From positions 13,658,001-13,722,000 of the forward strand of contig NC_091033.1 of the NCBI RefSeq assembly GCF_041296385.1: a stretch of DNA of 64,000 nt, read 5' to 3'. Made by a program: the position numbers and the translations under genes. Under the pieces are notes generated by a model. That model did not search any database. It had not been told where the DNA came from and was given only the letters and a program-made list of their open reading frames with translations. How positions within the stretch are numbered: position 1 is the stretch's first letter; each line of letters starts with the position of its first letter. Below are positions 1 to 64,000 of the stretch, piece by piece. Source of the stretch: Aphelocoma coerulescens (taxonomy: Eukaryota > Chordata > Aves > Passeriformes > Corvidae).

Positions 1-1418
1 GGAGGCTGTAAAAACGGGCAGAGTGTGTGTCCCCCAGAAACTGGCTGAGATGTCAGAAATTTGGTAAAATAATGAGTGTTGGGTGTAGTGTGGCTTGGGA
101 AAAGGGGAATCTGTGGGTTTGCTGGACCTCTGTGGTGGGACTGGTTGTTTTTATGGGGCACACCAGCTGTGCCAGGTGTCTGGGGGGTTGGGGTGTCCAA
201 GGAAGGACTGGGCATGGTGGGGATCAATCACAGGTTGGACACAAGGGTTGGGAAGATTTTTTCCAGCCTCAGTGATCCTGTGTGACTCTGAGAGGACCTT
301 GCGCTGCATTGCTGGGGTGTTCAGCAGAGGAGCTGCTCTCTCTGTGGAGAGTGGTGGGTGTAGGAAAAGCTGGGCAGGTCCTCAGCATCCCCAGCTGCAG
401 GAGAGGCCCCTTCCCAACCCTCCTGTCCTTCCCTTGCTCCTGCACAGCCTGGGCTGGGCTCTGCACCTGCATATCCACCTGGAGAGTTTGGAAAGAATGC
501 TTGCAAAGCAAGATTTCCCTCTGACAGATCTGTGCCGGTGGTGAAGCCGTTCTCAGGGCCCAGGGAACGCTGGATCTTGGAGCTAACGGAGTCTGGATAA
601 AAAAATTCCAAGTTCCTGAGCTCTGCCTGTAAAACCTCCAGGCTCCTCCCGGATTCCCAGCTCTGCTGCTGTTGGGGGATGGATGTCCCACGCGGGGACT
701 CTGGGGTCTGTCTCAAAGGAAGTTGTTTATTGCTCTGCAGAGCCCGTGGCTGTGCCTTGCCAGTGCTGTGACAGCTGCAGCTCTGCATCCCTGGTGCCTC
801 CCCTCGCCTTTTTGCTTCGCTCGATTCCTGTTTGCCACTGCAGCCACACCTGCTGCACTCGGGAGTGACAGAAATTTGTGTCTGAGTTTACCGGCAGTTC
901 AACCTCCTGTTTTGGGGAGAGAAAGGGGAAGTGCAACGCTGGCTTTTAATGTGCTTCACTAAGTCCCCGTGGCAGCTGCACCTCCTCCTACCAACAGCAG
1001 TTTGCCCCCTCTTCACCCTGAAAATTTCAAATGCTCCTGATTTTTCTTTCATGTTGTCTTGTATGCAGGACTTTACACTCAGGATTAGACAGGCTCCCAT
1101 GCAAAATTGATGTTTTCACTTCTTGCCAGGGTTTCTAACTCAGAAAGGTTTCCCCCTGGCAGTTCTATCTCCAGATATTACCACCACATCTTCTAAAGTT
1201 GTAAAAACCCCTGTATATTTGATATCTTGTGAACTTTCACCAGGTTTCAAAGGGAGATTATATTTGCTGGGCAGGTTGTCAGTAGGACATAAAATATGAA
1301 TGAAATTGTAATTTTACGGCAGCAACCGTGGCTGTGTCACGAGCACTCTGTATCCTCCACAGCCAGATGAAAAACCAGTCTCCAAAAACATTTGATTGAC
1401 TTTTTTTTTTTTTTCCAG
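1..1418. other. Sequence 5' of the first recognised formin exon
   Basis: No firm exon is seen. It holds a CR1 3' end (about 195-292). From 456 there is an open stretch behind a good polypyrimidine tract and CACAG. If the formin has further upstream exons they begin here or outside the window. A 155-codon open frame on the opposite strand (321-788) has no convincing splice sites. Confidence 0.5.
195..292 (+). mobile_element. CR1 LINE fragment, 3' end
   Basis: The stretch reads like the terminal part of avian CR1 in sense orientation: 'ggaaggactgg...gggcatc...caggttggac...ttttccagcctcagtgat' and then the degenerate terminal ATTCTGTG-type repeat. It is diverged and only about 100 bp long. Confidence 0.6.
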
Positions 1419-1523
1419 TTAAGCCAGGAAAAAATCCTCAAAATTATGAATATGGTGAAAAATAAAGAAGTGAGCATTGAAGGAGCTCTGCATTTGGCAC
1501 AGAAGGAGGTGTATGCTGAAAAG
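1419..1523 (+). CDS. PHCF: Formin exon a (first one recognised)
   Basis: The exon follows a long T-rich tract ending in CAG and ends at GTAAGG; it is 105 nt, phase 0 at both ends. It encodes residues 1-35, beginning LSQEKILKIMNMVKNKEV, a charged, probably helical stretch just before the first PH-like fold. A second AG 12 nt downstream could serve as an alternative acceptor that keeps the frame. It has no ATG near its start that clearly serves as initiator, so at least one earlier exon is expected upstream. Confidence 0.75.
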
Positions 1524-4500
1524 GTAAGGCCACTCCTTTGATCTATTTTGTAATACAGTCAGAGGTTCTGGAGAGCCCTGCTGAGATGAGGAGCGTGTCT
1601 GGATTGCTGTCAAGGATACAACCACAGCCTGGGAATCACAGACAGCCCCGTTCATAACCAGACAGGACAGGTATGGCTGGCTGGTGCTGCTGGTGGTGTC
1701 CTGTGTGATGGATATTCCATGGAAATGCTGCAGCTGCACTGGTGGCACTACCTGGATGAAGGAGTTCAAATCCACACAAGGGTTGTTGTTATTCTGAGTG
1801 CTGCATCAAGTACTGGGTTAATAAATGTGGGGCAGAATTGCAGAATCATGGGATGGTTTGGGTTGGAAGGGACCTAAAAGCTCATCTTGTTCCACCTCCC
1901 TGCACCTCCCACTATCCCAGGTTGCTCCAGTGTTCCCATCCAGCCTGGTCTGGAACATTTCCAGGGATGGGGAATCCACAGCTTCTCTTTTCCAGGGCCT
2001 CACCATCCTCATAGTAAAGAATTTCTTTCTCATATTTAATCCAAACCTGCTCTGTGTCAGTGTGAAGCCATTCTCCCTTGTCCTGTAAATCCATGCCCTT
2101 GTGAATGGTCTCTCTCCCCATCCTCGTTAACATGATTAACAAAGGTCAGGAGGATGCTTCCATCTATTTCCATGTGGAATTCTCCTGCAAAGCCTCCGGT
2201 GCTGTTTCTGTTCACAGAGAGAGATTTCACCTGAGAACGGCTGGATTTGGGTGGCCAAATGTTATCCCAGTGTGGGATGTGTGGCTGATTTCTGTTCTGT
2301 TTTCCAGGATCCACAGGATTTGCTAACTGGGTCACAATTTAACTTCATTATCTACAAATACAAACACTACCGCTGGCAGAAACGAATTTTGCAGGTACCT
2401 TTAAAAATCCTCACTTTTGGTGCAGTGTATAAAAATATATTAAAGCAAACTTGTGTTGACAACACCTGATGGTGATTTCCTGCTTCCATGAAGTGAGGGA
2501 CAAAGGTTTCATGGTTTTTTTTTCCTGGAATTCACTAAAGCTTCTTGTAGTTTGGACAAAATTTGATAATGAGCAAGTCCAAGTCATGCATGCTACAGGG
2601 TGGTTTTATCTACAGTGTCTTAACTGTGCAAAATATAATCTCCTTAATTCCATCAATATTCACCACTTTTTGAATGAAAAGATAATTTGTTTAAACATAA
2701 AGTGGAAAAATGGAGAGAGGTGTAGTAGATGTGGAAGTTATCAGTCTGGGAATCCGGATTAGTTTAATTTCAATCCTCCAATTACCAGCAGCCTTCAAAA
2801 GTCAGAGATAATAATGAGAAAAGTTCTGCTTTGGAGGCTTCCTGCCATAGACAGGACAGAGGGAAAGGCCACAGTGTGGGTTGTGTGGTCTGCACAACAA
2901 GTTCTTGACTTAGAATTGTTCTAAACACCTTCACTGCGTTTCAGTGCTGGGGCAGAGATTGAAGGAGGGAGGAATTCAATCTCTGCTGAGGTGGTCCTGT
3001 CATTATTCTGTGCTGAAGGGGAAGTTTCTGTGCTGGCTTTTGTGAGACAAGGAGAATTTCAAAAGAAGTAATATTTCAGAGTGATAAATTGATGCATATT
3101 CATCAAAAGAGAAGTGGAAACACAGCTTCCAAGGAATATCTGTTTGCCTTGTGACTAAAACAAATGTTGGGCAGTATCTCGATGGTGGAATGTCATTTTT
3201 GAATTCTATTTATTCTGTGTTTTATCTAAATACCTTCACGTGGTAATACTGGGATGCTGCCTTTGCCTTTCAACAAAGATGGCCTCAAGTGATGAAGAAT
3301 TTTCTATTGCAGCTGGATTTCAACACCAGGACCATTTTTAACATTGAGAAAGGAATTATTAAGAAGCAGTTCCCTTTCTCCCAAGTCAAAGGCTGCGAGG
3401 ACGCTGAGAGGAGGCGCTTCAGCATCGTGTTCCACGGGAGGCAGGATTACGAGCTGGAGGCTGTGTCCCTTGATGACAAAAGGAAGGTGAGTTTGTGAAA
3501 AACCCCAGACATTGCCATAAATCCCAGCTGGTGGGGTGGTGGCACCCAGCAGGTCTCAGGCACTGCTGGGCATTGTGCAGGCAGGCAAGGAGGGGTGTCT
3601 GTATTCCGTGGGTGTTCGGACACGGAACAAAGGGAATGTGAGCTCAGGAGGAAGTTTGGCCTCAGGATTTTGGCACAGTTCATAGGACTGGGGTGTAAAC
3701 GGAGCTGGAGATGAGATAGGAGAGTGGGGGCAGTTCTGCAGCCACGCCTGGGATGGAACCGCTCTGGGGGTGTTAAAGCAAACAACACTGCTGATGTGCA
3801 CAGCTGAATCCTAATTGGAACTTTCTAAGCACTTTTTGTTCTCTGTATAAGATATTTCTTAAAACGCTCAGTTTTAAGGATGAATGAGGATCGTCCTCAT
3901 GCTGAGAAAAGCCCCAGTGGTTTATCTTTGACCATTGTCTGAGATTTTCAGCTGAATCAATCGAGTGCTGCTTGGGCTTGAACTGAGCTGGACAGAAACT
4001 GTGTCCTAGGCTGCTTTGTATATGAATGAAAAAAGTTGTGTTTTACAGTAACCCCTCCAGAATAAAATTATATTCTCCTTCCACTGCCAGGTTTAGAATT
4101 GTGGGCATAAAACCAAATTGCAGTTAAGTAGTTTAACATCATAGAAAGACCGGAGTTATTTTATGTTGGTTTCTTTTACCTATTTGACTGTGGCTTTGTA
4201 CTTGTAAAATCCAACTATTGATGTGTTATTGAAGGCAATGAACATGGAAAGTATTTTTTCTCTGCTGCCTCTTATTATCCAGATAATCTACCTGCTGAGC
4301 AGAGTCATACAGAGCAATTCTTACAAGAGACCAGGGGAGTCCTGCTCTGGGGGACCTGCAGAATGTGATGTGATCCATGAAGGGCTGCTGGATTTGCAGC
4401 AGAGCACTTCAACCTCCACTAAATGGGTGAAGTATGAACTCTGGCTTTTGTTAAAATTTCTGATAGATGCATTGAGATTTGGATGTGCTGATAATAAGTT

Positions 4501-7500
4501 AATTCTTTAGTTTCTTTTGAAAGTGTAAAGGTAGATGCATTGCAAGGAGCTGTCAGTGCAGTAGTGGCACCCAAAACCCAAAGCTGTGGTGTGATGTGGA
4601 GCCTGCTGGGAGCATTGGCAACAAAAATCTCTAATGGGGACCATGCTCAGAAGAATTTTGCTGCTGGGAATTTGTTTCCCTCTTGACTTTTCTCTCCATT
4701 CTCAGTCATGCAATGGTTTTCCATGTTTGCTCCCTATTCTGCAAACAAACCACCCTTCCCTGAGACAGCTCCTAAAACACCTGGAAATTCTTACACCATC
4801 AAAGGAGAGAAAGAGAGAGGAAAAAAAAATTCTGTCTAGCAAAACCTAATGAAAAAAAATTCACATTGTAATTATCTGCACAAGGCAATTATCTCAAAAG
4901 ACTTCACAGTTCACAGAAAATGATTTTAATTGCCTTTAAAAGGCTACCACTGTATGTCTTGTAAACACTGTCCTCAAGTGTCTCCAGGATTTGTTACCTC
5001 GCAACAGTGAACAGGTTTGTTAACAAACAAAAATTGATTTTTATTTATCTTGTGAAGCAAAGCCCTTGTTGTTTTCTTCTTGATATTAATCCTCTCTCTT
5101 TCTCCTTTTTTTTTTGGCAAAGTAAGTGATGGTGGAAGCATCTGGAGATCCGATTAAACCATAAGTCCCTGCCTTGAAGAGAGAAGAGATCAATATAACT
5201 GCCAGCTCCATTAAGCAATTCTTATCACCTTGACTGTTTGTGTGGGAATAGATGCAATTTATATTTTATGTTTAATTTGTTCTGGAGCAGCTAAACTTAT
5301 TTAAATTCCTCATAGAACGCCTTAATCAACCAGCCACACCTTGAAGAGAGAGTGGAGGGAAAGAGAGGTTTGATAGAACTGCCAGAATGATAAAGAAAGG
5401 CAGAAACCTCCAGAAAAATGAGAAGGCAAATGCTTAAATAAGAATAAAACCCACATACAGTAAAGCCCAGCCTGTAGTTGGACCTTTGTTATAAACAGCA
5501 GGGCAGAATTCCAGAGGAGAGGCTGAAGCAGAGGATTCTGCTGGAATGGAAGCTCTGTATGCTCAGGCAATTTCTTCCAGGGTTAATTATAATTTAAAGA
5601 GCTTTCCCCCAAATTTTTCCACAGTCACTTCTGCTGGAAGCCCTAATGAGTAGAATACTTTGACCCTTTCCTGCCATTCCTGGGAATGAGGGAGCCCAGG
5701 ATGAGTTCCCATGGAGTAACAGGATTTCCAAGAGAGAGGGATATTGGACTGTATGATTGGGAACTAAATTTAATGATTTGTTTATGGCTTGGTGGAGTGA
5801 AACGTGGAAGGCACAGAAACTCTGAAGCCTCATCACGCCATGCACTGCTCAGTCACACAGTGGATTCCTTTAAAAGCTCAGAATCCCAAAGATCCACTGT
5901 CCCAAATAAACAAGAGGAGTAAATGGAGAAGGAGGGACAGAGCATGGCTAAAAAATTATCAGGACTTGGATGATTTTTAATTGATGATCAGATTTTAGTT
6001 TTAGCTCTCACTGGGCTGTTCAGATTTTATGTCACACTTAAAGTGTCAGATGAGAACAAGAAACTCTCAAACAAGAACATCTCAAAGATTTTATGCTTTA
6101 CTATTGATATTTTTGACTGTTCCGTGGAGGATGCTGTAAAAATGTGGAGATTTATTGACACTAGAAAGTGCTTTAACAAGGGCCAGGCTGTGTAAATAAG
6201 AAGTCAATGAAGAATGAGCTGTGTCTCCATCCCTTGTCCTCCAGGTGCTTGGCACAGCTGCGGGAAGGAGAATTGGCTTTGTACTGCCTTGGGCTGGGGC
6301 ACAGGGGCCAGCCTGCAGCCCCTGCCACAGCCACAGTTCCTCTCTTGGCTGGGAATGTGGGTGTCAGTGAGGACGGTGGCTGCAGCACCTTCTCACTGCA
6401 CACCAGAGATCACCATTATCTGTGAGTATAGCTGGTAATTAATAATTTGTTAAAGCAGAATTGCTGCAAACAAGGTCAGACAGCAGAGGGTCTCAGTGTC
6501 CTGGGATAAAATAACAACACTGGAGAAATGAGGCCATCAGAATTATTTAGATTACCCCTCCCATTGCTCTGCAGAGATTTGATGAGGATCTTCTGGAGGA
6601 ATCCAAAGTGGACCTGAGCTGATCCACTGAAATCCTGCCCACAGCAGCTTGTGGAGTTGTCATGTCAGGAGCCAGGGAGGAGATGCCTGGTTCAGCTGCT
6701 GGGACAGATGTGGGCAGGTTCTGAATGCCTGTTACACCCCAGGTGTAGCACACTGCTCCCTCACCAGCGTGGATCACGAGGTCACTGCAGAGCCAACACA
6801 TGGCAGAACCTCAGCTCTCCAACCACAAACACATGAGCAATTAACTCTGCGGAGGTCAGAGCCAGCAGCCCTGGGCTCCTCTGACAAGTGCAGCTGCTGA
6901 ACATCGCTGTGCTCAAACCAGGGATCTCTGTGTTAGGCAGGATGTTGTTTGCACTCCCTGGCGTTTAGAGATGACATTCTTCCATTTCAGGTTCCGGATC
7001 CCCTTCACTGTCCAGAACACCCGGCCAGAGGCTGCTGGCAGGCTGCAGAGTGAGTGGGTGTCTCTCCTGGAAAGGCACTGCCAGCCGGGCAGCGGTGCCT
7101 CCCTGCCTCAGGAGGGCTCTCAAGGATGCAGCTCCCCCGAAGCTGATTATGAGGAATTTATTGTGCCTCTGAATGAGCAGAAAGAGGACCCCCCTCACTT
7201 GGGTGGGAGTTCTGCAAGCAGCAGCCTGAGCAAGCCTGCAGTGCCCCCGGCCAAGGCTGCAGAGGGGGAGGCAGCCCCAGCAGCCCCAGCAGCAGCTCTG
7301 CCACCTCCCATGGGCAGGGCAGAGGTTCCACCAGCCCCACCTGCCCTCCCACAGCCCTGCAGCCTCTCTCCAGCAGCAAAGAGAACCAAAGCCTTTCACT
7401 GGGATGTCGTTCCTTGTGACAAGGTGAGGATGAAACTGATGGTAGCTGTTAAAGGAAAGAAACTTCAATATTGTAGCCTGTATGACACGGATAGGTATAA

Positions 7501-10500
7501 AAATCCAGCTGTGCCACAAAACGACCTGGACGCCCTTCTCCGGGTTTGGATGGAACAAAGGGCCTCTGTTCTTCTGGCTTTTTGTTTACCCAGTGTCCTT
7601 CCTGTATTTTTAGATTCAAAAATCTGTCTGGGGATCATGTGACACATGCAAGAGAAAAATAGATGTATGCAGGCTCTGTGAGCAGTTCCAGATCCAGGAC
7701 ACGGCAGTGCTCTTGGGCAGTGAGCCCTCAATGAATCAGCACATCCTGCTGGATCGGAAAGTTGCACATAACTTCAGTAAGTGGATAACAAGGGCTGTGT
7801 GCTCCTCTCTGGAAGCCTGGGCTGAGCTCTGCCTGCATTTGCTATTTGTGCTTTCTGCCATTCCATAGGCAGTAATCAAGGCTGTGTGTAAATCATCTTT
7901 TAATTCAGTGCTTCTCTCTTTACAAAAAATGACCCCGTGGCTCAGTTGCTCCAAACATGGTCCTTGATGCTGTAGAGATGAATCCCCAGGCTGCTTCTCT
8001 TCTACAAAACCTGGAAGTGCCATTGAGCTGTGATGCTGCTGTCTTGGGGCAGAAGTGTAAAATCATCCCTGACATGTGCAAAATCAATTTCAGCCTCTGA
8101 CTTCAAAGACTTTTCAAATTTTGTGGGCTGCAGAGTCAGCAGGAGCCGGTTGGGAGGCAGAACTGTGACTGCTGTGCTGCACTGGGGTCAAGAAATCCCT
8201 GTAGGGGGAGGTGGGTTGGTGTGAGGAGTCTTTGGGGCAGCTCCAGGGCAGGCACAGGAATTCTTGGCTTTTCCCTGGCCACGGGCTCAGGCTGTGAACA
8301 GGATCCTGTTCTTGAACAGAGCCCTCTGCTCTCATAGCTCAGGTGGGATTCTACCAAAAGCCTGACTTAGAACTGCCTGGCAGAGCTAATGGAGCAGTTC
8401 AACACCCAGTCCTGGTCTTCCTAATAAAATACTGTGAAGGTCTTTCAATTCCTCTGATGAGAAGATATTAAAGGAGCAGGAGTAATTGTTCTTCACAGAG
8501 TAGTGGGATTTCTGTTACGAAAATGGATTTCCAAAAAATTTCTATAACCTAGAGATGCTTTTAAGAAGTGTTCCATGTGTAAGGAATTTGGGGCAGTCAA
8601 TACTGAAGTTTTAATGATTTCATCTTGATGAATGTTAATAAGAAAAAATGTATTTTGGAGAGCGTGTAAAGTTTTAATTGGGAAATGTAAATGGACATAA
8701 CTTGGAATTATTGCATCCCTTGACTAACAATTTGAAGGGTTAAAAGGAAGAGTGATGGCAAAGTGCTGTTGCAGATAAAAGAATCTTGTAATAGCACTTT
8801 TATCTACTGAATTATTCCAGTTTCTTTGAGGAAATGTCTTTCTTTTGCTTTGCAAATTGCACCATTCCTCCTTTTGATCCTGTTCCTCTTACAACTGTTT
8901 TTCACTGGGACGTTCTACATCCGTTTCTTAATCTTATCCTCGTCAGTGAGAGTTTTGGCATATCCTTATTATAATGGACATGACTTAGATCAAAAGTTAA
9001 TTTGATCCTGAGAATTCTGATTAATCTTCCTGCAAGTGCTGCAAACCGTGGCCCTTAAATTAAGGAATAAAAAGATGAAGCTCCAAAATGCCAGGAGGTT
9101 AAAAATTCTGGAGATTTTGAGTGGAGTTATGAACACCAGAGGAAAATGAGAGTTCTGAGAGATCTCCACACTAAATTCAAGAGCAATATAGGAGAAAATA
9201 CAAATAAAAGCTAAGTTCTCTAAAGGATTCTTGTTGAAAAAAGAAATTTCTGCCACACAGGGAGCAAGTATCAGTAAGAGACCAGAAAATCATCCTCAGA
9301 TTTCTTTTTCCTTGACTACTGGCTATGTAAATTTAAAGAAAATATGAAGACTGAGTTTTTGCTTTAGGATACCAACTGCTGAATATTTTGGCATTTTTTT
9401 CCTCTTTGGTTGGGGTTTTTCTTCTTTCTTTTTAAAATCTGCTAAGTTCAGATGAGATATTTTGGTGATTTTCCTTCCCTTGAGCATTTCCTTCCAAGTA
9501 ACCCAAGAATCCTTTTTCTCCAGACATTTTTCTTAAAAGTTTCCGTATAAAACCGAGTGAGCTGAAGGAAAAACTGTACATCATCCACGAGGAGAGTGGT
9601 GGGCTTACAGATGAGCAGATTACAGCACTGAGAAGGTAACTTTGGGGGGAATTGTTTGGTTTTGGGACCTTTTGGAGAAGGCAGAATCTTCTGCAAATGA
9701 TGTGGAGTTTGGAAAGGTGGTTTGGAGAGGAGGAAGGCAGACAAGTGTTAAAGGAGCTTCATGGGATGATGGGATATTGGGAATATTTGTGTGCCTGAGT
9801 GGCAGAGATTTGGGGGTTTAAAGCAGAGTGCAGATTTCTGTGGCTTGAACAAAACTGAACAGATTTCAGGAATTTGAGCAAACTATTGGTGTGTGAAATT
9901 CACAGGAACTGGATTTTATCTTTTTGGGTAGTTTGAGATGCAGAAAGAAAGGAAAGAAGTGGGATCCTAGAGCGGGATCTGTTCCACATCCCAGCTCCCA
10001 TGTAACACTTGGGCCATTTTAATAAACATTTTTACATGTGAAAGCTTGATGTGAAACTGTTTCTTGCCTCAAAATGAGAAAAAAAGGAGTGTTTTGCTAA
10101 AGAAAACTGGGAAAAAGAAGGCACTGACAGAAAAGTGAGGAAGTAAATAATTGATGCTTCTGCTTCTCATGGAATCTGTTTAATTTGGGCCTTAACATCC
10201 TGATCTGAAACAGAATTTTGAACTCTTCAGGGTCATGTCTGTACTTGGGAAGTGATGTGAGCAGGAAGAACATGGAATTAATGTCATTCTGTGGGATGGC
10301 TTCTGGAGGATGAAGGGCTGTGGGCAGGATGCTGGGTATTTAAATGTTTTTTATGTTCTGGAGGGTGTTTCCTTGCTGCCCCAAGGCTCTCCCAGTTAAA
10401 CCCCACACTGGTGCACATGAATTAGGATCTGGTGGAAGGTGCATGGCCCTGCTGAGGGGGCTGCTCAAAATCTGACCCTAAAGCCTCAATGAAAACAGAA

Positions 10501-13500
10501 ATATCTTATTGCAGTGCTGGAATTGGGCAGGAAATAACTGCAGGGAACAGTTGGACATCGAGGTGCTCTCCAGTGACGTGAGGCTGTTTCTGGAAAGGCA
10601 AAGGGAAGGAGATTTCTCCAGCCCCATTTCCCAGGGCATCCCCTGCTCCCACCTTGGTTCAAAGGGAAGCACTGACCCCACTCTGCCACTCAGGATTCAC
10701 TCCTGACGCTGCAGACTCAGCCCAGGATCTCCAGGCTGCTGGAATTGCTGTGGCATCACTGATTTATGGCATCTGGGCTCTTTGCCATCAGACAATAATA
10801 ATAATAATGATGGCAATGGAGCTTGAAATACCACATTTTTTTCCTTGAAGTCTCTCTTTGAGGGCAATAATGCTGAGGGAATATTCCCAGCAGTGGAATG
10901 AGGAAGGGATGCTGATTGTTGTGTTGCTCAGTGTTATATATTTTCAAGGATTCGAACGATGGTACGTGGCTTCAATGATTCTGTCCCTGGGATCATTATT
11001 TAGTGCCAAAATCGAGGAATCCATGGGCAAATCTTGCACTGAAAGGAAGATGTTTCTTTTTCCACCCCAAGAGGTTTGAGTGTGACTGAAACAGTTGAGA
11101 TGCATCTCAAAATGAAGGCTTGGATTCCCAAGGCAGTGGAAAATCAAAGGAGCAGACAGAAATTCTCTTGGAGCATCACCACTCCCACGTTGCTCTGGTG
11201 CAGTGCTCTGTGGTGGATTTGTCATGACACAAGGAGGACACTCAGCACTTCTGGAGACCTTTCCACTCCATTTGGGAGTCGCAGTGAAAAATTTGACCTT
11301 TGAGAGCTGTGGCCTCCAGCTACCTGAGACCCCATGGGCAGAACAGGAGCTCAAACAGGACAGTCCAGGGCTGGAAAATTCCTCTCAGTGCAAACCATAC
11401 CTGTCAGAGTGTCTGAGCCAGGGCAGAAGGTCTGAATCCTACTACTGTAGAATAAAAATACTTAAAGTCAACCCCAAAATTCCATTTTCAAGGCTGCCAC
11501 TGGGGAGCAGAGTGTCCTGCTCATGTATCCAGTGGAAGTGGTGGGATGTCATTGGGAACTTCAGGACTGAATTTGATATGGAAACCTCTTCAGCATTCCC
11601 TGAATGATTCTTTATCCTCATGTCTTAATAACAAAGCACTCCATGTCTCTCTAAGCTTTCTTTCTTTCTAAAGAAATGGGAGTCTTTTTCATTGTACAGA
11701 TTCCATTAGAGCTGCATTCATGTAAAAAGATATTTATGGAGTGCATTCCCATGTTTGTGTGCCTCCTTTCTCAGGGCTCCCATTGTTTAATGCTTTAAGC
11801 TTTAAACCTTCCAGATAATCTGTTAGTTCCATTTTCTATGCATAATGCAGCTGAACAATTTTATGGGGTATCAGACTTCTGCTTAAATGAAGATGTTTGC
11901 TGTCACCTTTTAAAATACCTTCTGTGAATTTGCTTAAAAACTCAAGCTATTTTTAATGATGAATAAGTACCCTTTCATTTGCCAACAGCTAACTTATTTT
12001 TAAATGAGAATTCATTTTTTTTTCCTGATGGTAAAGTGGGCTGAAAGGATTACATTGTAATCTGCTTTAACACAGGTGGAGTAATGCAAAGCCACCAGTT
12101 TTTCAATTGAAATGTTATATTAATTATTGACAACAGTAAAATAAATCTTACTCTTTGTCCTGTGTTTAACGTGCTAAAATATTTGCTTTTTCCCATCTTT
12201 GAGTACATTTCCTGACTTTGAATGGAAATGTATTGCTATGGCCATGAATGTTTAATCACTCTTGCTGCAAATTTAGAAGGTTTTTTGAAGAGAAAGAAAA
12301 GAGAGTAGACCTGAATACTTATTTCAGCTTCTTTACACTCCTCATATGTGAGCTCTGACATCGATTGCATTTTTCTTAAGAAATGCTGCGAATTCCCCCA
12401 GTGATGGCTCAGACAGGCAGGAAGATCTCCAAAGGAAGGGAGCTGTGGGGCTGTGTTTGTTTTTCCAAGTGAAGGCATATTTGAAGACATCCATTTTCTA
12501 AAAATCTGTGGCCCTGGAGGATATTCTGTGACCTTGTACAGAGGGGAGGAAGTTGTGGCTCTGTGTTCTGTGCTGTCACTATTGAAACAAGTAAAAAACC
12601 CTGTGAAAATCAGGGTCAAGAAGGGAAACACTCCCAGGGTGGGGTTGCTGGGGTGTCTGTGCAGGGCCAGGATGGAATGGATGATCCTTGTGGGTTCCTT
12701 CCTGCTCACATTATTCTGTGATATCAGAGATAAGAAATGGATCCAACCTCTTTGCAAATCAGGGCCTGAACTCCTCTGTCTCATGGTTTTGCCTTTCTGA
12801 AATATTCTGTCATTCTAAATTATCTGTACAGCTGCAGGTGAACATTTTGGCTATTATTTTCCTTGTGTACAAATCAGCATTTCCAGGTACCCAGAGGTAT
12901 CTGCAGATCACTTTTGCTTTCCATCTCACAGCTGGTTCAAATACCTACTAAGGATAAATATGAAACACATAAACCACAATATGTAGGAAATTCCAGTGCA
13001 AGGAATGGAGTTTCATCAGAATACAGAATGAAGAGGAAGAGGACATCTAATTTTCCTTTTCTCTTCACAGATATTTGCCCACACCAAAAGATGCAGAAAG
13101 GTACTTGTCCTTCAAGGGGTCATGCTCAGAGCTGCACATGGTTGACCAGTTTATGTTAGAGGTAAGGAGTTTCAACATTAAAAGATACCACATCCTATTT
13201 TTAGGACATTCTCCAAGCTAAAACCACCACAAGAAGCTGTTGATTAGAAGTTAAATTTACAGTCTCACCCAGAATCAGCATAGGAGGACTATTCTGATGA
13301 AGAGTTGAGACAGGTAGATAATAAAAAGAGAATTATGGATCCCTTTGTGTCTCCAAGTCACACTCCCTCCTCTTCCTCCAGAGTAGGAGCTGATTTATTC
13401 TGAGCTAGATTCCCAAAATCTATAAAATTATATGTGTTTAACTATTTTTGCTCACAAGGAAGGATTGCAATTGATTTTAAGAATGTGTGCCCTAGGAGCA

Positions 13501-16500
13501 GACAGTGAATTTGCAGTATGTGCCAGAGTGTACCCACAGGATTAGACCCAGAATAAAATGAGTAAATGAGCACAGAAATTAGGAAAACAATGGCACAGCT
13601 GAATTGCTCAATAAATAATGAAATGTTTGTATGTTTTGGTGTAAATGTGAGTTCTGATTGCTGTTCTGTTCAATTCTGAGCAGATGTGTAAAATCCCTCA
13701 GCTGGGCCAGAGGTTGGATCTCCTGCTCAGTGTCCGTGAGCTCCCCGAGAGCATCAGAGATCTGGAGCCTGTGAGTAACAGGAGCCCTCATGGCATCTTT
13801 GTGATCAACCTCTGTCAGTTTGATAAGAGAGGCCTAGGTCACCTCAGCACAGATTTCAAAAATTTGTAGCTGTGGAGGATTATTTTGGGGTTTTTTTCCT
13901 TTATTTTCCATACGTGCATTTAATATCATCCTTATTCCACCAACGTTCACAATAATGGGCCTGGCAGTAGAATAGACTTCCAAAAAAGAGGGAGAAAAGA
14001 ACAGGAAAAGATCTTCAAAATTTTCTTTGGTGCTGTAAAGCTTTCCTTCTTCTTTGGGCAGTGATAAGACAGAAGTGAATTCCACCATTAAAATTCAATT
14101 CCCTTGTGGGGAGGTTCCTGCCCCATGAGCTGAACGAATCAATCTAAGACATGGAGGAAGTTTGTTTGACAAATCTCAGAGAGATTTAATATTTCCTGAA
14201 GACTGAAGGAGCTGTTCCCTCTAAGGATTACAGCTCTGGACTGAAACTTTTGGGAATCAGAGCTCAAGTCCCTCTCTGCCTTTCCCCAGGATGACCTTAG
14301 GGTGGGGGATGCAAATAAACCAGTGCCAGTCTCATGACTGGATCCTGCTGTGCCAAGCCATGCCTTACCTGCCAGGTTTTGCCCATGCTTTGATTCAAAA
14401 CAAGGATTTCCACACCATGAAAATGTTTCAGAGGTTTTGCTGTCCTTCTGCATGGGAATGAGAACAGAATGTGAAAGTTCTGCAGGACCAAGTTGTTGTC
14501 CTTTGTCTGGCTGTGATTAAAACCATAGTAACAGTGAGGAAAGCTCAGAAGAGGAACAGATGGAAAGCACAGGGGAGATGCAGAGATTCCTGACCCTGCC
14601 TGCTGCAGCTACACCTTTGCTGTGCTCCACTTAAGCCAGATACTGAATATTTGGAAGCTATTTTCTGCACTGTTTGCTTTGATGGATATTAAATGGTCAC
14701 TGAAGAGCTAATTAGTGTCTAAGTATGTTCTTATGCACACTAATGCCTATGTTTAAACCACAGAATATACACCTAAAATCCTATGGGACACTGTGAATAT
14801 TGGCTGTCAGCATCCTCTGGCCTGAGCTGTGCTGTAAATGCTTTAACAACAGCTTTCAGCTCTCCCATGTGCTTCTTCCTCTCCCTGTTTTTAAATTGGT
14901 GTGTTGGTGACTGCTGAAAAGAGGTGTGGTGCTAAAAACCCCAAATTTTCTGAGAACAAAATCACGTCTTGTGCCTAAAGCTCTAGATGGGAGGTGGCTT
15001 TCCTGGGAAAAATGAATTATACTGAGTTTGAGTACAGGAAATGATTATTCTTCCTTATGGGGAAACTGTGCTAAGAATTTTGATAACAGCATTGAGCTGG
15101 TGTAAAGAGAAGGGAGGGAGGTGAAGGATGGAGCTCCAGACTCTGCTTCCGCTGATCCCTGAAATTTGGGCAACCAAAGAGCAAAACACTTTTTGTGCCC
15201 AGGAGGCTGAAGCTGGTTTGGCAGCCAGAAAGGATGTAGCTCCTTTTTGGGGTGACTGTGCCAACACAGCGTGGTCTTGGGGGAGTTTGAGCTGGTCCTT
15301 GCTGAAAATCCCTGAGGGATTTGCATAGGGAGGTATCCTTGGGCTAGGGAGTGGCTTCAGGTGGGGACAGTGAGGGCTGGCACAGGGAAGGCACAGACAC
15401 CACGGATTGCCCACATTTTCAATCTATCTGAGGGCAGGTTTGTGCATTTCAGCTGATAATCCAGAAAATCCAAGCAAGCAAGCAGCTGCAATCCAGCCAA
15501 AAGTTTGTTGCTGTCTTGGAGTACATTTTAGCCATGGGGAACCATCTGAATGAAAAAGCTGGAAAAGAGCTGGCTAAAGGATTCCGATTGTCATCTCTGG
15601 CCAAAGTGAGTACATATTTGCTTGTAATTAAAATCATCACATTCTAAGGTTTGTTAGCCATTAATATTAACTCTGAATGTGGAGCGAGGCAATAATTCCT
15701 AACGAGGAGCCAACATTTTACCACCTGCCCTTGGTTCCACAAAAACAAAGTCCTGTTTAACAATGGATTCTTTCATTCTGTGATAAGAAGCTGTGTTGCC
15801 CCATTTCAGGCAGCTGCACTGGCTTTGTGGTGCTGAATGCACTGTGTCTCTAGTGAGGTAGAACATCAGAATTCTGCCTGCCCTGATATTAAAATCCCTT
15901 GGCAGGAGGAATTGTCTGAGCTGCAGGCCCTGCTTAGGCACAGTTTAGATAAAGTGCATTTTGCAGTTTTGTTGAATGGACCCTTCTCACTTCCCTGTGC
16001 TCAGAGGATGGACCTGGGCATTTCTTCTGCAGTGGCCACTCTCCTGTGGCCCTGCAGCAATTTCTGAGTGCTTCATTTCACTCCAGTGCAACTCATCCAG
16101 CCCTGGGGCCAAGCACAGGGAGGAGCTGGAGCTGCTGGAGAGAGCCCAGAGGAGGCTCCAGGATGAGCAGAGGGATGGAGCAGCTCTGCTGGGAGGAAAG
16201 GCTGGGAGAGCTGGGATTGCTCACCTGGAGAGGAGAAGCTTTGGGGTGAGCTCACTGAAGGAGCTGCAGGAAAGATAGAGAGAGAGGATTTCCAAGGGAT
16301 TGAGGGACAGGACAAGGGGGAATGGCTTCCCACTGATAGGGAGGAGGTTTAGATGGGATATTGGGGTGAAATTCCTCCCTGTGATGGTGGGAAGGCCCTG
16401 GCACAGGGTGCCCAGAGAAGCTTTGCTCTCTCTGTGAACACAGCACAGTGATTCTAAGGGGAAAGGAAAAATGACTGTGTTTGCTTTGGGGGGCCGAAAT

Positions 16501-19500
16501 CACTTGCAATCAATTAGGGTACCTGAAGTTTAAAAAGACCTGTGGGAATAAGAAGACGCCAAAGAACAGGGAAGGTCAGGGGATATGAATCAGAAATGTG
16601 AGTGAAACAGCAAAATGAAGAGGAGGAGTTTAATTCCGTTGTTTTCTCTTCTTGCTAAATATAGCTGGGATCTCTCAGCATCTCTGCTGTTCCTTTTTCG
16701 TGTTTTATTTATTTGTTTAAGGTATGATAGCTCAGTGTGTCAATCATTGCTCTGCTCTGTTGCAGCTGCCTCTGCTGAGGGGGAAGGAGAGGACGTTCAC
16801 CTTGCTCCATGCCCTTGTGGAACAGATCCTCTTACACGAGCCCGAGCTGGCCACGTTTCCTCAGGAGCTGACAGAATTTGAAGCTGTTCCTGATGGTGAG
16901 AGAAGGCAGGGGGGAAAATAATCAACAAATAAGAAATTAAGTCCTTCAACTTCCATGCAAACTCCCATCCTGACTGTATAAATGATATTTATTATCATGT
17001 TTTTTCCCCTCTCTCTTCCCTTCCAGCATCCATGAAGGGCCTCAGTGCTGAAGTTGATGGTATGTAAATGTAGTTTCTACATTCAGAGACAGATTTTCAT
17101 GTGCTGTGCAGTCATTTGGAACAGGTTTTCACTGCACCTCTGTAGTTTATAAAGAGAGTTAAAGGTTGAAAACATTGAGGTGAAGTGTTGCCATGGTGAT
17201 GCTTAACCTGCCATGTTGCTGTGAAGAGTTTTAGAAAAAAAAAGAGATATTGAAGTGTGTCCAGGTGGTTTAGAAATGTAAAAAATATGTACTGCCCATG
17301 GTAAATAGAGTTTATCATAAAATACAAAAGTTAAGTGGCACAAGTGCTCCATCACAGTGAAGGCTATGACAGTCTCTGGGAATTGGGAGTGGGAATGCAG
17401 CAGGAGAAAACTTCCTGGAGTTCAAGAACTTCCTGGAACCAAACTGGTTTCCTTCTCTAGAAGGAACTCCAGCACCAGTGAAGTCATCTGGAAGCACAGA
17501 CCAAGGTTGTTCAAATGTAAGATGGATTTTGGGGAGATGGATTTTGGAAGATGCATTTCCAACTCCCCATGGAGCAGTGTCATAACCTGTGAGCTCAGTG
17601 GCTTTTAGACTGAACCCTTTGAGAGCTGATAGAGGCATGTGAGTGGGTGGAAATGATGTGTATTTTGTTGAAATTTATAAAAATCTGTGTTTTGAAGGTG
17701 TGCATGGCTGTTGGCTGCGACTGCAGACCAGTATTCCCAGTTTCAGCCTTTGATAACAGATCTCCATGCTGGTCACTCTCAGCTGGGGTTTGGCAAACCC
17801 CTGCATCCCTTGGGGGCCCTGGGGTCAGCTTTGGGAGTAGCTCGAGGCTCCTTTGGTGTGTTTTGTCCTGCTCCAAGAAATTCCAATCACCTTTTAGGAG
17901 ACATAAGGGACTAAATGTAACAATATTTACCTTCAGTCACTGGTGGTCTGCAGGGGCAATTCAAAATCATGGAATATTTTGCAGACAGTTTTGGAAAGTG
18001 CTGGGCAAAGCTGCAAAATGGGCACAGACCCAGGAACTGCAGGGAGAGGTCCAAAGAGGTGACTCAGGGGAACCAGATGAGACTGACTGGGCTCTTCCCT
18101 CCGTGGATTCCTGATGTGCCCAGGGCAGAGAGGAAGGAGATGCACCAAAATCCAGGGAACCAGCTTTTCTCAGTTCAAGGCACATCCTGGAGCTCGGTGC
18201 TGCAGGAACTGCCCGAGCACAGGGGAGGGAGATGCCAGAGGAGCCCCCAGAGCCCAGGCTGTGTCCTCTGTCCCCCCTTTCCCAGCAGGAGAGCTCCCAG
18301 GGAAGCAGCCCGGTGCCAGCTGACAAGAATTCTTACTGTTCCATAGAGGAGGATTTCTGCTCTTTTATCTTTGAAGGAACCCAGAGCTTCCTACAGAGAA
18401 ATGTGGGTTTGAAGAACATTATTTCCATGGCTAATCCAGTGCTCAGGCTGGGGAAGGTCAGATTCATGGCTGCTGCTTTACCACGTCCTCTCCCTCTGTG
18501 TTATCCTGCAGTTGCTGGGATGTGAGCACATTTTTGCCATGAAAAAATGCTTCTTTCAGGAGCTCTACCTCAAACCAGGAAGTGAATACTCCTAGATAAA
18601 TGTATTGTAGACCCATATTCTCTTAGATTTTCCTTGTGCCCTAAATCAGACAATTGCAGCCCTTTGGACACCTCTTCATGCTGCTGAAATTCCTCATTTT
18701 CTTTCTCTTCTGTTAGTTTTAAAAAAAGAATTGGAGAACATTATCCAGGGCAGGAGGCTCATTAAACCCAAAGCAAGCAAGACAACACCCCAGGAGTCCC
18801 AGTTCTGCAAGGAACTCAAGGTAACTCTACCACACCCTTCTCGTGGGCTGGAGTAAGGGATGAGTAACCTGGGAGTTTGTGCTGACACCTGGGAATCAGG
18901 ATGATTTGAGGGAAAGTGGCTTTTTATTCCCTTCTGGGAATGTCTCCTGTTGTAATTTGCAGCATGGGAAGGGTTTTCAGGGTTTCTGCACCTCCTGCTT
19001 TTCCTTCCCAGGTGAATGGATGAGGAACAGGCAGCCCCACAGCTGCCCACAACAACTGCTTTGGGATAATAGGGATTTTAGAGTGAATTTGTTATCATTT
19101 CTTCTGCCTCCAGAGAGGAGAGAAGAGAGCGGAGATCTGAGAATCACAGAATGGGTTGGAAGGGGCCTTAAAGATCATCCAGTTCCACCCCTGCCATGGA
19201 ACACAGAACCATAAAATCCTTTAGGTTGGAAAAGCCCTTTAAGAGCACTGAATTCAAACCCAGCACAACTAATCCCCATCCCCAAATGCCACATCCCCCT
19301 TCTTCTGAATCCCTCCAGGGATGAGGCCTCCAGCACTGCCCTGGGCAGCTGTGCCAGGGCTGGAAAACCTTTTTGGTGAAGAAATTCTTCCTGAAATCCA
19401 ACCCAAAGCTCCCCTGGGGCAGCGTGAGGGCTGATGGCAGCTCAGGTGTCCCCACCACGTCCATCTCTGCTGTCCCACACATCTTTGTGCTCCCAGGTGC

Positions 19501-21014
19501 TTCTTCCATAGACATTAAGTTGTTGAAAATGTGGGTGTTACAAACAAAACGAAATTAAGAGATTTCATTTCCAGACTTGTTTCTAAGGCCCTGTTCTGCC
19601 CTTTAAGGACCTGGAGCTTGGCAGTGTTTGCTGCACGTGCAAAAAGGCCGAACGTGCTGGAAATCAGGACCTTGTGATGTTATCTGGCCCTGCCACTTTT
19701 AAGGGATTTAGGTTTTGTCATTTTAGAATACAGTTAAAATTCTCTAGAGTTAATGTTTCTTTTTTTTCTTGTCTTTGATGTCTTAATGGTTGCAAGGAGA
19801 TGTGTGTGCTGCTCTTTTGTGAAATGTGAAATTTTCATGACATGAAAATTTCGTCTTGAATGATCTTGTTTTCGCTGCTGTTTAATTCCTGCTTTAATGG
19901 TGTGCTCCTACAGCAAATTAAATTTATTTTATTACAGGATTTAATTCAGAAATATGAAGGGGATCTCTCCCAGCTGTCAAAAAGATGTGATGAAATGAAG
20001 AAGCTTTATAGCAACGTACTGGTACATATCATATTAAAATGCAATGAAAATAAAGCTACATTTCTTTTTAAAAGAGGAGGAAAGGAGTGGAAAGGAGCGC
20101 AAGAAATTCCCACTTGCTTTATATTTATACTGGCTGTAGAAACAGAAAGAAAATCCCATATTTAACAGTCAGAGATCTCAAGGAAAGGGACAGAAATGCA
20201 GTGATAACCTCTGAAACTGGAAAAATCCTGGATTAGGACATGACTTTAAGTGGTGGTGGTGGTTTTTTGGTGTTTTTTTTAACTTCTCCTATTTTATTTT
20301 GTGATGGGGGAAGGATTAGAAGCAGAGAGCTTTAATGACAAGCAAATGTCACCTAGAAGATGCAGCCCAGGAGGACCTTTGGGGACCTGCCTGAGCAGAC
20401 ACTGAAGATTAATGAGATGTTTGACCATGGAAATTTAATTACAAACGTTCCACTAAAAGTAATATTTTCAAAAAGGCTCCAGGGTTTCTTTGTGGCTCCT
20501 GCAAACAGGAACAGTGCCTCAGTGTGGGGCAGCAAGCTGGCTTTGGGTGCAGCACATAAACAAAGGACTCTGTCCCCAAAAAGATTGAGAAAGCAAGAAG
20601 AAAAATGTGGGACAATGAGAGAATTAACAACTGAGTTGCATGAGTGGAAATGGGTGGGGAAAACTGAACAGATTTAGATGTGGGGAGCCTTGTGCTGCGG
20701 GGAGAACACTTCTGGAGTGGGGTACAGCCAAAAATCACCTGTTTCTCCTGGAAGCCCTGCTCAGGATGGGGTGCTGGGGGTGGCAGCTCCTGCTGCAGAG
20801 CTGAGGGGTGCCCAGGCAGTGCTGGGGTCCCCTCGTGCCTGCTCTGGCCCTGCCCTGCTCCTCCTCCTCCTCCTCCTCTGCTAAATATTCTTGTATTTCT
20901 GATTCCCAGGTCAGGTTTGGGGAGGCACCAGACCTGGACTCGCAGGAGCTCTTTGGATGGATATCTTCCTTCATCAGGGAGTTCAGGAAGGCCTGTGCTG
21001 AAGTCACACCATAA
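1419..21014 (+). CDS. PHCF: PH-domain-containing formin (PHCF-type), 16 coding exons, 5' end not found
   Basis: Sixteen exons with GT-AG borders and matching phases join into 2187 nt, giving 728 residues plus TAA. Residue numbers here count from the first exon seen. Layout: helical segment 1-35; PH-like fold 1 about 45-133; PH-like fold 2 about 157-260; Ala/Pro-rich FH1-like linker about 312-353; FH2 about 361-725. FH2 hallmarks are KAFHWDVVP near 364-372 and GNHLN at 555-559. Formin FH2 dimers nucleate actin filaments and ride their growing barbed ends; PH domains often bind phosphoinositides, so membrane-linked actin assembly is an inference. There is no GBD/FH3, DID, DAD or WH2 region in what can be seen, unlike diaphanous-type formins. 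The class assignment rests on the PH-PH-FH1-FH2 order; FHDC-type and inverted formins are less likely. The initiator exon is missing, so full length is unknown. PHCF is a family name, not an approved symbol. Confidence 0.87.
1841..2125 (-). mobile_element. CR1 LINE fragment in formin intron, antisense
   Basis: The reverse complement matches the 3' part of avian CR1. On the + strand it begins with the complement of the terminal repeat (AGAATCATGGGATGG), then 'ggttggaagggacct', 'cttccatccagcctgg'-like and 'agtaaagaatttctt'-like blocks, ending near 'ccttgtgaatggtctctctcc'. About 285 bp, truncated at its 5' side as most CR1 copies are. Confidence 0.85.
2308..2394 (+). CDS. PHCF: Formin exon b (start of PH-like fold 1)
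   Basis: Acceptor TTTTCCAG and donor GTACCT bound an 87-nt exon, phase 0 at both ends. It encodes residues 36-64, ending YKYKHYRWQKRILQ, the basic first strands of a PH-like fold, which run on directly into the next exon. Confidence 0.85.
3313..3486 (+). CDS. PHCF: Formin exon c (PH-like fold 1)
   Basis: The 174-nt exon runs from TTGCAG to GTGAGT, phase 0 at both ends, and encodes residues 65-122. Alternating strands (LDFNTRTIFNIEKG, RRFSIVFHGRQDYELEAVS) have the beta-sandwich pattern of a PH domain core. GC content rises sharply against the flanking introns. Confidence 0.9.
4283..4431 (+). CDS. PHCF: Formin exon d (end of PH-like fold 1, start of fold 2)
   Basis: The 149-nt exon starts in phase 0 and ends two bases into a codon. 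It carries the C-terminal helix of the first fold (IIYLLSRVIQSN) and the opening strand of a second PH domain (GLLDLQQ...KWVK). I chose the donor GTATGA because it rebuilds KWVKCLAQLREGELALY across the junction, the usual PH pattern. The nearby GTGAAG donor would break the frame. Confidence 0.8.
6245..6421 (+). CDS. PHCF: Formin exon e (PH-like fold 2)
   Basis: The 177-nt exon has acceptor TCCTCCAG and donor GTGAGT; it starts with the last base of a split codon and ends with two bases of the next. It encodes residues 173-230, including LREGELALYCLG and, after a Pro/Ala/Gly loop, STFSLHTRDHHYL, the strands of a second PH fold. Confidence 0.87.
6991..7423 (+). CDS. PHCF: Formin exon f (end of PH-like fold 2, FH1-like linker, FH2 start)
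   Basis: This is the largest exon (433 nt), bounded by TTTCAG and GTGAGG. It completes the second PH fold with its C-terminal helix (RLQSEWVSLLERHC), then an acidic patch (EADYEEFIVPL) and a Ser/Ala/Pro-rich stretch with only short proline runs (LPPPMG, VPPAPPALPQP). It ends with the FH2 opening KRTKAFHWDVVPCDK. Reading continues open for more than 200 nt into the intron, but FH2 homology resumes only in the next exon. Confidence 0.92.
7614..7776 (+). CDS. PHCF: Formin exon g (FH2, lasso and linker part)
   Basis: The 163-nt exon lies between ATTTTTAG and GTAAGT, starting in phase 0 and ending one base into a codon. It continues FH2 with IQKSVWGSCDTCKRKID, then the CEQFQ...AVLLG segment and LLDRKVAHN. 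This matches the part after FHWDVVP in other FH2 domains, where a tryptophan lies shortly downstream. Confidence 0.88.
9524..9635 (+). CDS. PHCF: Formin exon h (FH2 core)
   Basis: The 112-nt exon has acceptor TTTCTCCAG and donor GTAACT and splits a codon at each side. It reads IFLKSFRIKPSELKEKLY followed by GGLTDEQITALR, the FH2 region of the 'N-I-x-L-x-x-f-r' and 'L-x-x-e-x-i-x-x-L' helices. The following intron of 3.4 kb is the largest in the gene as seen here. Confidence 0.92.
10793..10812. repeat. Short (AAT)n microsatellite
   Basis: About five imperfect AAT units lie inside the formin intron between exons h and i. Confidence 0.7.
13071..13161 (+). CDS. PHCF: Formin exon i (FH2 core)
   Basis: The 91-nt exon between CTTCACAG and GTAAGG completes an Arg codon from the previous exon and ends in phase 0. 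It encodes YLPTPKDAERYLSFKG and DQFMLE, the FH2 segment 'L-P-t-x-x-E' through the helix that carries F/L pairs before the 'I-P-x-L-x-x-R-L' motif of the next exon. Confidence 0.92.
13684..13770 (+). CDS. PHCF: Formin exon j (FH2 core)
   Basis: The 87-nt exon is phase 0 at both ends, with TGAGCAG before it and GTGAGT after it. It encodes MCKIPQLGQRLDLLLSVREL..., the FH2 'I-P-x-L-x-x-R-L' helix. The ATG at its first codon is an ordinary internal Met. Confidence 0.92.
15453..15605 (+). CDS. PHCF: Formin exon k (FH2 signature GNHLN)
   Basis: The 153-nt exon is phase 0 at both ends, bounded by CATTTCAG and GTGAGT. It encodes the most diagnostic FH2 block: FVAVLEYILAMGNHLNEKAG, then GFRLSSLAK. The G-N-x-x-N motif is at residues 555-559 of the partial protein and identifies FH2 with high confidence. 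Confidence 0.95.
16090..16430 (+). mobile_element. CR1 LINE fragment in formin intron, sense
   Basis: It contains the CR1 blocks 'gatggagcagctctgctggg', 'aggctgggagagctggg', 'gggacaggacaaggggg', 'gatattgggg..aaattcc' and 'ctggcacagggtgcccagag'. It lacks the 3' terminal repeat, so it is truncated at both ends. It sits between formin exons k and l. Confidence 0.88.
16766..16895 (+). CDS. PHCF: Formin exon l (FH2)
   Basis: The 130-nt exon from TTGCAG to GTGAGA starts in phase 0 and ends one base into a codon. It gives LPLLRGKERTFTLLHALVEQ, matching the FH2 'D-t-K-s-x-d-n-k-t-t-L-L-h-y-l-v' block, though the usual D-x-K-S is replaced by RGKER. It continues LATFPQELTEFEAV, the next conserved helix. 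Confidence 0.92.
17027..17059 (+). CDS. PHCF: Formin exon m, 33-nt microexon (FH2)
   Basis: A strong acceptor (CCCTTCCAG) and a donor (GTATGT) bound 33 nt that complete a split Ala codon, encode SMKGLSAEVD, and end one base into the next codon. FH2 domains have a comparable 'S-l-e-x-l-x-x-d-v' segment here. Without this exon the flanking exons still join in frame, so it could be skipped with loss of 11 residues. Confidence 0.88.
18717..18820 (+). CDS. PHCF: Formin exon n (FH2, long helix)
   Basis: The 104-nt exon follows TTCTGTTAG and ends at GTAACT in phase 0. It encodes VLKKELENIIQGRRLIKPKA and then a polar stretch ending FCKELK. This fits the 'L-x-x-e-l-x-x-i-x-x-g' helix of FH2 and the loop that precedes its last coiled-coil helix. 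Confidence 0.9.
19137..19500 (-). mobile_element. Two abutting CR1 3' ends in formin intron, antisense
   Basis: At 19137-19200 a short CR1 3' end reads 'aatcacagaatgggttggaa...ccttaaagatcatc'. Straight after it, at 19201-19500, a second one begins again with 'aaccataaaatcctttaggttgg' and runs through 'ccagggatgaggcctccag', 'gggcagctgtgccagggctgg' and 'agaaattcttcctgaaatcc'. The two starts 60 bp apart indicate two separate insertions, one into or beside the other. Confidence 0.82.
19938..20021 (+). CDS. PHCF: Formin exon o (FH2, C-terminal coiled coil)
   Basis: The 84-nt exon, phase 0 at both ends, is bounded by TTATTACAG and GTACAT. It encodes DLIQKYEGDLSQLSKRCDEM and KKLYSNVL, the charged coiled-coil helix in the C-terminal quarter of FH2. 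Confidence 0.9.
20910..21014 (+). CDS. PHCF: Formin exon p (last coding exon)
   Basis: The 105-nt exon follows GATTCCCAG and ends in TAA. It encodes VRFGEAPDLDSQELFGWISS and FIREFRKACAEVTP, matching the final FH2 block 'y-f-G-e-d-p...e-f-f-x-x-l-x-x-F-x-x-x-f-x-x-A'. Only a few residues follow FH2, so the protein has no C-terminal regulatory tail. Confidence 0.93.
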   Translation, partial: VRFGEAPDLDSQELFGWISSFIREFRKACAEVTP

Positions 21015-21560
21015 GAACACAAATTTTACGGAGAGCTGAGGGAAAGAGGAGTCCAGGAAACAACCTTTGGTTGTTTTTTTCTTTACTAATAAGTAGCACA
21101 TTGGCAGCATCTCACCTGTGCTGCAGAACACCTCGATTTTGAGAGACAGTTGGTTTATAATGTGGAATTTTTAAGTGGTGTTTAACCTGTAATATCACAG
21201 ATCACTTATGACCCTCTCAATTTTGTGCTTTTTTTCCCTTGAGATCTCTATATATTGAGAAAAGAAAAACACTTTTGACCTTTTATAATTTCTCTTTTCA
21301 GTCTTTTCCTTTGAATACCCTGGCTTCTGAGGCAGTTTTAATATTTTCAAGGAATAACAATCTGTGTGGTGATCTAATTTCTAAATAATATTTTGCATGT
21401 TTTATGATGAAATGGGGAGCTGTTACCCACAGAGGAGAATATTTAAACAAATTCTTGTTTATTTTGCTATTAAAACATTGCACTCTTAGTATGTAATGAA
21501 GAAAGTTTTTGGCTGAGTGTTTTATTTTGCCCAGTCCCCCTTAAGTAGGACAATAAAATA
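21015..21560 (+). other. PHCF: Formin 3' UTR with candidate poly(A) signals
   Basis: AT-rich sequence follows the stop codon. An ATTAAA lies at 21469-21474 and an AATAAA at 21552-21557. The second is followed by a GT-rich stretch (21580-21600), the usual arrangement around a cleavage site, so it is the better candidate. The end was chosen from these signals only. Confidence 0.55.
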
Positions 21561-22865
21561 GTTCTTTTTATGGCAAATGTCATGTGTTTGCCATAAATGC
21601 TATAGAAATTAATCAATATATAAGGTTTGCTTTGTCAGGAAGAGAAAAATGTCAAAGCAGCAAAATAAAAAGGTCTCATGAAGCATCGAAGTAGTGGACA
21701 CTGGAGGGAATTATCCATGGTTTTCAAAAGAGAAAATATGTCTGTTGTGTTTGTTGGCTTTTGCATGTTTTTAATTAGAGTAATTATCAGGAGCTCAATG
21801 TATGGGAGGAAAAGAGGCCGAGAGAGGCAAGGACAAAACGGGTGTGTTGAACATTAACAGCAGAAAGGAGCTGTAAAAGGGCCCTGATAAAATCGGGCAT
21901 TTTCCCTCCCAGCTTTGCAAACAGTGTGGGTTGAGAGAAAAGTGAATTACCTGATTTATTTTGGGTCTTTCTGCCCCGTGTTTGGGCTTTGATGGAAATG
22001 CTGAACTTGAGCACTAAGAGGAGTTGGGATTAACCCCTCTGAAAGGTTTAAATGCACTCACACGGCAGAATTCCATCATCACAGCCCTCTGAGCTGGCCT
22101 TTAACACTTCTCCATATCCAGCATCGCCTTTGCTGCTCCAGGTGTGACCTGGAACATCCAGGAGTTCAGGAAAAGGGCCAGGACAGAGCCTGGCTGCTGC
22201 AGCACAGAGAATCTCAGTGCTGGGGCAGCCAGGGACAATCACCAGGAGTGCAGAGGCACTTGGACACTGCCTGGAAATTGGGGATGGAAGATTTTTTCCA
22301 TGTCTGCACCAGCCAAATGTGTCATTTTGGCTCCCCAACAGTCTTTTGGAGCAGTTAACCACATGCACTCATGTTTCTCAGAGTCAAAAGGAATGAAACA
22401 AAACCAAAATTAGCACCCCCGAGACTTATTTTGCATAAAAATATTTGCAGAAGCAATTCAAGTATTTAGTTTTACACACAAAAATATTGGCTGTATTTGC
22501 CTCGAGTCAGCATCAGAGCAATGATATCTCCAGGATCTGCAGATCCCACCCTTCATTTCTGCCTGGAAGAGGAAAATTCAACTCCTTTTGAATTCCTTGC
22601 ACCTCTCATCCACAGTGGCCTGTGCAGTGCAGGTGCCTGCCCTGTAAACACCACTGGCACCTCTGGATGTGTGATTACAGCCCCAAAACCTGAGCTCTCT
22701 CCACTTGCCTGGGAATCATGTCAGATAATCCTGCATCCAAGGGCCATTTCCATGGCATCAGGATCCCTGCATCCCTGAGCAGCATTCGTGATGCCCATGA
22801 TAGGTTTCATGGGGTTTTAGCTCCAAAGTCCTGGAAAGTCTCTTTTAACTAAAGATTTTTTTCTT

Positions 22866-22912
22866 TTTTTCCCCCCTCATTACTTTTTTCCCCTCATTAC
22901 TTTTTTCCCCCC
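22866..22912. repeat. Pyrimidine-rich tandem repeat
   Basis: The unit CCCCTCATTACTTTTTT occurs twice in direct succession, flanked by further T and C runs. One strand is almost pure pyrimidine. Confidence 0.8.
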
Positions 22913-25900
22913 AAGTCTTTCTTCTCCATTATTTTATCTAACAGCTTGTACTTGTTTTACAGCCCAGCTGGCACGGCCTCTTCCAATTAAAAATATATCC
23001 TGCCCAGTGGTCGATATCTGGGCCTTTGTGTGAACATCCTGGAGCATTAATTAAAGAAATTAATGCCCAAGCACCTTCTTGGCATGAAGTTCTATCCTTT
23101 CAGAGAGCACAAAGCTTTCCTGTGGAGTGGGAGATGTTTCTGTTTTCCCAAATAAGCTGTTCTTTCAGTGCCTGGGAGCTTGAGACATCCCAATCTATTA
23201 ATAAAAATAAATAGATCTCGTTCCCTACCTTGTTCTTTGTTTCTTTATTTAGCATAAGGCTGGGGTTTTTCAAGTCTCTTCAATTGTATTCTTGTGTTTT
23301 AGGGGTATAAAGAATAATGGTTTTTACACCTCAGTATTTATTTGGGATTATATAGATGAGCTCCAGGTCTCCCTGTGGATAATGTCCTTGGAATCCCTCC
23401 TCAGCAGGTGATGGTTTCATCCTGCAAAAGTCATAAAAGTCAGAGTGTTGGGTGAAGCTTCTCTTTGTGTAGGTTATTGATATTAGGAGCAATCTCACCT
23501 GCAAAACTGCAGCATTTTTACATCTGGGCTATTTTTTTTCACACAGAGCTGATTTTTGGCATGTTCTGGAATATGAAAGCTTGGTGAGGTTGTTACAGAA
23601 AGTTCTGGTCAGTGGAATTAATCTCAATATTCAGCTGTGTGGAGCAAGGCTCTCGGTCAGATCTGCACTGATTTTCCTCTGCTGACAGCTCAGCTGTGCC
23701 AGAACTGCTGGATCCAGGAGGAAAAGGAGACCTCTTTCCATGGCTTGTTTCCTCAAAATTCACATTGCTGGTAGGGTGAGCAGGAGCAGCAGGGACAGAG
23801 GAGATAAATTCTGTATCTCCTTTTGGACAATAATGGCTGTCAGCAGAACCACGGCTCAGAACAGCCCCACACTCCAGACTTGGAGCTCCCAGAAGAAACC
23901 CCTGACTCCAGAAAATGCTGGAAGAAATGGAGCTCATTTAGGCACAGGTCACTGAAGGGATTTGAGCTCCCACAGGGGCACCATTCACAAGGGGTTTTCA
24001 AGAATTCACAGGCTGAAATACAGATATCTTTCCCCAGGGGCAGAATTTTCCCGGGGTTTCTTCAAACCAATGATGTGAAGAGCAGAGATTATCCAGCACT
24101 GGAGTCAGTGGAAAAACTTTAACTTCCATAAGTGCACAATTATATCCCAGGGCAGTGGCTGACCTTTGCTTTCCAGTTGTCTTGGTTTTTTCCCCCCTTT
24201 CCTATTTGAACTGCAGGCACCAGGCAGAATGCTCCTGCTAATTTGTATAAATGAGCAGTAAAAATAAAACTTGTGGTCACTTGGAAGGTGTTCTATGCAG
24301 AAAAGATTTGATGCTGCTTATGAATACAGGTTTCTGGTTTGAATTAATGCCTTTCAAATCCAAACCAGTTTTAGGTGAAGGGAAAAATGGTGTTGGCTAA
24401 AGAGAATAAAAGTGGGGTTTCTGAAAGGGCACCTGTTGGGTGCTGACTGCACAACAGCTAAGGCCTGAAAGAGTTGGAAAATCCTCACTCCTGTGCTCAG
24501 GAAGTTGCTGCTAATGATGGCACAGAAAAGCCACAAACAAGTTTTAAACTGCTCATCCTAAAGAAGAACATGTGGAAAATTCAGGCCTGGGGCTGGTTTG
24601 ATGAAGAGCTGAGGTGGCTCAAAGAGCTCCTGAACAGATCCTTCCCTGCCTCGCTCCCAGAGGTTGGGATGTGAATATTCACAGGAACAAGATTCCAGTC
24701 CCTGAGTGAACGGCTCAATCAGGCTGCCAAAATGCTCAGCTGGTAAGTCTTCCCCCTAAATTCAGTGTAAATATTCATTTTTTCACTGTTTAGCATGTAC
24801 TAAAAGCTTTATTCCCAGAGTAACAAAAAACAGGAGAGCCTTTGAAAGCTCCAGCTCATTCTCATGCAGGTGTGAACACTTTGTGAAAATAAGATTTTCT
24901 TTAGCACTAACTTGAATCCTTCACCTCACAGCACGGTCTGATGTGTCTGAGCAGCCCAGTGGCTTTTTGGGTGTACACTGAAATGACTGCAGGCATTGCT
25001 AAATGTGCTTTAAGCCTTCCCACTTGCTACCTATTTACCCAGGGATGAATTCTGCCCGCTGGGAATATTCTATACAACGGCAGTCATCAGTAATTAAACA
25101 AGAGCAAGCCACAAAGTAGCTAAATATTGCTTTAAGCTCATTTGACAAATAAGGCATTTGAAACAAAAGGTCTCAGATGCAGATTTGAAGTCCCTGGATG
25201 CAATTCAAAAGTGCTGCAATGTGTTTAGAAACATAAATCACTGACACTCTTTTGCAAAAGGGTAAATAACTGGTGATCTCTGCTGTGGTGATGTCATTTG
25301 CTCATAAGCACTGACCTAAAAAAACCCCAAACCCCAAAGGTTATTGTCCATAAAGATCAAGTACTGATGAGCAGATTTATACCAAAATTCTTCCTGTAGC
25401 TCCTAGAAAAGTTCCCGGATAAACTCTGTAGGACTTGGCCTGAAATGGTGCAATTATAAATAGAAATTTGCTCAACTTCAGTCCAGGAACTTTTCTGAGT
25501 CAGTAAATAACTCCCAGATGACATCCCAAGTTGCTGTCATTATACTGACACTGAAGCTTGCTCCTTGGAGTGCTGCCATTTGAGACAATCTGATCTCTCA
25601 CGTTGCCATCAGGAATTGAGCTGATTAGGAAAATCAGACCCCTTCCAAACCCTGTAGATTATGGATTTACTGAACTTGCCCTGTGAAAGGACAACCTTGC
25701 TGGGATGACTCTGCTCTCCAAGTCCTGGCTGTGGTGGATGAAGCAGCTCTCCAGTTTCTTGGCCCAAAATGCACAAAAATTGGTGTTTTAGGTGTGTAAA
25801 TCTTTTTCTGCATTTGTCTCTCCCTTCCTGCAGGCAGGAAAGCTGTGCTGGCACCCTCCCCAAAGGGCTGGAATTCATGCAAAAAATAACTTCTGTCTTA

Positions 25901-26406
25901 AAACTTTTTTTTGTCTGAATCCCTTGAGACTCAGATCTGCTTATTAACACTGATCTCGAACTCATCCCAAGGGAGAGCTTTGAGACAAAGCTCAGTGCAA
26001 TGCAGGCAGAGAAATTTTCTTACCTGCTGAAAGACAATGTCTCAAACTGAAAATTCCAAGGACTGGGATTGGTGTAGACTGGGATTCACACACTGCACGG
26101 TAGGAAGTGACTTTTGGAATGGAAATCTTACAGAAGGACACCCTTGTCAAGTACTTTGACCTCACAGTGGTTACTGAATGCAGATCTTCAGCAGTATTTA
26201 CTGGATGGATGGTTTTAACATTTTCCCTTCGGTTTTCTTTGTTCATTTTGGAGAACTCACGAGTTCATTCAGCTTTGCTCATTTAGGCCTCTGAGGATGG
26301 AGCTGTCCTGGGGTTGTTGCACCCTTTGCCCTGACACGAGCCATTGCAAGCATCTTGTCTGCTGCAAAAAAGGCTCAAAGAACTGTTGGAGGAGCAGAAA
26401 AACTGG

Positions 26407-26438
26407 GGCTTCCAAAAAACCATTCATTTTTGGAAGCC
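26407..26438. repeat. Perfect 12-bp inverted repeat, 8-nt loop
   Basis: The left arm GGCTTCCAAAAA (26407-26418) and right arm TTTTTGGAAGCC (26427-26438) are exact reverse complements. The hairpin is flanked on each side by a copy of AAAAACTGGGG, so it sits between direct repeats. Confidence 0.9.
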
Positions 26439-26728
26439 AAAAAAACTGGGGAGAAGAAGCCAAAAAGGTGACAGGGCATGTTCCTGTCCCAATTGCCAAG
26501 GATTTCCTAGAGATTTGGAGGCTGTGCCCGGCTCCAGAGATTTGCTCTGATGATTTTATTCTAAAACAGGAGGAGAAAAACTCAGCTACTTCCAGGTGCC
26601 CTGCTATGATTTTTCTGTTTCCCAGCAGTGTGTGAATGTGTCGGGAGCAGCTGATGTGACCCTTGCAGGGAGGCTGGACACCAATCCCAGCAGCAAAAGG
26701 ATGCCTTGGAAGGTGGTGAGTGAACAAC

Positions 26729-26826
26729 CAATCCCTCCAATAGAAAAAAAATCAAACCCTCCAATATATAAAAAAATCAAACCCTCCAATACATAAAAAT
26801 CAAACTCTCCAACACCTAAAAAATCT
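26729..26826. repeat. A-rich tandem repeat, about 4 units
   Basis: Units of roughly 21-27 bp with the core 'ATCAAACCCTCCAATA' followed by A-runs of varying length recur four times with small changes. Confidence 0.85.
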
Positions 26827-26829
26827 GTA

Positions 26830-27130
26830 GAAGTTGGCACACCTCAATAGATGGCACTAAGAATCCTAATGCAAAGCCATTCCCGGTGGCTTCCTCCCCG
26901 AATATCAGCACAAGCCTTCCAGTCAATCCAATGCCTTTAAATCTCAAACAAGCAATCTGATCAATGGACAACCTCCTATTCACTGCTTGTTTTAATGCAA
27001 ATGACTCCCTTAGCAGTGCTATTCTTAATTTTCCATTGGCCCTTGATGTGGAACTCCTTTGGTGAGAAATAAATCTGGGACAAGTCCTCCTGAGGGGAGG
27101 TGATCTGTGCACCTCGATGGATGTGGAGGG
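26830..27130. promoter_or_regulatory. Possible conserved regulatory element
   Basis: A non-repetitive, moderately AT-rich stretch carries an exact POU octamer ATGCAAAT (26995-27002), a CCATTGG box just downstream, and several TGAT/ATCAAT motifs. It lies about 5 kb upstream of CBLN4. The call is an inference from motif content; conservation could not be measured. The open frame on the minus strand through it has no recognised homology. Confidence 0.25.
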
Positions 27131-29974
27131 AGATGCATTAAATTTCACCACTTCGTGATCTCATTTTTCTCTGTTTCCTTGACACCAAATTAGCACACAA
27201 ATATATCCACAAAATATATTCAACATTTTAAGCTAAACTGACCACCAGCAGAGTGCTGGAGCCTCTGCAAACTCCATCCTGAGTGTGGAACAAACCCCTT
27301 TGTTTGATCCTTCCTTCCTGTCAAAAGGGGAAGCTTCTCCTGCCAGGCTGTTTTCCTGGTTTTCTGACTGTATCATCTGATTTTCTTGCATTTGAGCAAA
27401 AATCTCACTTCTTGCCTCATTAAAATGCTGTTGAAACATCCAAGATCACTCCCTAGGTCAGGGCAGTGCTTTGTAAAATTATTTATTTCATAGGATTGCA
27501 CAGATGGATCAGGAAAATTAACAGAAAAACGTGGGAAAAACAGGAGATCTTTCCTAGACATGAACTGAAGTACAGCAGTAAACCAAGACTTAAATTTTGC
27601 TTTATAACAAGTTTTAAATGCAAATACCTGCTTTAAAAGCAGTTAATGTATGGGCTTGATTTTATGGTCTTAATCCACCCAACCCCTGTTTTTACAGGAG
27701 GTTTAAACATGTAAATACTTCCTGGAAGTATTTTGAATACACATAAATACAGGAAATATCGAGCTATTTGTGGATAGTTTAGTGAGGATTAATGATGGCA
27801 TTTGCTGGCCTGTTGGTGGCAAACAACTTCCTACCTGGGGTCTAGGAAGGAGCAAAAAGAACCTCCAGGGTCATATTTTGCTCTCACTTTGATGTAACCC
27901 CAAAGTCTGTTGGACTCAGAGCAACAGAAACATTGGGATATTCCCAGACATCCATCAAGGAGCAACTGCTGCTGGAAGGACTGGCAGCATCTGCCTGGGA
28001 GCATTTCAAACCCCAATTTTTTTCAGCTTGGGGCTGGGGTGTGCTCAGCTGTGGGCAAAGAGAAGCTCTGGCTGCACGAGAAATGCTGAATAAAGACCTC
28101 AAATGCCAGAGCTGTCAGCAGATCTGAGCAGTGTTACCTTCACACATGCAGGCGTCCTGCTGACTCATTTTCTTAATCACCTCTAAAATTCACAGGGAGT
28201 TTTAAAATTCTGTTTGCTGAGGAGGCCATCAAAACACAGATTTATCATAGCAGAGTGTCAGGGAAAATAAAGCAGCCCAACAAATACAAGCAGAGGATTG
28301 GTTTTTATTGTTTTCTCTGTTCTGCTGCTTCAGAAAGTTTAAAAAATTCACGAAGATGGGATGGACTGAGGAGAGGTACATGGGAATAGGCAAACTACAG
28401 AAAAGGCTTACTTCAAAAACCAAGGAAAATTGGATTTTAGACTAAAATAAAGCAAGGAAAATCTAGGCTTGAGTCTGCATCAGTGTGAATTAAAGACTGA
28501 AATCTTCTATTCATTGTAGTCACGTGTAGAGCTGAAGATTTTATTATATTCCTATAGGATTGCTTCACATATTATGCTTATTTAAATGAAGTGAAATTTA
28601 CTTCATAAAATATTTACAGCCTGTTCTTAAGAACCATCAGGCTCATTAGCCAGGTGAATTTGTCTTGGGTTTGGCCAACAAACTGTTTGAGCAGCAGAGA
28701 GCCACGGGCCAGCTGTCTGGGAGCCAACAGCCAGATGGAGATGCCAGCCAGCTCAGGATTTGCAATCCCAGCCTGAAAGGATGTCAGAGCACTGGGAAAA
28801 GCCTGACCACGGAGCTCCACGAGCACAGGTGGGGATTGCCATCAGTATTCTGGGATGGAATCCCCCCCTGTGCCCCCTCATCCCACGTCTCCTCGTTAGG
28901 GTGGGCTCGGCAGAGCACAGAGATGGGGGGAGGTCCTGGGAGGGACAGGGGGTGCTCAGCTCCCTGCAAAAACCTCTCCACGCTCAGCAAACAGAAAGCT
29001 CAGCCTGGCAGAAGGGAAGAATAATGAGGCTGAAGAAGAAAGGCAAGGAGAGGAAGGAGGGCTCTGTCACCGAGGGGTTAGAAGGATTCCGAAGGCCTCC
29101 AGACACAAGCACGGAGCTCAAAAGCACGAGAGGAAGTCTGAGGAAGATTATTCCTCCCTTTTGTGAGGCAAATGACTAATTATACAAAGCAAGATGTTCT
29201 GTTTCCAAAGAGATTTGGAAGGTATCATGCAATATTGATACAGAAATCTTATTTAATGCAGGTTTACAAGGAGAGAGGTGGAAGGAAATGTAAATGCAGA
29301 CATGGTGTTTTATCCTGATTCTCCCTGTGGCTCTTCCCTCTGTCAGAAAGCCTCCTCAGTGCTGGGGGTCTCCTGTGAAACAGCAAAATTCTTCCAGCTG
29401 GAGGCAGTTTTAGGCTTCCACAATGTGTCCAGAAAGGGAAAGATGCTGTGAGCTTAATCTAACTGTTTCCATTGTTGTGTACTGTTGCTATTTATTTTAC
29501 TCATTTTTCTTTCAAAGGAAGAAAAACCAAATCCCTGTTAGCGGGAGCTGGATCAATACTGGGAAATTCTGTCAGATAAAATAAGAGCAATCATTAACCT
29601 TGTTGCTTATGAATTAAATGCAAACTCCACTGTTCAACTCACCTCTCCCACAGCATCCCCTGCAAACTTCGCTCATTTTGCTCAGCAATCAAAGCCCAGC
29701 TCAGCCACCCAAACAGAGATTGTTACAAATGACCTCGGAGCTCTCTTCCTTCTGCTTGGCTGGGAAGAAAGGAGGAGGTGTTTCCTGGTATCAGGTATTT
29801 TGGTGATAGGGACTCTCCAGGCTGCTTCCTTAGGTGGATTATGGACATTATTTATAGTCCTGATGTCTCTTGGAGCAGCACATGGAGAACGTTCATGGCC
29901 ATGCCCCAGCTCTGCTCTGGTCCAGGTGTGGGGTCCCCTGGCCAAATCCCATCCAAGTCATCCATCTCTGTGAT

Positions 29975-30090
29975 CCCAGAACAGGGAGGAGCTGGAGCTG
30001 CTGGAGAGAGGCCAGAGGAGGCACCAGGATGAGCAGAGGGATGGAGCAGCTCTGCTGGGAGGAAAGGCTCGGAGAGCTGGGATGGTTGTT
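29975..30090 (+). mobile_element. CR1 LINE fragment
   Basis: It shares nearly the same sequence as the start of the CR1 copy at 16.1 kb: 'gggaggagctggagctgctg', 'aggatgagcagagggatgg', 'agctctgctgggaggaaagg'. It is cut off at both ends. Confidence 0.82.
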
Positions 30091-31920
30091 ACTTGTGCTC
30101 TTACTTGTGCAGTGTTAAAAGGCCACTCAGCAGCTTTAGGGACAGAAGAGATTTGAAGCAGGAGATGTTGAAATAGTGTGGAAATATTTATATTTAACTG
30201 TTTGTATTTATTTACAAAACATTTTCCCCACAGCTTTGTTTTGCTAGAGTCCTCAAACTGGTGTTCCTGTGCACAGGAGGGAATCTTTTGATCTGCAGCT
30301 CAAATTTCTACAAGAGGTACAAAGCTGTGCTCAAGTATTTGTTTGATTTCTAGTTTCCTTTCCTTACAGTAAGTGGTGCCTCTCAGCTGGACCCTTCCAT
30401 CCATCTTTGTTGTGTCACTGAGCAAGAGGATGTTGATGCATTCCTAGAAAACAGAAGCATTTATTTTTGCCTCTTGCCTGATCAACGGGATTCCTTAAAA
30501 TTTGAGTCTGACCTTCTGAATTTTAGGGAGTTTGATGCTTGCTAAGAAGACTTTTGGCTGCTTTACGGCTTCTCAAAGACTTTGCTGAATTCTGCAGAGT
30601 TAATGCTTCACCCTCGGTTCTCTGCATCAACTGAAAACCAGTCCCAGCTCACACTTGCCCACAGAAAGCTTTGCTGTTCAGCAGAGAGTGGATTTTGGTG
30701 CTTTTTATTCCTCCTCTTAGTTTCCTGTTGCTTGTTTAATTTCTTCTGCCTGCACCCAGATATGCCTTGGGCAAGCAGGGAATGGAGGCTGCTGCTGGTT
30801 AATGGTTGGCACAGGGTGTATTTGTTGCAAAGATGTTACAGGCACAAACAATTTTGCTGTACTGAAAGGCATCTATCTAAAAATCATTTGCTCAATTTCT
30901 TCTAAACTGTTGGCACTTTTTTGGTTTGGATAGAAATTTGTGTAGCCAATTCTGCTTCTGGGAGCACTGTGCCACTTCTGGCAGTCCCTGAAGTGAGTTT
31001 AGGTTTCACCATGAGATCATTTCAAACAGGGCCAGGCGATGCAGGAAGGGTCTTGTCCCGAAGCCATCAGCAGCACCAAGCCACTCATGTTTTTAATAAT
31101 CTCGAAATTCATGGGAGAACTACTCTAAGGTACCTGCTCAGTCTCCCAATCCTTCCAGTACACACCACAAAAGTAAATTAATCAGAGGCAGAGGTGTTAA
31201 ATCACACCATAACCATGTGGCAGAACCGTGAGGTGGCACCTGGCCACGTTAATGCTCGAAGGGGAGGCAGGAAAGTCCTGCTGGTGATCTCAGGGTGTGA
31301 TTTGAGGAAAGCTGTTCCCTCCTGTGTGCTGGGGGTGTCCTGCCCCGAGCCCAGCTGCAAACACCTGCACAGGAGCTCCGTGCCCTGGGACACTCCCGCA
31401 GGTTCAGTGCTGCCTTTCAGTCTGCAGCGCTTCCCCATCCTCCTCCTCCTGAAAATCGGGGATGTTGCGATGTCCCGGCACTTTCCCTTGGGCTTTGCAG
31501 CCGCTTCAGAAGTTGCCTGGGAGGACAAGAGTGTGTGTGAGCAGGGGCAGTTCCGAGGGGAGGCTCCCTGGGGATGAAACCTCGAGCCTGCCCCGCTAGG
31601 TGAGAACTGGGCAGGTTTGTTCTGACACAGCTGCCGCGGAGGGGGGGATTTGTGGCGGGGGAAGCTAGAGGGAGAGAAGTGCAGTGTGAGCACCCTGCCG
31701 CTGCTATCAGAGGCAGGATCTGGCAGCTCTGGGGGAAGGTGCCACCTCTCCGCTCCGCCACTCCGAGCATCCTGCATCTCCAGCTCGAATTGCCGGCAGC
31801 GGCGATCATGGCAGCGCCAGATGGGTTTATTTCTTCGCCACCTCTCGTTTCTCTCTCTCAGCAATAATTCACCTGAGGGCTTTTTTCCCCCCCGCCTCCC
31901 CTTCTCGCGCTCTTTTTTGA

Positions 31921-36658
<4,738 letters not shown>

Positions 36659-38085
36659 AGTCAATTCTCCTGTGACATCCATCCCGGTGTGGACTCATCC
36701 TTGCCTCTGTTTACATGAAGATCATTTTGTCATCATGGCAGTGGTGGTTCTTTATCGCTTTCTCATGGGTGATTTTGGATTCTCTCTATGGATTTTGGCC
36801 CCATCTGAACTACTCAGAAGTCTCACAGAATTCTGTGTGTTCAAATACAATATCTTTGGACTGCGACTAGAGCAGACAATAAATATCAATGCTTAAGGTT
36901 ACAGTCTAAAGCTGCCTGCAAGTTTTATTCCAATTTCATTTTCTGGACTTACTTCGTGGAAGAAGTGGATTTTCTCTAACTGTGAAAAGACTGGCACCAA
37001 GTCTTTCATGTAGGAGAGTTTGAGTTCAGACTCCAGTCAAGAGTTAGTGTGTTGCTGCCAAAGAACTGTGTATTGATAAATTGGTCACACGTGTTTCTGT
37101 CCCTGGGACTGGACTGCCACGATCTGTTCCATTGTCTTAGGAAGGTAATTCTTACTGCTAAGTGGTCGGCTTGAGTTCTCCTCTGCGTGGTGTGTGTTGG
37201 ATGGTTCACCCAAAAGCTCAGTCACAATCAAGTCCAGCCTCCATAAGCCTGAGGGGTTATGGATGTATTTTGGTTGGATACGGAAGGGGTTCCTCTTTTC
37301 CACGTGCTGATTCCTGACAGGAAAAGCAGATTATAACCATTCAGACAAAACTCCCCAGGGTTAAAGGTGATCATTCAGGCACAGCTTTACAAAACCAGCT
37401 TTGCCCTGCAGGACACCTCACACTTGTTCTTCAATTTTAATTAACATGATTGTTAATTACTGCTTTATTCAGCTCCTGAGGGATTCCTTCCTTAGACACA
37501 ACCACTTTGTCAGCTGGAGATGAGATCCCCTTGTTTGTATTTCTGTGTATTTTCCAACCCTTCTGTTTTGTTAAAGGTCTTTTCTGGTTTTGCCTTAACT
37601 CCACAGCTGTATAAAATTTTAGGTCATTTGTTCAACAAATATGAAATCCAAATAAGTGGTACCTAACTTGGTACAAAAGCTTCCCAGCTTTTTGTACAGG
37701 TCATGTGAATTCATAAACTTATTTATTATCTCATTGTTACATAATAAAGATTAATATATGTTAGCTGAATTTTTGACCTTTGGATTTTGGAAGTCGCTTC
37801 ATACTATTTTTTTATTGGATATAATTGTTATATGCAAAATGGAAACTGCCCTGGGAGGCAGGAGAACTGCCACGAGTTAGTGTGGCAGAATCCTGGAGGT
37901 AATCAGAGGGATAGAGAAATAACCTATGCATTTTATTTAAAAGTAAAATTTAGGCAGAAATCCTGGCCTCACTGAAGTTGGTGTTCAGAATCACGTTGAT
38001 TCCAAAGGATTTTGGATGAAACCTGTGCTTTAGGTTCTGCCATCAGCACCAAACTCCAGTGCCACCGGATTGAATATTAAATAAA
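36659..38085 (+). other. CBLN4: CBLN4 3' UTR with candidate poly(A) signals
   Basis: AATAAA occurs at 36878-36883, 37743-37748 and 38080-38085. Several ends are therefore possible; the extent given reaches the farthest of these three. No coding sequence is seen. Confidence 0.5.
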
Positions 38086-41000
38086 ATGATTTTCTCATGA
38101 GCTGCTAATGAAAGCTTCATCCCTTGTGCCCCAAATACTCTGAATGGATGGATCCTTGTGCCTTGTGTATCAGGAAGGATGTGGTTCTATATTAAAAATT
38201 TCTGTGCACTTGAAAATGTTGGTGGGTGGAAGCATCTGCAGCAACCTGGGAGCTTCCCTAAAAGCCAGTTTGGGCTGGGATTTGCTGCTTTTGGGACCTG
38301 GTTCCAGCTCCTTCCCTTGCTGGCCAAGTGCAGTGTGTCCTGTTGATATTTCACTGATCTAAAATCGAATTCATGGCTGGTTGGTGCTCCTTGTAAAAAC
38401 ATCAGGGAATCAGTGGCACACCACTGTGCCCAAATTCCTGATTGTCCAGCACCTACCACCCAGGATTTTTTGGGCAGTTTCAGGAGGATTGGTGGGTACT
38501 TTGCACTCCTGTGAGATAAATCAGATGAGAAGGTGATTTCTTGGACCCAATTTTGTTTTTCTGTACTGACCACTGCAGTTGGGGAAGAAGTGGAAGGACC
38601 TGGCAAGAAGGTGAAAGATTCACATTGCTGAAAAATATTAAAAAGTTGTGATGAGCAATCAAAAATGTGTCCCTGCTGTACCCCTAAAATGTGTGTATAT
38701 AAATATATGTATATCTAAACCCCCTGGAATTGCAGATCATAGTTTGCATGATGTTATAAAGAGGTTACTTGTCCTAAGAGTTTATTTCAGAGGGGAGCAT
38801 CGATATTTTGTATAGAATTGGTAAAATCTGCAATCTCACCTTGCCCATGGATATGTCTGTAATGTAAAAGAAGTGTTGCTACTGAGACAGAAGAAAAACG
38901 GCATTAAAGGTGTCAGTATAATTTCAGAATGATAAATGTATCTAACTTCTTTAATCTGTAAACACGTGATCTTTAATGGCTGCCTTTAGTATCCAGCAAA
39001 AATCCTCAACCATCTCATTATTGCCTCGATTGCCCCTCAGCAAAACATTTCTGATTTCTTCAGAGTCATTAATGCTTATTTCAACTTGAGCTGGAGAGAC
39101 TGAGAAGGAAGTTGTTCAGTGGATACTCCTTGATGGAAAGTGCTTCTAAAATCTGTTGAAAAGCCAGCACAAATAATTACCAACTAATTATTTTACTGGT
39201 CAAAGCAAAGGTTTAATTGGAGTTGCGGTCATCACACAGGGCTGGGCACTCAGAGGTGGCCTCTAGGGACAGGCAGGTCCCATTTAAACATTTAATTAAG
39301 AGCAAACTGTGAGGTTTAGACACAATTTGAACTACCAGATCTTGCCCTCATTTTTGTGTTGTCCCACCACTGCTGTGCCAGCAGGAGCTGCTCCCAGAAG
39401 AGAGAGGATGAGCCAGGCTGGATGGAGCCAGGGCTGGAAAATGAAATTCCTTTTCCTTCTGCCTTCCCATGTCCTGCATTTTCCTGTTGGGAAGCAACAG
39501 CTCAGGAGACGCTTCACTTTTTAAAGGGTATTTAAGATTAGAGGGTTGTCTGTTTTCAAAGAACTTAAACCCTGTGTTGAGCTGCACTGTAAAGGTTAGA
39601 GCCGACTTTCTGATCCTCTTCAGTTCCAGCAGACTCATTGATTTTGGGGAGGGCAGGATTCCTCCCCCTGCTGCACAGTGGGAGGATCTATACTCACATC
39701 CTTTACCCACTTTGCAGGGACCTTTGTAGCTGACAAAGTTGATTGTGCAAGAAAACCTTTTAGCCACGTGTGGTAAGGACAAAAGAAAGAAGTTCCTTTC
39801 AGAGAAGAAGAGATTTATTGTTATTATCAGTGATGTCTTTATGAATGAGATCAGTATTTTTACTTTTTATCTGGTTTATTTATATTTTATCCATATTTTA
39901 TCATGGAAAACCCCTCTCTAATTTCCTTTATTTCACTCCCCAGTGATGTAAATGTTGTTGATAGAGCCAGGTCTCCCTGCTCACCTCTGTTCATCCAGTG
40001 GAGAAATCTGCTCTGTTTGTTGAATCCTCTGTGCTGTGAAGAATTTGGGCTGCACAAGCCAAACAACTGCAGAGCCCAAAAAGATCCTGTTCAAAAGAAC
40101 CTGGTGGCAAAACTATTTTTGGAAAAGGCACTGAGGTAGCTGTGAAATTTTCACAAGCTCTTTTGTCTCTACATAAAAAGGAAAAACCAGCTTTGAAGCA
40201 GAGAAAAGGAAAAGATATTTTTTTAAACAACGTTTTCTATGTGGTTTCTGTTATGTCATTCTCTAGCAGTATCTGAACACTTCATGAGTGTTAATTCGAT
40301 CACTTTGGCCTTTTTGTAGCTGAGTAGCCTACTGAGAATACGGAGACAGGGTTTGGGAAATGATTCCCAGGTGCCAACGCATCCAATCCTGGTGCTCGGC
40401 CCTGTTCAGTTTGTTGGACCAATCCTTTTTCTGATACTGGACATTTTTTAATACACAGGATGGTTTAGGAGTAAATGGAATTCTGCTCTATTTCCCTTTC
40501 CATGTTCCATCTAAATAACATTCCTGGAAAGGGGAATGCAGTGAAACAGTTTGAAATGCCTGAAGAATTTCACAATTAGCTGCCAACTCATTTTTTAAGC
40601 CCCACGTCTGCACACAGAGTATTTTTCCAAGCAGGTTTAAAATAGAGAAATTAATGCAAGGAGCTCTATGTCAGGAGCACACCAAGGAGCTGAGCCATTA
40701 ACATGAAGTATGGGCTGAAGAAAACAGAAAAATGTTCTCCTCCTTTATGTTCTCCTCCTTTTCTAGGGGGTTCTTAGTTGGCAGCATCTTTTACCTCGGC
40801 AATTCGTGACTGTTGCCCTTCATATTGTAAGAGCTCTTTAAAATATTCCAACTCTTTGTCTTCTAAAGATAACATCAGCCAGATAACTCAATGGAAATAA
40901 ACAAAGGTGCCCAGGGACAGAATTTGTTGGCTGGCACATGCCACAACACCATTTTTTTCTGTACTGTTGCTGTCCAGACAGAAAAGGCTCCTTTGAGAAA

Positions 41001-44000
41001 AGAAAATTGTCTTGGACACTCAGCTGAAGTTATTTATTTGTTGCTGGTTGGGAATGGGGAGGGCAATAAAGCCCTTTTCTGCCCTAAGGGGAATTGATAC
41101 AAAGAATAATGATAAAATCAGGCACTCTTATGGAACTGATGATGGGAATATTGGGGAAGTGGCTGGAATAGTCTGTTTGGTGCAAGCTGTGAGCTGAGGC
41201 GTTCCATGGAAGTTGTGATCACTATTTTAATCCTCACAGTTTGGGGGGAGGGAAAAGTTGCATCATTTTTAACAGGTTCTTTTCCTTCCCCCCTTTCCCC
41301 CTCATTTTCCTTCTGCCTCCTGCTTCTTCTTTGCTGCAAGGGAACAAAGTGATCCAAAATGATCTAAAAAAGACTCATTTCTGGAGAGGGATGTCAGATT
41401 TGGGGTTTTTTGTTGGGTTTTATTTGGCTGGTATCTGATGTGGGGGAAATACCCAAGTGGGGGGTGGGAAGGAAAAAATAACAAACAATTTAACCTAAAT
41501 ACATTCTTGTCCTATTATTCACCTCACTGAATTTCCTCAGTATGTTCTGTTTATTCATTTTCTGCAGTGCATGGTTCTGACCCATCCTGTTCCAGCCACC
41601 ACGTGGTAACTGGTGGCTTTTGGTCCTGCTGGAGGACAAGAGATGTCCCAGGGCAGTGCAGAGCACTGGAGATGGGCAAACAAAGCAGCTCCATCCCTGG
41701 ATTCCTGAGTGTGCCTGGGTTTGCTCCCACCCAGCAGCTCCCTCACCCCACTGTGGTGCCAAGGGCTGATGTGGGCACAGAGGTTGGCACGGGGCAGAAC
41801 AGGCTGGGAGTGTGGAGCTTTGGGAGTTGCTGCTGGCACGAGGAAAATGCTGCATTCTGATCTCTTTGGGAGGAGGTTCAGAGGTGCTGGATAATCCTAA
41901 TGCTGGGAGGAGGGAGATCCCCAGGCCACCAGGGCAGTGACAAAAAAGCCCCGTGCAGGGGACAAGATCTGCCCGCAGAGGGAGGGTCTGAATCACCCCA
42001 AGGGTTTGGTGGCTGTGTGGAATCTGAGAATGGCACTCAGACATCTGGTAGCTGTCCTGGAATCCTGCTCAATGCCAAAATCAATGTTTGGGGCTCTATT
42101 TTATCCCTTGCTTTGTAAAAGGAAGTCTATTTCCAGTGAACAAATGGGTTTCTCCAACAGAGGCTGCCTTTAGAATTAACACCACCTGAAAATAAAAGTA
42201 AGAAAAAGTCCTAAGGATCCAGCAAGGCTCAATTTCCCTTGAGCTGAAGCCGTGCCATTAAGCAGCAAAATGAATGAAAATAAAGATTTGTCAGTGCTCT
42301 ACTACAGAACTAAATACAAAGCAGCAGGGTTGAGAGATGCATTTCAGAGAGGAGGGTCAATGCCAGAGGGGCATTCTCCTCCTCCAGAGCCTCCCAAGCA
42401 CCTGAGCAGCCTTCACAAGGTTCCCAACTTTGATTTTACTCAAAACCATTCCTGACCAGGAAATGCCACTGGGATCCAATTACTGTTTGCAAAATGCAGA
42501 TGAATTAGAAAAAAAAGAATTTTTATTTTGCAAATAAAAAGGAGAGAGTTGTTTTGCATCCAAAAGCCTCTGTATTTAATTTGAAACTCACTTTTTATTT
42601 GAAAATTCACATTGGTTCAAAGAGAAAAGGGAAAGAATTGATGCTGAAATAGAAGATTTGAACTTTTCAAATAAATGATTGCTGATAAAACAATTAGACT
42701 GCTCCAAAGTTTTTTGTGGGTTTTTTTGTCACCAGATTTTAATTAAGGGAAAAATGGTCCAATTTTGGAAGTTCATTTGGATGTTTTTGGTCATTGTATT
42801 TCCAAATGTCTCTCTTTTATTTTTATTTATTTTTAACATAGAACAAATGTTTCCACACAATATTTACTTTCATCCTATTCATTGATTTTCTAAAGCATAC
42901 AAAACTGGCTGTTGAACAGCCTGCAGTAAGATTTTATAAGCTTGCTTTTTTTAATTTCAGAAGGTATCTTTAATGTCATGGTGAGTGCAGCTTTCCCTTG
43001 AGGGGGGATCAAACAGTATGGATTTATTTTGCTGAGAAAATCCAGATCATGTTAAGCTCACCTGGTTTAATGATTTCGCCAGAGGCTCATCCCAGTGGTC
43101 AAGCTCAGTGAAATTTCCAGGAGGATTTTGGACTTTTTAGGGCCAGGGTGTGGAAGAAAAGGTCCAGGTTTCACATCAAAGGTGATTTTCTTTGTGCCCA
43201 AAACTCGACTGCACCTTCACCCTCAGCCACTGCTTCATGATATGATGGTGGTGGCCAGTTAATTTTATTTGTTAATTAAAGATTTCTATCAATTGTAATT
43301 CTGGTGGTCTTGTGAGACCCTCAGAAGTGGCCAAGAAGTGTCACCAGTCCCTCCAAAACTGGGGAAGAGGTCACGGGTCCTTTCACCCTTCCCTTTCCTC
43401 TCTGAGGGCTTTTAGACAACCACAATATTTAATACAAACATTGAAATATTGATAAACATGGCTTAGTCCAGCAGCTATTGGTACAAATGAACCAGCTCAG
43501 CTCAGTTACCCAACACTGTCAAATTTGGGTAACATTTTGACAATTTTTAAAATTTTTATTAATAAATCTCCCTGGGGACTGAAGAAAGACCCTGAAGAAA
43601 CCTTTGACACCAGGAAAATGGAAAAGATTCCAGAGCAGCTGCAGGAATCAGAGTCCAGGTGGAACTGCTCAGTGCAGCCCAGATTTGCAGCCAGAACAGC
43701 AGCAGATAACCCGAGGTGCAGACCTCTTTAAGAGATCACCTCGTTCCTCTTTTCTTCAGGAGAAATAAACTCTGGCTCATTTCTAGAAAGCAAAATAATG
43801 AAAATATTTGAAGAATGAAGACCTTAAGCACAGGAATGCTAAGGAACATCAGGGCAGTGAGAGAGGAATGAGTTCTCCAGCGGCATCGAGTGTTTTACTT
43901 TTTGTGGGGTGCTTAAATGCATTTCTACAAAAATAATAAAGGCTTCTGGAGGAGATAACTCCAAGACCATCTATCTTTGTTGCCTCGAATTCAATAAGTG

Positions 44001-47000
44001 AGATAGTCTGGACCTAGTCTGCTGCAAACACTGATTCAGTGGGCAGGATTCAGCTGTCAGCTCCTTTTTGTGCAGGAATTACTCCCCTGAACGAGTGGGG
44101 AAGACACTTTTCTTCAGGTCTCTGAGAGACAGCTGAGGGTTTACAGCTCTGATCATATAACAATGTCAGGAACAGGGATTGTGGTGAGTTTAAAAGTCTG
44201 ACTTGCAGCCCAAATCCCCGGGTTTTTGGAAGCTGTATTGAATATTTCACACACATTGCTGGAAAAGGCTTTTTTTGTGCTTGTAGGTGTCAGTCCTGGC
44301 TGAGACATGGGGGTGGCTTAAATGAGGTTTGCAGTAATGACAGCACCTCAAGATAACAACTGTGAGCACTTCTAAACTCTGATGATTTGTCAGGGGCTCA
44401 CCCTGAGATGAGAAATTTCACCGAGCAGCAGATCTGAGGGTTTGCAGTGAAAGGCTGCTCAGCAGAGCTGGAAATGCAGCGAGTACATTTTGTGGAGAAA
44501 AAAGGTGACGGCTCACAATATTTATTTCTTTTTAGATGCAGGAAAAAAGAGCAAAGCCTGATGTGCAACAGCATCTGCACAACTTGGAAAAATAGCACTC
44601 AAAAAATCACAGCAGGAACGCATTGTTTAAGCAGTAAATAAATCAATAACTGTGTGAGCACTGCAGGTTGGGCAACTTCAGGGGCGAGCCAGGGATGCCT
44701 TTAAGCCAAGTTTTTTCCTCTGTAGTAAATCTGAGTTTAAGGTGCTCAAAAGGGCATTGTTGGATTTTTTTTCTGGAAAGCTCAGCTATGGAATTTGGTT
44801 TTCATGATGCCCCATAGGGTCCCCACAAAGGAACAAGTCAGCATCATTTTCTAGCTGCAGCTGATAACATTTATTGCTAATTCTTTAAAAGAAAACAAGT
44901 CTGCAACCTGCATTGCACCCACAGGAATAATCTTTCTTTTCCTCAGTTTGGTAATTCAATTGTGACTTGTAAACTTGTGCAGCTGTAGCAAAAAATGTCT
45001 ACAGTCAACTCTAATCTATCTTGAGGAGAGTAAAAAGTGCTTACCAGCACTGGTGTAGTAAATCCTGGCTGCTTTATTAAATAAATGTAAAATTTCACTC
45101 AGAAGCCTTAAGGAAGAAGAGTTTTAAAATATCTGAACAATTTAGCACATTCTGAAGCTGAATGAAGATTGACTGAATTTTGGAGTGAGATTTAAACTGA
45201 TGACAGACCAATTCCTACTTAAATGCACTTGAGAAACGTGGGCATTATTGATGTCTTCTGAACAGTGAGAGACAAACCAGGCTGCTGGAGAAATTCCTGA
45301 GCGTCACAATCCTTCTGCTGCTGGAAAAATAAGACTCTGAAAAGATCCCAGAGCTTTTTATAAGTGTAAGTCAGACCTTGAGGAGTCTTTACATAATCAG
45401 CACACACATAAGCAGGACAGGATCCAGCAGACAGTGGAGCACACGTCCAGTGCTAAAATCTGAAGGGATTTCATGGATTTGGGCTCATTCCCTTCCATGT
45501 CTGAAGCTGTGCATCTGCTTAATTCTTTGTTGCAGCAACAGAAGAGGTTTTCCAGGGGTAGGTGATGATTTTAGAAGTAATTTGATGTGCAGGCAGCCAA
45601 GCAAATTCCTCTTGCTGGGCTAAACCAGGGGCGTTGCTCACTGATGAAATCTCCTCCCTCTTCCAGGAGTCTCTGAACTGGAACAGTGGGGGTGGCTTTG
45701 GGCTCCAGACCTTCCCAGACAAAACCAGGGTGAGTTATTTTCATATTCATTAACAAAAAATAGAAATTTGCTGTCTTTTAGCCAAGGAAGGGCTGTGACA
45801 AGGTGATAAATATCAAACCCACCCTCCTTTAGCCCAGCTGGGGTTGGGGGAGCAGATGTTGCTTTAGCCCCGCACAAATCTCAGCCCAATCACCAGGACG
45901 GAACTTGGGGCACTTCCCTGCCCTTTGGCTGCACTCAGGATGACACCAGCCCTGCCAGGATTATCCCACAGGGCAGAATTCCCTTCTCCTGAGCTCCAGA
46001 GGAGCTGATCCCCAGCAGACTCTCTCCTTCAGTCAGCGTTGGTGAGCCCACCCTTGTTTTGGGGGATTCCTCATTTTGGGGGACTCCTCGTTGTCCACCC
46101 GGGAGGAAGATGGGTCCCAAAACTTGAATCTTTGCTTTGTCTCAAGGCCTGTTTTAGTCTTCAAGAAAACTACAGTGAGGCTTTGTTTCCAAAGCACCCA
46201 GTCTCTTGGATGTGCCACACCTGAGGACTGTTCCTGGCATGCTCCTAAATCCCTTTGTGTGCTCTGTGTCCAGGGGGTTTAAGAACAGGGTTTGATCCTG
46301 GGGAATGTTCCTGCAGCACCAGGATCCTGCCATTGGCCTGTGGGATCTGAGCCATTTTATAGCTTTTGGAAATCTGAACTTGTTTATCATCTCTAACAAT
46401 TCCTGTATTTTTATCTCCTCAAATAACCCAGTGCAGCAGTACCAGCATGGAGTGGGTTACAAAATACACATTATCCTTCAATGGATTAAATATGCTTTCT
46501 CAAAATTCCTACTGGCCTTAGGAACATGCCAATTCCCCTCGGCTTTCTCTCTGATGTCTACACAGAGTGAGGAGAGCGGATGCCATTCACCTCTGAAAAG
46601 GTTGGGAACTGGGTTAGTTGTATATTTATGCAGAAAATGGTTTCTAGATGCTCATTCTTTACCAGCAGATAAGGAGGCCCCATTTAGGCTTAGAAATATT
46701 GGTGTGGGTGAAGTTGTAATGCTGCAGGAAATCACTGCACTGCTGGGGACTGTTCAAGATTACTTACAGCAAGATTAATTCAGGTGGCAATGAGCTCCCA
46801 GGTGCCTGGCCTTGAACACAGCACCGGCATTAAAATGCAGTTAAAACAGAAATATAGAGACAATTATGAATGGCTCTCAGTAGTGGCTGTAGGGCTGCTT
46901 TTAATTCACCCTGAATTTTCAGTGGGAGGAGGCTGGAGATCCTTGTTAGCTGCAGAAGTTAAAATCGGAACTGAGGACCTCAAATGGAACAGGATTACAT

Positions 47001-47999
47001 CATCTTCATTTAGGCCAGATTCTAAATTCAAACCTCACATCTGTAGGGGATCTCATGAAAAATTCCCACCCTTAAAACACTGAGGTGCTCAAAGGCAATG
47101 CAAAATATAATACACCAAAAATACATATTTTTTTCTCCTTGAAGCTGGAGAATTATGGAATTGGTCACAGAGAAAGCGAGCACCAGACAGCACAGGGGGG
47201 TTTCTTCCCAGCTCTCTTCCCAGCCGGTATTTTACACAAATATTGCAGAGTTCCCCAGTTTAGCTCAGTTTCCCCAAGCTCTGTGCTCATTACTGCATTT
47301 CTGTAGGATAAAGAAGTGCCTGAGAGCCACAGAAATACATTCATGCACTAAGCGAGGGTCAGGGCTCAGAGTGCTGCAAACTTGGGTCTGCTCCAGCCCA
47401 AAGCAGCCCAGAGCTGCAGGACTCGAGGAGAGCTGGAAAAGGTTCAAGCCAGGAGCAGAGGGACACACTCACATCCACCTTGGGCAGTTAGTTTGCCAGC
47501 GTTGGGGGATTTCTGGCTGCAAAAGGAGCAGGACTGACTGAGAGCCTGGGATTGAAAATATAGCAAGTTAAAGTGAGTCTATGAGGTGACAAAAACATCT
47601 GCTACTGGTATTTTTTTGTTGAATATGAGCTCAAGCACAAAAAAGTAAAGATATTTCTGCTTTATTGCATTGGTCTGGCCAGAGTTGATGCACTCAACCG
47701 GTGATCTATGGGTCCAACAAATCCTTGAAATGAGAAGTTCTTACCTGATATAGGACACTTCCTCCAGAAAGTTGTACAAATTGCAGAGTGATGTGTGAAG
47801 AGAGCTCTGAGTTGCAGTCTTGAATTTCAGATTCCCAGGGCTGGAGGAACTGAACTGAGCACACAGGGTTCTAATTCACCCCTGAGAGTTCAATAAAAGT
47901 CACATCCAAATGCAAAAGGGAATTGCTTCTATAGAAATTGTGGGAGAAAATCATACATATTTCATGCTGGCACTTGAGCTTGATTCATTCTTATTCCAG
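38086..47999. other. Intergenic region, no gene recognised
   Basis: All open frames are short and show no familiar protein or splice context. A 15-bp exact tandem duplication lies at 40732-40761. Otherwise unremarkable AT-rich sequence. Confidence 0.55.
40732..40761. repeat. Exact tandem duplication of 15 bp
   Basis: ATGTTCTCCTCCTTT occurs twice head to tail with no mismatch. Confidence 0.9.
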
Positions 48000-48024
48000 T
48001 TTCTGCATATTTATATATACTAGA

Positions 48025-48155
48025 AGTGTCCAAGGCCAGGCTGGATGGGGTTTGGAGCAATCTGGGACAGTGGAAAGTGTCCCTGCCTATGGCAGGGGTG
48101 GAATAGGATGAGCTTTAAGGTCCCTTCCAACCCAAACCACTCTGGGATTTTCTAT
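48025..48155 (+). mobile_element. CR1 LINE fragment, 3' end
   Basis: It reads 'gtgtccaaggccaggctgga', 'tggggtttggagcaatctgg', 'gtgtccctgcctatggcagg', then 'aaggtcccttccaacccaaa' and a terminal 'ctgggattttctat', the 3' end of avian CR1 in sense orientation. Confidence 0.92.
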
Positions 48156-49589
48156 TTACAACTTTGCAAAGCTATAGGCAATGGGAATCAAATTAAGAGC
48201 CTTAAAAACATGGCCAGAGAAATATCTTCTAATGGGGCCACAACTTGGAAACCCCTTTACTGAAGGAACCTGGTTGTTAATTGTCCATTCTCCCACATGA
48301 GGAAAGCACAGGGACAAAATGAGTCCTGGTGAGCAAAGTTACATCAAATCACCACTGAGCTGTCATGAAGCTCCCTCATGGCCTCCTGCCAGGGCTTTCT
48401 CTCTTAAATAAATATCAGGTTAATGTGACAAACTTCAGGCTGTTCACTAAAGCCCCCCTCCTCCAGATCCACGCCCTGGGTAAGGAGAGGGGATAAGGAG
48501 CAGGAGAAGAAAGAGGGTTTGGGTTCCGTGGCAGAGTTGTAGCGACTCCCACGTGTCTGGAGTAAGGGACTGAGTAAAGGCAGCTTCGGAATGACTCCCC
48601 TGACTCATGGGAACAGAGCTCTTCTTATTTGAGAGGGCTTGGAAGTGCTGTGAGGGCTGTGAACAGAGGGAGACCACATGTGGCAGGAAAAGCCAGTGCT
48701 AGTGTGATACTAGGAGGAATATTGGGATACTGCTAACAGAAATCCCAGTGTTGGATCATCCTCTGCCTGCAGCCTGGATCAAAACAGGTCAAAATAGAAG
48801 GCTAAAAGTAGAAAAATAACATTTCAGGGTAAGCTGCTAAAAGCCTTTCTCAGGAGCAGCTCAGGGCTGTTTCTCTAAGAACCTCTGGTGGAATCCAGAC
48901 TGCTCAAGATCTTCAGCCATTGAAAAATAAAAAATCTTCAGTTTTGAAAAATACCAGCCAGAGAGTCTGGAAATCTGAGCCCTCTGGAAGTCATTTGTTC
49001 AGTTAAATGCTGAAATTCCCTCCTGTCTTCTCCCTGTTTTCACCCGCACCGTGGATCTGGTCTTCAGGATTCAGTTCCCTGTTTCGATTTGGGTAAAAAT
49101 AACCCAATTTATCGTGTTTGATGGAGCAGCAACATCTGGCAGAGCAGCTCCCGGCGTGGGCTGTGCTGCAGTTCCCTCCCATGGGGCTGTCTCACCTTCC
49201 CTGAGCCCCAGAGGAGTTTTTGGGATGAAACTCTCCCTGAAACCCCATTTGGATCCTGCTGCACTGGGACCAGTCCGTCCCTAATAACATTTAATTACTT
49301 TATAACTCAGCAGTGACTTGAGCTGATTTAACTGTGTTATCAAGGAAGGTTGTGCTGTTGTTTCTCTGCAAAGCCTGGCTTGCTTTTGGAGCATTTAAAA
49401 TGTCCTTTTTTACATGTTAATTAACAGCTGACAAACGTGAAAGAAATGTATTTGCAACAGGATGATCTCAACCCTCAGATCCCTCAGTCTCAGAATGTGT
49501 CATCACATTTTTACTCAAGTGTAGCTTTTGTTGGAGGCTTCCCTTATTTTAGTTTTAATGAGAATTTAAGAATGGAATGGAAATATAAT

Positions 49590-49770
49590 CCTGATGCTTA
49601 ATTCTGGCATAAGCCTAATCGAGTTTATGCATAACAAAAATGTCAAGGCTTGTATATTCTGCTAGAGGCCCTTACTTTAAAGCAATGCAATTAATTACAC
49701 TGGAACATCCTGGAGGTTTATTGCTTCAGATAAAAGCATCCTGAGCACCTTCTTTACTATTATTTCTAAA
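49590..49770. promoter_or_regulatory. Possible conserved enhancer-like block
   Basis: It contains TAATCGAG-, ATGCATAA- and AATTAATTA-type motifs in non-repetitive sequence. These are homeodomain- and POU-type cores. The call is an inference from composition only. Confidence 0.2.
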
Positions 49771-50458
49771 AGAAAAACAGTGTAAAATAAAGATAATTGA
49801 AGTATCTCTGACAGACAGGTTGTTTTTTCTCTTAAGGAACTGTGTGGCTTTAACAAAGAACCTCCTTAAAGAAATTTAGGAGTAGCTGCTTTGCATAGAA
49901 AATTTTGGTTTGTGTCAGCCTAAGTCATAATTTACTTTATTCTGTGCCCTTAAATAGACCGTTGTACATTTCCACGGGTGATCTGGATGCCAGTTTAATT
50001 ACCCAACGTCGCTTTATATAAGACTGATCAAACTATTAAACCAGAAATTCAGTGCTAGGGTGGAATGGTGCTCCTAAAAGTGAAAAATATCCCTTTAGTT
50101 CTGTCAGCAATCCTGGCACAGCTGAATTTCCTTCCCCTGGGTGGGAGGGATGCTGGATGGAGCTCACAGCCCTTTTCTGAGACACACAGAGCTAAGTCTG
50201 AGAGCTGTGCCTTCCAGAGTTGTCCTAAACTGGCTCTTTGACAGGGATTAGGATTTTGACACTTATTTGAGTGACTGCTGCGGGCATCTTGTGGAAGAGG
50301 GAGAAAAAAAATCCATGAAAATGTTACACTTAAATAGAAATCCCCAGCAAATTGCTTGGCTGCAGGGAGTGTTTGTATGAGAAAGAAACAAGGACAAAAG
50401 AAGCTTTTCCAAACTCCTGACATAGTTTTCCTGATCAAACGTGTAATTCCCTGCTACT

Positions 50459-50516
50459 CATTGTGCCTTTTCCTCATCATTGTGCCTTTTCCTCATCATT
50501 GTGTCTTTTCCTCATC
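50459..50516. repeat. 19-bp tandem repeat, three copies
   Basis: The unit TTGTGCCTTTTCCTCATCA is repeated three times with one or two changes in the last copy. Confidence 0.9.
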
Positions 50517-52639
50517 GTGTCTGGCTACAAGAAACTCACCCCGATCTTGATCAGCTTGATTTAAAAACTTTGTGTTTTGCCAACAGCCAGATTTCGTAAT
50601 AGTTTCTTATGGAGCAGCTTTTATTTTGTGGAATCAATGATATTGATTTCCCTTTAAATATAAAGATTGCCCAGTTCCACACTGGATGCAGCAACAGCAT
50701 TTCAAAGATGAAGTGACTGCCTGGTTTGTTAAGGTCTCTTCTCAATAAATCACCCTTTGTTTCACAATTTTGTGTAAAATGAATCCCCAAGAATGAGCAG
50801 GTTTTGATCCTTAATAGTGAAAGCTTTAATGTACATTACACCAAAGGTTTTGTCAGTGTCCAGCCACCCTGTATAAACTCTAGATTATTTTTGTTGATCA
50901 ATGTTTATTTAAGTAAAATACCACTGAACAACTAAGAACAACTCAGCCTCCTCTTTGCCTCACTTTTCTGAGTCTTTTCCTTGGAAATGTTGCAGGAAAA
51001 GGTCTAAAGCAAAGTTTCAAAAACCTCCAAACCTGTCCTCCTACAATCTGCTAAGAGGTTTAATCAAGAGTGTTTAGCAATATTAATACGTAAGAATAAT
51101 TTCTGAGCCAGTCCAAGTTCCTCATCCCTTCTTTTTGCTTTCCACCAAGGCTTTTCCCTGCAATAAAAGAAGCCAAAAATGAGAAAAATATCTTTACACT
51201 CTCCCTTTTTCACTTTGTTACAACTTTCTTTAAAAGAATTTAAGAAATATTGGACAGTGGCAGCAATGAGGAGAATCTATTCCCCAAATAGCTCCCATTT
51301 TCCTCTGTGAGGAAATTGAAAGGCCCCAAATTTTTATCTCAAATTATTAGGCTGGAATCCAGCTGGAGGAAGAATGGCTGTTTCATTCGGGAGTGAAACT
51401 TTTGAGAAAGCTTTCATGGGAAATTTCTGAATGGATTCTGAACACCAAAGAGAAGGAGAAGAAAAAGGGAGGCAAAGCATTTGGCCGTCTGCAGCAGGAA
51501 ATGTCGAAGCCCGACCTTTTCATCCTCCCTGTAAAGAGAGGCTGATGTCTCCTGAGCTCAGGGCTTCTCACTTGCTGCTCCTCCTGCTCCTGAGTGTTGC
51601 TGTCAGCAGAGCACACAAGGCTGGAAAGCTGCTGAGGCTCCTTCTTAAAAATATTGGTGTTTATTAAATGCAATCAATGCTTCCCCACGCTGCTCACACC
51701 TAGCAGGAGAGATTTGTAAGCATGCCACAAGATGTGAGATGCAGCTTTGCAGCACCCCAAAAATATCCCAATTTCTTTCTCAGCTGCTCAACCAGAAAAA
51801 AGAAACCCCAAACCCCCTTTCTGAATGAAGTGTCCTCCTGGACAGAAGGGCGTTTTAACTGAGAAGCCTCAGACACAAAATCCTTGCACTGGTGCTGTGC
51901 AAAAGGTAAAATTCATGATAGGAAAATTAAGAGAAACAACTTGAACTAATGGAGAATTATGCTGCTACAAGTCACAGACCATTTAAACTCCACATGACAC
52001 TCCTAGCATAAAACCAGCCCAAATTAACAGAAGATCTGTTTCTGACAGAGTAAATGATCCTGGCAACATGAACTCCTGCCTGGTTTTGGAGGAGATGAGA
52101 CAGCCAAGTGCAAGTGCACAGGTTTTATCCTTTCCTTGGAGATTTTTGCCTTTGCTCTCTCCTGGTGCCTTTGTTTCCTGCTGCCCTACATAGAGCTGAG
52201 CTGCGGAGCCTCAGCTGAGAATCACTAAAAAAAGCCACCAGCAAGACACAAAGTGGGAGTTGGGAATGTTCTCTCTGCACACTCCGGGAGCTGGGAATAA
52301 CTTCCAGGCTGACCACGAGCCTTCAGTCCCAGGGATCACAGAACACCCCCGGTGCTGACAGCAGAGTTCCAGCCCAGCCTGGTTCCAACAATTAACCCTG
52401 TCTCCTCTCATTTGGAACGTTCTGCCCATTTTTAGGGATTCAGTGAAGCCACACAGATTTTTCCCTCCTGGAAACCTGGGAACAGATGCTTTTTGAGCAG
52501 GAAAAGAGCAGGAAAAGTCCCAGGAAAGAACAAGATCCCCTTGCTCAGTTTCTCTAACTCAGTTCATGCTTTTGTCTTCCTGCCCTTCCACTTTGTCCTG
52601 AGACCCTCAAAATCACCTTTCCATCACATCAAACCCCGT

Positions 52640-53700
52640 TAGCATTTATTGCCTCCATAGCACAACACGTTTGATATGCTATAATGCAATAAAAGTCAGC
52701 TGCTCTATATTCAACATCTGAATTGTGTTAAGAAAGGAAAATCATTATAAAATGAGTATGGAGAGACTCCACTCCTCTGGATCATTCCCCGCTCAAGGCT
52801 GCCCCTGAGCCACTGAAGCCAAGGAGAAAGAAAGGACATCATAAATTCCATAAAAGGGTTTTGTCATGGTCACATTGCTGGAATGTAAACAAACTCTTAT
52901 TTACTTTGTTCAGTGCCACAATTAGTGAAGATCAAAGTGCCTGCAAGTGCAGTTTATACTGTAAATTAGTACGTAATTAACCTTAATGCACCCTGCTTAG
53001 GATCTCCAAAATAGCTGAGAACATCCTTCAAAAGCAACAATACATGACTCATCACTGCTTAATTATAAATAAAATGAATAAAACGAGCCTCTAACGAAAT
53101 GTGAGGGGTTGGGGGGGTGCTAATGGAGAGTGGGCAGGAGGAAGAGGGGGAAAGAGAGAGAGAGAGAATTAAATAATCTTTCTTCAGAGCTGAGAGACGG
53201 GAGATTCATATCACAAAGATAAAAATAATGCAGAAAAAAGGAGCTGCAAAGCTTTGAAAAAACCAATCCAAATTGTTGAGAGTAATCATTTCATGTTTGC
53301 TTATAATTATAATCTAATTATGAACCCAACCTTGCAACAATTTTTTAAAGTAGGCAGTTAGCATTAAAGTACTTTTTATGCAATTATCTGCTATTGAGCT
53401 TCCTCATTATGCAGCAATTGCTACACAAATTTTCCTGTTGTTTAAGCACCATTTTCACCATTTGCAGATTTCAGTTGTAGCCTGATAAAACAAACCCTTG
53501 GATCCAAGTTAACAGTCCTGTTTTTCATTCCAGTTGCCAAGAAACCATTGTTAAATATTTGATATAATAAATATTGACAGGGAAGCTCTTTTTATTGTTT
53601 CCTCTTGCAGGCAAATTGACAAATGGAGAGTTTTACATATTAAAATATCTTGCCCATAAGCTTCATAATCATCCAGCTTAAAATAAAACCTATTTAATAA
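52640..53700. promoter_or_regulatory. Possible cluster of conserved enhancer-like sequence
   Basis: About 1 kb of AT-rich, non-repetitive sequence has repeated TAATTA-type cores, for example 'acgtaattaacc' (about 52972), 'cttaattataaat' (about 53060) and 'ttataattataatctaatta' (about 53300). A GA run sits at 53152-53168. Such blocks in gene deserts beside neurodevelopmental genes often are enhancers; the target, perhaps CBLN4, is a guess. Confidence 0.28.
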
Positions 53701-56700
53701 ATCAGAAGTTTACCCTTTAGTGGGAAACGTCCTGGAGCAGGAGGTGTCCTGGTGGGGAACATATTGGAATCAATGTGTGGAAAAGGACTTTACATTTCCT
53801 GTGGGTGCTGTGAGGATAATCTTGTGTAAGGACTTTCCTGTGATTACACCTTGACTCAGTCACAATATGATGGAGAAAATTCTTTCATTGGGGTTGGCTG
53901 AGAGAAAGGGGAGGAGGTGGGATGTGGATTTTTCTCATCAGGCTCTGATTTGGCATTGTGAATATGGAAATAGCTCTGGACAACTCTAGAAAATGGCATG
54001 AGGTGCAAATCCTGGGAAAAAGGAGCAAGGCCTGCTTTCACAAAGAAAATCAGAACACACCACGCCAGGAGAGTTTGGGGATAGTTGTGAGCAATTTTTA
54101 AAATTAGATGACATTTCCTAAAGCTTCCACCCTGTGGGGAACAGCTCTGACAGCCACAGAGGCCCTGGGGGGACCCACTGGCCCCAGACTGGCACAAGAC
54201 TTCTAAATATTCTGAAAAAGTAAAAAATGCTCAATTAGAAGGAATTTATTCAGTAGCCTGAACTGTTTTCTATTAATCATCTCACACTGTATAAACGTAG
54301 CTGGTCAAGGAATTCACAGCTGGCAGACAGACATCCATCCCTTCCTCTGGCATTAGGAGAAAATGGATGTTTGCTCCAGCTCTGCTGAGAAAGCCACAGC
54401 AGCAGCACAGAAACTCCACTGCCGCCTCAGCAAACACAGACATGTCCTTCCCACAGCACCAGGAAACCTGAACAGGTGGGATACAAGTAGGGCTGGGTCA
54501 GTGGGGCCCTAATTCCTCCCAGACTGGATTCCCACTGGAAAATGGAGCACAGGCAGAGACTCCTTGAACACCTGCGTTCTCAGACGCTTTTAACGCATCC
54601 CTCCCCAAGAGCCCTGAGGAGAAAAGCTCCTTTTGTGTTTCTGACAAACGGTGCTGCCCTGGGTTGGTACCTTTGGGACACAATTACTTTGCTGTCTCGG
54701 GGAGCTGTGTCAGTGGAGTTCATTTCAACAACCCCTCATCCCAGGGGGGAAGGCAGGAGAAGCACCCGAATTGGAGAGAGCAGCTCATCCCTGGATGAAG
54801 AATTCCCACTCCTCCAGCCCCTGGATCCCCTCTGAGCAACGCCAGACACAGCCTTGGCTCTGGCTGTCTGAATAAATGACCACCACGGGGGGGGTTTGCT
54901 TCAGGAATAGCTCAGGACATTCTAAAATCACCTATTTCAGAGTTAAAAACCAGAATAATACAGGTGATGCAAGTCTCTTCCCATAAGTTTGTTAAAAGCA
55001 CAGCTGGAAACTTTCAGGGGATGAAAATATAGAGAATATAGAAGAAAATACAGAGTTGTAAAGTTATGAGTAAGATAATTCAAGTGACTGATTTCTGTGA
55101 AGTTCAGTTTTGCAGCCCAAAAAATCCACTTGCACTCGCTTTTCCAAACTGATGAAGCAATTCCCCCGTTTGTGCATCCCAGTCAGGTAATTGCAGACCT
55201 CATTTGCATATTTTCTGCCACCCAATTCCATGGACAACTATCACACGTGGGAGCTGGGAGCGTTCTGTTGCAGCCAGTCTGAGAATCAAAGCTCAGCATC
55301 TCTTTCTTATCTCACTTCCGTGCTGCAGTTCCCATTGTGAGATTTAAAGTGGGCTTTGGCCATTCCTCATTCAGAACAAATAATGTGAGTTTTCCCCTGC
55401 AATCTGAGGTAATGAATCCGTTTCTGCAGGGTTTTTAGATGAATATCTCGTGTCATTAATAAAGCTGAAGGAACACACGGATACAGTTACTTCTTGTCCA
55501 GCACTGATAACAGTAAAATATAAAGTTTGTGAGGAAAGTTGAATATTTATGTAGGAAATTAATAGAAAAACAGCAAAATACAGCAAAACAAACAAAAAAA
55601 TGAACCTCACTGCCTTTACAGGAAAGAAAAGGAGTTCTATGAGGTAATTCCTGAGGTGATGACTGATTGATCAGGTGATCTCTGATATTACTGACGTAGC
55701 TCAAGACAGATAAAAATGAGGAAAATAAAAGAAAAGGAGGTACAGATAAAAATGAAACTGTTTGCAGGCCTCTAGGGCAAGATCCAAATTGGAGCTCCTG
55801 ATCCAAGGGGGCCGTTCAGGTGTTGGGTGTTTTATTGGGTTTAACATCACCCACCACACACAGGAGTGAGGTTCCCACCCTCTCCACCACCACACTCTGA
55901 ACCAGCATCAGCCAAAGCTGCAGAAGACTTTTCTACATTTCTAGTTTTACCAATTTCAGGTTTTATGGCTGGGGAAAACAAATGACATCCTTTTTAAAGG
56001 GGTTTGTATCTCCGAGGCTGAGAATTCCTGAGGTGCAAGAGTGCTCAGGCAGAGCAGGATAAACACATCAAGTGCTGGGAATCATCACTAAAACACAGAA
56101 ACCTCCTGCAATAAGAGCTGGAGCCTCCCTGGCTGCAGTGGTTTGGGAGGCAGGGCCCAAAATGTCTCTCACTTTTTAATGCTCTCTGGAATGATGCTTT
56201 ATTTTTATGGGTGAAACCTGTGGAAGGTAGGAACTGCCAGGAACTGCAATAACTTCCATGGAGCAGTGCCAGCCCATCCCTTCAGGCAATCTGTCTCTAT
56301 ATGGGAACAAGAGGTAAGATTAAATATAGTTAATATGAGAGTAGAAGGGTTTTTTTCTAGAATTTTGTTAAAAATACTCCTATTTTCTCACCATTTTAAG
56401 GAGAAAGTAACCTTTTGTGGTAAAAGTATTCAGAGGTTTTTTTCCAAAAGTTGATTTTAACGTGGAACAATCACAGAGAGCTAAAACTGCTTTAAGAAAG
56501 TTTTTTGTCTTTGAAAGTAGCAGCCATTTGGAGCATCTTTGGATGCTTTCAAACCAAAGGAATTAAACTGTTTTCCTATATTAATTATACTCTTCTGGCT
56601 GAAAAGGCGGTACAGTAATTAATTTATTCGTTCCAAACCATGAAAGTCCAAATTACACAGAGCTTTCTGATGCATTTCTGTTCAAAGTTCTGCAAACTTG

Positions 56701-57609
56701 AAATCATTAACGTGGCCAATATGAATCAATTCAGACCTTGCCAGAAGAGCATCAAAATGTTGATCTTACGAACCACTGGAGCCATCTGGAACCATCAACT
56801 ACCACGGAAGGAAATTCATTCCCAGACAAAACATTGGATTCAGCTTTCCCCCAGCCTGCCAAGCTGAGTGAGCTCCTTCCAGCAGAATTTTATCTGTATT
56901 CTCTGACGTGTTATCAAGCACCAGCTCTCTGAATGAGGTTCAGATCAGACAGAGACTTTGTCAGAAATAAATGGAGCTTCAAACTCAGCTTTTCTCAAGC
57001 AGCCCTGGACTTGTCACTGCTGCTGCTGCTGCCCCATTCCCTGCGAGTCAAATTCTCGTCTCTCAGAGCTGCTCTTCTTCAAGGTCAGCCCAGAGCTGGG
57101 CACCTGAAAGGGCTTTAATAATCATCAATGGGTTTGGAGGAAAAAATACAGCCTTAATAAGCGCTAAGGGGGGTTTTTTTCATTCAAAAGACAAGCTTAG
57201 CTACAGGACTTTTCATGTAGAGATAGGAAATAATCTTTATGGACACACAGAGCCCTGCCAGGGCTGCTGCTGTGGTTCCCTGTCCCCAGGAACATGGGAT
57301 GAAGCCCCTTGGATACCCTCCCCATTTGGAACGTGCTTTATTGCTGGTCTGCAGCGTGGATTTTCCTGCCAAAAGTTCTCACAGCCCTGGGAGCACCAGA
57401 ACTCAACTGTGGTTCTGTTCCACTGGGCTGTTAAAGGGAGAGAGAGAACAAAGCCCTGCTGGGGTGGAGAGCCAGAATTTCTTGTCTGATCCCATTTGTT
57501 TCCGTAGCATTTGCAGGAGGTATTTGAAAAGGACAAGTATTTTTAAAGCCACAGCCAGGAGTTTATTGCTTCCTCATAACTGATTTAGTGCCTCGAATCA
57601 AAGGTTTAA

Positions 57610-57790
57610 CCCTCCTCCTCTACAAAAGATAGGCCGAGCACGGAGATGGATCATCTGTCATCTCTATAAAAATGTCACCCACTATTAGTTCCTTCTATTA
57701 AAATGCATCTTTATTACCTGCTGTAATTATGAGGAATTTAGGCTGGTTCATATATTTTCCAAGGTAAGGGAATTAAGAGCCTTTTTGCAG
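57610..57790. promoter_or_regulatory. Possible conserved enhancer-like block
   Basis: A non-repetitive stretch with 'ctgtaattatgagg', 'aaaatgcatctttatt' and 'cctgctgtaattat' motifs stands out from its surroundings. Inference from motif content only. Confidence 0.18.
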
Positions 57791-59727
57791 CAGCAGAGCT
57801 GCAATGGGCCTTCGTCAGGGCCGAGTCTGCTTTTATCAGCTAAGCACAGCCAGGGATGTCAAACACAGAACATGATTTTAGTGGGATCCTTCTAATTTTG
57901 TTAGTAATGGCCTGAATGAGCACAGCAGATTCCAGAGGATGTGAGGCAGTGAGAGCTTTTCTGGTTCGGAGATGAACCAGCCCAGCCCGAGGAGTCCTTG
58001 CAGCTCAGCTGAGATGGGAGATGCAGAAGCAGAGAAAAGAGAACTTCTGTTAGAATTAGGGATAAGCTGACACGAGGCACTGGGACACAGGAGTGAAGAT
58101 CCTGGGGCTCCTATGAGTGATCTTTGCATCACTCCTATTATTTTACAATGAGTAAAACCTCTCTGGATTGAGTCCTGGATCTTGAGGAAGAAATTCTGGC
58201 CTCACAGAAGCCAAGAGCTGATCCAAATTGTACCTACCAGATACTGATACAAACCCTCCTTTGTTTCAAAGCCCATCCATGTGCATTTTCTCAACTCCAA
58301 AGCTGGCAAAGCCAGCTGAGACTGGCAGAGATTTGTTTAAACCCTCCAGGGCCCAGACCATGTCCCCAGGCAGGGCAGTATCCAGACAGGAATCTGGTCC
58401 AGCTCTGACAATTTACTAGATTCTTAATTACTTAAAGGATTACCCAGTGATTAATTCAGTCCCTCTAAAATCATGGCTCTACATTCCAATGTTCTTCCCC
58501 CCAGAGTCAAGCTGGGCTGCAACAGATCCCTCCACTTTGCATTTCCAACTCGTAGCACTCAATTTAACAGAGAGAGGCAGAAGTTCTGTCCAAGTGAATC
58601 AGCTCTAACCCCGATTTCCTTTCTCACTTTTCCAGCTCACGAGAGAAAAAAAGTTGCTAATCAACAGGAAATGCAGTTTTGACTGTGTGAAAACTGCCTT
58701 TTGCAACTGCAGGCAATTCTAGCATTGAATTGAAACATTTGCACTCCTGTGGCACTGTTGAAACGCTGATATTTTTCAAATTACACACTGGATACAAACA
58801 CTGGATTGAGCAGTTTCCCCAGTACCTTGGGATGGGCTCTTACTCCCTTATCCCTGCTGAATAGCTGTTTTCTCCAGGAGCATTTCTATTGGCTTCCGAG
58901 GGGCTATTTGCAGCATCGAGCTTTAAGGAACTCCACAATTCACCCTGAAGCTCTTTTGTGCCCTTGGTTTCAGTGGTTATTAGCTTTGAGCAGGTGCCCA
59001 GGCTCACAACAACACCCAGAACAGACTCTCTCAGCTTTTACCTGGGCTAATTCACAAAGTCTTTCCGTCAGCAAAACCTGCATTTGTTCACTTTTGTAAA
59101 GTCAGGAGGAAGGTTTGCACACTGGCCTGGTAGCTGGGTAGCCCTGGCTGGGAGCAGGAACTGGTGCCTGCCTGGTTTGCAGCACTGGGGGTGCTGGGAC
59201 AGGGCACCTGTGGGCACTGAGGGGATCCAAACTCCTCCTGCTTTGCCCTCGAAAGTCCCTTTAGATCCAAAACAGCAGCAGCAAAAGCTGCACTGCTCTT
59301 GTCCCAGTCAATAAATGCCCTGACGTTAATAAAGCTCATTCCTGGCTTAATTTCCTGGCTTTTGGGATAAAGCCAGACTTTTCCAGCACCCAAGAGCTGT
59401 GAGTCACAGCTTTGCTAAATTAGGGGATTCCCCACAATCTCAGTGCCAATCTCACTCCAAGGAGCCTGGAATTCAGGGATGGTTCTGTTCCTCTGGGGCC
59501 CACATCAGCTCCTGCTCCACCTGCAGCTGGAGCCACCTGTGCTGACGTGGGCCCTGGATCACCCTCTGGCTGGGCTGGCAGCTCCTGGTGCTGGGATAGC
59601 ACACGGTTATAAATGGTTAAAATGATGTGATTAAGCTGGGAGCGGGAATCAGGAACAGGTCCTGCTCTGTCAGTCCTGAGCTCTGAGCCTGCAGGGTTAA
59701 GTTTAATGAGATATGTGGCAAGGGGCA

Positions 59728-59840
59728 GTGCTCTCAAAGTGGCAGAGAGTAGGGCTGGATGGGATATCGGGAAGAAGTTCCTGCCCCTGGCACAGCCTGC
59801 CCAGAGAAGTGAGGATGTAAAAGGTGGTATTTGATCCCAG
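59728..59840 (+). mobile_element. CR1 LINE fragment
   Basis: It matches the CR1 block 'ggctggatgggatatcggga', 'agaagttcctgcccctggca', 'cagcctgcccagagaag', truncated on both sides. Confidence 0.75.
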
Positions 59841-62800
59841 AACACCCTTTCAATCCAAGGAATGTGATGCAATAATGCAATGCAGGACTCCTCAATCCAT
59901 CCTAAGTTATTTTTTCTGTCCTTTCCCAAAAATTGCTTTAGTCTCTTTTCCTGTACTTTTCCCCTTTAATTTTCAGCATTATTCTTTTTTTTCCTGATTA
60001 AGCTCTGAGAGCCTTTCTTCACATCACAATCAGCCTGATAATTAGTTGGAAGGTATTCGCCAGCCCACCATAGTTGCCATCGACTCTCTTGTCAGTGAAA
60101 TTCCTCACAGACCCTCAGATTTGGTATTTTGTTGATAGAATTTACTGACCCTGAAGCAGATGGGACAGGAGGGGGAGTGTATCAAGAGATATTATTGAGT
60201 TTTTATCCTTCAACCTGCCCATAACCATGGATTGGTGCCTTGGGATGAAGACTGGGAGAAGAAACCAGAATAAGCAGGTGAAGTTGGACCTATGAGAGCA
60301 GAAGGGCTAAAAGGAAATAAAAACAAGCTTCCCTCTCCCCTACATACTTTAGGGATAGATTTTTTTACTGTATTTCATTAGGGAAAGAAGCAAAAAACAA
60401 TTCACAATTAATTTTCCTCCTAACAAATTTTCTAAAAGCTCCTAAAAGCCATTAATTTGTCAGGTTTGTGAATAAACAACTGAGTGTTGCCTCACCCCTG
60501 TTTCCTACAGCTCCTGTGGGTGAAGCTGCTCTGCTTCCAAGAGGATTCCTCCACCTCAAGCCAGGTGCTCCAGGCTCCACCACCTCAACTGGTGGACTCT
60601 GAGATTCCCTCACTGTGCTTTGATGTTGTCCCCGGGGGAGGAATGGATGTGGAACTCTGGATTCCCTCTCCTCATCCTGGGATGGAGGCAGGAGCCCAGT
60701 GAGGTGGAGCCCAGCATCCATTTGTAGGAATTAATGAAATAATTGGATTTATATGAAGCTACACAAAACCCCTGTGGATTTCAGCCTTCCCAATGCTGGC
60801 CCAGAAAGCAGAGCCTGCTCTGACCACGTAGTAGGGAAACTTGGAGAGAAATTACTGCGTGGCCTCTTGGAGGAGCAGGGAATAAGATGGAGAAATACGA
60901 GGCAGCTCACAAGATATATTTTATAAGAGCCAAACAAAATTCTGACCTCAAAGGATTTGGGATGTGCTCTAAATCTGGAATAGGGAGGCTGAGGTTTTTT
61001 TCTGTTATGAGAAGAAGCTTCTTAAATCCAGCCTGAACAGGAGAAAAGGAGGAAAACAGGCAGGTTGCTGAGCAGGAGAGCTAATGAATTCTGATTCTGT
61101 GGATTGTGCTGCCTGGTGAACTGATTCTGCCTGAATTCTGCCAAGGTCTCCTATCATCTGTCTCTGCCAGCTTCCGCAGGTGTTCTCCAGCTCCTGAATT
61201 GGCTCTGTTGATGGATAGTGATTCCCTGCAGTATTTCCTAGCCCAGACCAACCCCTGCAGCCTGGTGTTGCCTCTCCTAACCCCCTGTGAACAGCAGTTT
61301 CTGAATGTTCAGGACTAAAATCCACCATCCTCCCTTCCCTCTGACCCTACTGGCCCCAAGCTCTGTGTAACTCCCAGATTCCCAGGGTAAGGACCATTCC
61401 TGGCCTCAGCAGTGTCTCCTGATCAATGCCTGCTGTGTTTAGACTTTCAAAGCTGTTTTCTCCCAGGTCACAAATTCCCCCATGTGGATTTTTTGGGGCT
61501 TGAGAAGTTTCACACCCCTGGTGAAGGTTTCTCAGCATTTTGAATCTCAAAGTGTTTGTAGTGCTGCTGGCTGGTGCAGATTCTCTGCTGTCTGATAAAC
61601 TCCCACTGTAGCTTTTCTCACTTGCTTGTTTGGGAAATTTGGAATCAAACAATGGGAATTTTTAGAAGGGAGCACAGAAGGACAGATATATGTGCCTAAA
61701 CCTCCCACCCACCCTGGAAACATGAGGGTTTCCCTAGGGAACCAGGCTAAAACAAGAGAAAATATCCCTAAGGCAGCTCCCAGGGTTTGTGTATCTCTGC
61801 AGGAGCTTGTGCTGCCTGGAATACCAAATGGGAGTCTACCTGGAAAGCCAGAGAATTCCTTGGAGATTTAAAGGTATGAGAGACTGAAGGAATTTGGAGA
61901 AGCTACCTGACTCAATACAACATTCAAGCATTTTTGGCAGAATGAACTTTTCCCTTTGTGCTGTAAAAGCTGTCGGAGAGCCGAACAATCCTTTAGCAAA
62001 TGTCAGCAGCAAAAACCACACATCCCAGTTTTTATCAAACTACCCAGGGCTAATCTTGCTTAGACACTGGGTTTTCATTGTGCAGACAGGGGGCTTTTGT
62101 GTGGAGAATGGGCTGATTTGGCATTCCAGGTGCAGAAATTCCTTCTGCATCCTCAGACAGAGCCTGAAGCTCAGCCAGTGCTTTGAGGAGGTCCTGCTGA
62201 GGGCAGCTAGAGCAGAGCTCCTGAAGCTGCAGAGCTGCTCCCCCACAGCCCCTGCAGGTGCCTGGGGCTCGTCTCCTTCCCTGGTCAGCACCAGGCACTG
62301 CTGGGTTTGTGCTCACCTGGAGCTTCCCAAGGATCAGGGAAGGCTGAGGGAGGATCTGCCCCACTGAGTACTCAAGGAAAATAAACTCCTGACCATACTC
62401 CCCGCTGTCATCTCACTCCTCCTTTTGATGCACGTGCATTTTTTTGGTGCCAGCAGCCCCGGCCGGCAGAGGGAAGTGCTGGCAGGGATCAGCTGGACCC
62501 CAGGCTCCACGGAGCCAAGCAGGCAGCGGAGACACTGGGAATGCATTCCCAGGGAAGCTGGAGCAGGAAAAACCAGCAAAGGGTCCCTATTCCTGTAAAT
62601 TTAACAATGAAATCTGGGAGATATTGATGAAGATGTTTGTGGGGCTTCCTTTTCCCATCAGGTGATGGAGGAGCTCAGAGGAATGGTTGGGGTGCCTGGC
62701 TCTGCTTCCTGGCTGGAATATTTGCTCTCTGTGTGACTCTGGGCAAACCACAAGACCATTGTGGAGCTCTGAGATTTTAAATCTGTGGTTCTTCCACAGA

Positions 62801-63589
62801 TCAATTTTTGGCATGTTGCTGTAGCTGCCAGTCCAATAAATCTCCCCTGCTGGGAATATCCTGGGCTTCACTAAAAGATCCACAGGAATAACTGGTGGTC
62901 TCACGCCTCAATACATCAAACAGTCTTTCCAAGCAGTCAATACACTGAATAATTTTTAAAACAGTATCAGCGCAAAGCAATGATTTTGGAAATAAACGTA
63001 AACAATCTTTAGTTCCTCTCAGATTAAAGTGGTCTATGCTGTGGCAGACATTTCTCAAATGCACCCACAAAAAGCCAGCTATAGCACAGCCTGACAAATT
63101 CTAATTACTTGTGATATTCTGCCCATTTTGGTTTTGTGGCTGGTTGTTTTCAATTCCATAACAAAAACGTGATCAAAGTTCTGTTTCCTGGCCATCAATG
63201 CTGGCTGACTTCTGTACCTTATTCATTTCTCTGATTCCACATTCCTCTTTTATTGCCAATAGAGACGCTTCCATTGCTGAGGAACGCAAACGAAATGAGA
63301 ATCTGCGGCCCTTTGTACATTCCCTGTTCATTGCCTGGGAAACCAGGGAAGATTAGCAGGGAAAACTGGGGGAGACGCAGAAGATCCATCCTCTGTGGCT
63401 GTATGGAAATGCAGCTCAGGTGTTAATGCTGCTGTGACAGAAGCCAGGAGATTTTTGTATCCCAGGATAAAGAGTCAGCAAATTCCTTCTGTTGAACAGT
63501 TCAGGGACAGGGCCTTGCGTCTGCTCCTTATTCCAGCTTTGCTCCTGCTGGGATAGCCATGCAAAGCTGCTGCACCATCCTGCTGATGC
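59841..63589. other. Intergenic region, no gene recognised
   Basis: No coding exon, RNA gene or clear repeat was recognised. Open frames here are short and have no splice context. Confidence 0.5.
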
Positions 63590-63900
63590 TCATGGAATCA
63601 CTGAGGCTGGAAAAGCCCTCCCAACCCATCGAGTCCAGGCTGTGCCCGATGCCCACCTTGTGCCCAGCCCAGAGCACTGAGTGCCACCCCCAGGAATTCC
63701 CTGGACGCCTCCAGGGATGGGCACTCCAAACTTTCCTGGACAGCCCCTTCCAAGGCCTGAGCATCCTTTCCAGGAAGAAACTCCTCCTGAAATGTTCATC
63801 TTCCACAGGATTTATTTGTTTCAGGACTTTTCACCTCAGGGCTGTCTCTCGTCCCGTTCCTGTTTATCCCTGGTCACGGCTCCATGCTCTGAGATGTGGC
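63590..63900 (-). mobile_element. CR1 LINE fragment, 3' end, antisense
   Basis: On the + strand it begins 'catggaatcactgaggctgg', continues 'aaaagccctcccaacccatc', 'gagtccaggctgtgcccgat', 'gggatgggcactcc' and 'tccaggaagaaactcctcct'. This is the complement of a CR1 3' end of the same type as the one at 195-292. Confidence 0.83.
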
Positions 63901-64000
63901 AGTGCAATATCGGGCCGTGCAAACAGGGTTTTCCTTAGTGATTCCCTTAAAACCTCCCCTCCGGCATAAATCCCCACAAATTCCAGCCCCTCTGGCTCCC

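What the first reader, a model, noticed from the sequence alone, without database searches (positions are those of the whole stretch)
1419..21014. A formin with two N-terminal PH-like folds, apparently the PHCF class lost in humans
Sixteen exons assemble cleanly in frame into PH-PH-linker-FH2. Human formins with FH2 carry GBD/FH3, PDZ or other modules at the N terminus; none that I recall has tandem PH domains there. I recall a metazoan class called PHCF whose human copy decayed. An intact avian copy would be a little-studied actin nucleator, probably recruited to membranes by lipid binding.
Basis: partly seen in the sequence, partly recalled or inferred. Interest (0 to 1): 0.78.

Follow-up and report, generated by a model that had tools for sequence, protein, structure and literature searches.

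The report
Bird formin class that humans lost
This bird gene encodes an intact protein of a known actin-assembling class (PH-domain formins) that placental mammals have lost; the class is published, but what the protein does appears not to have been studied.

Summary
Sixteen exons (window 1419-21014, + strand) join in frame, 16 of 16 acceptors AG and 15 of 15 internal donors GT, giving 728 codons and a stop. The start exon lies 7.6 kb left of the window. The protein matches predicted jay and crow proteins at 97-99%. FH2 is unmistakable (Pfam 233.8 bits). Two orthologues fold as two seven-strand PH domains; the full-length one also has a disordered linker and helical FH2. The gene lies between MC3R and CBLN4, where Pruyne (2016, PMC5047451) placed PHCF in birds and marsupials: a known class at a known locus, filed under misleading names. 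Two details I did not find in print: 0 of 52 bird proteins scored have a proline run of four or more before FH2, against 13 of 13 turtle ones; and five predicted isoforms lack one in-frame FH2 core exon. Five paper searches showed no functional study.

The parts
1419..1523 (+). exon with most of a helical hairpin (residues 1-35 of the 728 in the window)
   Evidence: AG|..|GT, phase 0; helices in AF2 models of orthologues
2308..2394 (+). exon: start of PH1 (KYKHYRWQKRILQ)
   Evidence: K64, K72, R73 of P0001 invariant in 52 of 52 aligned
3313..3486 (+). exon: PH1 middle
4283..4431 (+). exon: PH1 C-terminal helix and start of PH2
   Evidence: donor chosen by comparison with P0001
6245..6421 (+). 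exon: PH2 middle
6991..7423 (+). exon: end of PH2, disordered linker, minimal FH1-like VPPAPPALPQP, start of FH2 (KRTKAFHWD)
7614..7776 (+). exon: FH2, N-terminal part
9524..9635 (+). exon: FH2, NIFLKSF helix (actin-contact site by recall)
13071..13161 (+). exon: FH2
13684..13770 (+). exon: FH2
15453..15605 (+). exon 11 of the window: FH2 core (GNHLNEKAG); in-frame exon missing from five predicted isoforms of relatives
   Evidence: the only PHCF place in the Pfam FH2 scan of the genome (lower bound)
16766..16895 (+). exon: FH2
17027..17059 (+). micro-exon: FH2 (33 bases)
   Evidence: same residues in P0001
18717..18820 (+). exon: FH2 C-terminal helices
19938..20021 (+). exon: FH2 C-terminal helices
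20910..21014 (+). last exon with stop TAA
   Evidence: first AATAAA downstream at 21552
32230..36500 (+). neighbour gene CBLN4: coding exons from 32230 to about 32496, 33841-33957, and one starting at 36461 that runs past what I read; synteny marker
   Evidence: gene name recalled from its sequence, no database search made

Best explanation
The gene is the intact avian orthologue of PHCF, the pleckstrin-homology-domain-containing formin. Order: a short helical hairpin, PH1, PH2, a fast-evolving disordered linker, a very short proline motif (VPPAPPA) and FH2. Most likely mechanism: the PH tandem, above all the strongly conserved basic strand of PH1, places the protein on a phosphoinositide-bearing membrane, and a head-to-tail FH2 dimer nucleates filaments or rides barbed ends there. 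In birds it would draw little profilin-actin because its FH1 is minimal. Shown: gene structure, domain order, orthology, conservation, predicted folds. Inferred: lipid binding, dimerisation, barbed-end activity, weak profilin use. The confidence below is for identity and intactness together with an FH2-on-membrane role in outline; for the mechanism in detail I would say 0.55.
Against: No function was tested. Pfam does not call PH in the window protein, and PF00169 reaches E <= 1 in only 22 of 58 relatives. PH1 has a very short first loop and Q where PIP3-binding PHs (recalled motif) have K, so lipid binding is uncertain. The site that I match to the mDia1 lysine is R in 46 of 52 and Q, C, W, T, A or V once each in the other 6. 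The AF2 models have modest overall scores (mean pLDDT 69 and 67, pTM 0.42 and 0.40) and are of orthologues, not of the window's own translation.
Confidence: 0.85

Rival explanations
1. A delphilin, FHDC/INF or DAAM formin with an unusual N terminus, as database names (delphilin-like, DAAM1-A-like) suggest.
For: Names given by sources.
Against: The FH2 tree puts PHCF apart from GRID2IP, INF2/FHDC1, DAAM, DIAPH, FMN, FMNL and FHOD exons of the same genome with 100% support; no PDZ, GBD or DID hit at E <= 1; those types have loci of their own in the genome (type labels recalled).
Confidence: 0.02
2. A membrane-bound FH2 that no longer works as a profilin-fed elongator: in birds it caps, bundles or nucleates without profilin, because FH1 has decayed.
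For: 0 of 52 bird proteins scored have a proline run of 4 or more, against 13 of 13 turtle, 2 of 3 crocodilian, 7 of 11 amphibian and 34 of 53 fish proteins; also 0 of 8 lepidosaur and 0 of 4 marsupial ones.
Against: VPPAPPA is kept in the bird sequences of A1, P362 is invariant in 52 of 52 and P361 is kept in 50 of 52, so a profilin- or SH3-binding motif may survive; 19 of 53 fish proteins lack such a run too; run length is a crude proxy.
Confidence: 0.3
3. A gene on the way to loss, intact by eye but no longer important, as in placentals.
For: Lost in placentals (PMC5047451); PH2 and linker change fast in birds; the four marsupial protein models found are incomplete.
Against: FH2 88% and PH1 89% identical between crow and other birds while the linker is at 53%; no stop or frameshift in 728 codons.
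Confidence: 0.05

Closest known systems
PHCF (pleckstrin homology domain-containing formin) of chordates, Pruyne 2016 PMC5047451
   Same: Two N-terminal PH folds and no C-terminal PH (as stated for chordates), proline-poor FH1 (opossum has none), FH2, locus between MC3R and CBLN4
   Different: Nothing that defines the class. [quoted passage not shown] one search also lists turtle, crocodilian, lizard, amphibian and shark proteins (their loci were not examined)
Choanoflagellate, filasterean and sponge PHCFs (passages of PMC5628938 and PMC5047451)
   Same: PH-PH-FH1-FH2 core
   Different: They add a C-terminal PH, and choanoflagellates a PDZ; not compared by sequence here
mDia1 and DAAM1 FH2
   Same: FH2 fold; the isoleucine that I recall as an actin contact
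   Different: 20-26% identity in Foldseek alignments; window protein has no GBD/DID/DAD hit; the recalled lysine site is R
Centaurin-alpha-1 and FARP1/2 tandem PH proteins
   Different: 9-18% identity; rmsd 9.5 A says that the two PHs are placed differently or that their placing is not predicted

Membership tests
PHCF | FH2 domain | tested here: met
   Pfam FH2 233.8 bits, cut-off 34.8
PHCF | tandem N-terminal PH folds | tested here: met
PHCF | FH2 apart from the other animal subtypes | tested here: met
   Partial-FH2 ML tree, split 100%; subtype labels of the other formins recalled from motifs; no MWHF sequence included
PHCF | no GBD, DID, DAD or PDZ | tested here: met
   No such Pfam hit at E <= 1; short DAD/WH2 motifs were not sought otherwise
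PHCF | vertebrate locus between MC3R and CBLN4 | tested here: met
   MC3R-like ORF at G000:C21:13635602 (-), CBLN4-like exons in the window; gene names recalled
PHCF | kin in opossum, none in placentals | tested here: met
   A search with wombat residues 1-420 lists all its 109 matches: 4 marsupials including Monodelphis LOC103097295, no placental and no monotreme name; the search covers only proteins of 0.55-1.75 times the length sharing exact words; whether LOC103097295 is Pruyne's opossum record was not checked
GRID2IP/delphilin | PDZ domains and delphilin-type FH2 | tested here: not met
INF/FHDC | FH2 grouping with INF2/FHDC1 | tested here: not met
   INF2+FHDC1 group without PHCF at 98% and 97%
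actin-nucleating formin | nucleation or processive barbed-end elongation | not testable with these tools
   needs purified protein
phosphoinositide-binding PH protein | binding of PIP head groups | not testable with these tools
   only fold and conserved basic residues seen

The most novel reading that the evidence does not exclude
In birds, lizards and marsupials, perhaps separately, PHCF has given up the long proline tracts that feed profilin-actin, and a phase-0 exon (window 15453-15605) carrying the GNxxN core of FH2 is skipped in some transcripts. The gene would then make two membrane proteins: an FH2 that nucleates or caps with little profilin, and an FH2-dead PH-PH partner that could poison the dimer. 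Such drift would also explain why placentals could lose it.
Probability: 0.2. Interest if true: 0.55.

Novelty: already known. Interest (0 to 1): 0.36.

Why it matters
PHCF is a formin subtype found in all holozoan groups examined in PMC5628938, yet missing from placentals and, by PMC5047451, from the ecdysozoan line of arthropods and nematodes, so the usual models cannot show what it does. The vertebrates that keep it keep PH1 and FH2 well conserved. A clean gene model with the start exon and both PH domains makes knock-out in chicken or zebrafish, localisation, and lipid and actin assays direct. Database names hide it: relatives are called delphilin, DAAM1-A, diaphanous homolog 1, formin-F, -H, -I and formin-like 6, 13 or 17.

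Tried and rejected
My first splice model (722 aa) was replaced by the 728-residue join after seeing P0001. Pfam for PH: not called in the window protein. SHOCT-like PF22746 on the N-terminal hairpin: 31 of 58 relatives at E <= 1, best 7.8e-5; of ten proteins looked at one by one, six had it, all under its cut-off, and four, shark and crow among them, did not at E <= 0.5 (the 7.8e-5 member was not among the ten), so I name it only as a hairpin. Rfam: 0 matches at gathering score in the window. The bacterial promoter/terminator scan is not meaningful here. Papers: five searches on this class (one search listed 20 of 455, mostly unrelated uses of the letters) showed two papers on PHCF: PMC5047451 (outline and abstract, section 12 in full, passages) and PMC5628938 (listing, passages); a third hit (PMC4580576, listing only) names a formin-F-like gene in a sea-urchin map. 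No functional study was seen; subscription papers are not held. One search looked for the mDia1 mutants (listing only). Copy number: the protein search of the own genome did not complete; the Pfam FH2 scan shows one PHCF place, a lower bound. Monotremes: none among 109 matches, not pursued. Foldseek and VIA lists are filled by single PH domains; absence of other families there says nothing.

Full report
What is there. The window is G000:C21:13658001-13722000 of a 1.33-Gb assembly. Sixteen exons on the + strand between 1419 and 21014 join in one frame; all 16 acceptors are AG, all 15 internal donors GT, and the last exon ends in TAA; 728 residues. I first joined exons 4 and 5 by another in-frame pair of sites; the crow protein P0001 agrees with the longer join. 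The first coding exon is outside the window: ATG at G000:C21:13650375, MDNTRTPDTFSQ, then GTAAAG, phase 0. The jay protein P0002 has the same residues, preceded by MNKLHFAALYDTDETNRISPD, which the genome also reads upstream.

Relatives. P0001 of Corvus moneduloides matches at 712 of 735 columns; P0002 of Cyanocitta cristata at 669 of 677 aligned residues, with a 51-residue gap that is one missing exon. The 120 best of 282 matches come from birds, turtles, crocodilians, lizards, amphibians, lungfish, coelacanth, ray-finned fishes and a shark, under names such as delphilin-like, DAAM1-A-like, diaphanous homolog and formin-F, -H or -I. A search with wombat residues 1-420 listed all of its 109 matches: four marsupials, no placental or monotreme name. 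P0025, a 759-residue protein closest to New World quails (91%) with 60 member sequences, lies on a 2,747-base contig; since the gene is about 20 kb long in the window, this looks like a spliced transcript, unless it is a retrocopy. That the source tag 'lgn' stands for assembled read archives is my recollection.

FH2 tree. I took FH2 exons of other formins of the same genome, labelled by recalled motifs as DIAPH (2), DAAM (2), FHOD (2), FMNL (3), FMN (2), GRID2IP (1), INF2 (1) and FHDC1 (2), with ten PHCFs, 89-231 residues each. In the ML tree (LG+G, 1000 ultrafast bootstraps) all 15 others are separated from all ten PHCFs at 100%; INF2+FHDC1 group at 97-98%; GRID2IP does not join PHCF (the second run drops two residues that I had wrongly typed into INF2). 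Limits: partial sequences, long branches, deeper order among subtypes weak (50-76%), and an unresolved order inside PHCF.

Locus. An MC3R-like receptor ORF lies at G000:C21:13635602 on the - strand, and CBLN4-like exons lie in the window from 32230; both names are recalled from the sequences. PMC5047451 (section 12 read in full) places PHCF genes of coelacanth, birds and marsupials between MC3R and CBLN4, has zebra finch, flycatcher and chicken in its synteny figure legend, and reports six blocks of broken homology in human. This is that gene.

How it may work. In 52 aligned vertebrate proteins PH1 keeps K64, K72 and R73 in 52 of 52, and FH2 keeps I445 in 52 of 52; R601 is R in 46 of 52 and six different other residues in the rest. 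I recall I445 and R601 as matching mDia1 I845 and K994, which I did not check residue by residue. W382 and W395 are invariant; I recall them as the lasso tryptophans of FH2 dimers. By domain the all-pairs identity is 66% for PH1, 47% for PH2, 24% for the linker and 70% for FH2. From this I infer a membrane-placed FH2 dimer.

Two details that I did not find in print. First, FH1: I counted the longest proline run in the 120 residues before the motif T[KR]x[FL][HY]W in all 155 proteins fetched; 144 could be scored. Runs of four or more: birds 0 of 52 (7 unscored), turtles 13 of 13 (2 unscored), crocodilians 2 of 3, lepidosaurs 0 of 8, marsupials 0 of 4, amphibians 7 of 11 (1 unscored), fishes including lungfish, coelacanth and shark 34 of 53 (1 unscored). 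Groups were assigned by me from species names, four unnamed proteins by similarity; several proteins of one species are counted apart, and relatedness is not corrected for. The opossum case is in PMC5047451; the avian one I did not find. Against erosion to nothing: VPPAPPA is kept in the bird rows. Second, splicing: among 154 proteins compared with the window, five lack exactly exon 11 (jay, three parrots, one turtle) and the wombat lacks 10 and 11; but four lack exactly exon 5, four exactly the short exon 13, and others other exons, many of them partial models. It is a lead, not a result.

Verdict. Class, avian presence, locus and placental loss are published, so this is already known; the interest lies in an unstudied conserved formin with a clean model and in the FH1 pattern.

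Noticed in passing
G000:C7:59226902 and G000:C7:59255175 (L034, L035): Two FHDC1-like FH2 genes or pieces about 28 kb apart with very similar exons (GDADGFKISTLLKLTETKANQ / GDAGGFKISALLKLTETKANQ): perhaps a tandem duplicate of FHDC1 in this bird, or an assembly duplicate.
   Followed up: no
window 15453-15605: In-frame FH2 core exon missing in five predicted isoforms (jay, three parrots, one turtle) and, with exon 10, in wombat.
   Followed up: partly
window 1419-1523; P0112 residues 1-90: Conserved N-terminal helical hairpin not mentioned in the passages of the PHCF papers that I read; by eye it seems to occur twice in the white shark. Sub-threshold likeness to SHOCT-like PF22746 in many relatives, not in the shark.
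   Followed up: partly
window about 1840-2110 and 19140-19560: Stretches that look like CR1 retrotransposon pieces in the introns (recalled consensus, not searched).
   Followed up: no
P0122, P0123, P0142, P0144: All four marsupial PHCF models found lack different parts, so they may be mis-modelled, alternatively spliced or decaying; none was checked on DNA.
   Followed up: partly
G000:C21:13565581 (-): 520-aa open frame with LYDVPP-type repeats left of MC3R, CASS4-like by recall.
   Followed up: no
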